From NCBI GenBank assembly GCA_020741275.1, contig DYZK01000109.1, positions 1 to 64,000 of the forward strand: a stretch of DNA of 64,000 nucleotides. Reading direction: 5' to 3'. Below are positions 1-64,000 of the stretch, in pieces. Source of the DNA: Corynebacterium urealyticum. Its GTDB lineage: Bacteria > Actinomycetota > Actinomycetes > Mycobacteriales > Mycobacteriaceae. Under the pieces are notes generated by a model. It had not been told where the DNA came from and did not search any database. It saw only the letters and a list, made by a program, of their open reading frames with translations. The position numbers and the translations under genes are program-made. Each line of letters opens with the position of its first letter. Within the stretch, counting starts at the first letter, position 1.

Positions 1-833
1 TCGAGCTTGGCGGCGTAGTCCGGTACGTAGCGGAATTCCTCGCGCGGTGGGCGCTGGTAGTTGGACTCGGAGACCGGTCGCTCCGGGATCTCTGGCAGCT
101 CGCGCTCGATGCGGTGGTACGGGATGGAATCCAGGAGGTGGGCGATGACGTTCACGCGGGAGCGTTTCTTGTCCTCGCTCTCCACCGTGTACCAGGGGGC
201 AGATGGAATATCCGTGTGGACGAACATGGTGTCCTTGGCGCGGGAGTAGTCTTCCCAGCGAGTGATGGACTGCAGGTCCATCGGGGAAAGCTTCCAGCGA
301 CGCAGCGGATCCTCGAGGCGAGAGGTGAAGCGCGCGTACTGCTCCTCGTCAGAGACAGAGAACCAGTACTTACGCAGGATGATGCCGTCCTCGACGAGCA
401 GGCGCTCGAAGATCGGGGCCTGGTGCAGGAAGCGGCGGTACTCATCGGTGGTGCAGAAGCCCATGACGCGTTCCACACCAGCGCGGTTGTACCAAGAGCG
501 GTCGAAGATCACGATCTCACCGGCGGTGGGAAGCTTCTCGACGTAGCGCTGGAAGTACCACTGGCCCTTCTCGCGCTCGGTCGGCGCCGGCAATGCCTCG
601 ACGCGGCAGGAGCGCGGGTTGAGGTACTGGGTAATGCGCTTGATAGCCGACCCCTTACCAGCCGCGTCGCGCCCCTCCATGACGATGACGACGCGGGCTC
701 CGGTTTCGACGACCCACTGCTGCATCTCGACGAGCTCAGCCTGCAGGCGCTTGAGCTCCTTTTCATAAGCCTTCTTCTTCAGCTTCTTCGGGTGAGGATT
801 GTGCGGTCCCTGAAAGGCGATGGCATTATTCAT
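1..833 (-). CDS. ppk2: Polyphosphate kinase 2 family protein (3' end truncated by window edge)
   Basis: Manual reverse translation from ATG at 833: MNNAIAFQGPHNPHPKKLKKKAYEKELKRLQAELVEMQQWVVETGARVVIVMEGRDAAGKGSAIKRITQYLNPRSCRVEALPAPTEREKGQWYFQRY..., with PPK2 Walker A (EGRDAAGKG) and FDRSWYNR motifs. Open to the window edge, so absent from the ORF track. Confidence 0.93.
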   Translation of the reverse strand, partial: MNNAIAFQGPHNPHPKKLKKKAYEKELKRLQAELVEMQQWVVETGARVVIVMEGRDAAGKGSAIKRITQYLNPRSCRVEALPAPTEREKGQWYFQRYVEKLPTAGEIVIFDRSWYNRAGVERVMGFCTTDEYRRFLHQAPIFERLLVEDGIILRKYWFSVSDEEQYARFTSRLEDPLRRWKLSPMDLQSITRWEDYSRAKDTMFVHTDIPSAPWYTVESEDKKRSRVNVIAHLLDSIPYHRIERELPEIPERPVSESNYQRPPREEFRYVPDYAAKL

Positions 834-1164
834 AGTTAATAGAATACTGGGAACAAGCTGGCAACACGCACTCACGGGCGCCGACGGCACGTGATTTTGA
901 ACACCCTTCAGAACCCCATCGGCCGCATTTCCTTGACGGCTGCACTCACCGCCCCATCACTCGCACCAAGGCCCCTGCGGCCCTACGAGCCACCCCGCCA
1001 CGGCGCAGCAGTCAATGAAAGTTTCCTTATTCCATAGGGTAGCTACATATTCGGGTATCATTGATGAACAGAATTTCCCGTAGTTTTGTACCGAATAGGG
1101 AGTAATCCTTATAGAGTTTGCCCCGCACGTAAGGGCAAGAAGCTAGTCATTTAGGTGGTTCGAG

Positions 1165-1851
1165 TTGAGCACAGCACAGAACGACTCACGCACTCCCCTC
1201 GGCGGAGGCTCGGAGGGCCAGCGGCCGTTGGTCGTCGATGGCGCTGCGAAGAAGCTACGCACCCTGCGGGACCGGAAGAAGGCCGATACCCGTGACGCCC
1301 TCGCCCGCGCGGCGGCCGAGCTCATGCTCGAAGAGGGCTCCGACGGCGCTAGCATCCGGGCGATCACCCGGCGCGCCCGGGTGTCCTCCCGCACCTTCCA
1401 CAACTACTTCCCCAACCGTGACGCGGCGTTCTTGTACTTCATCGAGACCTACGTGCACCAGATCGCCGGGTGGATCGATCGGACCGAGCCGGGACTGACC
1501 CCGGTGCAGCTGCTGCGCCGGATCACTCACGAGATTATGACCTCGGGCGAGAACCCGCTGCCCGCGATCAACCTCGCCTCCTCCCTTGGCGAGCACATGA
1601 CGGTGCAGATGGACCGGGAGGGCACCGGCGTGCTGCTCGAGCTTTTCGGCAGCCTGACCCACGCGGTGCACCGCTACTGCGATGGCGCGCTCAGCCTCGT
1701 CGAGATCCACCTACTCATCAACGCCGTGACCGCGATGGTCAATGCCGCCACCGAGATCGCCAACAACCCGGGCTACGCCGGCGAAGAGTCGCTCGAGGAC
1801 ATCCTCAACACCGGCTTCAACCGCCTCGAGCGCGGTTTCGGCGCTAGCTAA
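1165..1851 (+). CDS. TetR family transcriptional regulator
   Basis: N-terminal HTH (RDALARAAAELMLEEGSDGASIRAITRRARVSSRTFHNYFPNRDAAF), TTG start. Confidence 0.88.
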   Translation: MSTAQNDSRTPLGGGSEGQRPLVVDGAAKKLRTLRDRKKADTRDALARAAAELMLEEGSDGASIRAITRRARVSSRTFHNYFPNRDAAFLYFIETYVHQIAGWIDRTEPGLTPVQLLRRITHEIMTSGENPLPAINLASSLGEHMTVQMDREGTGVLLELFGSLTHAVHRYCDGALSLVEIHLLINAVTAMVNAATEIANNPGYAGEESLEDILNTGFNRLERGFGAS

Positions 1852-1857
1852 GCCGGG

Positions 1858-2952
1858 TTAGGACTCCAGCATCTCCCGCCACACGGCGGGGTCCACTTCG
1901 CCGGCATCCCCCGGCTCGAAGTGAGGCGACTGGTCCTTATCCACCAGCACCGCCCGGATGCCCTCCGGGAAGTTAGGGTCGCGCCGCAGAGCAGCCCCGA
2001 CCGCGAACTCGTTGCGCAACGCGGTGGCCAGGTCTGTGTGGCGGGCATGCCGCATGATTTCGGTGATCGCCACCAGGCTGGTCGGGTTCGCTTTATTCAC
2101 CGCTGCGCGCACGTCTTCGAGGAACTCCTCCCCCGCCTCATCTGGGGCGCTGGCCGAAGCAAGCGCCTTGTCGATCTCCAGCCAGGTCTCCCCGCCGAAG
2201 ATCTCGTTGACCAGCTGCGCATTCGCGAGGAGCGTAGAGGGCTTGCCCACCGCGTCATCGGCCAGGGCCGTAGCCGGTTCCTGAGCATCCTCCCGGAGCG
2301 CCCGATCCAGCCCCTTCGCCCCCACCGCATCGCCGAAGGCCTGCGGATCGGGCGCGAAGTGCGTGGCCAGCCCTGTGGCCAGCAGATCGGCGCTGTTCAT
2401 TCGCCAGCCGGTGGTGCCGAGGAACACGGCCAACGCCCCGGCCTCCGGGAGCTGCTCCGCGTACCCCTCCGGGGGCGTGAGGTTGTTCAGTCGGTGGGTC
2501 ATGCCGACGTCCGGAACGAAAGCGATCGCCGCCTCCGGCATCGCAGCCATCACCTTTGGTCCGACGACGCGATGGGAGCCGTGGGCGGAGATCCCGAAGC
2601 CGCCACCCATCACCACGCCCTGCCAGACGGCGACGATGGGCTTCGGATAGGTGGCCAGGCGGCGGTTCAGCCCGTACTCCTCCGTAAAGAACTCGTCACC
2701 GGATTGGTGGAATCCGGCGGCGTCCTCCTCGGCCACGGAACGGACATCGCCCCCAGCACAGAACGCCCGCTCGCTACTGGAACGGATGAGGACCTGCTCG
2801 ACGGCCGCGTCGTCCAACCAGGCATCCACGGCCTCACGGATCCCCGTGATCATCTCCGGATTGAGGGAGTTCAGCGCCTTCGGACGGTCGAGCTCGATGA
2901 GCCCCGTCCGTCCTTCAACCACTGTGGAAATAAACTGCGTCACGGTACCCAC
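1858..2952 (-). CDS. Enoyl-CoA hydratase/isomerase family protein, probable 3-hydroxyisobutyryl-CoA hydrolase
   Basis: 364 aa crotonase fold: RPKALNSLNPEMI, ERAFCAGGDVRSV, GGGFGISAHGSHRVV, PEAAIAFVPDVGMTHRL; HIBYL-CoA-H-type C-terminus. Confidence 0.85.
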   Translation of the reverse strand: MGTVTQFISTVVEGRTGLIELDRPKALNSLNPEMITGIREAVDAWLDDAAVEQVLIRSSSERAFCAGGDVRSVAEEDAAGFHQSGDEFFTEEYGLNRRLATYPKPIVAVWQGVVMGGGFGISAHGSHRVVGPKVMAAMPEAAIAFVPDVGMTHRLNNLTPPEGYAEQLPEAGALAVFLGTTGWRMNSADLLATGLATHFAPDPQAFGDAVGAKGLDRALREDAQEPATALADDAVGKPSTLLANAQLVNEIFGGETWLEIDKALASASAPDEAGEEFLEDVRAAVNKANPTSLVAITEIMRHARHTDLATALRNEFAVGAALRRDPNFPEGIRAVLVDKDQSPHFEPGDAGEVDPAVWREMLES

Positions 2953-3027
2953 CCTTAATTGAACGTTTCTTCGCTAGATATAGCTGTGGCGACGGGCCGG
3001 GTTTCCCGGCGCGCCGCCACGATGGTT

Positions 3028-3351
3028 TTAGTCGACCTGGAACTCCGCCATGCGGTCCCACTCAGTCTTGCCCGGGATCAGCGTGTTGATGATCTGCGGG
3101 GTTTCCTTGAGGATCTTCGGGAACAGCTCCGTGGCCTTCTTGAAGTGCTCGGAGTTCACGTGCGCCTCCGCGGCATCGTCCTCGAAAGCCTCGATGAGGA
3201 TGTACTCGCTCGGATCATCTGTATTGCGGAACCAGTCGAACCAGAGGCAACCCGGCTCCTTACGGGTAGCCTCGGTGAACTCCGCAACGTGCTCGCGGAA
3301 GTTCTCGACGTACTCGTCTAGGGGCTTGTATCGAACGTTAATAAGAATCAT
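3028..3351 (-). CDS. Antibiotic biosynthesis monooxygenase (ABM) domain protein
   Basis: 107 aa, MILINVRYKPLDEYVENFREHVAEFTEATRKEPGCLWFDWFRNTDDPSEYILIEAFEDDAAEAHVNSEHF, typical ABM dimeric barrel. Confidence 0.8.
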   Translation of the reverse strand: MILINVRYKPLDEYVENFREHVAEFTEATRKEPGCLWFDWFRNTDDPSEYILIEAFEDDAAEAHVNSEHFKKATELFPKILKETPQIINTLIPGKTEWDRMAEFQVD

Positions 3352-3409
3352 GACCCCATGCTAGCTATGCGGCCGCGGGCCGCGCCAGGTTTTAGTTCTC
3401 TGCATCCGG

Positions 3410-5254
<1,845 letters not shown>

Positions 5255-5336
5255 GGTGGGTTTTCGCTCTCCTTTAATTTCTTCACATTCACGACGGAGT
5301 TGCCGCAGCGCTGTGTCTTATTGTGCTTCTTCCAGG

Positions 5337-6389
5337 CTAGCTGCGGACCACGCGCGCCCCCGGCGCGGGCGAACTAGTCACGACGGTGGCGCTGGCCTTA
5401 CCCGCCACGGATACGGCGGTAGCAACTTCCACGGCGCTGGCCTCGTCCTCGCACAGCATGGCGATGGATGGCCCGGAACCGGAGACGATGGCCGCAAGCG
5501 CGCCGGCTTCTTTCGCCACCGCCAGCGTTTGTCGCAGGCTGGGCAGCAGGCTGATCGCGGGGGCCTGCAGGTCATTGACCAGCAGCGGGGCGAGCTGATG
5601 CGGGTCGCCGGTTACCAGCGCGCGCATCAACTCCTCGGTGTCTTGGGCGCGGATATCTGGCCGGTTGCCGGTGCGGGCGGCCTCCCGCTGGCGGTCCAGT
5701 TGCGCGAAGACCTCCGGGGTGGACAGCCCGCGCTTGTCGGTGGCAATCGCCCAGTGGTACGGCCCCTGGGATATGATGCTGATCAGCTCGTCCCCGCGGG
5801 CGGTGCCGAGCGCGGTGCCGCCAAGCACGCAGAAGGGCACGTCCGCGCCGAGGGTGGCGGCGAGTTGCAGCAGCTCCCCCTGGTTGGGCGCCACGGCCTT
5901 GCGCGGGGTGGGATATGGCAGGGGCTGGCGACCGAAGTAGAACTCCACGGCGGCGACGAGGGCTGCGGCAGCATCCGCGGAGCCACCGGCCATCCCGCCG
6001 GCCACGGGCACGTTTTTATCGATGTGGATGCTCACCGACGGCGCGCGGGTTGCCGGGTCGGCCGCGGGGTCTTCCAATAGGCCTGCGCGCTCGCTCCACA
6101 GGTCACGGACGAGTTCGACGGCCCGCCAGGCGAGGTTGCTGGGGTCGTGCGGCACGAGGTGGGCATCCGGTCCAGAGACGGTGAGCTCAGGTTCTGCTCC
6201 GCGCGGAACCGCGGTCAGGGTCACGGTCTCCGTGAGACTCACGGACTGGAAGATGGTTTCCAGCTCGTGGTAGCCGTCCGCCCGGACGTCGCCGACTCCC
6301 AGGTGGAGGTTGATCTTGCCGTGTGCGGTGGCGGCCACGCTGATGCGCGGAGTGGCCCCGCGCTCGTCACCGGGGTGCTGCGTACTCAC
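5337..6389 (-). CDS. ispE: 4-diphosphocytidyl-2-C-methyl-D-erythritol kinase
   Basis: [64 protein letters not shown] kinase motifs. Confidence 0.95.
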
Positions 6390-7357
6390 TTCTCCGTCTC
6401 CTTGCTCGCGAGGCTAGCCAGGGCAAGCTCCACGAATTCCTCGGCACCGAGTTTCTCCCCACGCTGCTTCGGGTCGATACCTGCCACGCGCAGGACGTCC
6501 TCGGCCTGCTGGCCGCCACCGAAGTGGCGGGAGAGGGCAGCACGCAGGGTCTTGCGACGCTGCAGAAAGGCTGCGTCGGCCAGGGCGAAGGTTTCCCGGC
6601 GCACGACCTCCTCCGCGAAGCCGGAGGAAGCGACCGCCTCGGCCCACGGGGCAGGCGGCTTGTCGCCCACGCCCCAGCGGTCGATGCGTACCAGACCGGA
6701 GTCCACCTTTGGCGCGGGCCAGAAGACGTTCTTGCCGATTGTCGCGGCGCGGAAGGTATCGCCGTAGTAGCGGGCCTTCACGCTGGGAACCCCATAGATC
6801 TTGCTGCCCGGCTTGGCCGCCAACCGGTCGGCAACCTCCAGCTGCACCATCACGAGCACCCGGCTGATCGTGGGGAACTGCTCCAGCAGGTGCAGCAACA
6901 CCGGGACGGAGACGTTATAGGGAAGGTTCGCAACCAGCGCGGTGGGTTCTGCCAGCCCCTGTTCTGCCCAGTCCGCAGCGGTGACCTGGAGGGCATCGCG
7001 GAGGATGAGGTGGAGTTTATCGGCGACGGGTGCGGCGTGCTCGGCGACGGTGCGCGGCAGACGTCCTGCCAGCAACGGGTCGATCTCGACCGCGGTAACC
7101 TCCCCCACCGCGCCGAGCAACTCTAGCGTCAGGGAGCCCAACCCGGGGCCAACCTCGATCACGTGATCCTGCGGGCCGACATCTGCGGCATGCAGGATCT
7201 TACGGACCGTGTTGGGGTCGTGCACGAAGTTCTGGCCGAGCTTCTTGGTGGGGTTGACCCCCAGCTCCTCGGCGAGCTGGCGGATCTCCACCGGCCCGAG
7301 CAGCGATACTCCCCCGTCTAACTCAGGGGAATCCTGGGCACGCACGTCATCATTCAC
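6386..7357 (-). CDS. rsmA: 16S rRNA (adenine1518/1519-N6)-dimethyltransferase
   Basis: [47 protein letters not shown]; overlaps ispE by 4 nt. Confidence 0.95.
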
Positions 7358-7451
7358 GCCTTCGAATATAAACGACCGGCAGCGTAGCGGGCGAAAATGC
7401 TTCCCCCGCTACGACTGCCGGTGAGTTCTTGTGTTCCGCGACCGGTGGGCT

Positions 7452-8666
<1,215 letters not shown>

Positions 8667-8857
8667 TTATCACAATACGATAACGATGAAATTAAATCCA
8701 GAAGAATCCCGAGACGTGGGCAAAATCACCCTCAGGTGGGGAACACGCACTGCAACAGCAATAACAGCTCGTCACATGTGCAACGGCAGCCCGCTTGCGC
8801 ACCAGGACGAAAGGCGCTGGATGCGCCTGCGATCCCCCCGGGTCGCACAGAAAGATA

Positions 8858-8873
8858 ACGAGGGTTGCCTCGT
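8858..8873 (-). terminator. Short hairpin downstream of tatD (ACGAGG-CAAC-CCTCGT, minus strand)
   Basis: Perfect 6-bp inverted repeat 3 nt after the tatD stop, followed by TATCTTTCT on the minus strand. Confidence 0.5.
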
Positions 8874-8875
8874 CC

Positions 8876-9742
8876 TTAGCCCTCGAGCCCAAAGATGCGG
8901 TTGGCATTCGCCCATGCAAGTTCCGCGAACTCGGCCGGCGACTGGCCACGCGCCTCCGCGAGGACTCGGGCTGTATATCCCACAAACCCGGGCTCGTTGC
9001 GCGCCCCCCGGAAAGGCTCGGGGGTCATATAGGGAGCATCCGTTTCCACGAGGATCTGCTCGGCCGGGGCCAGGCGCGCTGCCTCTCGCAGTTCGTCATT
9101 GCGCTTGAAGGTCGCGTTGCCCGCGAAGGAGAGCACGTAGCCGCGGTCGATGGCCTCGCGTGCCACCTCCAGCGGGGAGGAAAAGCAGTGCAGGATGACG
9201 TCGGCGGGTTGCGGGGCATCCGCGAGAATGCGCATCAGGTCTTCGTCGGCTTCGCGGTTGTGGATCATCAACGGCTTGCCCGAGTTGACCGCGAGGTCGA
9301 TGTGCCAGCGCAGCGCGGCTTCCTGCACCTCGAGGGAAGGCGTGGACTCATCGTGCTTGATCCAGTACCCGTCCAGGCCGGTCTCCCCGATCGCCACACA
9401 ACGGTCGTTGGTGGCCATGTCGGTGAGCCGGGTCTTGGCTGCCTCATCCAGCTCGTCGGCGCGAGTGGGATGGATCGCACAGGCGGCCCAAACGTTGTCG
9501 AACTGCTGCGCAGCGTCCAGCGCCAGCTCGGTCTCGGCCAGCCCATCACCAACGGTGCAGATCCGCTCAACCCCGGCCTGCCCGGCGCGGGCGACGAGCT
9601 CTGCGGTGGCAGCACGGCGGTCCTGCCCTTCCTGCGCTCCCTTGGCGATGGTGGAGGCCAGGTGAGTGTGGGAATCGAAGAGAGCTCCGATGCTCTCCGG
9701 CAGGACAGGCGTGGGGCGTTTCTTCTTAGACATGGTCCCCAC
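8876..9742 (-). CDS. tatD: TatD family hydrolase/DNase
   Basis: LFDSHTHLAS, CVAIGETGLDGYW, PLMIHNREADEDLM, ILVETDAPYMTPEPFRGARNEP. Confidence 0.94.
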   Translation of the reverse strand: MGTMSKKKRPTPVLPESIGALFDSHTHLASTIAKGAQEGQDRRAATAELVARAGQAGVERICTVGDGLAETELALDAAQQFDNVWAACAIHPTRADELDEAAKTRLTDMATNDRCVAIGETGLDGYWIKHDESTPSLEVQEAALRWHIDLAVNSGKPLMIHNREADEDLMRILADAPQPADVILHCFSSPLEVAREAIDRGYVLSFAGNATFKRNDELREAARLAPAEQILVETDAPYMTPEPFRGARNEPGFVGYTARVLAEARGQSPAEFAELAWANANRIFGLEG

Positions 9743-9754
9743 GCTACCGGGTGG

Positions 9755-11590
9755 CTAGTCCTTGACGACCGGCGCCCACTCCGGGCCGGTCTCCGCCAGC
9801 TCCGGGTCCAGCTTCTGGAACAGCGGCTTCGGCTTGCTCAGCGCGGTGCCCGGGGCCAGCTCGGTGCGCTGCCAGATAGCCTTCTGCTCGGTGTAGTTAC
9901 CCATGATGACCGGGTAGCTACTCCCCTCCTCCGGCAGGCCAACTCCGACCGGGGTGTACGGGGACTCGTCCTTAACTTCGACGATCTCCGGCTGAGCCGC
10001 CCAGATGCCCTCGCCACCGAGGGTCTCGAAGACCTTCTGCGCGGAGAAGGGCAGGTACGGGGTCATCAGCGTGTTGACGTCCGAGACAACCTGCAGGGCG
10101 ACGTACAGGACGGTGGCCAGACGCTCGCGCTGGGTTTCGTCCTTCGCCAGCTTCCACGGCTCCTGGGCCGCGATGTACTGGTTGGCCCGCGCCGCGATGC
10201 GCATGGCCTCGGTCATGCCGGCCTTGAACTTGGAGAGCTGCAGTGCGTCGCCGACCACGGTGTAGGCCTGCTTCGCCTCGTCGAGCAGCGCCTGGTCTTC
10301 GGCTGTGAATTCGCCTGGCTGCGGGATCTCGCCGAAGTTCTTATGCGCCATGGAGACCGTGCGGTTGACGAGGTTGCCCCACTCGTTGGCTAGCTCGGAG
10401 TTAATGCGGCGGACGAACTCGTCCCAGGTGAAGTCCGTGTCCGTGTTCTCGGGGCCAGCGACGGCGATAAAGTAGCGCAGCGCGTCGGGACCGAATTCCT
10501 TGAGGAAGTCACGGACGTAGATCACAACCCCCTTGGAGGAGGAGAACTTGGAGCCGGACATGGTGAGGAACTCGGAGGAGACGACCTCGGTAGGCAGGTT
10601 CAGCTCGCCCAATTCACCCTGCTCACCGCCCTTGCTCCCCTTGCCGGCGTAGCCAAGCATTTCACCTGGCCAGATCTGGGAGTGGAAGGTGATGTTGTCC
10701 TTGCCCATGAAGTAGTAGGACACTGCCTCTGGGTCGTTCCACCACTTGCGCCAGGCCTCCGGGTCGCCGGTGCGCCAGGCCCACTCAATGGATGCGGAGA
10801 GGTAACCGACGACCGCATCGAACCAGACGTAGAGCTTCTTGGCGTTGTTGTCCTGCCAGCCTTCGATGGGGACGGGCACACCCCAGTCGATATCGCGGCT
10901 CATCGCGCGGGGACGGATGTCCTTCAGCAGGTTCAGGGAGAACTTCAGGACGTTCGGACGCCAGTCGTTGCGCCCCTTCAGCCACTCCTCCAGCGCCTCG
11001 GCCAGGGCGGGCAGGTCGAGCATGAAGTGCTCGGTGTCGACGAACTCTGGGGTCTCGGCATTGATCTTGGAGCGCGGGTCGATCAGGTCGGCTGGGTCCA
11101 GCTGGTTGCCGCAGTTATCGCACTGGTCGCCGCGGGCGTCGGTGGCGCCACACAGCGGGCAGGTGCCCTCGATGTAGCGGTCCGGCAGGGTGCGGCCGGT
11201 CGACGGGCTCACCGCACCACGGGTGGTCTGCTTCAGCATGTAGCCGTTCTCATTGAGCCCGCGGAACAGCTCCTGCACGATCGCGTAGTGGTTGCGGGTG
11301 GTGGTGCGGGTGAAAAGATCGTAGGACAGGCCCAGGCCCACGAGGTCCTCGACGATGATGCGGTTGTAGCGGTCGGCGAGCTCGCGGACCGTGGTGTTTT
11401 CCTTATCCGCCTGCACCAGCAGCGGGGTGCCGTGCTCGTCCGTGCCGGAGACCATCAGCACGTCGTTGCCGATCATTCGCTGATAACGGGCAAAAACGTC
11501 GGACGGGACGCCGAAGCCGGCGACGTGGCCGATGTGGCGGGGGCCGTTGGCATAGGGCCAGGCAACAGAGGTGAGTACGCGCTTTGACAT
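9755..11590 (-). CDS. metG: Methionyl-tRNA synthetase
   Basis: [33 protein letters not shown], zinc motif [27 protein letters not shown] signature. Confidence 0.97.
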
Positions 11591-11630
11591 GCCTTAAACC
11601 CTATTAGATCCGTGCCTGCTGCGCGAACAA

Positions 11631-11673
11631 AGCCCCACCTCCCGGGGCTAGTTCCGACCGGGTAGGTGGGGCT
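11631..11673 (-). terminator. Rho-independent terminator of the BCCT transporter gene
   Basis: AGCCCCACCT ... AGGTGGGGCT inverted repeat followed by TTTG on the minus strand. Confidence 0.7.
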
Positions 11674-11700
11674 GGGTTCTACGAGGGACCGCAGGGGTGC

Positions 11701-13644
11701 TTAGCTGCGCCCGTCAGCGTCCTCGTCGTTGCGATTGTTGATGTAGTCGGCGACATCCTCGGCGTCGACGACCTCAACGACCTTCTCGCCGTCGTAGACG
11801 CTCATCGTCTCGAGACCGTCGAGGTCCTCGATGGAGTAGCTTTGCGCATCGGCGGAGCCCTCGACCGCGGCTTCGGCCTCTGCGGTGGCGGCAGCGTGGG
11901 TGGCCGAGGCTGCCGTCGTGGCGGCGCCCTCCTCGCGGCGGTTCTTCATACGGAGGGCGCGCTTCACGATCTCGCGATTTTCGCGTTCCCGGTATTCGCG
12001 GGCCACGCGCAGCACCATCCTCCGCTGGTTCTTCTGATCCAGGTAGAGCGGGTCGTCGCCCAGGGCCTTCACCACGGCGAACATCAGAGCGATGATGATG
12101 AGCACGAATGGCGAAGCCGCGATAATCGTGATGTTCTGCAGGTTATCCAGCGAGTCCGCATCACCCGTGGTCAGCATGATCACCGCGATGGCGCAGGTGA
12201 GAACACCCCACAGGACGGTGACGATCGGGGATGCGACGAGGCGGCCGCGCTGAGACATGCTGCCCATCACCGTGGAAGCGGAGTCCGCCGAGGTGATGAA
12301 GAAGGTGGCCAGCAGCAGCATCGCGATGATGGACACGCCCGCGCCGAATGGGTACTCGTGCAGCAGGTTGAACAGCATCTTGGTGGCGTCACCGTCGCCC
12401 CAGATGGACTTGCCGGTCTCCTCCAGGTGGATGGCGGTACCGCCGAAGATGGAGAACCACAGGATCGTCACGGAGGTTGGGACGAGCAGGATCACCATGA
12501 TGAACTCGCGAACCGTGCGGCCGCGGGAAATACGGGCCAGGAACATACCCACGAACGGGGACCAGGAGACCCACCATGCCCAGTAGAAGATGGTCCAGGC
12601 AGACAGCCAGTCACCGGCGTCCTCGGAGGACTGGGCGGTGCGGGAGGCCATGGCGAAGAAGTCCTGCAGGTAGTTACCCAGGGTCGTCGGGACCATGTTC
12701 ATGATGACGACGGTCGGGCCGACAACAAGGACGAACAGGGCGATGATCGCGGCCAGCACCATGTTCGTATTCGAGATCCACTGAATACCCTTGCCCACGC
12801 CGGATGCGGCGGAGAGCAGGAAGGCGATGCCGAGCACGATAATGATGCCGACGATCAGGGTGTTGCCGGGGTTATCGACCCAGTCGACGATCTCCATGCC
12901 CGAGGAAATCTGGCGGGCACCGATACCCAGGGAGGCAGCGGTACCGAAGACGGTGGCGAAGATGGCCAGGATGTCGATGAGCTTACCGAGCCAGCCCTCG
13001 GCGAGGCGGTGGCCGATCAGCGGGATGAACGCGGAGCTCAGCAGCTGCTTGCGCCCCAGGCGGAAGGTGCCGTAGGCGATGGCCAGGCCGACGATGGCGT
13101 ACAGCGACCACGGGTGGAGGCCCCAGTGGAAGAGCGTAGACGCGAAGGCCTCGCCCACGTTGCCCTCCGGGCGCCCCGGCACGCCGTCGCGGAAGAAGGT
13201 CAGCGGCTCAGTGGTTCCGTAGAACATCAGGCCGATGCCCATACCGGCGGCGAACATCATCGCGACCCAGGAGAATGTTGAGAACTCCGGCTGCTCACCG
13301 TCCTTGCCGAGCTTGATGTGGCCGAACTTCGAGAAAGCCACGAAAAGCACGAAGAAGACGAACACGGTCGAGGCGAGGACGAATAGCCAGCCCCAGTCGA
13401 CCACGACGTAGTCCAGCGCCTGGCTGGCGAAGTTGGCGAAGGACTCGGAGCCCACGAGTCCCCAGGCCACGACGGCGAGGACGAGCGCGGCAGCGGTGCC
13501 GGTGACGACCCAGTCGATGCCCGCGCGCTCGTCCTTGGCCGCGGCGCTATCCGCGGGCTCACTCAGCCGCGCGGCATCTTGGGCCTCGTCCGGCGAGATG
13601 CTTCCTTCCTTCAACTGATCAAGGGTGTTTTCAGATTTGCTCAT
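11701..13644 (-). CDS. BCCT family (betaine/carnitine/choline) transporter
   Basis: Multi-TM protein with [25 protein letters not shown] and [32 protein letters not shown] signatures. ATG 13644 chosen; an in-frame GTG at 13716 is also possible. Confidence 0.92.
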
Positions 13645-13782
13645 TGTCCCACTGTGCGTGGGATTTTTTTGTTTCGCTAGTTTTCGGTCCCGTAATAGGG
13701 CTCGTAACGGGCTCACAGCGGTTTTCTAGGTGGCTGCCAGAATTGCTATAGCGCTGTTCAGGGCGCCCTTCCCCGCCGAGAG

Positions 13783-13801
13783 ATAACAATCTGATAACAA
13801 A
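13783..13801. promoter_or_regulatory. 8-3-8 direct repeat ATAACAAT-CTG-ATAACAAA, candidate OmpR-family (MtrA-like) site upstream of the BCCT gene
   Basis: Repeats read directly; near-perfect copies with 11-bp periodicity in the intergenic region upstream of the transporter. Confidence 0.5.
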
Positions 13802-13826
13802 TTCACTTCGGCTTGCAGGTGATGGG

Positions 13827-14759
13827 CTATTTTTCCGCCCTGGCTGCCAACACTGCCTCGTAAACATCCCGCTTCCCGAGACCATGGGAGGCGGCAACCT
13901 CCCCGGCGGCTGCCTTCAGCCGCTGCCCCTGTGACACAAATTCCTCGACCTCGCCCACGACGTCTTCGGGCGCCACCTCCGCCGCGGCCGCGGTCGCCTC
14001 GATCACGACGGTGATCTCCCCCTTGATCCCAGCCGCCGCCCACTCGGCGAGCTCCGCGAGCGTGCCCGCCTTGACCTCCTCGAAGGTCTTGGTGAGCTCC
14101 CGGCACACCGCCGCCGCACGCTCCGCCCCCAGCACCTCGGCGGCAATCCCCAGCGTGGAGGCCAACCGATGGGGGGATTCGAAGAAACAGATGGCCTCGT
14201 CCCCACTGCGGGCCGCGTCGAAGAATTGGCGGCGCTGGCCGTCCTTCCTCGGCGCAAAACCCAGGAAGCGGAAGTGACCTACCCCGATCCCGGAGAGCGC
14301 CAGTGCCGTCGGAACCGCGGACGGCCCCGGCAGGCAGGTCACCGGGACGCCGCGCCGGTGGGCTGCGACGACCGCGGGAAAGCCCGGGTCCGACACAGAG
14401 GGCATACCCGCGTCCGTGATCACTAGCACCCGTTGGCCGGCGGCTGCGGCATCGACGAGCTGCTCGGCGCGGTGCTCCTCGTTGTGATCGAAGTTGGAGA
14501 GCACCTTGCCGCGGATGCTTAGCCCCAGCGCATCGGCGAGCGCCCGGCTGCGGCGGGTGTCCTCCGCCGCGATCACGTCCGCGGTGGCGAGGGCGTGCAG
14601 CAGCCGGATCGACGCATCCTGCGGGTTGCCCAGGGGCGTGGCCGCGAGAATGATGCCGCCGCCAGGTAGCGGCGGATTGGTGCAGGCCTGTTCCCACAGG
14701 TGGCCGAAGTCCGGGGCTGGGGCGTCAATGGTGCGGGAATGCGTAGGTGCAGAGCTCAT
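13827..14759 (-). CDS. rsmI: 16S rRNA (cytidine1402-2'-O)-methyltransferase
   Basis: GGIILAATPLGNPQDASIRLLHALATADVIAAEDTRRSRALADALG, LVITDAGMPSVSDPG, LPGPSAVPTALALSG. Confidence 0.94.
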   Translation of the reverse strand: MSSAPTHSRTIDAPAPDFGHLWEQACTNPPLPGGGIILAATPLGNPQDASIRLLHALATADVIAAEDTRRSRALADALGLSIRGKVLSNFDHNEEHRAEQLVDAAAAGQRVLVITDAGMPSVSDPGFPAVVAAHRRGVPVTCLPGPSAVPTALALSGIGVGHFRFLGFAPRKDGQRRQFFDAARSGDEAICFFESPHRLASTLGIAAEVLGAERAAAVCRELTKTFEEVKAGTLAELAEWAAAGIKGEITVVIEATAAAAEVAPEDVVGEVEEFVSQGQRLKAAAGEVAASHGLGKRDVYEAVLAARAEK

Positions 14760-14812
14760 GCCACCAGCATGGCACCGCTTAAACCAAAATCCACATCGGA
14801 TAAGCTTTCTCT

Positions 14813-16387
14813 GTGACAATGAAGACCTCTCCGGCGCCAGCCGTCGGTCCAGCCGAGCCCCGCGTGGGCCAGCCGAATCAGCGGATAAATCAACGCCGCT
14901 GGGCGATCATCCAGGCCCTCCTGGGCGGGTTCGCAGCCCTCCTTCGGCTGGTTAATCTGGGCTCCCCCACCGACGGCGGCACCCCGGTCTTCGACGAAAA
15001 GCACTACGTCCCCCAGGCCTGGCAGATCCTGCGAGGCTGGGACCACCTGGTGCTGGGTGGAATCGAGGATAACCCCGGCTATGGGTTGGTCGTGCACCCG
15101 CCGCTGGCCAAGGAAATCATGGCTGCCGGGATGGGGCTCTTCGGCTACACCCCCTTCGGCTGGCGGGTGTGCGCCGCGCTCGCCGGCATGGCGGTGGTCT
15201 GCCTGATCGCGGGCATCGCCCGACGGATATCCCGCTCGGATTTGGTCGGTCTGCTAGCCGGCGTCCTCGCCCTCTCCGATGGCATTCTGCTGCTGACCAG
15301 CCGCTCTGGGATGCTGGATCACTTCCAAACGCTCTTCCTGGTGGCCGCCGTGTACTTCCTGGTCCGGGACCACGAGGAGATGGAACGCCGCTACCGGGTG
15401 GTGTTCCGTGAGGGGCGAATCGGAGACTTCCCTGCTGGCCCGCGGCTGGGTTTCCGCTGGTGGCGCTTCGCCGCCGGTATCGCGCTCGGCGGCACGCTGG
15501 CAATCAAGTGGTCCGGGCTGTACTACATGGCCTTCTTCGGTGTGCTCCTCGTCGGCTTGGATGCGCACAGGCGCTGGCGTTATGGCGTGCGCCGTCCGCT
15601 GCTCGGTGCGCTGCTTCGGGACGCTCCGCCGCATTTCTTCGCGGTCGTCATCATCCCGCTGTGCTGCTACCTGCTGTCCTGGCGGGCATGGTTCGGTAGC
15701 GAGACCTCCGTGTACCGGCACGCGGTGGAGTCCGGCCTCGTCGAGGATGCCACCGCGTTGGCCGAATCTCCGCTGGGCTTCCTCCCGGATTCTTTCCTGA
15801 ACTTCCTCTACTACCACGTCTCCGTGCTGCGCTTTCACTCGGAGCTGACCAATTCGAATGGACACAATCATCCGTGGGAGTCGAAGCCGTGGTCGTGGCT
15901 GGCCTCCACCCGCGGGCTGATGTACTACAACCCCAGCCACGAGGACGGCACCCGCACCGTGGAGCTATTGGTCGGCACGCCGGCGATCTGGTTCCCCACC
16001 GTGTTGGTGCTGGCCTATGGCTGCTACAGACTAGCCCGGTTCCGGGACCTCGTGTGGGTCGTCCCCATCGTCGGTTTCGCCGCGGGCTTCCTGCCGTGGC
16101 TGCTGAACACCGACCGCCAGATGTACCTCTTCTATGCGCTGAACCTCGCTCCCTTCCTCATCATCGGACTTGCGCTCGTGTGCGGCCGCGTACTCGGGTG
16201 GCGCATGGCGCCCAGCAGCAAGCACCGCCCGGTGGCGTGGCTGCAGGCGCACGCCGGACTGGTTCTGGTCGTTGCGTATGTGGGCTTTGCGGTGTGGAAT
16301 TTCCTGTTCTTCCTGCCGCTGTACACAGCAATGCCACTGAGTCCAGCCGAGTGGGCAGCCCGCATGTGGCTACCCTCCTGGCACTAA
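14813..16387 (+). CDS. pmt: Dolichyl-phosphate-mannose-protein mannosyltransferase family (protein O-mannosyltransferase)
   Basis: GSPTDGGTPVFDEKHYVPQAW, NPGYGLVVHPPLAKEIMAAG, W(A)STRGLMYYNP; multiple TMs; divergent from rsmI. Confidence 0.92.
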   Translation: MTMKTSPAPAVGPAEPRVGQPNQRINQRRWAIIQALLGGFAALLRLVNLGSPTDGGTPVFDEKHYVPQAWQILRGWDHLVLGGIEDNPGYGLVVHPPLAKEIMAAGMGLFGYTPFGWRVCAALAGMAVVCLIAGIARRISRSDLVGLLAGVLALSDGILLLTSRSGMLDHFQTLFLVAAVYFLVRDHEEMERRYRVVFREGRIGDFPAGPRLGFRWWRFAAGIALGGTLAIKWSGLYYMAFFGVLLVGLDAHRRWRYGVRRPLLGALLRDAPPHFFAVVIIPLCCYLLSWRAWFGSETSVYRHAVESGLVEDATALAESPLGFLPDSFLNFLYYHVSVLRFHSELTNSNGHNHPWESKPWSWLASTRGLMYYNPSHEDGTRTVELLVGTPAIWFPTVLVLAYGCYRLARFRDLVWVVPIVGFAAGFLPWLLNTDRQMYLFYALNLAPFLIIGLALVCGRVLGWRMAPSSKHRPVAWLQAHAGLVLVVAYVGFAVWNFLFFLPLYTAMPLSPAEWAARMWLPSWH

Positions 16388-16400
16388 GGCAATCAGCCGA

Positions 16401-17252
16401 CTAGCTGCGACGGTGATCGCCAGGATAGTAGCGGGAGTGGGCCTCGGCATCCACCGCAGAAAAGTTCATCGGCTTGGCTGAGAGCACGTGCCAGGAATCG
16501 CGCAGGGGCCTGATCGTGTGGTGTCGGGAGAGCCAGCAGGTGCCCAGTGCGATCACCGCGGCGAGGTGAATGGCGAGGCTGCCGAGGAGCTCCGGGTCCA
16601 CCCCAGTGCCACCGGCCAGGCCCATGACGATGTCGCGAGTGGCGAAGCCTCCGCCGAAGGCCCACATCCCCAGGTAGATCGGCAGCAGCCCGCCGGAAGC
16701 GCGAGGCGCCCAGGACGCCCAGGCCAGTCCCGCGCCCAAGGCGAAGCGGCTGATGGCCGCATCGATCATGTATTTCGCGAGCTCAGGGTCCGCTGCCCCC
16801 GCCTGCGGCCCCTCCCCCGGTCGGATGGCCTCGTAGAGCTGCGCGGGGTCCGCGGTACCCGCGGTCGAGCCAGCAAAAAGCAGAATCGCCCAGAGGAAGT
16901 AGACGACCGCGAGCACCGCTAACGCGATGCGGGCTCCCAGCAGCGGAAGCTGCCGGCGGCGTATGTCACCGCCAACCTCTGGGTTATCTTCAGCCACCTG
17001 AAGCACCTTGGCAGCGAGACCCGCACCAGCCCCCTGGGTCGGCGCGGGCGGGTTGGCCCGCAATCGCAGGTCGCGCCCGATCGCGGTCGCCTGCGTGTAC
17101 CACGCTTGGCACTCCTCACACTGAGCCACGTGGGCGTCCACGATGTCTCCCGACAGGGCGGCGTCCTCGCCGTCTAGCCTCGCCGAGAGCGCTGCCCGAA
17201 CTTCTGCGCATTCCACAGGACTTATGCTCCCCCAAAATCTGCCCGCTGCCAA
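16401..17252 (-). CDS. Membrane protein with N-terminal zinc-finger anti-sigma-like motif (start uncertain)
   Basis: ECAEVRAALSARLDGE...HVAQCEECQAWY (H-x3-C-x2-C zf-HC2-like) followed by several TM helices. GTG 17216 is an alternative start. Confidence 0.7.
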   Translation of the reverse strand: MAAGRFWGSISPVECAEVRAALSARLDGEDAALSGDIVDAHVAQCEECQAWYTQATAIGRDLRLRANPPAPTQGAGAGLAAKVLQVAEDNPEVGGDIRRRQLPLLGARIALAVLAVVYFLWAILLFAGSTAGTADPAQLYEAIRPGEGPQAGAADPELAKYMIDAAISRFALGAGLAWASWAPRASGGLLPIYLGMWAFGGGFATRDIVMGLAGGTGVDPELLGSLAIHLAAVIALGTCWLSRHHTIRPLRDSWHVLSAKPMNFSAVDAEAHSRYYPGDHRRS

Positions 17253-17282
17253 GCAGCGGGAGCGGCATTCCCCTGCACCGAC

Positions 17283-17705
17283 TCACCCGAAGCGGGAAAA
17301 CGCCCGGTCCAGGCTGGCACGACCGGAGCCAAAGACCACGATCGACAGCAGCCCCGCGCACAGCACCAGCGGTAGTTCGATGCCGTTATCGGCGGCAAAG
17401 AGGCCCTGGGACCAGTGGACCAGGTAGATCGCGGCGATCATGTGCAGGATCAGCAGGCCAGCCATCAGTGGTGCCAACAGTCCCACGACCAGGAGGGCTC
17501 CCCCGATGAGCTCCAGCCCGGTAGCTAGCCAGGCGGAGAGCTCGGGCTGCGGGATCCCCTGGTGGGCGAAATCCGCGATCACCCCGGAGTCTCCCCCGAG
17601 CTTCTGGATGAAGAGTTTCTGCCAGCCGTGGGCGATAAAGAGGGTCCCCAGCACGGCGCGAATGAGCAGCAAGGCGCCGTCGCGGGCGACCGGGTGTTCC
17701 AGCAT
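17283..17705 (-). CDS. DoxX family membrane protein
   Basis: 140 aa; RAVLGTLFIAHGWQKLFIQKLGG, four TMs. Confidence 0.85.
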   Translation of the reverse strand: MLEHPVARDGALLLIRAVLGTLFIAHGWQKLFIQKLGGDSGVIADFAHQGIPQPELSAWLATGLELIGGALLVVGLLAPLMAGLLILHMIAAIYLVHWSQGLFAADNGIELPLVLCAGLLSIVVFGSGRASLDRAFSRFG

Positions 17706-17738
17706 CGTTAATGATCCGCCGTGTTTTGTGCGTACGGC

Positions 17739-19073
17739 TTAGACCGCGCGGATGTGGGCGCGGCCGTGCGGGCCGTCCCAATTGTTCAGGTCTGCGTCGG
17801 CGTCCGGGTAGTCGTCGAAACCGTCGTCGAAGAAGTCCCCACCATTGGCGTAGGTCAGGTTCTCCAGCTCAGGGTCAGCTTCATCCGTTTCGACGACGAT
17901 CGCACCCGGCCGCAGCAGCCGGTCCGGGACACCGAGCTCGGCATCCTCCAGGTTGCGCACGCCCAGGCGGGCACGGCGCATCCGTGCGAGACGGCGGCGA
18001 CGCAGCTTAGCCTCCTCGATCGCCTGGCGGCGCAGGTTGAACAGGTACACGCCAGTCAGTGCGGCGGTGACGAGGAAGGCGATCCACAGGCCGCCGCCGA
18101 CGATGAGGCTGGCGATCAGTGCAATCGCGGTCAGGCCGGCCAGCACACCGAGTACCTGCTTGCGGCGCTGCAGGCGGCGGTTGTACAGCTGCTGGGATGC
18201 GACCGGGTCGTAGACACCACGGCCCCGACGGGAAGCGATGAACTCCATGTCCTCCTCGGACAGTTCGAAGCTCTCCTCCTCCGCCTCAGTCAGTGGCGAC
18301 TCGGCCTCAGCAGCCTCGTCTTCCTCGCGGACCCCTGCATCCACGTGCAGATCCCCGCCGCGGAAGTAGGCGGTCGGGATGTTGCGCAGCGCGGGCTGCT
18401 CTTCCGGCTCATCCTCGATGTCCGCGTCGGCAGTGTCCGTCTGCTCAGCCGCAGTGACACGCAGGGGCGCCGGCGTGTCCGCACCGGCGTCCTCGTGCTT
18501 CTCGTCCTCGTGGGCCATCGTGTCTGCTGCGTCGTCGGCCAGCTCCGCGTCGACCGTGACGGACTCTGCGCTCACGGCCGGCGCCTCGGCCGGGACTGTG
18601 CGGCGCTGGGCATCCGCCACGTGCTCCTCGCCGTCCAGGTCCTCAGCATCAGCGTCGACGAGTTCACCCTCCAGGGTCTCCAGGTTCGTGGTCTCGTCCG
18701 CGGCGTTCTCGACGACGTCGGCGCGGTCTTCGTCGACCTCTGCGTCCACCGTTTCCACGCCGCCGGCGATGTCGGCATGCTCGCTGGCACGCTCCTCGTC
18801 GCGGGTGTCGACGTCCTCATCGAAAAGGACGTACTCCGGTTCCGCCTCGACGAAATCGATGTCTGCGTCCACGTCCTCATCCGAGGACATGTAGTGCCCC
18901 TCGGCGGGCAGCAGACGGCTCGGACGGCGGGAACGCTTGGCACCGCCTTCGTGCAGGATTCGGGTCTCGGACATGCCCCGCGACGTGCGGCGCACCGGGG
19001 ACTGCTTGCGCAGCAACAGCGGCGCCATCAGCAGCAGCCATACTGCGAGGATCAACAGAAGGGAGCCGGACAC
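17739..19073 (-). CDS. glpR: Membrane protein, probable gephyrin-like molybdotransferase receptor GlpR
   Basis: N-terminal TM (SGSLLLILAVWLLLMAPLLL), long acidic low-complexity cytosolic region, two C-terminal TMs, and location near the MoeA-like gene. Assignment by architecture and synteny. Confidence 0.7.
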   Translation of the reverse strand: MSGSLLLILAVWLLLMAPLLLRKQSPVRRTSRGMSETRILHEGGAKRSRRPSRLLPAEGHYMSSDEDVDADIDFVEAEPEYVLFDEDVDTRDEERASEHADIAGGVETVDAEVDEDRADVVENAADETTNLETLEGELVDADAEDLDGEEHVADAQRRTVPAEAPAVSAESVTVDAELADDAADTMAHEDEKHEDAGADTPAPLRVTAAEQTDTADADIEDEPEEQPALRNIPTAYFRGGDLHVDAGVREEDEAAEAESPLTEAEEESFELSEEDMEFIASRRGRGVYDPVASQQLYNRRLQRRKQVLGVLAGLTAIALIASLIVGGGLWIAFLVTAALTGVYLFNLRRQAIEEAKLRRRRLARMRRARLGVRNLEDAELGVPDRLLRPGAIVVETDEADPELENLTYANGGDFFDDGFDDYPDADADLNNWDGPHGRAHIRAV

Positions 19074-19255
19074 TAATGCTCCTAAAAGCTAGACAGCGGT
19101 TTGAACCCACTGGGACTTCCCCAGCGGATGAACCAGCCCGGCCGGAGGATGGCGGCAGGGCCAGCAGCAATACCTTCCAAGGTATCGACAACCTGGGCGC
19201 TTCGCTTTCTGCCACGCCGCGCGGAGGGCCAAAACGCGGAAGTTTTGCCGCCGGC

Positions 19256-20032
19256 TTAATCGACCCGAAAACGCCCCTGGGACGCGAGCCGCTGGGTAAT
19301 CCCGGGGCCGAGCTCTTCGATCGTCTGCGCGACCAGCAGGTGGTCCGTCCACTGCCCGTCGATATGTAGGTTGCGTTGCAGCCGCCCCTCCACCCGGTAA
19401 CCGGTGTTCTCCAGCACGCGGCGGGACGCGGGATTGTCCTCCATGACGGTGGCCTCCACCCGGTGCAAGCCGAGCCCCAGCATCGCCAGGTCGGTGCCCA
19501 GTGCGACGGCCGCGGTGGCGACCCCGCGCCCCTGCCAGCGGGAGTGCACCCAGTAGCCGATCCAGCAGTTACCGATCGTGCCGTATTGCATGTTGCCTAG
19601 CGTGAGCTGGCCCGCGAACTCGCCGGCCACTTCGATCGCCAAGGACATCGCGATGCCTTGGCGCTCCGCGAACTTGAGCCCGCGGTAAGTCTGGCGCCAC
19701 ATTTTCGGCGAGTGCGCCTCCTCCCACGAGGTGGCCACGGTCGGCTCGACGGGGCGCAGGAGGTGTTCATCGGCGATGCGGAACGCGCGCCACGACGCTC
19801 CGTCGGAGCGGCGCAGTTCCCGCAGCCGCACCGGCAATTCCGCGGAGGACTGACCGTGTGGATGCTCGCTGGTCTGATGAACCCCGCGAGCCGGGGCTGC
19901 GCTGGTGGCAGTCCTCGAGGCTGCGCCGGGCACGGAGCCTGGTCGCTGGTGCGCCGGAGGCAACCACACGGTAGGTACGCGCCACCGCGCCCCGTTACCC
20001 CTGGCCAGGCGCCTATCCAGTTCCACGTCCAC
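19256..20032 (-). CDS. rimJ: GNAT acetyltransferase, RimJ-like (start uncertain)
   Basis: LPVRLRELRRSDGASWRAFRI, IGNCWIGYWVHSRWQGRGVATAAVAL, LHRVEATVMEDNPASRRVLENTGYRVEG. Confidence 0.85.
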   Translation of the reverse strand: MDVELDRRLARGNGARWRVPTVWLPPAHQRPGSVPGAASRTATSAAPARGVHQTSEHPHGQSSAELPVRLRELRRSDGASWRAFRIADEHLLRPVEPTVATSWEEAHSPKMWRQTYRGLKFAERQGIAMSLAIEVAGEFAGQLTLGNMQYGTIGNCWIGYWVHSRWQGRGVATAAVALGTDLAMLGLGLHRVEATVMEDNPASRRVLENTGYRVEGRLQRNLHIDGQWTDHLLVAQTIEELGPGITQRLASQGRFRVD

Positions 20033-20056
20033 CGCTCCCCCGTGAAGTCCCCGTGG

Positions 20057-21295
20057 CTAGGAGCGGTTCGTCAGGAAGAGGACATCCACGAACTGGCCGG
20101 GCGCAACGTGCGTTTCCTCCGCGGGGACGGTGATCAGGCAGTTTGCCTGGCCGTAGCTGCCCAGCAGGTGGGTCGGTTCCCCTCCGCCGACCGCCCCGAG
20201 CGGGTCCACGAGAAACTCGCGGGTCTCCCGGTCGCGCATCAGCTGGCCGCGGATGAAGCCGCGTCGTCGCGGCGCCGAGTCGATCGCGGCAATAGTGCGA
20301 GCCCGCACCACCCGGCGGGTGGCCTGGCGCTGGCCGCGGATGATCTGGATCAGCGGGCGGACCAGCACTTCGAAGGCCACGAGCGCGGCGGAGGGGTTGG
20401 CGGGCAGCAGGAAGGTCGGCACCTGATCGGATCCGAGGGTGCCGAAGCCAACGATGGAGCCCGGGTGCATCGCGATGCGGGTGGTTTCCATTGAGCCGAG
20501 CTCGTCCAAAATCTGGCGCAGCTGGTCGCTGCCTTCCCCACCGATCGCCCCGGTAATGACGAGCACCTCGCTGCGCATCAGCTGCGCCTCCACGACCTCC
20601 TTAATCCGGCGCGGTTCACCCGCGAGGATGCCCATGCGGTGGGCCTCGGCACCAGCCTCCTTAGCGGCGGCGGCGAGAGCGTAGGAATTGGCGTCGTGGA
20701 CCTGCCCCAGGCCCGGGTCGCGGTCGATGTCGACGAGTTCGGGACCGAAGGCGAGCACGCTGAGCCTCGGGCGCGGGTAGACAAGCACCTTGGAGCGGCC
20801 GATGGCTGCGAGCAGCCCCACCTGAGCGGCGCCGAGCACCGCCCCTTGCTCAACGACGACGTCGCCCGGTTGGACGTCGGAACCGAGCCGGTGGACGAAA
20901 TCCCCCGAGTTCACGGTGCGCAGCGGTTCCACGTGGCGGCCGTCGATTTCCACCCAATCGAGCGGGAGGACGGCGTCTGCGAGAGTCGGGATCGGCGCCC
21001 CCGCGTGGACGCGCACAGTCTGGCGTGGCTGCAGTCGCACCGGACGGCTCGAACCTGCGGTGACCTCGCCGACGACCGGGAGGGTGGGCAGCTCTCCATC
21101 GGCGGGTTCGCGGACGTCCACGGCGCGCACGGCATAGCCGTCGATGGCGGCCTGGTTGAACCCTGGGACCGCCCGGTCCCCCTCGATCTGCTCCGCGCAG
21201 CGCAAGCCGAGAGCCTCTGAGATGGAGATGCGTACCGGCTCCGGTGTGACCGCCGCCGCGGAGATGATCGCTAGCTGTTCCTCAACGCTGCGCAT
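20057..21295 (-). CDS. glp: Gephyrin-like molybdopterin molybdotransferase (MoeA/Glp)
   Basis: VPGFNQAAIDGYAVRA, VTAGSSRPVRLQPRQTVRVHAGAPIPTLADAVLPLDWVE, VLVITGAIGGEGSDQLRQIL, LPANPSAALVAFEVLVRPLI. Confidence 0.88.
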   Translation of the reverse strand: MRSVEEQLAIISAAAVTPEPVRISISEALGLRCAEQIEGDRAVPGFNQAAIDGYAVRAVDVREPADGELPTLPVVGEVTAGSSRPVRLQPRQTVRVHAGAPIPTLADAVLPLDWVEIDGRHVEPLRTVNSGDFVHRLGSDVQPGDVVVEQGAVLGAAQVGLLAAIGRSKVLVYPRPRLSVLAFGPELVDIDRDPGLGQVHDANSYALAAAAKEAGAEAHRMGILAGEPRRIKEVVEAQLMRSEVLVITGAIGGEGSDQLRQILDELGSMETTRIAMHPGSIVGFGTLGSDQVPTFLLPANPSAALVAFEVLVRPLIQIIRGQRQATRRVVRARTIAAIDSAPRRRGFIRGQLMRDRETREFLVDPLGAVGGGEPTHLLGSYGQANCLITVPAEETHVAPGQFVDVLFLTNRS

Positions 21296-21299
21296 GGGG

Positions 21300-22187
21300 C
21301 TACTCCCCGAGTCGCTGCTCGAGCCACTGCTTCAGTGACTCTCCGTAGGTCTCATCCTCGAGGGCCATGTCCACGCAGGCGCGGATGTAGCCGCCCGGGT
21401 TACCGAGGTCGTGACGCTTGCCCTGGTGGACGACGATGTGCACCGGGTGTCCCTCGGAGATCATCAGCTCGATGGCATCGGTGATCTGAATTTCCCCACC
21501 CTTGCCCGGCTTGGTGCGGGAAAGAGCTTCGAAGACCTGCCGGTCCAGCAGGTAGCGGCCGGTGGCAGCGAAATTCGACGGGGCGTCTTCGAGGTCCGGC
21601 TTTTCGACCATGCCGTTGACCTTCTTGACCTGCGGGTCATCGGAGTCGGCGGCGATATCGAAAACGCCGTACTTGGAAACGTCCTCCTCCGGCACCTCAA
21701 CCGCGCACAGGACGGAGCCACCGTAGCGCTGGCGGACCTCCAGCATGGTCTCCATGATCCCGTAGGGCAGGACGAGGTCGTCCGGCAGCATGACGGCGAA
21801 GCATTCCTCGTCCTCGGCGAGGTGGGATTCGGCCAGGCCGATGGCGTGGCCGAGGCCGAGCGGCTCCGGCTGCTCAATGGCGGCCACGTCGATCAGGCCG
21901 TCGGTGGCGCGAACCTTCGCGAGCTGGCCCTCCTTACCGCGTGCTTCGAGGGTGGCCTCGAGTTCATCATCGGTGCGGAAGTGGGCCATGATGCCCTGCT
22001 TCTTCGGGGCGGTGATGATCGCCAGTCGTTCCGCACCAGCCTGGGCGGCCTCCTTGGCGATAAGCTCGATCCCGGGAGTGTCGACCACGGGGAGCAGTTC
22101 CTTGGGCACCGTCTTCGTTGCAGGCAGGAAGCGCGTCCCCAGTCCTGCGGCGGGGACCACAACTGTGCGAAGCTCATTGGAAGTCAT
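21300..22187 (-). CDS. galU: UTP-glucose-1-phosphate uridylyltransferase
   Basis: TVVVPAAGLGTRFLPATKTVPKELLPVVDTPGIELIAKEA, EPLGLGHAIGLAESHL, KPGKGGEIQITDAIELM. Start at 22187 (22196 also in frame); the 572-aa ORF extension is rejected. Confidence 0.95.
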   Translation of the reverse strand: MTSNELRTVVVPAAGLGTRFLPATKTVPKELLPVVDTPGIELIAKEAAQAGAERLAIITAPKKQGIMAHFRTDDELEATLEARGKEGQLAKVRATDGLIDVAAIEQPEPLGLGHAIGLAESHLAEDEECFAVMLPDDLVLPYGIMETMLEVRQRYGGSVLCAVEVPEEDVSKYGVFDIAADSDDPQVKKVNGMVEKPDLEDAPSNFAATGRYLLDRQVFEALSRTKPGKGGEIQITDAIELMISEGHPVHIVVHQGKRHDLGNPGGYIRACVDMALEDETYGESLKQWLEQRLGE

Positions 22188-22316
22188 GAGGTGCATCGTA
22201 CCGCCCAGCTGCGCCAAAATGCTGGACTTACACCCGGTGCGAGCCGGAAAAGATCTGTTGAGAATTCCGGCACTGCCAACCCACCCGAATAGCGAGCACG
22301 AGCAGCGGAGGAGACC

Positions 22317-23054
22317 ATGCCCCACAACCCCGAAGAAACCCACGTCGCAAAGGCTGCCCTGCGCGCTGAGGTTCGCGATACCCGCAAGCAGGTTCCAACA
22401 GCGGAGCGCGCCCAGCGCGACCGGGCCATCCAACGCCATCTGGTGGCAGCCCTGGGAAAACAGTTCCCCAACTCCCGGCCGGTAGTGGCCGCGTTCTGCG
22501 CGCTGCCGGGTGAGCCAGGCGGGACAGACCTGCCGGAAGCTCTGCAGGAGGCGGGTTATGAGGTGGTTCTGCCGGTGGTGAAGCACTCCCCACGCCGGCT
22601 GGAATGGCGCACCTTCACTGGCATGGCTGACCTGGTGGCGAACTCGATGGGGATCCTGGAACCCACGGGCGAGAACCTCGGCGAACTGGTCGATACTGCG
22701 GACGTCGCCATCCTTCCCGCCCTCGCCCTGGGATCCGACGGCACCCGGCTGGGTCAGGGCGGTGGATTCTACGACCGCACGCTCGCCGCCTTCGTACCGG
22801 GCGATTCCACCCTTCCGTCTGAAAACGTTGAGCCATCGCACGTCGATGCCACCCCCACCCCACCACAGACTGTGGACCCCGCCACAACACTGCACGTCGA
22901 CCAACGCTTCCCTGCACCTCGACTGCAGGCAATCTGGGCTGTCGTCGACCACTCCGAACTGCGAGTTCGCGTTCCCGCCGCCCCACATGATCTCGCCGTG
23001 TCGGCAGGCATCACGCAAAACGGGGTCTATTATTTCACCAGCTCATCAGTATAA
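22317..23054 (+). CDS. 5-formyltetrahydrofolate cyclo-ligase
   Basis: AKAALRAEVRDTRKQ, ILEPTGENLGELV, ILPALALGSDGTRLGQGGGFYDRTLA signatures. Confidence 0.9.
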   Translation: MPHNPEETHVAKAALRAEVRDTRKQVPTAERAQRDRAIQRHLVAALGKQFPNSRPVVAAFCALPGEPGGTDLPEALQEAGYEVVLPVVKHSPRRLEWRTFTGMADLVANSMGILEPTGENLGELVDTADVAILPALALGSDGTRLGQGGGFYDRTLAAFVPGDSTLPSENVEPSHVDATPTPPQTVDPATTLHVDQRFPAPRLQAIWAVVDHSELRVRVPAAPHDLAVSAGITQNGVYYFTSSSV

Positions 23055-23093
23055 TAAACGCAGTCTTTTATACCTTTTAAGAAGGGGATTTTT

Positions 23094-23558
23094 ATGCTGT
23101 CTGGATTCAAGGAATTCCTGATGCGAGGCAACGTGGTTGAGCTCGCAGTGGCCGTCGTTGTCGGTTCCGCGTTCACCGCTATCGTCACCGCTTTCACTGA
23201 CAAGATTGTCAACCCGCTGGTTGCGGCCCTGGGAGGCTCCCCAGAGTTCGGCCTGGGCTTCCACATCCGTGAGGGCAACCCGGCCACCTTCGTCGACTTC
23301 GGTGCCGTAATCACCGCCGCGATCAACTTCCTGATCGTCGCAGCCGTCGTTTACTTCATCCTCATCATGCCGATGAACAAGCTGGCTGAGACGAACGCTC
23401 GCCGCAAGGGCCTCTCCACCGAGGAGGCGGCGGCAACCGAGACCGAGCTGCTGGCTGAGATCCGCGACCTGCTGCAGCAGCAGAACGGCGTTTCCACCAA
23501 GAAGGTCGACCCTTCTGTCGTCAACGACGATGACCCGACCGGTCGTCACGCTGAGTAA
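23094..23558 (+). CDS. mscL: Large-conductance mechanosensitive channel
   Basis: MLSGFKEFLMRGNVVELAVAVVVGSAFTAIVTAFTDKIVNPL. Confidence 0.96.
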   Translation: MLSGFKEFLMRGNVVELAVAVVVGSAFTAIVTAFTDKIVNPLVAALGGSPEFGLGFHIREGNPATFVDFGAVITAAINFLIVAAVVYFILIMPMNKLAETNARRKGLSTEEAAATETELLAEIRDLLQQQNGVSTKKVDPSVVNDDDPTGRHAE

Positions 23559-23608
23559 TTCCCGCTGAGCAATTCGCTCAGCCGTATTCCAGCTCGACGC
23601 CCGTCGAA

Positions 23609-23806
23609 CTAGTTCTTCGCCCGCCCCCAGTGGGGCGGGCGTTGTTCTATCCAGAAGTCTTTATCGAACCCGCCATGATCGGCCGGGTTCTTTTCTTTAT
23701 CGACGCCCCGGCCCGCGGCTTTGGGGTCCTTAACTCTCCCGGAGGAGTTCCGGGCACTGCGGGCCTTACCGAGGCTGGCGAGCCCGCGTTGCGCGCGGCG
23801 GGCCAT
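23609..23806 (-). CDS. Small hypothetical protein (65 aa)
   Basis: ATG directly abuts the upstream moaB-like stop (TAA|ATG), suggesting translational coupling; sequence ends FDKDFWIEQRPPHWGRAKN. Confidence 0.5.
   Translation of the reverse strand: MARRAQRGLASLGKARSARNSSGRVKDPKAAGRGVDKEKNPADHGGFDKDFWIEQRPPHWGRAKN
23618..23641. terminator. Strong hairpin (10-bp perfect stem) downstream of mscL
   Basis: CGCCCGCCCC-CAGT-GGGGCGGGCG followed by TTGTTCT on the + strand; lies inside the 3' end of the antisense small ORF. Confidence 0.7.
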
Positions 23807-24454
23807 TTAGACGCCGAGCTCGTCGAGCACGTGGTTGACCAGCGGGCCAAGCGTAGCCATGCCGTCACGGATTGCGCCTCGGCTGCCAGCGATGTTGACG
23901 ACCACGGTGGACCCGGAGATGCCGGCGAGGCCGCGGGAAAGGGCGGCATCCTTGTTATTGGCGGCGAGGCCGGAGCTGCGGATCGCCTCCGCGATGCCCG
24001 GGATGCGGCGGTCCAGCAGCTTGCGGGTGGCCTCGGGGGCGCGGTCACGGGGGCCGAAACCGGTACCGCCGATGGTGATGACGAGGTCCGCGCCTCCGAC
24101 AACCGCGGTTTCGATGGCGTGCCGGATCTCGCTCTTGCGCTCAGCGACGTTGACCACCGCATCAACGATGAAGCGGTCCTCTGCAAGCAGTTCGGCGACG
24201 AGCTCCCCGCTACCGCCCTGGCCAGCTCGGTCCTCTCCGATCAGCACAACAAGCGCGTGGCGGGAAGGCACGGCTTCGGCTGCGGCGCGCTTTGCAGCGG
24301 CCTGTGCGTCGAGGCTCTGGTCGAGACTATGAAGAAAGCTATCGTCCGGCTCCGGAATGGCGGCGTCCAACCGGTCTAGCTGACTGTGGTCGATGTCGTC
24401 CACGATGGGGTTTCGGACACCGAGATCGTGGGCTTCATTCCGGTTTAGCGTCAA
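23807..24454 (-). CDS. MoaB/Mog-family molybdenum cofactor biosynthesis protein
   Basis: ADLVITIGGTGFGPRDRAPEATRKLLDRRIPGIAEAIRSSGL...GSTVVVNIAGSRGAIRDGM. Confidence 0.9.
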   Translation of the reverse strand: MTLNRNEAHDLGVRNPIVDDIDHSQLDRLDAAIPEPDDSFLHSLDQSLDAQAAAKRAAAEAVPSRHALVVLIGEDRAGQGGSGELVAELLAEDRFIVDAVVNVAERKSEIRHAIETAVVGGADLVITIGGTGFGPRDRAPEATRKLLDRRIPGIAEAIRSSGLAANNKDAALSRGLAGISGSTVVVNIAGSRGAIRDGMATLGPLVNHVLDELGV

Positions 24455-24513
24455 CGCGTTTGCTCCTTCACGGCGGGTAGGTGGCTTTAACTTTAACGTG
24501 GGAGAGGGATTTT

Positions 24514-24533
24514 AAAACCCCTAATGGGGTTTT
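24514..24533. terminator. Terminator hairpin between htrA-like and moaB-like genes
   Basis: AAAACCCC-TAAT-GGGGTTTT perfect inverted repeat with flanking T/A tracts. Confidence 0.75.
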
Positions 24534-24558
24534 ATTTTCATCCCTCCCCCGTGTGTGT

Positions 24559-26049
24559 CTACTCTTGGGTTTCAGCCTCGGTGCCGAGGGTGACGTCGAG
24601 TTGCTTTTCCGGTCCACTTCCCCCAGGCAGGACGGTGAGTTTCACGGTGTCCCCGACCTCGTGAGAACGGATGGCAGCGATGAGCCCCACGCCAGTGTCA
24701 ATGAGTCGATCATCGACCTTGCGCACCACGTCCCCCTTCTTCAACCCAGCCTTGTCCGCAGGGCTTCCGGAGTTCACCTCCATGACCTCAGCTCCGACGT
24801 AGCGGCTGGCGGTGTTGATCTGCGCGCCGATCAGCGGGTGGACGGCCTTACCGTTGTCGATCAGCTGCTTGGCGATACGCACCGCCTGGTTGGATGGGAT
24901 GGCGAAGCCCAGGCCGATAGAGCCGGAGGTACCTCCTCCGCCCAAGGTGGCGATGACCGTGGGGATGCCCACAAGTTCGCCCTTAAGGTTCACGAGCGCA
25001 CCACCGGAGTTTCCGGGGTTGATAGCAGCATCGGTCTGGATCGCGTCGATGAGGGAGCCCTCCCCGCCATCCTCGCCGGCTGCCTGGACGGGGCGGTCCT
25101 TGGCAGACACGATGCCGGAGGTCACGGTGGAGTTCAGGCCCAGCGGAGAGCCGATGGCGGCGACCGTCTCGCCAACATTAATGGCGTTGGAGTCCCCCAT
25201 CGCCATGGGCTGCAGGTTATCGGCGCCCTCTGCCTTGATGACGGCGATATCGGTCTGCGGGTCGGCGGCGATGAACTTGGCTGGGAGCACGCGACCGTCA
25301 GAGGTGATGACCTGCATCTTCGCTCCCCCCTTGGCGGCGGCACCAACGACGTGATTATTCGTGAGAATCATGCCGTCGTTGGTGAAGATGGATCCGGAGC
25401 CTTCTTCCCCGCCACGGGCGCTTTGCACCTGGATCTGGACCACCGAGCGGGTGACCTTGTTCGCGACCTGGGCGATGGATCCTGATTCCTCGAGCCTGCT
25501 CGTGCTGGTGTCCTCGTTACCGGTGGGCGCGGAGTCGAGAGTGTTGACAGAGCGGGTGCTCGAACTGCCCTGCATGGAGGTTAGGGCGAAGGTCGTGCCG
25601 GAGGCGAGAACTACTGCACCCACCATGAGGGCAGCCACCGCACCGGTGGACCAGCGCTTCTTCTCCTTCGGCGGGTCGGTGAGGGTGCCTTCGCCCGGCA
25701 CGCTCGGCCCTGCCTGGGGCGGGTAGCCCGGCTCGTGCGGTAGCGCCTGCTGGTGCTGCGGTGCCTGCATGCCCTGCTGCAGGGGCTGCGGGCCCTGGGG
25801 ATTCTGAACCTGGTGCGGCTGCGTATAGCCGGTGTTCGACTGGCCCCACTGGGCAGGCTGGTTGTCCTGAGCATCGCCCGCCCAACCCCCGTGGTCGTAC
25901 TGTGCCCCAGCCTCGCCGCGGCCGGTGTGGCCATTGTGCCCGAATGGCCCAAAGTCCGACGCCTTCGGGTATTGCTCTCCCCCGCTACCGCTGGCGCCGT
26001 TGCCGCCGATACCGTTACCGCTATTCAGATTTTCACCATTTTTTTCCAT
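24559..26049 (-). CDS. HtrA/DegP-like trypsin-like serine protease with PDZ domain (PepD-like)
   Basis: TNNHVVGAA (His), TDIAVIK (Asp), AAINPGNSGGALVNLKGELVGI (Ser), C-terminal PDZ; N-terminal Q/P-rich cytosolic segment plus one TM. Confidence 0.94.
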   Translation of the reverse strand: MEKNGENLNSGNGIGGNGASGSGGEQYPKASDFGPFGHNGHTGRGEAGAQYDHGGWAGDAQDNQPAQWGQSNTGYTQPHQVQNPQGPQPLQQGMQAPQHQQALPHEPGYPPQAGPSVPGEGTLTDPPKEKKRWSTGAVAALMVGAVVLASGTTFALTSMQGSSSTRSVNTLDSAPTGNEDTSTSRLEESGSIAQVANKVTRSVVQIQVQSARGGEEGSGSIFTNDGMILTNNHVVGAAAKGGAKMQVITSDGRVLPAKFIAADPQTDIAVIKAEGADNLQPMAMGDSNAINVGETVAAIGSPLGLNSTVTSGIVSAKDRPVQAAGEDGGEGSLIDAIQTDAAINPGNSGGALVNLKGELVGIPTVIATLGGGGTSGSIGLGFAIPSNQAVRIAKQLIDNGKAVHPLIGAQINTASRYVGAEVMEVNSGSPADKAGLKKGDVVRKVDDRLIDTGVGLIAAIRSHEVGDTVKLTVLPGGSGPEKQLDVTLGTEAETQE

Positions 26050-26095
26050 AGGAACTATCCTCCACTTCCCTTATAAAAAATCCTGGGACGCAGCC

Positions 26096-27685
26096 CTATT
26101 TTTCGCTGGGAGCTCCACGGCGGGCGGGCAATACCACCCGCATCAGCGCGCCACCGTCATCGGACTCATCGGCGATGATCGCCCCACCGTGATTTACCAC
26201 GGCCTGCTTAACGATGGAGAGCCCCAGGCCGGAGCCTGGCATCGAGCGAGACTTGATCGAACGGTAGAAGCGACCAAAGACCTTCTCCCGATCCTCAACG
26301 GGGATACCCGGCCCAGAGTCCGCGACTCGGATTTCCACGGCTTCCTCGTCGCCTTCGCTCCCCGACACCCCGGCAGTCAGCCCCGACGCTGCCGGCGGGA
26401 TGGGTTGCATCCAAACCCGCACGCTGCCCCCTTCCGGTGACCACTTGGCTGCGTTGTCCAGCAGGTTCAACAGCGCCCGTTTCAGACTGAGCGGATCACC
26501 CTGGGTAACCCAGGGCTCGGCGTGAATCTCGAAGGTGACGTCCGGGCGACGCCGCTGCACCTTCGCCACGCCGACGCGCAGGCACTCGTTGAGATCGACC
26601 TCCTGATCGCTGAGAACGGGACCATCCTCACGGGCCAGGTCCACCAGGTCCTTAATCAGGGCGCTCATCTCGTCCAACTGGCTCAGCACATCACGTTCAA
26701 TCTCTCGGCGGTCAGCCACCGTGATGCCTGGGGAATCCTCACGCGTCGCGAGCAGCAATAGTTCGATATTGGTCCGCAGGGATGTCAACGGCGTCTTGAG
26801 CTCGTGCGAGGCATCCGCCACGAGCTCCTTCTGCTTCTCCCGGGAGGTCTGGAGGGCCAGCATCATGTTGTTGAAGGACGTAGTGAGGGTGCCGACCTCG
26901 TCATTAGAGAAGACGACGAGCTGGCGGAGCTCGCCCGTCTCCGTCACTCGGTCCGTGGCTCGCCGTAGGCGGTCGATGGGCCGCAGCCCGGCGCTCACCA
27001 CAGCGGCGACCAGCACGATGGCGCCGAGCGAGCCACAGATGCCGATCATCGTCAGAATGAGGGCAAGCGAATCTAGCGACTTTGTTGTCGGCGAAGTATC
27101 AGAAACGAGGACGACGACGCGGCCGTCAGGCGCCGCGACCGCGAAGTAACGGTCGTCGCCATCGGAGCGGTAAGAATGCGGGCGCGCGCCCCGGATGACC
27201 GCGATCTCGGCCTCCTCCAAGACGGGTTCGAACTTCGCAACGGGAGCGGCAATGCCGGTATAGGCCTCCGGCACAACCATCAAACTGAAGGTGTTGGAGA
27301 TTCGCTCGAAGGCCGGCTCGTAGTTCTCCCCCGGAACACCACCTGGAACTTTCTCGGGTGGCATCTCGATGATGCTTTGCGCCTGGGACCGCAACAGGCT
27401 ATCGCCGGCTCGCCACAGGATCTGGGACACCGTCGCGTAGGCAGCGAAGGTGACGGTGGCGATCGAGAAGATAATGACCAATGAGGTCAGGACGGTCAGC
27501 CGTTGTTTAATGCTGCCCAGGGTACCGTCCAGAAAGCGGCGCCACCGCGGGAGGTTGGTCAGCTCAGCGACGTCCTCTTCGCCGAGGAGGATGCCGTGGT
27601 CGGCGACGGCACCCGCAGTTCGCTCCCCCGTCGCCGGGTGGGAGGCACGGCCCCGGGGGTCCGAGGGGAGCCTCCGCAAACTCAT
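26096..27685 (-). CDS. mprB: Sensor histidine kinase, MprB-like
   Basis: [27 protein letters not shown]-box, [33 protein letters not shown]; 4-nt overlap with mprA. Confidence 0.92.
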
Positions 27686-28377
27686 GGTGCGGTCTCGCGC
27701 AGAACGTAACCCACGCCGCGAACCGTCTGGATCAGGCGTGGCTCGCCGTCAGCTTCGGTCTTGCGACGCAGGTAGCCGATGTAGACCTCCAAAGCATTGC
27801 CTGAGGTCGGGAAGTCATAGCCCCACACGTCCTCGAGGATCGTCGTCCGGGAGAGCACCTTGCGTGGATTGCGCAGCAGCAGCTCCAGAAGGGCGAACTC
27901 GGTGCGGGTCAGGCTAATCTGGCGGCCGCCACGAGTAACGTCGCGGGTCGCAGGATCCAGCTCAAGGTCCTCGAACTTCAGGATCTCAATCTGCTGGCTT
28001 TCCACTGCCGCCGGCCGCGCGGCGCGCCGGACAAGGGATCGGGTGCGGGCCAGGAGCTCTTCGAGCGCAAAGGGCTTGGTGAGGTAATCGTCCGCTCCGG
28101 CATCCAAACCGGCCACGCGTTCCGAGACGGAGTCGCGGGCAGTGAGTAACAGGATTGGGATGTCGTCGCCCTGAGAACGCAGCTCGCGGCACACCTCAAG
28201 CCCGTCGAACTTCGGCATCATGACGTCGAGAATCACCATGTCGGGACGCTCAGACTGGACCTTATCCAGCGCTTCCTCCCCGTCTGCGGCGAGCACAATG
28301 GTGTAACCGTTGAAAATCAGGGAACGCCGCAGCGATTCGCGAACAGCGGGGTCATCGTCCACAACGAGAATCTTCAT
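27682..28377 (-). CDS. mprA: OmpR-family response regulator, MprA-like
   Basis: [39 protein letters not shown], winged [31 protein letters not shown]. Confidence 0.94.
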
Positions 28378-28515
28378 ATAGTCATTCTGCCTTCCCGGCG
28401 GGTCCTTGTGTTAACACTCAGCACCAGTTTAGGTCGCTCGCACCCACAGGTCAGGTTTTTCTACTGCTCGACTGCACCTTGCAGGCGCCTCTCCAGCGTG
28501 ACGGAGGCATCAAAA

Positions 28516-28548
28516 AACGCCCGCACCTGGAGCGCAGGTACGGGCGTT
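28516..28548 (-). terminator. Intrinsic terminator downstream of rpmF
   Basis: Minus strand: AACGCCCG(T)ACCTG...CAGGT(G)CGGGCGTT followed by TTTT. Confidence 0.85.
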
Positions 28549-28573
28549 GAACCGGCAAGCCGGCTGACCGGGA

Positions 28574-28741
28574 TTAATCCAGGTCGATCAGGCCGAGCTG
28601 AGCAGCCTTCACCAGGCGGCGAGGGATCTGCACCTCCTGGCCGTTAATCTTCCGAGTCTGAAGTTCGACGTTATCCGCCTTCCACTGGGAACGGCGGGCG
28701 CGGGTGTTGGCGCGGGACTTCTTGAACTTTGGTACTGCCAT
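28574..28741 (-). CDS. rpmF: 50S ribosomal protein L32
   Basis: Manual translation: [55 protein letters not shown] (55 aa; below ORF-track size limit). Confidence 0.96.
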
Positions 28742-28763
28742 TTTCTTCTACCCTCCTCGAGCC

Positions 28764-29033
28764 TTACTGGGTCTTCTTCTTGCGGCGAGCCATGCCACCG
28801 TAGCGGCGCTGGAACTTCTCGACGCGACCTGCGGTGTCCATGACGCGCTGTGCGCCGGTCCAGAACGGGTGGGACTCGCTGGTGATGTCGACGACGATCA
28901 GCGGGTACTCGTTGCCATCCTCCCACTCGACCGTACGGTCGGAAGTGGCGGTGGAGCGGGTAAGGAACTGTTTACCGGTAGCAGAATCCTTGAATACCAC
29001 TGGGTGGTAATCCGGGTGGATATCCTTCTTCAT
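28764..29033 (-). CDS. rpmE2: 50S ribosomal protein L31 type B (Cys-free)
   Basis: [79 protein letters not shown]. Confidence 0.96.
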
Positions 29034-29255
29034 ACTTCTTCCCTTAGGTTGATCACATCGGGTCGGTCCCAAACGCATGAGCGCGGGTCGTGCCCGAGTC
29101 GGGGCGAAACATTGTCTTCACGTTCGAGATGCCACGATGGCAGCACGTACGACCGCAAAAGTCTATCGCATGTCGACCGGTGGACATAATTGACTGACCG
29201 CTACTCAACGACTGACCCCGGCCGGACAAGATTAGGCGCTTCGCCACCTGAGCTG

Positions 29256-29261
29256 TATAAT
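29256..29261 (+). promoter_or_regulatory. Candidate -10 element (TATAAT) for the rpmB-rpmG-rpsN-rpsR operon
   Basis: Consensus hexamer about 130 nt upstream of rpmB; no convincing -35. Confidence 0.4.
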
Positions 29262-29392
29262 CGTCCTCTGCTGTTGTCTATGTAAACGTCATCACCGTGC
29301 ATGCAGCGCATTTCGTGCTTCCCAGCGGACTGTCTACCCACCGGGGAGCCTGCATTTTTCGTTATGTAATGCATGGTGGAAGGAGAAAACCC

Positions 29393-29629
29393 ATGTCGGC
29401 ATATTGCCAGGTGACGGGCCGCAAGCCGGGTTTCGGCAAGCAGGTTTCCCACTCTCACCGACACACGAGCCGCCGCTGGAACCCAAATGTTCAGCGTCGC
29501 AAGTTCTACCTGCCTTCTGAGGGCCGCACGATCACGTTGACGGTCTCTCCGAAGGGCCTGAAGACCATTGACCGTGATGGCATCGAGTCCGTCGTTGCCA
29601 AGATTCGCGCTCGTGGGGAGAAGATCTAA
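29393..29629 (+). CDS. rpmB: 50S ribosomal protein L28
   Basis: [69 protein letters not shown] upstream. Confidence 0.97.
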
Positions 29630-29631
29630 AA

Positions 29632-29796
29632 ATGGCTCGTAACGATATTCGTCCAATCATCAAGCTCAAGTCCACGGCTGGCACCGGTTACACCTACGTC
29701 ACCCGTAAGAACAAGCGCAACAACCCGGATCGCATCACTCTGAAGAAGTACGACCCGGTTGCCCGCAAGCACGTCGAATTCCGCGAGGAGCGATAA
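29632..29796 (+). CDS. rpmG: 50S ribosomal protein L33 (Cys-free)
   Basis: Manual translation: [54 protein letters not shown] (54 aa; below ORF-track limit). Confidence 0.97.
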
Positions 29797-29799
29797 TCT

Positions 29800-30105
29800 A
29801 TGGCTAAGAAGTCCATGATCGCGAAGAACGAGCAGCGCAAGGAAATCGTCGCCCGCTATGCGGAGCGTCGCGCTGAGCTCAAGAAGATCATCAAGAACCC
29901 GAACACCAGCGACGAGGATCGCATCGAGGCACAGTTCGAGCTGAACCGTCAGCCGCGCGACGCCTCCCCTGTTCGCGTCCGCAACCGTGACGCCGCCGAC
30001 GGTCGCCCACGTGGCTACCTCCGCAAGTTCGGCCTGTCCCGTGTCCGCGTCCGCGAGATGGCTCACCGCGGTGAGCTGCCGGGCGTTCGTAAGTCCAGCT
30101 GGTAA
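29800..30105 (+). CDS. rpsN: 30S ribosomal protein S14 (long, Cys-free form)
   Basis: [29 protein letters not shown]...[33 protein letters not shown]. Confidence 0.97.
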
Positions 30106-30122
30106 TTAGGGAGGCTCTTTAA

Positions 30123-30371
30123 ATGAAGCGCAACAACATGAAGCGGGCGCGGATGGAGCAGTCCCGCCGCCCCAAGAAGAACCCGCTCAAGGCCGAAGGC
30201 ATCGAGCAGGTTGACTACAAGAACTACGCTCTCCTGCGTAAGTTCATCTCCGACCGCGGCAAGATCCGTTCCCGCCGCGTCACGGGCCTGACCCCGCAGC
30301 AGCAGCGTGAGGTTGCTACCGCGATCAAGAACGCCCGCGAGATGGCTCTCCTGCCTTTCAACAGCCGTTAA
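30123..30371 (+). CDS. rpsR: 30S ribosomal protein S18 (Cys-free)
   Basis: [50 protein letters not shown]. Confidence 0.97.
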
Positions 30372-30399
30372 GAACCGGCAGGTAGACGTTACGTAGACA

Positions 30400-30447
30400 A
30401 AGAAGACCCGCCCAGGCTTTATGCCAGGGCGGGTCTTCTTTTATTTT
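30400..30447 (+). terminator. Intrinsic terminator of the ribosomal protein operon
   Basis: AAGAAGACCCGCCC ... GGGCGGGTCTTCTT followed by TTATTTTT. Confidence 0.93.
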
Positions 30448-30533
30448 TGACGCTCTGTGCGCCACCACCCCACAGGGAACGTCTGCTACAGACAATCAAT
30501 TCCCTCGGGATGGGAGCCGGCCTCGGCAGGGGC

Positions 30534-32027
30534 CTAGCGCTTGCGGTAGAGGGCCTTGCGCCAGTACTTCGGCTCGGAGGTCACCAGCACTCCGAGATTG
30601 CGGAAGATGCCCTCGTCCACCGACCCCAGGATCGTGGTGGTGTGGACGTCGCAGCCCGCGAGGTTCTTCAGCTGCTTCAACGCGGCCCGAGCGTCCTCAG
30701 ACTCGGCGGCGGAGACGGAGAGCGCGATGAGAACTTCGTCGGTGTGCAGGCGCGGGTTCTGGGAGCCCAGGTGATCGACTTTAAGCGTCTGGATGGGCTC
30801 AATGGACTTAGGCGAGAGCAGGTGGATGTCGTCATCCAGGCCCGCGAGGTGCTTCAACGCATTGAGCAACATCGCCGCGGAGCAGCCCAGCAGCTCGCTG
30901 GTCTTGCCGGTGATAATGGTGCCATCCGCTAGCTCCAGGGCGCTGCCCGGCTGGCCGGTGCGCTCCTCCACCTCGTTTGCTGCGGCCACGACGCGGCGGT
31001 CCTTGATGCTCGCACCGACCTTGCTCATGACGATCGCCACGCGCGAGGAGACGGTATCGTCCGTATCCTCCCGGCGCTCCTCGACGAGGGCCTTGTAGTA
31101 GCGGCGCACGATCTCCTGCTTCGCGGCTTCGCGGCACAGCTCGTCGTCGGAAATGCACTTGCCCGCCATGTTCACCCCCATGTCCGTGGGCGACTGGTAC
31201 GGCGAGTGCCCGTAGAGCTTCTCCAGCAGGGTTTTCAGCAGTGGGAAGACCTCGACGTCGCGGTTGTAGCTGGTCGCCTGCTTGCCATAGGCCTGCAGGT
31301 GGAAAGGGTCGATGACGTTGATGTCGTCCAGGTCCGCGGTCGCGGCCTCGTAGGCGAGGTTGACCGGGTGCTCCAGCGGGAGGTTCCAGATCGGGAAGGT
31401 CTCGAACTTCGCGTAGCCGGCGGGCACGCCGCGGCGGAACTCGTGATAGACCTGCGAGAGGCAGGTGGCGAGCTTGCCGGAACCTGGTCCCGGCGCGGTG
31501 ACGACGACGAGGTCGCGGGAGGTTTCCACGTAGTCATTGAGGCCGAAGCCGCCGTCGGAGACCACGAGCTCGGTATTCGTCGGGTAGCCGGGGATCACCC
31601 GGTGGCGCGCGACCTTAAGGCCGAGGCGCTCCAGGCGCTCGGCGAAGGCGACGGCCATGTGATTGCTATCCTCCAGCTGGGTCAGCACCACGTTGTTGAC
31701 CAGGAAACCGCGGTCACGGAAGACGTCGACGAGGCGGAGGGCGTCCTCCTCGTAGGGGATGGAGAGGTCGGCGCGGACCTTGCCGCGCTCCAGGTCACGG
31801 GCATTGAGGCAGACGACGATCTCGACGTCTTCCTTGATGTTCTCCAGCATCGCGATCTTGTTATCCGGCGTGAAGCCGGGCAGGACGCGGGAGGCGTGGT
31901 AGTCGTCGAAGAGCTTGCCGCCCATTTCGAGGTAGAGTTTCCCACCGATCTGCTCGCGCCGCTCGTTGATGTGCTCGGACTGGAGCTGGATGTACTTCTC
32001 GCGGTCGAAACCGATGCGGTGGGTCAT
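30534..32027 (-). CDS. DUF1846 domain-containing protein
   Basis: 497 aa; [51 protein letters not shown] characteristic DUF1846 start. Confidence 0.9.
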
Positions 32028-32270
32028 GGGCGTAGCTTGTTCCTTTCAAAGCCTCAGCAGCGCTGGGTGCACCGGCTTGCAGAGCACCATCGCGTGGCTG
32101 TTTTACGCCTTTTCACTTTAGACCCGAGCGAACGTGGGCGTAAACTTCTCGCATTTCCGCACGGTTCCCATGCATTTCCGAGGGGTGCAGCCGTGCACTC
32201 CGGATAGTGCGGAACTATATTCGTGGACAATGCCCTTCACGCACACACCGACGCGGGGGCTGAACGATGA

Positions 32271-33050
32271 ATGAAAGGCCCTGTGATGACGAACCCCTAT
32301 GACGGAGGAACCCCGGACAACGGTGGCTACGGCGGTTCGACGCCGAATAGTGGATACAACGGGGACGCTTCTGGCGGTGGGCCTTACGGTAGCGGGTACA
32401 ACCAGCCCGACGCGGGGGACGCGTTCAACGACTCCCCGGGTAGCCAGGGCTACGGAGCGGATAGTTACGGCGTGCCGATGGGCGATGATCGCTCCGCTGC
32501 CGCCGGCGGTTTCCCCAGCATGCCGGACTACGAGGCCTCGGCGGGCACCGCTCCCCTCGCGCCGTCGCGTCCGGGCCCGTGGATCCGGCTGCTGAGCCTC
32601 ATCATCGACGGGATCGTGGTCAGCGTCGCCAGCACCCCGCTGTACTTCGGCTTTACTCCCGCCAATGAGGTCATCGACTGGTTCAACAGTTTGGCTAATG
32701 GTATCGATGCCGAGATGCCGATGGGCGTTGGGATCGCCTCGCTGTTGACCTTCGTGTTGTGGTTCGTTTACCGCGCGGCAATGGAGTCCAGCGGCATGAA
32801 GGGCTCCCTGGGCAAACTGGCCACCGGCCAGCGAGTGGTGAACTTCGAGGGTGGGCAGCTTAGTTTTGGCCAGTCCCTGAAGCGCAATAGTTTTTACGCC
32901 ATCCAGGGCGTATTGAACATCATCCCCTTCCTAGGTTTCCTGCTCTCGATTATCTACTTGATCGTCTATGCCGTGGGGATCTCCCGTGACCAGTACAACC
33001 AGTCCCACACCGATAAGTGGGCTAAGGCCTACGTGGTGAAGGCCCTCTAA
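32271..33050 (+). CDS. RDD family membrane protein
   Basis: G/N/Y-rich N-terminus followed by RPGPWIRLLSLIIDGIVV...GSLGKLATGQRVVN...YNQSHTDKWAKAYVV. Confidence 0.85.
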   Translation: MKGPVMTNPYDGGTPDNGGYGGSTPNSGYNGDASGGGPYGSGYNQPDAGDAFNDSPGSQGYGADSYGVPMGDDRSAAAGGFPSMPDYEASAGTAPLAPSRPGPWIRLLSLIIDGIVVSVASTPLYFGFTPANEVIDWFNSLANGIDAEMPMGVGIASLLTFVLWFVYRAAMESSGMKGSLGKLATGQRVVNFEGGQLSFGQSLKRNSFYAIQGVLNIIPFLGFLLSIIYLIVYAVGISRDQYNQSHTDKWAKAYVVKAL

Positions 33051-33196
33051 AACTCACCCGCTTAAGTTTCTCCCCGCCGTGGCAGCAGCCCGGCGGGGGT
33101 TTCTTGTGCCCACTCACCGTCCGCTCACCCAGCTCCTCTTGGTTGGCCACACCCCTCGCCATCGGCCCGGGACGGGCGGGTGGTTCAATAGGAGCC

Positions 33197-34162
33197 ATGC
33201 TCAATGTGCTCACCGGCTTCGGCGTTGTCGTCCTCATCATCGGACTCGGCTACGCCATTGGCCGCAAGCAGCTGCTGGGCCCCAAGGCGCTCTATCCGCT
33301 GAACATGTACGTGTTCTGGATCGCGCTGCCCGCCACGCTGCTGCGTTTCATGAGCCACGCGGACCTCGGGCAGATCTTCGGTCCCAACCTCGCGGTGGTG
33401 GCGATCAGCAGCCTGCTGACCGGATTCACGAGCTTCGCGCTCTTCTATTGGATTGCCCGGCGCACCGCCAAGGAATCCCTCATCGGGATGCTGGCAGCCA
33501 GCTACTGCAATGGCTCCAACCTGGGTATCCCGCTGGCCACCTACCTGCTGGACGACCCGACGCTGACGCTGCCGGTGGTCCTCTTCCAGGTGGGTCTCTA
33601 CGCCCCCACCGCGGTACTGCTGCTGGATATCGCCGAGGAGCGCGGCTCGGGCGCGCAGTCGGACACGTCGCGTACCCGGCTGGCCCCGGCGGTGGCCTCG
33701 GCGCTGTTCAAGTCCCCCCTGCTGATTTCGGCTTTTGTCGGCATGATCCTGGCCTGGATGAACACTCAATTCGGCTTTGAGCTACCGGCGCTGATCGCGG
33801 ACCCGATCGATCTGATCGCCCAGTCCATGGTCGCCGTGGCACTGGTGGTCTTCGGCATGTCCATGGCAGAGGTCAAGGTGCTGCAGCCGGGGAGCAGCCC
33901 GCGCAAGTCGGTGCTGGTGGCCTCCCTACTGAAGACGGTTCTGCACCCCACGCTGGCTTTCCTCGTCAGCACGCTGGTCTTCGGCGCAAGCGGTGAGCTG
34001 CTGCTGGCGATGGTGCTGATGGGGGCGCTGCCGACGGGGCAGAACGTATTCACCTACGCGCAGCGCTTCCAGACCCAGCAGGTGCTGGCCCGGGACACCG
34101 GCGTGGTGTCTACGGCGATCTCCCTGCCGATCATGGCAGGGATCGTGCTCCTCCTGGGCTAG
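33197..34162 (+). CDS. AEC family transporter (auxin efflux carrier fold)
   Basis: MLNVLTGFGVVVLIIGLGYAIGRKQLLGPKALYPLNMYVFWIALPATLLRFM..., C-terminal LMGALPTGQNVFTYAQRFQTQ; start trimmed from ORF 33104. Confidence 0.87.
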   Translation: MLNVLTGFGVVVLIIGLGYAIGRKQLLGPKALYPLNMYVFWIALPATLLRFMSHADLGQIFGPNLAVVAISSLLTGFTSFALFYWIARRTAKESLIGMLAASYCNGSNLGIPLATYLLDDPTLTLPVVLFQVGLYAPTAVLLLDIAEERGSGAQSDTSRTRLAPAVASALFKSPLLISAFVGMILAWMNTQFGFELPALIADPIDLIAQSMVAVALVVFGMSMAEVKVLQPGSSPRKSVLVASLLKTVLHPTLAFLVSTLVFGASGELLLAMVLMGALPTGQNVFTYAQRFQTQQVLARDTGVVSTAISLPIMAGIVLLLG

Positions 34163-34189
34163 CTTGGGTTAGCTGGGTCGGCCCCTCCC

Positions 34190-34213
34190 CTGGGCTGGCC
34201 GAAGCCAGCCCAG
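34190..34213. terminator. Bidirectional hairpin between convergent AEC transporter and thiolase genes
   Basis: CTGGGCTGGC-CGAA-GCCAGCCCAG perfect 10-bp stem; minus strand has a C(UUCG)G tetraloop. Confidence 0.6.
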
Positions 34214-34227
34214 CCCCTCTGAAGGCG

Positions 34228-35421
34228 TTACTTCCAGATCAGCAGCGCATCGCCCTGGCCGCCGCCACCGCACAGGGAGACGGCAGCCTTTCCGCTGCCG
34301 CGGCGGTTGAGCTCGTGGGCTGCGGTGACGAGCACGCGGGCCCCGGAGCAGCCGATCGGGTGACCCAGGGAGATGCCACCGCCGTGGATGTTGGTCTTCT
34401 CCAGCGAGTAGTCCAGGTCCTTCAGGGACTGTGCGACGACGGCGCCGAAGGCCTCGTTGATCTCCAGGAAGTCCAGGTCCCCGGTCTCCCAACCGGCCTT
34501 GGCCAGGGCGGCCTTCACGGCCTGGGACGGCTGGGAGAGCAGCGAGGTGTCCGGGCCTGCGGTCTGCCCCGCTGCACCGACGGTAGCCAGGATATTCCAG
34601 CCCTTGGCCTCGGCGTTCTCGCGGGTGGTCAGCACCACGGCTGCCGCGCCGTCGGAGATCTGGGAGGAGGAGCCGGCGGTGATGGTGCCCTCCTTGCGGA
34701 ATGCCGGACGCAGCTTGGCCAGGCCCTCCGCGGTGGTGCCCGGACGCACGCCCTCATCCTGGGAGACTGTGACGGTCTCCTTGCGGGTGGCGACCTCGAT
34801 GGGGACGATCTCGTCAGAGAAGGTGCCCTCGGCGATCGCCTGCTCGGCGCGCTGGTGGGACAGCGCGGCGATGTGGTCCTGCTCCTCGCGGTTCAGGCCG
34901 GCGGCCTCGGCGTTCGCGTCGGTCTCCACTCCCATGGCGGTGCCCTGGACCGGGTCGGTGAGGCCATCGCGCTCGAGGGCGTCGTCCAGCCTCAGTTCGC
35001 CGAAGCCCTTACCGGCGCGTACGCCGGCGGCGAGGTGCGGGGCGTTGGACATGGACTCCTGACCACCGGCGACGACCACGGTGGCGTCCCCTGCCTTGAT
35101 CATGCGGGCGGCGTTGATGATGGCGTCCAAACCGGACAGGCAGACCTTGTTGACGGTCATGGCGGGCACGTTCATGCCCAGCCCGGCGGCGACGGCGGCC
35201 TGCTTGGCCGGGTTCTGGCCCGCGGCGGCCTGGACGACCTGGCCCATGAGGACGTAGTCCACCGGCTCGGCGCCCACGCCGGAACGCTCGAGTACTGCGG
35301 AGATGGTGGCGGCGCCGAGGTCGACGGCGGTCTTGCGGGACAGCGCGCCGAGCAGTCGGCCTTGCGGGGTGCGGGCGGCGCCGACGATGACGACGTCTTG
35401 AGGGTGCTGGGTAGTGGTCAT
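34228..35421 (-). CDS. Acetyl-CoA C-acetyltransferase (thiolase)
   Basis: NKVCLSGLDAIINAARMI active-site Cys, GGQESMSNAPHL, HGGGISLGHPIGCSGARVLVT, SLCGGGGQGDALL. Confidence 0.94.
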   Translation of the reverse strand: MTTTQHPQDVVIVGAARTPQGRLLGALSRKTAVDLGAATISAVLERSGVGAEPVDYVLMGQVVQAAAGQNPAKQAAVAAGLGMNVPAMTVNKVCLSGLDAIINAARMIKAGDATVVVAGGQESMSNAPHLAAGVRAGKGFGELRLDDALERDGLTDPVQGTAMGVETDANAEAAGLNREEQDHIAALSHQRAEQAIAEGTFSDEIVPIEVATRKETVTVSQDEGVRPGTTAEGLAKLRPAFRKEGTITAGSSSQISDGAAAVVLTTRENAEAKGWNILATVGAAGQTAGPDTSLLSQPSQAVKAALAKAGWETGDLDFLEINEAFGAVVAQSLKDLDYSLEKTNIHGGGISLGHPIGCSGARVLVTAAHELNRRGSGKAAVSLCGGGGQGDALLIWK

Positions 35422-35448
35422 TTCGCGTCCTTCCTTATGTTGAGATCA

Positions 35449-36111
35449 TTATTTCACGGCGCTACGGTAGCTCGCTGCGGTTCGGTTTTTAACGTCTTCT
35501 TCCGTGACCCCTGGGGCCAGCTCCACGAGCACCAGGCCGGATTCCTCCCGGTCGAAGACCCCGAGGTCGGTGATGATGCGGTCCACCACGCCGGTGCCCG
35601 TCAGCGGCAGGGTGATCTCGTCGACGATCTTGGAGTCCCCGGCCTTGGTGCAGTGCTCCATCAGCACGACGACCCGCTGGGCGCCCACGACCAGGTCCAT
35701 CGCCCCGCCCATGCCCTTGACCATCTTGCCCGGCACCATCCAATTGGCGATGTCCCCGACGGCGTTGACCTCCATCGCGCCGAGGATCGCGACGTCGATC
35801 TTGCCGGAGCGGATCATCCCAAAGCTCAGGGCGGAATCGAAGTAGCTGGACCCGGGCAGCGCGGTGACCGTCTCCTTCCCCGCGTTGATCAGGTCCGGAT
35901 CCGCCTCGCCCTTCTTGGGGTACGGCCCGATCCCCAGCAGGCCGTTCTCCGACTGAAGGGTGACCGTCACCCCCTCGGGCACATAGTTGGGCACCAGGGT
36001 GGGCAGCCCGATTCCGAGGTTGACGTATTGGCCATCCGAGAGTTCCTGGGCCGCACGGGCCGCCATCTGCTCGCGGGTCCAGCCCAGCTTCTGATCTTGA
36101 GTCGTTATCAT
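35449..36111 (-). CDS. 3-oxoacid CoA-transferase subunit B
   Basis: [55 protein letters not shown]. Confidence 0.93.
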
Positions 36112-36857
36112 CGGACCGTCTCCTTTTCAATCATCTTGTCTGCTGCCTGCTGGGGAGAAAGCTCCACGATGCGGTGGACGTAGACGCTGGGCAGGTGGAT
36201 ATCGTCCGGACCTAGCTCGCCCACAGGGACCACCTTTTCCGCCTCGACGATGCATACCTTTCCGCTCATCGCGGCCAGGGGGTTGAAGTTGCGGGCGGTC
36301 TCGTGGAACCGCAGGTTGCCTGCCTCGTCGGCTACCGCGGCCCGCACGAGCCCGAAGTCCGCCTTGATCGCGTGCTCGAGGACGTATTCCTCCCCGTCGA
36401 TCTCCCTGGTTTCCTTCTTTGGGGACGCCACCGCCACGCCTCCCCCGGCGTCGTACTTCCAGGGCATCCCACCGTCGGCGACGACCGTGCCGACCCCGGT
36501 GCGGGTGTAGAAGCCACCGATCCCGGATCCCCCGGCGCGCAGCCTCTCGGCCAGCGTGCCCTGTGGGGTCAGCTCCACTTCCAGCTCGCCCTCCAGGTAC
36601 TGGCGGGCGAACTCCTTGTTCTCCCCTACGTAGCTGGCGATGATGCGGCGCAGCTGGCGGGTACCCAGCAGCATCCCGAGTCCGCGGTTATCCAGGCCCG
36701 CGTTATTGCTCACCGCCTCCAGGTCCGTGGCGCCCTGGTCCCGCAGCTGTTCCAGGAGGATCTGCGGGATTCCGCACACTCCGAAGCCGCCGACCGCGAT
36801 CGTCGCGCCGTTGGGGATATCGGCCACTGCGTCCGCGGCGCTTATCAACTTGGACAT
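36108..36857 (-). CDS. 3-oxoacid CoA-transferase subunit A
   Basis: [56 protein letters not shown]; 4-nt overlap with subunit B. Confidence 0.93.
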
Positions 36858-36911
36858 TTCCGCTCCTTGCTTAAAGTCTGCCTAAAGTCTTCTCTCGCGT
36901 GGTGGTGGGTG

Positions 36912-38597
36912 TTAGCCCCGGTCGTAAATGCCGAGCAGCTTGACGGCTTCCTCGCGCATGGCGACCTTGCGGACCTTGCCGGAGATCGTCATCGGGTAGG
37001 AGTCCACGATGTGGACGTAGCGGGGGATCTTGTGGTGGGCGAGCTGGCCCTCCGCGAACTTCTGGATGTCCTCCTGGGTCAGCGGCTTGGCACCGGGGTT
37101 CATAATGATCCAGGCCATGAGCTCCTCGCCGTACTTGTCGTCCGGCACGCCGATGACCTGCACATCCGCGATGTCCGGGTGGCGGTAGAGGAACTCCTCG
37201 ATCTCCTTGGGGTAGAGGTTTTCCCCGCCTCGGATGACCATGTCCTTGATGCGGCCGGTGATGGCCACGTAGCCGTCCTCATCCATTAGCCCGAGGTCGC
37301 CGGTGAGCATCCAGCCGTCGTCGGTGATCGCCCCCGAGGTCTTCTCGGGCATGTCCCAGTAGCCCTTCATCACCGAGTAGCCGCGCACCAGCACCTCGCC
37401 CTGCTTGCCGCGCGGTAGGACCTCCCGGGTCTGCGGGTCCACGATCTTCAGCTCGAGGTGCGGGCCGACCTTGCCCACGGTGTTCACGCGCTTGTCGATG
37501 GGGTCATCGGGCAGAGTTTGGCAAGACACGGGCGCGGTCTCGGTCATGCCGTAGCAGATGCCGACCTCCCCCATGCCCATAATGTCGATGACCTCCTGCA
37601 TGGTCTTCGAGGGGCAGGTGGTGCCCGCCATGACCCCGGTGCGCAGCGTCGACAGGTCGTACTTCTTCGGGTTCTTCTCCAGTTCTTGCAGTTCCGCCAT
37701 GAACATGGTGGGCACCCCGTAGAGGCTCGTCGCCCGCCCGTGGTGCACCGCCTCGAGGGTCTGCTGTGGCTGGAAAGTCGGGCCCGGGATAATCGTCGCC
37801 GCGCCGCGCGCCATGGCTGCGAGGTTTCCGATCACCATGCCGAAGCAGTGGAAGAAGGGCACGGGGATGACCACGCGGTCCTCCTCCGTGTAGCTGAGGC
37901 GGTGGCCGATCATGTAGCCGTTGTTCAGGATGTTGCGGTGGGTCAGCGTCGCGCCCTTGGCCATGCCCGTGGTGCCGGAGGTGTACTGGATGTTGATCGG
38001 ATCATCCGGGTCCAGTTCCTCGCGCACCGGGTTGAGGTCGAGGATCGCGTGGTTAGCCAGCTCGTCCCAGCGCTCGGAGCCGAAGAAGATGGTCTCCCGG
38101 TAGGCGCGGGAGAACTGCGGGGAGGCGGAGAAGACCATCTCCCGGTAGTTCGAGTCCTTGAACCGCCCGGCGGAGAACAGCGCCTTGACGTTGGACTGGT
38201 TCATCGCATAGATCAGCTCACGGTTGCGGTAGGTGGGGTTGATGCAGACCAACACGATGCCGATCTCGGCGGCCGCGAACTGGACCACCGTCCACTCCCA
38301 GCGGTTGGGGGCCCAGATACCGATGCGGTCCCCCTTGCGGTAGCCCGCAGCGTGCAGACCGGAGGCCAGCCGCAGCACCTTGCGGTGGAACTCTTCGTAG
38401 CTCAAGTGGATATCCCCGTAGAAATCGAGGACGGCGTCGCGGGAGGGGAACTTGTGAACCACCCGGGCCAGGGTTTGGCCGATGGTCTCGTCGAGCAGTT
38501 CGACGTCCTGGTTGCCGACCTCGTGGGAGAGCTTTGGGTCCAGGTCCGCAGGATTCGTTGAGATGGCATAGGGCCGGGGGACGAAAGTGCTAGTCAT
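36912..38597 (-). CDS. AMP-binding acyl-CoA synthetase
   Basis: IQYTSGTTGMAKGATLTHRNILNN, GEVGICYGMTETAPVS, GWMLTGDLGLMDEDGYVAITGRIKDMVIRGGENLYPKEIEEFL. Confidence 0.93.
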   Translation of the reverse strand: MTSTFVPRPYAISTNPADLDPKLSHEVGNQDVELLDETIGQTLARVVHKFPSRDAVLDFYGDIHLSYEEFHRKVLRLASGLHAAGYRKGDRIGIWAPNRWEWTVVQFAAAEIGIVLVCINPTYRNRELIYAMNQSNVKALFSAGRFKDSNYREMVFSASPQFSRAYRETIFFGSERWDELANHAILDLNPVREELDPDDPINIQYTSGTTGMAKGATLTHRNILNNGYMIGHRLSYTEEDRVVIPVPFFHCFGMVIGNLAAMARGAATIIPGPTFQPQQTLEAVHHGRATSLYGVPTMFMAELQELEKNPKKYDLSTLRTGVMAGTTCPSKTMQEVIDIMGMGEVGICYGMTETAPVSCQTLPDDPIDKRVNTVGKVGPHLELKIVDPQTREVLPRGKQGEVLVRGYSVMKGYWDMPEKTSGAITDDGWMLTGDLGLMDEDGYVAITGRIKDMVIRGGENLYPKEIEEFLYRHPDIADVQVIGVPDDKYGEELMAWIIMNPGAKPLTQEDIQKFAEGQLAHHKIPRYVHIVDSYPMTISGKVRKVAMREEAVKLLGIYDRG

Positions 38598-38638
38598 GAT
38601 GACCTCCTTGGCGAGGAATGAGTGTGGTGGTTTCGCGT

Positions 38639-39583
38639 CTAGGGGGCGCGGTTGTCCGAAGGGCCGGTGCTGGATTGGGCTTGCCCCCTGCGGTGGATCA
38701 CTTCGGCCTGTCGTAGCAGCGGGGCATCAATCATCTGCCCGTCCACGGCGAAGGCGCCGCTATTACTGCTGGCACCCCCGATGACCCGCGCGGCCCACTC
38801 CAGCTGTTCCTCGCTGGGTGCGTAGGCCTGCCGGATCGCGGGGACGAGGCCGGGGTGGATGCTGACGGTGGCGGCGAAGCCGCTGACCGCCGCGTCGACC
38901 GCCTCGGCCTTAGCCCCGGCGACGTCGGCGGTATCGGCGTGGATCGAGTCGAGGGCGACCTTGCCCGCAGCCGCGGCGTGTAGGAGCACCAGGGAGCGGA
39001 CCAGCCGGGGCGCCTCCCGGTACCCGCCGGGGTGGCCTGAGGTTCCGCCGCCGGGGGTGGGCTTTTCCTCCGCTCCGTAGCGAGAGCTCGTGCCACCGAT
39101 TGCCGCGGTGAGGTCCTCTGCTCCCCAGAACAGGGCCACGACCTGCGGGTCCGTCGCGATGGCCTGGAGGTTGACCACCCCGGCCGGGGTTTCGATCAGC
39201 GCGATGACCTGGACTTCATCGCTGGCGGCCACGGCGCCGTGCGGCTGGCTGGCGGCGTCCTGAAAAAAGGGGCCCTCCGCCTTGGGCAGCATGATTGTCC
39301 GCGCACCGCAGGCAGCGACGGCGGCCATGTCGGCGGCGAAGTCCTCGGAGCCGGCGGGGTTGACCCGGATGATGGTGCGCTCCGGGTCGAAGGTGCCCGA
39401 CCGGAAGGCAGCGATGACGTGCTCACGGGCGGCGGGGCGCTGCTCGGCGCGGCAGCCGTCCTCGAGGTCGACGATCACGGCGTCCGACCGTTCGACGGCC
39501 TTGGCGAAGCGCTCGGGCCGGTCCGCGGGGGCGAACAGGAGCGCCGGCCCCGGGGGCAGCCAGGGGGTGGTTGGGGTGGACAT
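38639..39583 (-). CDS. HpcH/HpaI aldolase/citrate lyase family protein (CitE-like)
   Basis: SDAVIVDLEDGCRAEQRPAAREHV, RTIMLPKAEGP, VIALIETPAGVVNLQAIA, FWGAEDLTAAIGG. Confidence 0.9.
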   Translation of the reverse strand: MSTPTTPWLPPGPALLFAPADRPERFAKAVERSDAVIVDLEDGCRAEQRPAAREHVIAAFRSGTFDPERTIIRVNPAGSEDFAADMAAVAACGARTIMLPKAEGPFFQDAASQPHGAVAASDEVQVIALIETPAGVVNLQAIATDPQVVALFWGAEDLTAAIGGTSSRYGAEEKPTPGGGTSGHPGGYREAPRLVRSLVLLHAAAAGKVALDSIHADTADVAGAKAEAVDAAVSGFAATVSIHPGLVPAIRQAYAPSEEQLEWAARVIGGASSNSGAFAVDGQMIDAPLLRQAEVIHRRGQAQSSTGPSDNRAP

Positions 39584-40093
39584 TTACTCCTCCCCCGCTG
39601 GTCGGAACTGCATGAGGGTGCTGCGGACCGCCCGGCACACAACGTCGCCGTGCTGGTTGCGGCCGATGTGCTCCAGCTCCACGATTCCCTGGTTGGGGCG
39701 GGAGCGGGAGGGGCGCTTGCCCACACAGGTCGTCTCCGCGTAGAGCGTGTCGCCGTGGAATAGTGGTTGAGGGAAAGAAACTTCCTTAAACCCAAGGTTG
39801 GCCACGATCGTGCCCAGCGAGAGCTGGCTCACCGACAGCCCCACCACCGTGGAGAGGGTGAACATGGAGTTCACCAGCCGCTCCCCGCGGAAGCCCGGTT
39901 GCTTCGCGGCCCAGGCAGCGTCCAGGTGCAGCGGCTGGGTGTTCATCGTCTGCGTGGTGAACAGCGTGTTATCGGCCTCGGTGACGGTGCGCCCCGGCTG
40001 GTGCTGATAGGTCACGCCCTCCTCGAATTCCTCGAACCACAGGCCGCGCTGCACGACGGTGCGGCCCGGCGCGTTGTGCGTGTGATCGCTCAT
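39584..40093 (-). CDS. MaoC family dehydratase
   Basis: GRTVTEADNTLFTTQTMNTQPLHLDAAWA hot-dog dehydratase motif, PLFHGDTLYAET. Confidence 0.9.
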   Translation of the reverse strand: MSDHTHNAPGRTVVQRGLWFEEFEEGVTYQHQPGRTVTEADNTLFTTQTMNTQPLHLDAAWAAKQPGFRGERLVNSMFTLSTVVGLSVSQLSLGTIVANLGFKEVSFPQPLFHGDTLYAETTCVGKRPSRSRPNQGIVELEHIGRNQHGDVVCRAVRSTLMQFRPAGEE

Positions 40094-40171
40094 CTTTTCC
40101 TGCTCCTTGTCGGCTTATGCCTCGGGCCTTGCGGGACCCGGACTTTTGGGTGTCGGCGGTTGTTGGCTGGC

Positions 40172-41317
40172 CTAGAGGCCCAGGTGCTTGGCGATCAGCA
40201 TGAGCTGCACCTCAGTGGTGCCCTCGCCGATCTCGAGGATCTTGGAGTCGCGGTAGTGGCGGGCCACGCGGTACTCGTTCATGAAGCCGTAGCCGCCGTG
40301 GACCTGGGTGGCGTCGCGGGCGTTGTCCATCGCCGCCTCGGAGGCGACGAGCTTGGCGATGGAGGCCTCCTTGGTGAAATCCTCCCCCGCCTGCATCTTC
40401 GCGGCGGCCGCGTACCAGGCCTGGCGGGCGGCGTAGGCGCGGGCCTCCATGCGGGCGATTTTGAAGCTCACCGCCTGGTACTCGCTGATCGCCTTGCCGA
40501 AGGCCGTGCGCTCCTTGGCGTAGCGCACGCACTCGTCCACGCAGCCCTGCGCCGCACCGGTGGCCAGCGCGGCGATCGCGATGCGGCCCTCGTCCAGGAT
40601 GGATAGGAAATAGGAGAAACCCTTGCCGCGCTCGCCCAGCAGGTTGGCCTCGGGGACGCGCACGTCGTCGAAGGTCAACGGATGGGTGTCGGAGGCGTTC
40701 CAGCCGACCTTGTTGTAGGCGGGTTCGGCGGTGAAGCCCGGGGTGCCGGAGGGCACGATGATCGCGGAGATCTCCTTCTTGCCGTTATCGCGCGTGCCGG
40801 TGACGGCCGTGGCGGTGACGAGCTTGGTGATGTCGGTGCCGGAGTTCGTGATGAACTGCTTCGAGCCGTTGATGACCCATTCGCCGCCGTCCAGCTTCGC
40901 GGTGGTCTTCGTGCCACCCGCGTCCGAACCGGCCTCTGGCTCGGTCAGCCCAAAGCCGGCCAGGCCCTTGCCGGCGACCAGGTCGGGCAGGTACTGCTGC
41001 TTTTGCTCCTCGGAGCCGAATCGGTAGATCGGCATGATTCCCAGGGACACCCCGGCCTCGAGGGTGATGGCGACGGATTGGTCGACCCGGGCGAGTTCCT
41101 CGAGCGCCACGCCCAGGGCCATGTAGTCGCCGCCCATGCCGCCGTATTCCTCGGCGATCGGCAGGCCGAACAGGCCCATCTCCCCCATCTGCTTGACGAC
41201 CTCATAGGGGAATGTGTGGTCGCGGTCGTGCTGGGCGGCGACCGGGTCCACGACGGTGTTGGCAAAGTCCTCTACGCCCTTGCGCAGTTCCTGCAGTTCC
41301 GGAGTGAGAATGCTCAT
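40172..41317 (-). CDS. Acyl-CoA dehydrogenase
   Basis: GLAGFGLTEPEAGSDAGGTKTTA, KQFITNSGTDI, ...ARDATQVHGGYGFMNEYRVARHYRDSKILEIGEGTTEVQLMLIAKHLGL. Confidence 0.94.
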   Translation of the reverse strand: MSILTPELQELRKGVEDFANTVVDPVAAQHDRDHTFPYEVVKQMGEMGLFGLPIAEEYGGMGGDYMALGVALEELARVDQSVAITLEAGVSLGIMPIYRFGSEEQKQQYLPDLVAGKGLAGFGLTEPEAGSDAGGTKTTAKLDGGEWVINGSKQFITNSGTDITKLVTATAVTGTRDNGKKEISAIIVPSGTPGFTAEPAYNKVGWNASDTHPLTFDDVRVPEANLLGERGKGFSYFLSILDEGRIAIAALATGAAQGCVDECVRYAKERTAFGKAISEYQAVSFKIARMEARAYAARQAWYAAAAKMQAGEDFTKEASIAKLVASEAAMDNARDATQVHGGYGFMNEYRVARHYRDSKILEIGEGTTEVQLMLIAKHLGL

Positions 41318-41373
41318 GATTTTCGATCCTTTCGCGTTGTGGTGCTCTTGGTTGTTGGGTGTAGTTGGTGTGT

Positions 41374-43551
41374 TTAGTCGGCGTCTTCGTCCGCAGCGGC
41401 GTCCGTGTTTGTGTCCGTATCGGGATCTACCTCGGCGAGGACGTCACCGGTGGAGACCATGTCGCCAACTGAGACGTTGATGCTGACCACGCCGCTGTAG
41501 GCCGCGGTGAGGGTGTGCTCCATTTTCATGGCTTCCATGACGATGACCGCCTCGCCCTCGGCGACCGTGGCGCCGTCTGCCACCTCGACCGCGATGACCG
41601 TGCCGGGCATCGGGCTGGTGATCGGGGTGTCCCCCGCCTGGTCCTGTGCATCGGCCGCGGTGCCGTGGAATTCTCGCAGCGTGAACGCCCCGTGGGGGCC
41701 GAAGACGTGCTCCCCAATCACGCGCCACCGCTGGGCCGTGCCCTCGTCGATGCGCAACCGCAAATCCGGGGTGGGGACCGGGGGGCCCAGCACGGTGACG
41801 TCGAAGCTCACGGTCTCGCCCTCGACGGCCTCTTCCGAGCCGCCGGGGACTGCCTGGGCAGCGTCTTCCACCTGCGCGGTCCACACCCGCTCGCCGGGGT
41901 TGTGCTCCCCGTCGCGGGGGCTCAGGGTGACCCGGCGCGGGCCGCGCTCCGAGCCATCGTCGAAGCTGTAGACCACCGGGGCTGGCTTGCGGGCGCCGCG
42001 CCAGGAGTCCGCGCTGGTCCACTGGCTGCCCAGCGGGGACCGTGGCGTGGCGGGGCCGTGGGGATCGGTCTCCCCCGCAGCAGTGCCCGACGCGGCGAGA
42101 ATCTTGTGCAGGGCGGCCACGGCGAAGGCGGCTGCCGGAGTCGGCGTGGGCTCGTAGCCACCGACGATCCGGTCGAGCAGGCCCGTGTCGAGCCGACCGT
42201 CGATGACGTCCGGGTAGGTGACGAGGAAGCGGTTGAAGTCCAGGTTCGTCGTCAGCCCGTCGATGACCGTCTCACCCAGCGCCTTGTCGAGCCGCTCGAG
42301 CGCCACCTGGCGACTGGGTGCCCAGGTGATGAGCTTGGCCAGCATCGGGTCGTAGTCCGAGCCAACCACCTGGCCGGCTTGCACTCCCGCATCCACGCGC
42401 ACACCGGAGCCAGTCGGCCAATGGAGCTCCTCGATGCGCCCGCCCGTCGGCAGGAACCCGCCGGCCGGATCCTCGGCATAGACGCGCGCTTCCACCGCGT
42501 GCCCGTCGAGCCGGATATTCTCCTGGCTCATCGGCAGCTCCTCGCCCATGGCGATGCGGATCTGCCACTCCACCAGGTCCACGCCCGTCACCAGCTCGGT
42601 GACCGGGTGCTCCACCTGCAGGCGGGTGTTCATCTCCATGAAGAAGAAGCGATCCGGCTGCTTCGCGGAGACGATGAACTCCACGGTGCCCGCGCCGCAG
42701 TAGCCCGCCGCTCGCGCCGCGTCGCAGGCGGCCTGCCCGATTTCGGAGCGGGTCTTCTCGTCCAGCAGGGCGGACGGCGCCTCCTCGATGACCTTCTGGT
42801 GGCGGCGCTGCAAGGAACACTCACGCTCCCCGAGGTGGATGACGTTGCCGTGGGAATCCGCGACGATCTGCACCTCGATGTGGCGCGGCGTGTCCACGAA
42901 GTGCTCCATGAATAGCGCGTCGTCACCGAAGGAGCTGGCGGCCTCGCGCCGGGCCGAGACCAGCGTTTTCGCGAGGTCCTCGATCCGCTCCACGCGGTGC
43001 ATTCCCTTGCCACCGCCGCCGGCGGAGGGCTTGATCAGCACCGGGAACCCGATGTCGGGCGCGGCATCGATGATCTCCTGGTCAGTCAGGCCCGGCCGGG
43101 AGATCCCCGGGACGGTGGGAACGTCTCGGGACTCGACGGTCGCGCGGGCCGTGATCTTGTCTCCCATCTTCTCGATGGATTGGGCGGGCGGGCCGATGAA
43201 GACGATTCCCTCCTCCTCGCAGCGCTGCGCGAAGGCCGCGTTTTCGGAGAGGAAGCCGTAGCCCGGGTGAATCGCGCCGGCCCCGGCGGACTTCGCCGCC
43301 GCGATGACCTTGTCGATATCGAGGTAGGACTGGCCGGCTGGTGCCGGCCCCAGCCAGACGGCGTCGTCGGCGAGGTGGACGTGCGGGGCGTGGACGTCGG
43401 CGTCCGAATATACGGCGACGGCTCGCAGCCCGAGCTCGTGAACGGTGCGGATGACGCGGCAGGCGATCTCACCGCGGTTGGCGATCAGCACGCTGTCGAA
43501 GAGCTTCGTCAGCGCCCGCGACGTGTCAGGGTTGGCAAGTGTGGACGTCAT
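41374..43551 (-). CDS. Biotin-dependent acyl-CoA carboxylase alpha subunit (biotin carboxylase plus BCCP)
   Basis: SVLIANRGEIACRVIRT, biotin carboxylase core, C-terminal biotinylation motif VIVMEAMKMEHTLTA. Confidence 0.95.
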   Translation of the reverse strand: MTSTLANPDTSRALTKLFDSVLIANRGEIACRVIRTVHELGLRAVAVYSDADVHAPHVHLADDAVWLGPAPAGQSYLDIDKVIAAAKSAGAGAIHPGYGFLSENAAFAQRCEEEGIVFIGPPAQSIEKMGDKITARATVESRDVPTVPGISRPGLTDQEIIDAAPDIGFPVLIKPSAGGGGKGMHRVERIEDLAKTLVSARREAASSFGDDALFMEHFVDTPRHIEVQIVADSHGNVIHLGERECSLQRRHQKVIEEAPSALLDEKTRSEIGQAACDAARAAGYCGAGTVEFIVSAKQPDRFFFMEMNTRLQVEHPVTELVTGVDLVEWQIRIAMGEELPMSQENIRLDGHAVEARVYAEDPAGGFLPTGGRIEELHWPTGSGVRVDAGVQAGQVVGSDYDPMLAKLITWAPSRQVALERLDKALGETVIDGLTTNLDFNRFLVTYPDVIDGRLDTGLLDRIVGGYEPTPTPAAAFAVAALHKILAASGTAAGETDPHGPATPRSPLGSQWTSADSWRGARKPAPVVYSFDDGSERGPRRVTLSPRDGEHNPGERVWTAQVEDAAQAVPGGSEEAVEGETVSFDVTVLGPPVPTPDLRLRIDEGTAQRWRVIGEHVFGPHGAFTLREFHGTAADAQDQAGDTPITSPMPGTVIAVEVADGATVAEGEAVIVMEAMKMEHTLTAAYSGVVSINVSVGDMVSTGDVLAEVDPDTDTNTDAAADEDAD

Positions 43552-43569
43552 GGTTGCTCCTTTGGTGTC

Positions 43570-45162
43570 TTACATGCGGAAGATGCCGAAGCCTTGCGGG
43601 GTGCGCGGCGCCTGGGCACAGATGTCGAGAGCCATGGCCAGCGTCCGGCGCGTGTCGGCCGGGTCGATGACTCCGTCGTCCCACAGCCGAGCGGTGGAGT
43701 ACCAGCATGTGGACTTTTCCTCGAACATGTCCTTGATCGGCTGCTCGAAGGCCTCCTGCTCCGCCGCGGACCACTCGCCCCCGTTGCGCTCGATCTGGGA
43801 GCGCCGGACGGTGGACAGTGTCATGGCCGCCTGGGCCCCGCCCATCACCGAGATCCGGGCGTTGGGCCACATCCACAGGAAGCGCGGGCTATAGGCGCGG
43901 CCGCACATCGAGTAGTTGCCCGCTCCGAACGCTCCTCCCGTGACGACGGTGAGCTTGGGTACCGAGGCGGTGGCGACGGCGTTGACCATCTTCGCCCCGT
44001 GCTTTGCGATGCCACCCTCCTCGTACTGTCGCCCCACCATGAAGCCGGTGGTGTTCTGCAGGAAGACCAGGGGGATGTTGCGCTGCTCGCACAGCTCGAT
44101 GAAGTGTGCACCCTTCTGGGCGGCCTCGGCGAAGATGATGCCGTTATTGGCGATCACGCCCACCTCGTGACCTTCGATCCGGGCGAAGCAGGTGGTGATG
44201 CTCGCCCCGAATTCTTCCTTGAACTCCTGGATGCTTCCCTCGTCGGTGAGGGTGGTGATGAGTTCGTGGACGTCGTAGGGAATCTTCGGGTCGGTAGGAA
44301 CGATGTCGTAAATATCCTCCTGCGGCCGCGGCGCGGGCACGGCAGGACCCTTCTGCCACGACGGCGAGGTGCTCTCCGGGAGGGTGGCCACGATGCGGCG
44401 CATGCGGCGCAGGGCGTCCTCGTCGTCGCTGGCGAGGTGATCCGTCACGCCGGAGATGCGGGAGTGCATCGCACCGCCGCCGAGCTCCTCCGGGGTGACA
44501 TCCTCGCCGGTAGCGGCCTTGACCAGGGGTGGGCCAGCCAGGAAGATCGTGCCCTGGTTTTCGACGATGACATTTTCGTCCGACATGGCCGGCACGTAGG
44601 CGCCACCGGCGGTGCAGGCCCCGAGCACGGCGGACAGCTGCGGGATTCCCTTGGCGGACATGTTGGCCTGGTTGTAGAAGATGCGGCCGAAGTGGTCGCG
44701 GTCTGGGAATACCTCGTCCTGCTGGAGCAGCATCGCCCCGCCCGAGTCCACGAGGTAGATGCAGGGCAGGTGGTTTTCTTCGGCGATCTCCTGGGCCCGC
44801 AGGTGCTTCTTCACGGTCATCGGGTAGTAGGTTCCACCCGATACGGTCGAGTCGTTGGCGGAGATCATGCACAGTCGGCCCTCAACCAGCCCTACTCCCG
44901 CGATGATTCCCGCGGCCGGCGCCTTGCCGTTGTACATGTCCTCGGCGGCCAGTGGCGCGATTTCGAGGAAGGGACTGCCCGGGTCCAGCAGGGTGTTGAT
45001 CCGGTCTCGGGGCAGCAACTTGCCTCGGGAGAGGTGGCGCTCCCGCGCCCGCTCCCCTCCCCCTCGGGAGGCTCGCGCCAGGCGCTCCTTGAGCTCGGCG
45101 ACGAGTTCCTGGTGGCTTTCCGGGGCGTGTTCCACGGTGGTGGGTTCAGCGACTGTCGTCAT
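43570..45162 (-). CDS. Acyl-CoA carboxylase beta subunit (carboxyltransferase), methylcrotonoyl-CoA type
   Basis: 530 aa; [100 protein letters not shown]. Confidence 0.92.
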
Positions 45163-45231
45163 CGTGTGTTCCTCCGCTTGGTGTCGGATGGCCCTGCCCT
45201 GCTACCCCGGGTCTCCCCCTTGGGGCAGAAG

Positions 45232-45249
45232 AGTTAATGGCCATTAACT
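45232..45249. promoter_or_regulatory. Perfect 18-bp palindrome AGTTAATGGCCATTAACT, candidate TetR-family operator
   Basis: Read directly; lies between the first gene of the nine-gene operon and the tetR gene. Confidence 0.65.
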
Positions 45250-45402
45250 GACATTAAGCACAGACTAGCTGAAGTGACGTAGGCCACACATTACTTTTGT
45301 GAAAGAACTTTTGAACCTAGCGCCCACCTAGGTGCGTTTTCGCAGCTCAGAGCCCGAAAACTATCGGGAAAATATTCCCAACAACCCCCTTGAAACGCCG
45401 GT

Positions 45403-46026
45403 TTAGCGCATTCCCACGGCAGACTCCGCAAGGTGCACAGCGGTCTGGCGCGCCAGGGCCGGCGAGGCCCACCCCCGGGTCAGCTCCAGGGAGTTGATCT
45501 GCCCGACCAGCAGCTGGGCCGCCACCCTCCCCGCGGTCCCCTCGTAGCGCGGATCGTAGCTGGCCAGCGCCTCGGCCACCATCTTCAGGATCGCCCCCTG
45601 GGTGCGCCGCACGCGCTCGCGCCCCTCCTCCGCCATGCGGAACAGCTCGCGAGCATGGAGCCTGATCAGCTCGGGTTCCGTCATCGCGAAGTCGATCTGC
45701 AGGTGAATGAGCGCCTGAAGGCGTTCCCGCGGATCGGTAAGCCCGCGGGTGATGGCCCTGGCCTCCTCGAGTAGCTTTTCGGAGATGCCAGTCATGAGGT
45801 CGGTGAGGATCTCCTCCTTGCTGGAGAAGTATCGATAGACGGCCGGACCGGATATCCCGGCTGCTTCCCCCAGATCCTCCAGCCGCATAGCATGGAAGCC
45901 CTTGTCCGCCATGATCTTCGCCGCCGCGCGCAGCAGCTCCATCCGGCGCTTCGCCTTCGCCGCTTGGCGCTGGTTGAGGCCGGTGACATCTGGTTCTGCG
46001 AGGTAGTAGCCGCTCATATTGTTCAA
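45403..46026 (-). CDS. TetR family transcriptional regulator
   Basis: AKRRMELLRAAAKIMADKGFHAMRLEDLGEAAGISGPAVYRYFSSKEEILTDL. Confidence 0.92.
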   Translation of the reverse strand: MNNMSGYYLAEPDVTGLNQRQAAKAKRRMELLRAAAKIMADKGFHAMRLEDLGEAAGISGPAVYRYFSSKEEILTDLMTGISEKLLEEARAITRGLTDPRERLQALIHLQIDFAMTEPELIRLHARELFRMAEEGRERVRRTQGAILKMVAEALASYDPRYEGTAGRVAAQLLVGQINSLELTRGWASPALARQTAVHLAESAVGMR

Positions 46027-46198
46027 CCATATCGGTTAGTAACGATTCACTGAAGTGTTTTTAGGGAAAATCGACCCACCCGCGGCGAACAGCAGAAAAC
46101 CCGCGCTGCGCAAAGCAACGCGGGGTTCCCAACAGTTCACTTGTCGAATCCACGCAGCGAAACCGCGAAAAACCACTAAGATCCGGGCTTCGCTGCGT

Positions 46199-46226
46199 AG
46201 ATCCGGCTGCGTGAAGCGCCGGATCT
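46199..46226 (-). terminator. Hairpin immediately downstream of purH
   Basis: AGATCCGGC ... GCCGGATCT inverted repeat beginning about 5 nt after the purH stop. Confidence 0.5.
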
Positions 46227-46231
46227 AGCTG

Positions 46232-47845
46232 TTAGTGCGAGAAGTGGCGCTCCCCGGTGAGATACATCGTCACGCCCGCCTTCGTGGCGGCCTCAATGAC
46301 CTCAGCGTCGCGGACGGAACCACCCGGCTGGACGACGGCGCGCACGCCAGCGTTGGCGAGCACCTCGAAGCCATCAGCGAATGGGAAGAAGGCGTCGGAC
46401 GCGGCGACCGCGCCCTTGGCGCGCTCGGCGCCGTCGGACAGGGTGTTAGCGCGCTCCACGGCGAGCTTCGCAGCGTCCACGCGGTTGACCTGCCCCATGC
46501 CCACGCCCACGGTCGCACCGTCGGCGGCGAGCAGGATGGCGTTGGACTTCACGGCGCGCACGGAGCGCCACGCGAACTCCAGCTCGGCGAGGGTGGCCTC
46601 GTCGGCCGGCTCGCCGGCAGCCAGCGTCCAGTTGGCCGGGGCGTCGCCCTTGGCGTCGATGACGTCGCGCTCCTGCAGCAGCAGCCCGCCGGAGATCGGG
46701 CGGGACTCGATGGTCGCGCGGGTCGGGGCGGCGGCCTTGAGGATGCGGATGTTCTTCTTCTGGCTCAGGATCTCGATCGCGCCGTCCTCGTAGTCCGGGG
46801 CGACGATGACCTCGGTGAAGATCTCCGCGACCTGCTTGGCCATCTCCACGCTGACCGGGCGGTTCACGGCGATGACGCCGCCGAAGGCGGACATCGGGTC
46901 ACAGGCGTGCGCGGCGCGGTGGGCGGCAGCGATGGATTCCTCGGACACAGCGATGCCACACGGGTTGGCGTGCTTGATGATCGCAACGGCCGGGCGCTCG
47001 TGATCCCAGGCGGCGCGCCACGCGGCGTCGGCGTCCGTGTAGTTGTTGTAGGACATCTCCTTGCCGTGGAACTGCTCGGCCTGCGCCAGGCCAGGCTCCT
47101 CTCCCGGCGCGGTGTAGACCGCGGCCTTCTGGTGCGGGTTCTCGCCGTAGCGCAGGTCGTGGGCCTTCTCATAGGAGGCGCCGGACCAGGCCGGGAACTG
47201 CTCGTCATCCTTGCCAACCTGGGCGGTCAGCCAGCTGGCTACCGCGACATCGTAGGAGGCGGTGTGCTGGAAGGCCTTCATGGCCAGCTCGGTGCGCTGC
47301 GCGAGGGTGAAGCCCCCCTCCTTCGCAGCAGCGACGACCTCGTCGTAGCTGGTCGGATCCACGACGACGCCGACGGAGGCGTGGTTCTTCGCGGCGGCGC
47401 GCACCATCGACGGGCCGCCGATGTCGATCTGCTCGATGACCTCGTCGTAGGAGGCCCCCGAGGCGACGGTCTGGGTGAACGGGTATAGGTTGACGACCAC
47501 CAGCTCGAAGGGCTCGATCTCCAGCTCCTTGAGCTGGTCGAGGTGATCCTGCTTGCGGGTGTCGGCGAGGATGCCGGAGTGCACGCGTGGGTGCAGGGTC
47601 TTCACACGCCCCTCGAGGACCTCGGGGAAACCGGTGAGCTGTTCCACCTCGATGACGGGCACGCCGGCATCAGCGATCTTCTTGGCGGTCGAGCCGGTGG
47701 AGACAATCTCCACCCCGGCGGCGTGCAAGCCCTGCGCGAGCTCCTCCAGGCCGGTCTTGTCGTACACGCTGACCAGGGCGCGGCGGATAGGCTTGCGCTC
47801 GCCGATTGCCTGCGCTGGGTTCTTAGAATTCGAAAGTTCAGTCAT
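46232..47845 (-). CDS. purH: Bifunctional AICAR formyltransferase/IMP cyclohydrolase
   Basis: [90 protein letters not shown]. Confidence 0.97.
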
Positions 47846-48488
47846 TGCTGCTGATCTGGGCCTTTCGTCCCTCGATGGTGAGTCCGTTTCCTGCGATCTC
47901 GTGCAGGACCTGCACGATCAAACGCCGCTCCACGTGCTTAATTTTTTCGTGCAACGATTCCACTTTATCGCTTGGGTGGACGTTTACCGCTTCCTGCGCC
48001 ACGATCGGGCCGGAATCAACCCCGGCGTCCACCACGTGCACGGTCGAGCCGGTGACTTTCACGCCGTATTCGATAGCGTCCACGACCGCCTGTGCGCCCG
48101 GGAAAGAGGGCAGCAGCGCGGGGTGGGTGTTGATGATGCGACCTGGGAAGCGATCCACGACTTCCGCGCCGATGATGCGCATAAACCCGGCGGAGACGAT
48201 GAGGTCAGCGTCCCAGCTTTCCAGCGCCGCAATGAGGTCGCGGTTCCACTGCTCACGGTCGGTGACCTTGGGGACGTATTCCACCTTGAAGCTGGACACC
48301 CCCGCCTTCTCGGCTCGTTCAAGCGCAGTGCAGTCGCGGTCCGCCCCGATGGCGAGCAGCTCCACCTTCGCCGGGTCCAGGTTGTCGATGAGGGCCTGGA
48401 CGAGCGTGCCGGAGCCGGAGGCCAGCGCAACGATGCGCAGCGGCCGGCCCTGGGGCGCGGGCAGTGTGATGTGGAAATTCTGGCTCAT
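47838..48488 (-). CDS. purN: Phosphoribosylglycinamide formyltransferase
   Basis: [82 protein letters not shown]. Confidence 0.95.
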
Positions 48489-50269
48489 TAGTTCTCCTCG
48501 TTCTTCTCGTTCTCCTCGATCTCGCCGTCGACGTCGGCCTGGTCATCGAGGTCCGCGTTGTCGGTCTCGTCGTTTTCTTCGTCTTCTTCTTCGGTGACGG
48601 TCTCATCCTCGACGTCAGCGTTCTCGGCGACGTCATCCGCGGCAGCATCCCCGTCGTCGGAAGCGGCGCCTTCGCCCTGCACGTCCTCGTCCTCGGTGTC
48701 ATCCGCGGCAGCGTCCTCATCGTCGAGGGCGCCTTCCCCGTCGTCGGCGGCGTCTTCGTTTTCGACGTCCTCGTCATCGTCGATGTCGGTTTCGGCAGCA
48801 TCCCCGTCATCGGAGGCGTCCTCGTCCTCACCGTCATCGTCAGCGGCCTCGTCCTCGTACTCGGTGTCCTCGTCAGAAGCGACCTCGTCAGCCGGGACGG
48901 CCTCGGTCACCGCGTCACCGGCGCGGGCAAGGAACCACATAAGCACCGTCGCGGGCAGCAGCAACCAGCCCCCCGCCTCCACGGCGGCGAGCCACGGCAG
49001 CGGCCCGGTGATCCCGACGGTGCCCAGTACGCCTCGTGCCAACCACGCACCGATGAAGGTGAGCACCAAGGCAGCGACTCCGGCTCCCAGGCCCGTGAAG
49101 ACCGGGGACTCCACGTAGCTGCGCTGGCGCACGAAGCGGTAGACGGTGGCCACGGCGACGATCGCCGGGATCGCCAGCAGGAACGGCCCACCCGGGATGG
49201 GCGCGTTCGGGGCGGCGGCCAGGATCGGCAGCGGGGGCAGCTCCACGTTGGTGATATTGAACAGGCTGAACAGGCCAAAGCCGAGGTTGTACTCCCCGCC
49301 CAGCAGGACGGCTGCCGCCCCGATGACGATATTCGGCAGGTAGAGCAGCGCCAGGAGGGTCAGCCCCACGCCTGGCCAGAAGCCCGGCGCGATCTCGTAA
49401 GCCGCTGTGGCGGCGGACCAGTTGCCGATCAGGGCGATCACGATGCCCAACAGGCCGGCTACACACATCCAGCCCAGGAAGTTCCGGCCCAGGCGGACGG
49501 ATTCCACGGGCCAGGTCGGCCAGTGGCGGCGCATCAGCAGGGCCCGCCAGATGCGCCCCCGCATGCCGATAGCCACGGCCAGTCCGTTAACAAGGAAGGT
49601 GTTCAGCAGCGCTCGACCCAGGTGCGGCGCCTGGACGTCGAAGACACGACCTGCGTCCAGGAGCATGAGCCAAGCGATGAAGGTCAGCACCATCGGCAGA
49701 GCAATACCGAGAGCTGCGAATACCCTTAAGCCCCGGACGCTGACCTTATCCCCCAGTGCCTTCGTAATGCGACGGGAGTGGCCGATGATCACGGCAATCG
49801 CGGGGAGCAGTGGGACGAAGCCCAGCTCCACGCCCTGCATTTTCAGCGGGGCGGCGTTCGCCACCATCCAGACGCTGGCGAGGACGCTGGGCACCATCGA
49901 AAATTTCGCGCCAATTCCCACGATCACCGCGAGGGTCAGGGCGATCGCGATAGTAACCCCGTGGTTGGCCAGCAGGGAGGGAAGGAAACGCTTGATGTGG
50001 GGGCGCCACAACTCCCAACGGTGCTTCAGCCCGGCTCCCCTTCCCGGCTGCTGTCGCTGGCCGGTACGTGGGACGGTACGTTCGCCGCGTTCCGAACGGT
50101 GGAAACGGTCCTGAGAGCTTTGACCTGCCGCGGAGCGCCCGCCCGGAGCGGCCTGAATAGACGACGGACGCGCCGGCGGGCGCCGGTGGGGGCCGGCTGG
50201 GCGGCGGCCTACCTGGCCGGCAGCACTGCGGCGCGGTCTGGAACGGGGGTTGTCGGCTTGTCTACTCAC
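48488..50269 (-). CDS. DUF6350-like multi-TM membrane protein with very acidic C-terminal tail (start uncertain)
   Basis: Many TM segments followed by about 130 residues dominated by D/E; GTG 50269 (MSRQADNPRSRPRR) proposed. ORF adjoins purN as in other actinobacteria. Confidence 0.75.
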   Translation of the reverse strand: MSRQADNPRSRPRRSAAGQVGRRPAGPHRRPPARPSSIQAAPGGRSAAGQSSQDRFHRSERGERTVPRTGQRQQPGRGAGLKHRWELWRPHIKRFLPSLLANHGVTIAIALTLAVIVGIGAKFSMVPSVLASVWMVANAAPLKMQGVELGFVPLLPAIAVIIGHSRRITKALGDKVSVRGLRVFAALGIALPMVLTFIAWLMLLDAGRVFDVQAPHLGRALLNTFLVNGLAVAIGMRGRIWRALLMRRHWPTWPVESVRLGRNFLGWMCVAGLLGIVIALIGNWSAATAAYEIAPGFWPGVGLTLLALLYLPNIVIGAAAVLLGGEYNLGFGLFSLFNITNVELPPLPILAAAPNAPIPGGPFLLAIPAIVAVATVYRFVRQRSYVESPVFTGLGAGVAALVLTFIGAWLARGVLGTVGITGPLPWLAAVEAGGWLLLPATVLMWFLARAGDAVTEAVPADEVASDEDTEYEDEAADDDGEDEDASDDGDAAETDIDDDEDVENEDAADDGEGALDDEDAAADDTEDEDVQGEGAASDDGDAAADDVAENADVEDETVTEEEDEENDETDNADLDDQADVDGEIEENEKNEEN

Positions 50270-50628
50270 AGTGTCTATTGTGCCTGCCCCTACCCCCTCT
50301 GTGACATTCACGGCACTTTCCGGCGTTTCCGGGCAAAGACAGGGTGAGCCTCGCGTGACTGCTGCCCTGATCGAATCCAGAGGGGGGAACGGATCAGGAA
50401 TATCGGTGGAAAAATGTGACTTTCCCCACCCTTTTTGGGTGTACCCCACCGAAACGGTGGCGAAATCACGCCGCATTAACCCACAAAAAAGGCACTTTGA
50501 GCTGCGCTTTCGCTCCACTCCCCCGTCATCTTCCCGTTAATCACACCAGCCACAGCGTTCACTTGTTGTTATGTTTTCGCAATATTGGTTGAAAGATATC
50601 GAAGGAAACAATAGAGTAACTCTCGTTC

Positions 50629-50647
50629 ATAACGATCTGGTTACGAA
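50629..50647. promoter_or_regulatory. Direct-repeat motif ATAACGAT-CTG-GTTACGAA, candidate MtrA-like site upstream of the M23 peptidase gene
   Basis: 15/19 positions identical to the motif upstream of the BCCT gene. Confidence 0.4.
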
Positions 50648-50695
50648 AAACCAGCGAGTAGATCACAGTCTCCAGAGCTTGAAAGGGCAAGGAAC

Positions 50696-51439
50696 GTGCA
50701 GAAGACCTCCAGCACCCGGCGCGTTGGCCAGCACCGCAAGGTAGATAACAGCGCCAAGCGCTGTCTCGCATTGGTCGCCGTTGCAACGGGTGCCGTATCC
50801 ACGGCTGGCGCCGCAGGCGCAACCGCTGGCGCTCAGCAGGCAAACTCCGCTACCCCAGCTGATGGCACCATCGAGCTGGCGGCTGACTCCTCCTTCCTGG
50901 CCCAGGAGGCCGAGGGCAGCTCCGCAGCTGATGCCCCGCGCATCCTGGAGGTTCCGCAGCTGCAGGAGACCACCGCGGACCTGTCCGCACAGCTCTCCTC
51001 CGCGCTGGAGTTTGCGAAGCAGCGCGCTGCCGCAGACGCTGCTTCCCGCGCTCCGCAGGCCGCTAAGCCGGCCGAGGGTTCCTTCACCTCTGGTTTCGGC
51101 GCTCGCTGGGGCACCAACCACAACGGCGCGGACATCGCTAACGCCATTGGCACCGCGATCCGCGCAGTCAAGGACGGCACCGTCATCGATGCTGGTCCGG
51201 CTTCGGGCTTCGGCAACTGGGTGCGCGTCAAGCACGATAATGGTGACATCACCGTCTACGGCCACATCGCCACCATCGACGTCTCCGTCGGTGACCGCGT
51301 GACCGCCGGCCAGAAGATCGCCGGCATGGGCAACGAGGGCTTCTCCACCGGCCCACACCTGCACTTCGAGATCCACCCGAACGGCTCCGGCCCGATCGAC
51401 CCGGTGCCGTGGCTGCGTGACCTGGGCATCGAGATCTAA
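50696..51439 (+). CDS. M23 family metallopeptidase (LytM-like), secreted
   Basis: Signal peptide-like N-terminus; FTSGFGARWGTNHNGADIANAIGTAIRA...GYGHIATIDV-like...STGPHLHFEIHPNG. Confidence 0.93.
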   Translation: MQKTSSTRRVGQHRKVDNSAKRCLALVAVATGAVSTAGAAGATAGAQQANSATPADGTIELAADSSFLAQEAEGSSAADAPRILEVPQLQETTADLSAQLSSALEFAKQRAAADAASRAPQAAKPAEGSFTSGFGARWGTNHNGADIANAIGTAIRAVKDGTVIDAGPASGFGNWVRVKHDNGDITVYGHIATIDVSVGDRVTAGQKIAGMGNEGFSTGPHLHFEIHPNGSGPIDPVPWLRDLGIEI

Positions 51440-51457
51440 CTCGACGCGTACGCGAAT

Positions 51458-51495
51458 AGCTCCCACCCTGCTGCACGGGGTCGGGAGCTTTTCTT
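51458..51495 (+). terminator. Intrinsic terminator of the M23 peptidase gene
   Basis: AGCTCCC ... GGGAGCT followed by TTTCTTCTT. Confidence 0.7.
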
Positions 51496-51557
51496 CTTAT
51501 AGCGACCGCAACGGGGGTTGTTATAGAGCACGCCGTAGGGGCGGTGCCACCCCTCCC

Positions 51558-54500
51558 CTAGAGCTTCTCCATCGGCACGCCGCCGAAGAGCATGAGGCGC
51601 ACGGTGCCGCGGCTGCCAAAGTCGATCATCACGGTGGTGTGGCTGCCCGCACCGTCGACGCTCTTGACGGTGCCCAGGCCGTACTTATCGTGGTTGACGC
51701 GATCGCCCACGGCCAGCTCCAGGGGCTTGCCGCTGCGGTCTGTGACCTTCTTCTTGGCCTTCGCGGCCGCGCCCTTGCCGGCAGGCTTGCCCGGCCGGAA
51801 GCCGGTGGAGTTGCCGCCGGACGCGCCACCAGAGCCGCTGCCGGTGGAGCTGAAGCCTGATCCCGCGCGGCCTGCACCGAAGGTCCGCCCGCCGTCGAAA
51901 CCGCCACTCCGGCTGCCGTAGCTGCCAGAACCACTCGAGCCCCAGCCCCCGGAGCGGCCCCAGCCTCCCGAGTAACCAGAGCCACCGCCGAAGCTGGAGC
52001 CATCGGCATAGCCACCACTGCCCCAGGATCCCGCCCAGTCCGGTTCCTCGCGGAGCCACTCCACCAGTTCCTCGGGCACCTCGGAGAGGAAGCGCGAGGG
52101 CGGGTTATTCACGGGCGCGCCCCAGCCGGATCGAGTGATCGCGCGGCAGATATAGAGCTTTTCCTTCGCGCGGGTAATGCCCACGTAGGCCAGGCGGCGT
52201 TCCTCGGCGAGCTCCGTCGGGTCGCTCAGCGCACGCATGTGCGGGAACTGACCGTCCTCCCAGCCGGTGAGGAATACGACCGGAAACTCCAGCCCCTTGG
52301 CGGTGTGCAAGGTCATCAGCGTGATCTGACCTGCCCCCTCCTCTGGGATCTGGTCGGCATCGGCAACCAGACTGACCCGTTCCAGGAAGGCCTGCACGCT
52401 GCCCAGCGGGGCCTCTCCCTCGTCCAGCATCGCGTCGGCGACGTCCTGCTTGAGCTGCACCTCGGGCTGCACCGCCTTACCTGCGGGCATTTCCTCGTAG
52501 GCTTTCTGGTGAGCTGCCTCCTGGCTGAACTCGTGGCCCACGCTGATCAGCTCGTTGACGTTATCCAGCCGGGTCTGGTCCTGCGGATCATTAGACTTTT
52601 CCAGCTCGGCCCGGTAGCCGCTCTGCTCCACGATGACGGCGATGATCGCGCCCAGGTCCGGCAGGCCCAGAGGACTGCCGTCGGAGGCGCGCAGTTCTGC
52701 ATCCTCGACCGTTTTTCGCAGGTTCTCCATCATGCTGAGGAAACCGGCGATGGCGTTGCGACCGCGCCCGCCGAGACGGGCGACCTTATCTTCAGCGGCA
52801 TCGCGCAGCCCTTGCGCGAAGCTCACCCCCTGCGCTTCGGCATGGACGGTGACCTGCGCGAGTGCTCGGTCGCCGATGCCTCGGCGCGGGGTGTTGATGA
52901 TGCGGCGCAGCGCGACCGTATCCTCCGGGTTATCGAGAACCTTGAGGTAGGAAACGATGTCGCGGATCTCCTTGCGCTCGTAAAAGCGGGTGCCGCCCAC
53001 AACCTTGTACGGCAGCCCGGAGCGCATGAGCACGTCCTCCAACGCGCGGGAGGCGTTGTTGGTGCGGTACATGATGGAGATATCCCCGTAGGCCACGCCC
53101 TCGTCGACGAGTCGGTCGATCTCGCCTGCGATGAAGCGGGCCTCGTCGTGCTCGTTATCCGCCACATAGCCGGCGATTTTCTCGCCTTGCCCGAGGTCGG
53201 TCCACAGCTTCTTGGGTCGCCGCTCGGTATTGCGGTCGATCACGGCGTTCGCCGCGGAGAGGATGGTCTGCGTGGAGCGGTAGTTCTGCTCCAGGAGGAT
53301 GGTGTGGGCGTTCGGGTAGTCGCGCTCGAATTCCTCGATATTGCGGATCGTCGCGCCGCGGAAGGCGTAAATGGACTGGTCCGCATCACCCACCACGGCG
53401 AGCTCGCCGCCGCCACTGCCCTCCTCGCCGACGAGGGTGGAGACCAGCACGTATTGCGCGTGGTTGGTGTCTTGATACTCGTCGACGAGCACGTGCCGGA
53501 AGCGACGGCGGTAGTGCTCCGCGACCTGCGGGTTAGTGCGCAGGATGCCGACGACCTCGCCGATCAGGTCATCGAAGTCCACGGCGTTCGCCGCCCGGAG
53601 GCGCTTCTGATAATCCGCGTACAGGGAGGCGACGGTCTGCTTGTGGAAGTTGCTGTCCGCGTCCGCCTCAGCCTTCGCGGCGGCCGGCCCGACGAGCTCG
53701 TTCTTCCAGTTGCTGATGGTGGATAGCACTCCGCGGGGTGCGAACTCCTTGACGTCCAGGTTGTGGTCCTTGATGACCATGGTGACCAGTCGCTTGGAGT
53801 CATCCGAGTCGTAGATCGTGAAGTTGGTGTTCAGTCCCGCTACGAGGTGAGCGTTGCTGCGCAGGATGCGCACGCACATGGAGTGGAAGGTGGAGACCCA
53901 CATCCGCTCGGCGGCGGGCCCAACGAGGTCGGCGACGCGCTCGCGCATCTCCGCCGCAGCCTTATTGGTGAAGGTGATCGCGAGGATCTGCCAGGGCGCA
54001 ACACCGGTGGACAGAAGCCAGGCGATGCGGCGGGTCAGCACGCTGGTCTTACCGGATCCTGCGCCCGCGACGATGAGCAACGGGCTGCCGGTGTGCTGCA
54101 CGGCTTCCTTCTGCTGCGGGTTGAGCCCAGCAAGCAGTTGCTCGCGGTTATCCGGGGCGTGGCGCCGGTCGAAGGGGCTCGCCGCCGTTACTTCAGGACG
54201 TCGGTTCCCTCCGCTTGCGGCTCCCAGGAAGTCGTCGACGTCCCCGGTGTGCTGTGCCTGCGAAAATTTTGTCTGCCCCGGCTGTGGCTGGTTCGGCGCC
54301 TGCTGGCCCGTCGACTGCGCGGGGACATGTTCGCCCTGCGCACCCGGCTGGGACGTGGCCTCGTTCATGAGCGCGACCAGCTCTTCGTAGCCCGCGGGCG
54401 GGGCGTCCTCCGGGGGTGGGGCCGCATCAAACCCAGGGTCGAACTCAGGGTCGAACTCCGGCTCCGGCAGCGGCAGTTCCTCTGCCTGTTCTGCCTCCGG

Positions 54501-54614
54501 TCCGCTCGCACCGGTGGCTGGCTGCTCGCCGGCGTGGCTGGCCGCCTGGCCCGCCGGACGTGCGGCACCAGGGGTCATGGGAAAGAGGCTGTCTTGCTCA
54601 TCAGGAGTGTTCAT
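51558..54614 (-). CDS. pcrA: ATP-dependent DNA helicase PcrA/UvrD1
   Basis: LNPQQKEAVQHTGSPLLIVAGAGSGKTSVLTRRIAWLL, VDEYQDTNHAQY, GDADQSIYAFRGATIRNI, TLMTLHTAKGLEFPVVFLTGWEDG; Gly/Ser-rich linker and C-terminal RNAP-binding-like domain. Confidence 0.96.
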   Translation of the reverse strand: MNTPDEQDSLFPMTPGAARPAGQAASHAGEQPATGASGPEAEQAEELPLPEPEFDPEFDPGFDAAPPPEDAPPAGYEELVALMNEATSQPGAQGEHVPAQSTGQQAPNQPQPGQTKFSQAQHTGDVDDFLGAASGGNRRPEVTAASPFDRRHAPDNREQLLAGLNPQQKEAVQHTGSPLLIVAGAGSGKTSVLTRRIAWLLSTGVAPWQILAITFTNKAAAEMRERVADLVGPAAERMWVSTFHSMCVRILRSNAHLVAGLNTNFTIYDSDDSKRLVTMVIKDHNLDVKEFAPRGVLSTISNWKNELVGPAAAKAEADADSNFHKQTVASLYADYQKRLRAANAVDFDDLIGEVVGILRTNPQVAEHYRRRFRHVLVDEYQDTNHAQYVLVSTLVGEEGSGGGELAVVGDADQSIYAFRGATIRNIEEFERDYPNAHTILLEQNYRSTQTILSAANAVIDRNTERRPKKLWTDLGQGEKIAGYVADNEHDEARFIAGEIDRLVDEGVAYGDISIMYRTNNASRALEDVLMRSGLPYKVVGGTRFYERKEIRDIVSYLKVLDNPEDTVALRRIINTPRRGIGDRALAQVTVHAEAQGVSFAQGLRDAAEDKVARLGGRGRNAIAGFLSMMENLRKTVEDAELRASDGSPLGLPDLGAIIAVIVEQSGYRAELEKSNDPQDQTRLDNVNELISVGHEFSQEAAHQKAYEEMPAGKAVQPEVQLKQDVADAMLDEGEAPLGSVQAFLERVSLVADADQIPEEGAGQITLMTLHTAKGLEFPVVFLTGWEDGQFPHMRALSDPTELAEERRLAYVGITRAKEKLYICRAITRSGWGAPVNNPPSRFLSEVPEELVEWLREEPDWAGSWGSGGYADGSSFGGGSGYSGGWGRSGGWGSSGSGSYGSRSGGFDGGRTFGAGRAGSGFSSTGSGSGGASGGNSTGFRPGKPAGKGAAAKAKKKVTDRSGKPLELAVGDRVNHDKYGLGTVKSVDGAGSHTTVMIDFGSRGTVRLMLFGGVPMEKL

Positions 54615-54670
54615 CGTCTACCAGGCTAGTAGATGCCCCAGACACGGCTGCGCGACGTACAATCAAAGCT

Positions 54671-55024
54671 ATGACTAGCGAAGATGGCGCAGCGATGAAC
54701 CCCGGCATCGGGGATGAGCCGGAGGTTCCGGCTAAGGACTTCGAGGTGCGCATGCCCTCCGGTACCGATGATCCGCTCTCCGATGAGGAGATTCAGAAGT
54801 ATCGCCAGGAGATCAACCGGATGGACCGGACGATCATTGATGCGATCCACCGCCGCTCCGCCGTCTCGAAGGCCATCGGCAAGACTCGCCTGGGCTCCGG
54901 CGGTACTCGCCTGGTCTATACCCGCGAGGTGGCGATCATTAACCAGTTCCGTGAGGAGTTCGGCTCCGAGGGCGTGGAGATCGCCAAGGCGCTGCTGCAG
55001 CTCGGCCGTGGTCGGCTGGGCTAA
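54671..55024 (+). CDS. Chorismate mutase
   Basis: EEIQKYRQEINRMDRTIIDAIHRRSAVSKAIGKTRLGSGGTRLVYTREVAIINQFREEFGSEGVEIAKALLQLGRGRLG; start trimmed from ORF 54416. Confidence 0.92.
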   Translation: MTSEDGAAMNPGIGDEPEVPAKDFEVRMPSGTDDPLSDEEIQKYRQEINRMDRTIIDAIHRRSAVSKAIGKTRLGSGGTRLVYTREVAIINQFREEFGSEGVEIAKALLQLGRGRLG

Positions 55025-55065
55025 CCCCCTCAATCTTTAGACCCTGCGCACCCTACCCCAACGCG

Positions 55066-55103
55066 CAGCTGCCCCCCGACGATGTGTCGTCGGGGGCAGC
55101 TTT
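55066..55103 (+). terminator. Intrinsic terminator after chorismate mutase gene
   Basis: AGCTGCCCCCCGACGA-TGTG-TCGTCGGGGGCAGCT followed by TTAT. Confidence 0.8.
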
Positions 55104-55201
55104 ATGACCGAGGGTTCTGCGCTCGCGCTTGGGCGCCAGGAACGTTGCTGTGCGCCGGCACGCCAGTGCTGTGCACTAGCGTTTTCCGCTAACGCTATCG
55201 G

Positions 55202-56047
55202 TTAGGGCAGGCGGAAGCCCGCACCCGAACCGCCGAGCGCGTTCATGTCCGCCGCGATGGCATCCCAGGTGGTGGACACCGCTGGGGAGTGCAGCGGACC
55301 CTGCAGCGGCGTGGTGCAGCTCGGCAGCGGCTGGAAGCCGCCGTTGAGGATGCCGACCAGGCGTCCCCCTGCGTAGACGGGCGCGCCGGAGTCCCCGTGG
55401 GATGCGCAGATGTGGCTCACGAAGGTCTGGCCGAGTTGCCCCAGCACCGGACCACACTTGGTACCGGTGGCCACACCGGTCTTACATGCCGCGTTTGGCA
55501 CACCCGGCACCGGGCCACCAATTCGGTTCAGCGCCACGCGGCCGTAGTTCCGGGTCAGCTGCACGTCGGGGCGCAGGCGGATGACGGAGTAGTCCAGGTT
55601 GCCGAACTTCACGACCTTGCCGATCACACCGGCCTCGGGGGCGTCGAGGGAACGCACCGGGCTGCCCGGCACGCCACAGTGAGCGGCGGTGACCCCCACC
55701 TTGTTGCCCGCAGCATCAATGCCCGTCACCGAGAGGGTGCAGATGCTATCGCCCACCATGATCGGGGTCGAGGGCCCCAGGAGGGCCTGGGGCTGAATGC
55801 GCTGCTGGGCAGCCGGCGCGGTGGGCGAGGTGAAGTAGTGCCCCGGGACGCGGTGCGGGCCCGGCTGACCGGTGGCCGTGAGCGCTGCGTCGAGGGAGCC
55901 CATCGGGTTGGCCGCCGCCTGCCCAGCCGTGCCGACACCCAGCCCGGCAGCGATGCCGAGGCTGGCGAGCAGTCCCGCAGCACCTCGCAGGACGCGCCCG
56001 CGCAGGGTGCGGTGGTGGCGGGCATGGGTCCGGCTGGTGCGCTGCAT
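55202..56047 (-). CDS. Secreted S1 (chymotrypsin-like) serine protease
   Basis: Arg-rich signal peptide (MQRTSRTHARHHRTLRGRVLRGAAGLLASLGIAAG), VTAAHCGVPG (His), LDYSVIRLRPD (Asp), HGDSGAPVYAGGRLVGIL (Ser). Confidence 0.9.
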   Translation of the reverse strand: MQRTSRTHARHHRTLRGRVLRGAAGLLASLGIAAGLGVGTAGQAAANPMGSLDAALTATGQPGPHRVPGHYFTSPTAPAAQQRIQPQALLGPSTPIMVGDSICTLSVTGIDAAGNKVGVTAAHCGVPGSPVRSLDAPEAGVIGKVVKFGNLDYSVIRLRPDVQLTRNYGRVALNRIGGPVPGVPNAACKTGVATGTKCGPVLGQLGQTFVSHICASHGDSGAPVYAGGRLVGILNGGFQPLPSCTTPLQGPLHSPAVSTTWDAIAADMNALGGSGAGFRLP

Positions 56048-56168
56048 GGGGGCGTTCCTTCTGTGACAGGTGGGGCTTGATTCACTTTCACCATAGCGCC
56101 CCCACCAGACACCGCCTACGCCAACGCGCATGGCAAACCCCGGCACTCCCCACACCACCCCACCCCCA

Positions 56169-56204
56169 AAGTTCAATACATTGAACTTGATGATTCATTG
56201 AACT
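56169..56204. promoter_or_regulatory. Inverted repeat AAGTTCAAT-AC-ATTGAACTT plus a third ATTGAACT half-site, candidate metalloregulator operator
   Basis: Read directly; about 20-55 bp upstream of the metal ABC ATPase start. Confidence 0.6.
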
Positions 56205-56224
56205 GAACACTATTCTTGGCTGCC

Positions 56225-57034
56225 ATGAGCATTAGCGTCCAAAAGTTGAGCGTGAGCTACGCCGCGAACACCGCGATTCGGAACATCAGCTTCACCCTCG
56301 ATTCCCCCGGCATGCACGGCATCATCGGCCCCAACGGCTCGGGCAAATCCACCCTCATGAAGGCGATGCTCCAGATCCTGGACAAACACCACGTCCACAG
56401 CACAAGCACCACCGGCACCTCTGCCGGCTACCCCGTCACCCTCGACGGCAAGGCCCCCGCCGAGCAGCGCCAAAAAATCGCTTATATCGAGCAACGATCT
56501 GACCTCGACCGCAACTTCCCCACCAGCGTCTTCGACACCGTCCTGATGGGCACCTACCCACGACTGGGACTGTTCCACCGCCCCGGCAAGGCCGAACGCG
56601 AAGCAGCCACCCAGGCACTCAAGGACGTCGGCATGTGGGACTTTCGCCACCGCCACATCAGCGAACTCTCGGGCGGACAGTTCCAGCGCGTGCTCTTCGC
56701 CCGCGCCATCGTCCAGAACGCGGAGTACATCTTCCTGGACGAGCCCTTCGTCGGCATCGACGTCCCCAGCGAGAAGACAATCGTGACCCTGCTGCGGCAG
56801 ATGGCGGATGCCGGCAAGCACGTCGTCGTCGTACACCACGACATGAACACCGTGCGCGATTACTACGACGACCTCATCGTCCTCAACGGCGAGCTCGTCG
56901 CAGCGGGCCCCACCGAGGAGGTCTTCGTCCCCGACGTGCTGCAGAAGGCCTTCGGCGCGCTCGTCATCCGCGAGCCGGCAGCGCCAGAGCACCCCACGCC
57001 ACGCCAGGCCGAACTTCAGGAGGAGAAAGCATGA
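56225..57034 (+). CDS. Metal (Mn/Zn-type) ABC transporter ATP-binding protein
   Basis: MHGIIGPNGSGKSTLMKAMLQILD, IAYIEQRSDLDRNFPTSVFDTVLMG, LSGGQFQRVLFARAIVQNAEYIFLDEPFVGID. Confidence 0.94.
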   Translation: MSISVQKLSVSYAANTAIRNISFTLDSPGMHGIIGPNGSGKSTLMKAMLQILDKHHVHSTSTTGTSAGYPVTLDGKAPAEQRQKIAYIEQRSDLDRNFPTSVFDTVLMGTYPRLGLFHRPGKAEREAATQALKDVGMWDFRHRHISELSGGQFQRVLFARAIVQNAEYIFLDEPFVGIDVPSEKTIVTLLRQMADAGKHVVVVHHDMNTVRDYYDDLIVLNGELVAAGPTEEVFVPDVLQKAFGALVIREPAAPEHPTPRQAELQEEKA

Positions 57035-58797
57035 TCGCGGAGTTCCTCGACTCGCTACTCAGCCACGGCTACCTGCAAAAAGCTCTGATCACCTCAGTGA
57101 TCGTAGGCGTGGCCTGCGGCATCGTCGGCAGCTTCATCGTGCTGCGCGGCATGGCCCTGATCGGCGACGCAATCTCCCACGCGGTGCTGCCGGGGGTTGC
57201 GGCCTCCTATCTGCTGGGGACGAACCTCTTCCTCGGGGCGGTGGTCGCGGGGCTACTCGCCACACTCGCGATCGGGCTGATCAGCGAACGCTCAACGGTG
57301 AGAAACGATTCGGCGATCGGCATCGTCTTTTCCACCTTTTTCGCGATCGGCGTGCTGCTCATGGCGAAAGCGCAGACGGCGACGGACCTCACGGAGATCC
57401 TCTTCGGCAACGTCCTGACCGTTCAGGACGCCGACCGCAACCTCTCGATCGGCATCGCTGCTGCCGTGCTGCTTCTCACGCTGGCCTTCTATAAGGAACT
57501 CAAACTCAGCACCTTCGACCCCGTAATGGCCCGATCGGCTGGCGTGCCAGTGCGGGCGATCCACTACGGTCTGATGGTGGTGCTCACCCTGGTGACGGTC
57601 ATTTCCCTGCAGACAGTGGGCGTGATCCTGGTGGTTTCCCTGCTGATCACCCCGGCGTCGGCGGCGTACCTGCTGACGAACCGGCTCGGTGTGATGATCG
57701 GGCTCTCGGTGGCGATCTCGGCGACCAGCTCCGTGGTGGGGCTGTTCCTGAGCTATACCTACAATGTGTCCTCCGGCGTGACGATCGTGCTGACCGCCAG
57801 CGCACTGTTCCTGCTGGCTTTCCTCTTCGCTCCAGGCAAGGGCCTGGTCGCCCGCTCGCTGGGTAACAAGCCCCTGGCCGCGCTGCTGGCTCTCCTGCTG
57901 GGTGGCGCCCTGGTGTTCGGCGCCGCCACCTTCTCGGCGGAGGGGAAGGCAGACGGTGAGAAGCTGAACGTCGTCACCACCTTTACGCTGCTGGCGGACC
58001 TGGTGGAGGAGATCGGCGGCGAGGCGGTGGACGTCCATAACCTCGCGCCGACAGGCACGGACCCGCATGACTACGACCCCCTGCCCGCGGACCTGGATGC
58101 GACGAGCGACGCCGATCTGCTGTTCTACAACGGCCTGAACCTCGAGGGCGGCGAGCACGGCTGGTTGGCGAAACTAAAGAACACCGCGGGCCTGGATGAG
58201 TCGCAGATGGTCGAGACCACCAAGGGCGTGGAACCGAAGTACCTCAAAGACGAGGAGGGCAACCGGGAGATCAACCCGCACGCCTTCCTGGACCCGACCG
58301 TCGGCATCGCGATGGCCGAGAACGTGACCGCAGCGCTGGCCGAGGCTCTGCCCGAGCGCGCCGAGCAGATCGAGGAGAAGGGCGCGGAGTACAAGGCCAT
58401 GCTGGAGGGCATCGACGCCGACTACCGCGAGCAGCTCGGCGCGCTGCCGAAGCAGGATCGTGTGCTCGTGGCCAGCGAACACGCCTTCCAGTACATGGTC
58501 GAGACCTATGACATGGAGCAGCTCTATATCTGGCAGATCGACACAGATGAAAACGGCTCCCCAGCGCAGATTGGGCACCTCGTGCGTCAGCTGAAGGACA
58601 AGCGCCCAAAGCACCTGTTCGTGGAGTCGAATGTGGATACGCGCCCCATGAAGACCGTCTCGAAGGAGGCCGGGATTCCGATCTTCGCCGAGCCGCTGCA
58701 CTCCGATGAACTCGGTAAGCCGGGCACGGTCGCCGGAACCTACGAGGATTTCCTGCGCAGCAACTTGAAGACCATGATCGCGGGGCTGACGCGCTAG
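57031..58797 (+). CDS. Fused metal ABC transporter permease (N-terminal) and solute-binding protein (C-terminal)
   Basis: ATG 57031 overlaps ATPase stop (ATGA), SD AGGAGG upstream. N-terminal GSFIVLRGMALIGDAISHAVLPGVAASYLLG permease; then TM PLAALLALLLGGALVFGAATFSA and LNVVTTFTLLADLVEEIGGEAVDVHNLAPTGTDPHDYDPLPADL...NPHAFLDPTVG...VASEHAFQYM binding protein; one uninterrupted frame, 588 aa. Confidence 0.93.
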   Translation: MIAEFLDSLLSHGYLQKALITSVIVGVACGIVGSFIVLRGMALIGDAISHAVLPGVAASYLLGTNLFLGAVVAGLLATLAIGLISERSTVRNDSAIGIVFSTFFAIGVLLMAKAQTATDLTEILFGNVLTVQDADRNLSIGIAAAVLLLTLAFYKELKLSTFDPVMARSAGVPVRAIHYGLMVVLTLVTVISLQTVGVILVVSLLITPASAAYLLTNRLGVMIGLSVAISATSSVVGLFLSYTYNVSSGVTIVLTASALFLLAFLFAPGKGLVARSLGNKPLAALLALLLGGALVFGAATFSAEGKADGEKLNVVTTFTLLADLVEEIGGEAVDVHNLAPTGTDPHDYDPLPADLDATSDADLLFYNGLNLEGGEHGWLAKLKNTAGLDESQMVETTKGVEPKYLKDEEGNREINPHAFLDPTVGIAMAENVTAALAEALPERAEQIEEKGAEYKAMLEGIDADYREQLGALPKQDRVLVASEHAFQYMVETYDMEQLYIWQIDTDENGSPAQIGHLVRQLKDKRPKHLFVESNVDTRPMKTVSKEAGIPIFAEPLHSDELGKPGTVAGTYEDFLRSNLKTMIAGLTR

Positions 58798-58909
58798 AGC
58801 GCGAACGCGCCAGGCCACGACACCGATGGACTCCCCCTGCTCGCAGCGCCCCCTCGTTTTCTTGCAGCGGGCTGGGTGGCAGGCCGTCCGCAGGCTTATT
58901 ATTTGATAC

Positions 58910-60157
58910 ATGGCTGAAACTATCCCCGAGCAGAGGCAGCGAATTCTGCCCTCTCGCGCCCACCTCCCGTACGGGCTGGTGCTCGCCGCCTGGTGGAGCG
59001 CATGCCTGCTGCTGATCGCGGGCGGGGCGATCGTCGGCGCCCGCTTTGTGGAGAAGCTCGCGGTCGTTGTGGCGCCGCTGGCCATCGCGGTGTTGTTTTC
59101 CGCGATGCTCACCCCGGTCGTCAATTTTCTCGACGCCAAGCTGCGCCTCCCCCGCTCCCTGGCATCCTTGCTGACGGTTCTAGGGCTGATCGGGATCATC
59201 TCGGCAGGCGTGACACTTTTCACGACCCAACTGATCTCTGGGGTGCCGGCAATGCGGGATTCCGCCCGTCAGGGCGTGAATCAGATCATCAATTGGCTGG
59301 AGACCGGCCCTTTTAAACTCACCCAGGCGAAGCTCTCCGACATGGTCAACCACGTGCAGGGCGCGCTGTCCGAGAATTCCAAAACAATCGCGGACGGCGC
59401 GGTGCGCACGGGCACGACGGCGGTCAACTCGGGGGCTGCCCTGCTGATCTTCCTGATCACCCTGTTCTTCTTCCTCTACGAGGGACGGCGGATCTGGCTG
59501 TGGCTAGTGTCCCTCGCTCCCCAGGCATCCCAGGTGCCGATGGATGAGGCCTTCCGCCGCGGTTGGGTCTCGCTCGGAACCTTCGCCCACGTGCAGGTGT
59601 TGGTCGCCGCGTTGAACGCGGTGTCGGTCGGCATTGGCTGTTGGGTGATGAAGGTGCCGTTCGCGATTCCGATTTCGGTGCTGGTTTTTATCGCTTCCTT
59701 CGTCCCGATCGTGGGCGCGTTGATTTCCGGTGCGGTGCCCGCGCTGATCGGACTAGTGGATCAGGGCGTGTTCACCGCGATCGTCATGGTGATCATCGTG
59801 ACGGCGGTACACCAGATTGAAACCCACGTGCTGCAGCCCTTCCTGATGGGGCACGCGGTGGCGCTACACCCGCTGGCGGTGATCGTGGTGGTGGCCGCGG
59901 GAACGTACCTCTTCGGCCTGGCGGGCGCGGTGTTCGCGGTGCCGGTGGCGGCAATGGTGAACTCGGTGGTGCGCTACCTGCGCGGCAATGACATGTTCCC
60001 GGCACTCGGCGAGGCCTACGAGCTTCGGAAACCTGGGACGACGCGGGGGCTGACCGACCCGAAGGACGAGGATGCCAACGGGGAGTCTGCGGCTGGCGAT
60101 GCCGCGACGGATGCCCAGGCTGCTGCTTCGGCTGACAGCACCCAACCCCGCGAGTAG
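58910..60157 (+). CDS. AI-2E family transporter
   Basis: 415 aa multi-TM; AIAVLFSAMLTPVVNFL, ...QIETHVLQPFLMGHAVALHPLAVIVVVAAGTYLFGLAGAVFAVPVAAMV. Confidence 0.9.
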   Translation: MAETIPEQRQRILPSRAHLPYGLVLAAWWSACLLLIAGGAIVGARFVEKLAVVVAPLAIAVLFSAMLTPVVNFLDAKLRLPRSLASLLTVLGLIGIISAGVTLFTTQLISGVPAMRDSARQGVNQIINWLETGPFKLTQAKLSDMVNHVQGALSENSKTIADGAVRTGTTAVNSGAALLIFLITLFFFLYEGRRIWLWLVSLAPQASQVPMDEAFRRGWVSLGTFAHVQVLVAALNAVSVGIGCWVMKVPFAIPISVLVFIASFVPIVGALISGAVPALIGLVDQGVFTAIVMVIIVTAVHQIETHVLQPFLMGHAVALHPLAVIVVVAAGTYLFGLAGAVFAVPVAAMVNSVVRYLRGNDMFPALGEAYELRKPGTTRGLTDPKDEDANGESAAGDAATDAQAAASADSTQPRE

Positions 60158-60207
60158 CGCCTTCTCCTCCCCACTAGCGCGTCCCTCCCCAGCCCAGCTG
60201 GGCACAG

Positions 60208-60256
60208 AAAATCCCCCATCCGGTCAGTACGTGCTCACCGGATGGGGGATTTTTTG
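60208..60256. terminator. Bidirectional intrinsic terminator
   Basis: AAAATCCCCCATCCGGT ... ACCGGATGGGGGATTTT, 17-bp perfect stem with T/A tracts on both sides, between convergent genes. Confidence 0.95.
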
Positions 60257-60262
60257 CTGGAG

Positions 60263-60685
60263 CTAGTAGCGCTCCGGCTCCTCGCCGAGCTGGAAGCGCC
60301 GACCGGAGATCTCCTCAGGGGTGATCTCCACGTAGTTATACTTCAGGGTCGGCAGCCACGGCTTCAGCGGCAGCTCGTCGGCCTCCTGGATCTCGTCCGT
60401 CCTCTGCAGGATGCGAGCGCGTCCCTTAACGATCACGGACCATGCTTTGTCCTCGGTGTGCTCATCGGCTTCGAAAAGCACCCGGTCGTTGATGGACACG
60501 GTGAACAGCTTGGACCCCTCCGCGGTGCGGAAGTAGATCTTGCCCTCGTTCACCACGTAGTTCAGCGGGTAGATGTCGAAGTCATCCTTGATGCGAACGA
60601 CCAGACGGCCGAGCTGATGGTCACCCATTAGCTCCAGGGCCTCGTCTTCCTTCAGGATCTCAATGGGGTTCTCAAAATCAGCCAT
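60263..60685 (-). CDS. Pyridoxamine 5'-phosphate oxidase family protein
   Basis: ALELMGDHQLGRLVVRIKDDFDIYPLNYVVNEGKIYFRTAEGSKLFTVSINDRVLFEAD. Confidence 0.88.
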   Translation of the reverse strand: MADFENPIEILKEDEALELMGDHQLGRLVVRIKDDFDIYPLNYVVNEGKIYFRTAEGSKLFTVSINDRVLFEADEHTEDKAWSVIVKGRARILQRTDEIQEADELPLKPWLPTLKYNYVEITPEEISGRRFQLGEEPERY

Positions 60686-60729
60686 ACTTCCATTCTGGCA
60701 CTGTTTGCTTTTCGTGTCGTGCCGGAGTT

Positions 60730-61119
60730 TTACCCCTCGGGCCCGGTGATCAGCATCAAGGTCACCGTGGCTGGCCCGTCGACCGCGCGCAGCTCGTGCG
60801 AGACGTTCGCCTCCACAGAGACCGCGGTGCCTGGCTTGATGAGAAGCGTCTCTCCGCCCACGTCGAACTCGACCTCACCGGTCTGGCCAAGCACCATGAT
60901 CGGCGCTGGCGCATGGTGATCCGCCATGACGTCGCCCTTTCGAAAGGCGATGCGGACGACGGCCGCGTGCCCAAGCCTTTCTTGGATGCGAACCTCGGGG
61001 ACGGCCCGCCCCTCCCCCGCAGGCTGACTGTGTTCTGCGTCCAGTTGGCAGAGGTACGTCCAACCTTCGCCGGCGGCGTTATAAGGCTGCTTGGTGGCGG
61101 TGTCTTTGTTCGTGCCCAT
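60730..61119 (-). CDS. Cupin domain-containing protein
   Basis: VVRIAFRKGDVMADHHAPAPIMVLGQTGEVEFDVGGETLLIKPGTAVSVEANVSHELRAVDG. Confidence 0.85.
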   Translation of the reverse strand: MGTNKDTATKQPYNAAGEGWTYLCQLDAEHSQPAGEGRAVPEVRIQERLGHAAVVRIAFRKGDVMADHHAPAPIMVLGQTGEVEFDVGGETLLIKPGTAVSVEANVSHELRAVDGPATVTLMLITGPEG

Positions 61120-61158
61120 GCCCCCATGCTCCCACAGAATTCCCGCCCCAGCACGACA

Positions 61159-61192
61159 AAAGCCCCCTCACCGTTTCCAGTGAGGGGGCTTC
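61159..61192 (-). terminator. Terminator downstream of the tRNA gene
   Basis: AAGCCCCCTCAC ... GTGAGGGGGCTT followed by TTGT on the minus strand. Confidence 0.8.
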
Positions 61193-61198
61193 TCTTAG

Positions 61199-61272
61199 TA
61201 GCGGGGGCAGGATTCGAACCTACGACCTCTGGGTTATGAGCCCAGCGAGCTACCGAGCTGCTCCACCCCGCG
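61199..61272 (-). tRNA. tRNA-Met (CAT), initiator type
   Basis: CGCGGGGTGGAGCAGCTCGGTAGCTCGCTGGGCTCATAACCCAGAGGTCGTAGGTTCGAATCCTGCCCCCGCTA: cloverleaf with CAT anticodon, three G-C pairs at the base of the anticodon stem (GGG/CCC), unpaired C1-U72. Confidence 0.93.
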
Positions 61273-61482
61273 ACGCTTGCGAGTACAGACTCAACCAATT
61301 TCTTGGCTGATCCCTGTCTGCAACATCGACTAGTCTAACAAGCCTCCACACGAAAGCAAAATCGCCCGCTGGCCTGCGCTCTTCCAGTGAGCGCTGCGGC
61401 CAACGGACGATCAGCGGCTAGCTACTCGGCGGCCAAGCGGCCTCCCTGGCCGGCCGGGCGCCCCAGGCCACCCGGCCCGTCC

Positions 61483-64000
61483 CTACTGCTGGGACTGCAG
61501 CTCGCGGACTGCCTTATCCAGCTCGTCGAGTGCCTTACCGAATTCCTCGAAGGATCCAGACTGGCGGGTGCGGTTGACCTTGTCCATCGCATCCCGGACC
61601 TTGTCGGCAGCGTCGCCCTGCGGCAGCTGACCAGCCGCCCCGGAGCCCTGCTCCTGGTCCTTACCCTCGTCCTTACCGGAGTCGCCTTCGTCCTGCTTAT
61701 CGCCCTTGCCTGGGGCCACAACGCTGCCGTCGACCTCTTCCAGGTCCGTGGCCGCTGCCGGGTCGATGCCCACCTGCTGCAGCGCCTCGGCGATCGTCGG
61801 CGCGTAACCAACCTGGCCGTTGTAGGACACCAGGACGCGCAGCAGCTTCGGGAACGCGGACTCCTGGTCCTTACGCTTGGAGTACACCGGCTCCACGTAG
61901 AGCACCTGTCCGTCGCCCACCGGCAGGGTCAACAGGTTGCCGTTAATGACGTCATTCGACCCCTCCAGGAGGGTGCGCTCGCGGGCGACCTCATCGGAAG
62001 ACATCATCGTGTCCTGCGCCTGCTTCGGGCCCTGGGTCTGCGTCTGGGTCGGCAGCACGCGCACGTGGATCTTGCCGTAGTTCTCCGGATCAGAGGAGAC
62101 GGTCATGTGCGCGGCCAGGAACTCACGACGCAGGCCACGGAACGGGGTAATCAGCTGGAAGCTCGGTTTGCCGGTCTCCGGATCGGCGGCGACCACGTAG
62201 TACGGCGGCTGCGCCAGCTCGCCCTTGTTCTCCTTGGCCGTCGGGTCGGACGGCACGGACCAGAAGGCGTCGTTCTGGAAGAACACGCCTGGGTCGCTGA
62301 CGTGGTAGCGGGCGATGAGCTCGCGCTGCACCTTGAACATGTCACCTGGGTAGCGCATGTGCTGCATCAGCTCGTCGCTGATCTCGGACTTCGGCTTCAC
62401 GACGTCCGGGAACGCACCGCGCCAGGCCTTCAGGACGGGGTCCTTTTCGTCGAATTCGTAGAGCTCGACGGTGCCGTCGTAGGCGTCGACGGTGGCCTTG
62501 ACGGAGTTACGGATGTAGCTGACCTTGTCGGTGACCAGCTGCTCACGGCGGACACCATCGGGGTTGGTGGTGTCCGTCGTGGTTTCCGTCAGGCTGGTGC
62601 GCTCGGAGTAGGGCAGGTCCGTCAGGGTGGTGTAGCCGTCGACGACCCACTTGATTCGCCCGTCGATGACGGTCGGGTAGGTCTTCGAGTCGGTGGTCAG
62701 CCACGGTGCAACCTTGTGCACGCGCTCGCGGGGATCGCGGTTGTACAGGATGCGGGAGTTCTCGCCGATGCGGTCGGTGAGCAGCAAGTTCATCGACTCG
62801 AAGTGGGCGGCGTACATCAGGCGGTTGAATGAATTATTGACGTCCACTCCGCCCTTACCGGTGTAGGTGTAGTTGCTGTCCTCCGTGTCATACTCCAGCG
62901 GGTTCCCGCCAGTACGTCCCACGATCGCGTAGTCCGAGTTCGGGGTCGGGTTGGAAGCGATCAGCGGGCCGAAGTAGATACGCGGCTGCTTCAGATCAAG
63001 CTCCAGCTCGCCACCCTGGCGACCCCGCTCCAGGGACTGCAGGTCGGCGACGGTGTAGACCGGGTAGCCACCTCGGGCGGAACCGACGTCGCGGGCCACC
63101 TCGTCGACCTTACGGGCCGGGGCGGCGATGAAGCCGTTGCCGTGGGTGTAGACGGTGTGGCGGTTGATCCAGTCCTGCTGGTTGCCTTCCAGGGTGTTGG
63201 GGTTCAGCTCACGAGCGGCGACGACGAAGTCCCGCATCTTGCCGTCGACGTCGTAGCGGTCTACGGAGAGCTCATCGGAGAAGCCGTAGAAGTTACGCAG
63301 CTGCTGTTGCTGGGTGAACGTCGGGGACAAGACCTGCGGGTCCAGGAGACGGATGTTGGAGAGAGTGACGTCGTCCTGGGCGATGGAGCGCTCCGCCTGC
63401 TTGCCGCCCTGCTTGGTGCCCCAGTTGCGCTCGTAGGTGACGTTGTCGTCCTCGAGGCCGTAGGCGTGGCGGGTGGCGTCGATGTTGCGGGCGATGTACT
63501 CGCGCTCCTTCTCCGCGCGGTTCGGGGCGACGGAGAACTGCTCCAGAATTGCTGGCCAGGCCACGCCGGCGACGAGGGAGGTCAGCAGCATCAGAGCCAC
63601 GGCGAGCGCCGGGAGGCGCAGGTCCTTCATCACGATAGTGAGGAAGAACAGGGCGGCCACGAAGATGGCGACGACGAGTAGGACGATTTTTGCGGGCAGG
63701 ACTGCGTTGATGTCCGTGTAGGAGCCACCCGTGAAGGTATCGTGCTGGCGGTTGAGCAGGTCGTAGCGGTCGAACCAGTAGCCCACGGCCTTCGAGGTCA
63801 TCCAGATGCCAGCGATGATCGCCAGCTGTCGGCGGGCCGCCGGAGCAACCTTTGCCTTCTCCCCCACCCGCGGATTACCTGTGGTGATGGAGCCCAGCAG
63901 GTAGTGGCCGATGCCGTTGACGAAGAACGCGATGATGAGGATGAAGCTGAGCATCCCCAGGATGAGGTTCAGCATCGGCAGGTTAAAGGCGTAGAAGCTC
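61483..64000 (-). CDS. UPF0182 family membrane protein (5' end truncated by window edge)
   Basis: WFDRYDLLNRQHDTFTGGSYTDINAVLPAKIVLLV, YGFSDELSVDRYDVDGKMRDFVVAARELN, THGNGFIAAPA. Frame stays open upstream of 63975 (SFYAFNLPMLNLI), so the first Met in the track is probably internal. Confidence 0.93.
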   Translation of the reverse strand, partial: SFYAFNLPMLNLILGMLSFILIIAFFVNGIGHYLLGSITTGNPRVGEKAKVAPAARRQLAIIAGIWMTSKAVGYWFDRYDLLNRQHDTFTGGSYTDINAVLPAKIVLLVVAIFVAALFFLTIVMKDLRLPALAVALMLLTSLVAGVAWPAILEQFSVAPNRAEKEREYIARNIDATRHAYGLEDDNVTYERNWGTKQGGKQAERSIAQDDVTLSNIRLLDPQVLSPTFTQQQQLRNFYGFSDELSVDRYDVDGKMRDFVVAARELNPNTLEGNQQDWINRHTVYTHGNGFIAAPARKVDEVARDVGSARGGYPVYTVADLQSLERGRQGGELELDLKQPRIYFGPLIASNPTPNSDYAIVGRTGGNPLEYDTEDSNYTYTGKGGVDVNNSFNRLMYAAHFESMNLLLTDRIGENSRILYNRDPRERVHKVAPWLTTDSKTYPTVIDGRIKWVVDGYTTLTDLPYSERTSLTETTTDTTNPDGVRREQLVTDKVSYIRNSVKATVDAYDGTVELYEFDEKDPVLKAWRGAFPDVVKPKSEISDELMQHMRYPGDMFKVQRELIARYHVSDPGVFFQNDAFWSVPSDPTAKENKGELAQPPYYVVAADPETGKPSFQLITPFRGLRREFLAAHMTVSSDPENYGKIHVRVLPTQTQTQGPKQAQDTMMSSDEVARERTLLEGSNDVINGNLLTLPVGDGQVLYVEPVYSKRKDQESAFPKLLRVLVSYNGQVGYAPTIAEALQQVGIDPAAATDLEEVDGSVVAPGKGDKQDEGDSGKDEGKDQEQGSGAAGQLPQGDAADKVRDAMDKVNRTRQSGSFEEFGKALDELDKAVRELQSQQ

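Follow-up and report, generated by a model that had tools for sequence, protein, structure and literature searches.

The locus described here probably encodes an ABC importer for manganese whose permease and solute-binding protein form one membrane protein, working in the manner proposed further below. It lies in the window, by which we mean the whole stretch of 64,000 nucleotides of Corynebacterium urealyticum DNA that was analysed, and its features are listed in Table 1. The frame of the fusion gene stays open over 588 codons and runs without a stop from the permease into the binding protein. When the complete protein was searched against Pfam, as had been proposed, it matched both PF00950 (residues 13-266, E 1.2e-76, 258 bits against a cut-off of 20.1) and PF01297 (residues 314-583, E 3.7e-72, far above the cut-off). 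The preliminary description of this DNA had read a permease and a binding protein of the cluster A-I type as fused into a single 588-aa frame, and the open frame together with the two domain matches bears this out at the sequence level. The permease half matched the ABC-3 family and, weakly, FecCD, and none of the type I families. Compared with the properties by which cluster A-I importers are recognised, the locus shows PF00950, PF01297 with H-H-E-D ligands, a D-H-D triad and an adjoining ABC ATPase; its binding protein is not a separate lipoprotein, a trait which is usual in the family but not strictly defining. We regard the fusion as a variant of the cluster A-I metal ABC importers, apparently of their manganese branch, and do not claim it as an ordinary member.

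Table 1. Features of the fusion locus (positions in the window)
Feature	Position	Strand	Details
Whole cassette (promoter region, ATPase gene, fusion gene)	56144..58816	+	~2.67 kb; edges from blastn homology
Perfect palindrome GTTCAA-TACA-TTGAAC	56171..56186	.	probable MntR (DtxR-family) operator
ABC ATPase, MntB-like	56225..57034	+	PF00005, E 1.2e-25; 4-base overlap with permease start
Fusion gene, permease and binding protein	57031..58797	+	588 aa, calculated 62.4 kDa
ABC-3 permease domain	57067..57828	+	PF00950; residues 13-266; triad D46-H50-D93
Junction	57844..57966	+	residues 272-312; basic stretch, hydrophobic helix 282-300, linker of ~12 aa
Metal-binding domain	57967..58794	+	PF01297; ligands H346, H417, E483, D559

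The fusion was present in 16 of 242 Corynebacterium genomes, the window's own included, at 95-96% identity, and the survey that had been called for thus shows that it is not widespread in corynebacteria. Fifteen of the copies match all 588 residues and that of genome G228 matches from residue 15, while the next best matches in the 242 genomes were permeases only, about 43% identical. An independent scan of the contig collection gave eleven named records, including C. minutissimum, C. curieae, C. yonathiae and a strain labelled C. jeikeium, and several of the fusion-bearing genomes are closed or near-closed assemblies. A stop or frameshift hidden by a sequencing error near 57.9 kb, which had been named as a possible refutation, is excluded for practical purposes by the unbroken frame in other genomes. 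More generally, we found no point in support of a sequencing or assembly artefact, and the recurrence of the same structure in 16 genomes reduces the chance of one to a negligible level.

The calculation of dN/dS was based on the copies of the window, L046, L043 and L038, between which synonymous divergence was about 0.2 and reached 0.26. The overall ratio of about 0.09 (0.08-0.10) denotes purifying selection; across lineages the permease had values of 0.03-0.08 and the binding domain values of 0.09-0.22. In the G228 copy (L099, G228:C1 near 637511), an A-run close to codon 15 of the permease differs in length by one base; the gene is otherwise intact, and the change may reflect slippage, a sequencing error or a recent knock-out. 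This frameshift could be taken as a sign that a chance loss of the stop left a gene that is non-functional or decaying. However, every other copy is open and under the purifying selection just described, neither the ligands nor the triad have been lost, and the unit has reached many hosts, which makes decay very improbable.

No other fusions appeared among the matches listed for samples of 395 genomes of the class and 395 genomes of another actinobacterial order, and the viral contigs searched held split relatives only. One IMG/VR contig (L085, 1114-2858) has an ATPase gene together with a tandem pair of metal-type permease genes, and may represent host DNA that entered a viral collection. Our literature searches, which covered mostly freely accessible papers, returned no earlier report of the fusion or of the transposon described below. 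As judged from these papers and from a survey of actinobacterial genomes and viral contigs, the arrangement may be undescribed; its components and its probable function are familiar.

The substrate is most likely manganese rather than zinc, as indicated by the H-H-E-D ligands, the D-H-D triad and the nearest relatives; since metal specificity cannot be read with certainty from a sequence, this is a supported inference. The preliminary description had called the two halves ZnuB/MntB-like and ZnuA/MntA-like, and on these three grounds the manganese part of that description is the more likely one. The closest solved permease chains were those of a manganese permease (7kyp/7kyo, E about 1e-81), and phmmer searches with the binding domain gave MntA (5hx7, 1.7e-71) and PsaA (1psz, 4e-63), with all four ligand positions aligned. 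H346, H417, E483 and D559 of the fusion correspond to the metal ligands H, H, E and D of PsaA. In the permease, D46, H50 and D93 are invariant in alignment A1 and stand where MntC of Bacillus anthracis has D47, H51 and D94, each of which is essential for manganese import (PMC8487065). The best NCBIfam relatives of the ATPase, whose start was taken as the ATG at 56225 (the listed ORF begins at a TTG at 56216), were manganese ATPases, with scores below the equivalog cut-off.

Within the 1.98-Mb genome, GTTCAAN4TTGAAC has no exact match other than the palindrome upstream of the ATPase gene (GTTCAATACATTGAAC), which is kept in other hosts, in some copies with one or two changes. The palindrome is built like the MntR site of C. 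glutamicum and looks more like a target of MntR than of Zur or DtxR. Two DtxR-family genes are present in the window genome, and the palindrome supports MntR as the probable regulator. No consensus sigma-70 promoter was found by the promoter scanner; TTGATG-N18-TATTCT, directly 5' of the ATG at 56225, could in our own reading serve as the promoter and would then give a leaderless message.

The alternative that the fusion imports zinc or iron instead of manganese deserves consideration, as the same fold serves both of these metals and an H-H-E-D site also occurs in iron proteins such as MtsA, a close match of the binding domain. It is nevertheless distinctly improbable, given that the top structural and family relatives are manganese proteins, that the operator-like palindrome points to MntR, and that the one other ZnuA-type protein of the window genome is His-rich and has its own operon (C13). 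Because of this separate operon, the fusion looks like the only Mn-type ABC system of the genome, which also encodes a divergent Nramp-family protein.

The junction between the two domains, whose sequence agrees with the one given in the preliminary description, consists of the basic stretch GKGLVARSLGNK, a single hydrophobic stretch with a Kyte-Doolittle mean of 2.24 and the linker. The sole cysteine of the whole fusion protein is C29, and the junction therefore has no lipobox Cys, in agreement with the preliminary description. Its proposal that the junction is a former signal sequence also gained support: the junction aligns with the signal peptide of the lipoproteins that split genes of Staphylococcus and Listeria encode, and in the Staphylococcus plasmid relative this peptide carries the lipobox LAAC. 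It is the least conserved part of the protein (dN of ~0.07 against 0.01-0.02 in the domains, in pairs with the window), and among the window, L046, L043 and L038 it evolves faster yet keeps its length and hydrophobicity. In the best reading, the junction helix is an uncleaved membrane anchor. The B. anthracis permease has been modelled with nine TM helices and a cytoplasmic basic C-terminal extension, the removal of which abolished activity (PMC8487065). The basic stretch of the fusion occupies the same place as this extension; given nine helices and a cytoplasmic C-terminus, one added helix would put the binding domain outside. AlphaFold2, run on a ten-sequence alignment, gave a poor model, with a mean pLDDT of 59.8 and with the permease and the junction mostly below 50.

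The main rival to an intact tether is cleavage by a signal peptidase. In this case one chain would be translated as a precursor and cut by signal peptidase I after the junction helix, giving a soluble binding domain under the mycolate outer membrane and a normal permease. Such processing would suit the derivation of the junction from a signal peptide and the periplasm-like space that corynebacteria possess. Moreover, all lineages compared have T-F-S at the helix end with A, S or T as the next residue, and a cut between T-F-S and A or T fits the minus 3, minus 1 rule. However, a hydrophobic run of ~20 residues is typical of an anchor and would be long in a signal peptide, and another candidate cleavage site, GAA in the window, reads GAV in the other lineages and is thus not conserved. 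We consider cleavage unlikely. A separate binding protein arising from an internal translation start is also unlikely, as the junction contains no ATG and its alternative starts (GTG or TTG) lie only inside the hydrophobic stretch.

We infer that the permease and binding halves stay joined in vivo; an intact chain would entail two binding domains in every permease dimer. In the uncleaved protein, the basic stretch would remain cytoplasmic, the former lipoprotein signal peptide would span the membrane as an extra helix, and the binding domain would be held outside on its linker of ~12 residues. An assembly of two such chains with two ATPases would give every pore a pair of tethered binding domains, in the way of OpuA, and the tether would substitute for the lipid anchor and hold binding domain and permease at a 1:1 ratio. 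When manganese is sufficient, the operon would be repressed by MntR. The fusion event itself would have consisted of the loss of the permease stop and the lipoprotein start, and IS110 copies would later have captured the unit and carried the cassette between species.

The nearest relatives of the permease were split genes on Staphylococcus plasmids. Two of these (L073, L077) have the same three genes in the same order, and their permease and binding protein, 53% identical to the fusion end to end, are encoded in the same frame and parted by a stop and a short spacer. On a Staphylococcus epidermidis plasmid (L073, 1769-4812) the split mnt operon stands beside a DtxR-family regulator gene, with IS1182 transposase and recombinase genes nearby, and nearly identical split mnt operons were seen on plasmids of several Staphylococcus species. 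An actinobacterial split operon (genome G687, L102) was about 50% identical in both halves and has the same order; its genes overlap at a stop/start ATGA and lie in another frame, its binding protein has the lipobox LLGAC, and a second permease gene follows. In the permease tree, the fused forms fell with those of Staphylococcus plasmids, Listeria and Enterococcus, and the remaining Corynebacterium permeases sampled lay elsewhere; support for the exact sister was weak (91/60 for the Staphylococcus grouping). Together, the same-frame split relatives and the tree suggest that a single event probably gave rise to the fusion, starting from a split operon akin to those of Bacillota, with the order ATPase-permease-lipoprotein. 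The G+C content of the region is like that of its surroundings, which implies either that the gain was not recent or that the donor was also G+C-rich.

When the window was compared with transposon-borne copies by blastn, homology (93% identity) began and ended at the cassette edges given in Table 1, which lie in C-runs. Four genomes (the window's, G158, G228 and G079) form one clade in which the cassette and its flanks are collinear and represent one locus, PcrA of the other three being 95-98% identical to the window's. In this home locus, a secreted protein is encoded at 55202-56176 (-), with AAHC and HGDSGAP motifs like those of a trypsin-type serine protease and no Pfam match at E 0.001, and an AI-2E family transporter (PF01594) is encoded 3' of the cassette at 58910-60157 (+). 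The 12 other Corynebacterium genomes, in which PcrA is 65-77% identical to the window's, have the cassette at other sites, with flanks unlike those of the window and with 98.8-100% identity to the L038 copy. In seven of the 12, the cassette lies between two direct copies of a 1579-bp element that are 99.5-100% identical to the reference copy. As for the remaining five, in two the contig breaks off within the element to the left and to the right of the cassette, one has the right copy only, one an interrupted left copy only and one has none. The element encodes an IS110-family transposase (PF01548 and PF02371). Two direct, near-identical copies occupy 543-2121 and 4816-6394 in L038, and the element was also seen flanking the cassette in L089-L094 and L098; in the window itself, IS copies do not flank the cassette.

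The occurrence of near-identical units at different sites in divergent hosts suggests that the cassette transposes as a unit. The IS110-flanked cassette is probably a composite transposon spread by horizontal transfer, and the transporter has probably been carried recently between Corynebacterium species by the IS110 element. The L043 cassette is 98.2% identical to the mobile form, and the clade of L043 is the likeliest source of the latter. No copy of the cassette was found in a search of the plasmid DNA in PLSDB.

Permease-fused binding domains occur in OpuA and GlnPQ, both type I importers, and work on type II and metal importers has dealt with binding proteins that are free or anchored by a lipid. 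We tentatively suggest, with somewhat less than even confidence, that the fusion is the first known tethered-binding-domain architecture among metal importers of the BtuCD-like (type II) fold, made from a split manganese operon in one event, with two domains anchored at each pore in the style of OpuA, and moved from one Corynebacterium species to another on an IS110 composite transposon. As a natural fusion, it would offer a metal importer with a fixed 1:1 ratio in which docking, stoichiometry and cooperativity could be studied, with the split relatives as controls. The IS110-flanked cassette would also make manganese uptake a recently mobile trait among Corynebacterium species; several of these species are human-associated, and there manganese limitation by the host may select for it.

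With MntBC-A of B. anthracis and PsaBCA of Streptococcus pneumoniae the fusion shares the permease, ATPase and binding-protein families, the D-H-D triad and the H-H-E-D ligands. In those systems, however, the binding protein is a separate lipoprotein, whereas here it stands behind the permease and has no lipobox. The order ATPase-permease-binding protein is common to the fusion operon and the Listeria and Staphylococcus relatives examined; the split mnt operons of the Staphylococcus plasmids also agree in frame and differ by the stop, the spacer, the lipobox and (L073) the DtxR-family repressor gene. The G687 operon has the same order and differs in its frame, ATGA overlap, lipobox and second permease. 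The mntABCD genes of C. diphtheriae (DIP0615-0618) encode a manganese importer under MntR (PMC13001254); this system, which we liken to the fusion by its description, has four separate genes and two permeases. By its sequence, the encoded protein would have its binding domain covalently joined to the TMD, like the SBP-fused importers. Among these, GlnPQ, an amino acid importer of unrelated families and the analogue originally proposed, has two tandem binding domains N-terminal to the TMD (PMC8025302), in contrast to the C-terminal domain of the fusion. OpuA is closer, as its binding domain follows at the C-terminal side, tethered by an anchor helix with a linker of 11 residues (PMC11065425), and two such domains are present per transporter. 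Nevertheless, OpuA is a type I importer of glycine betaine with unrelated permease and binding-protein families. Thus, the fusion resembles type I importers of the OpuA and GlnPQ kind in its arrangement, while its TMD is not homologous to theirs.
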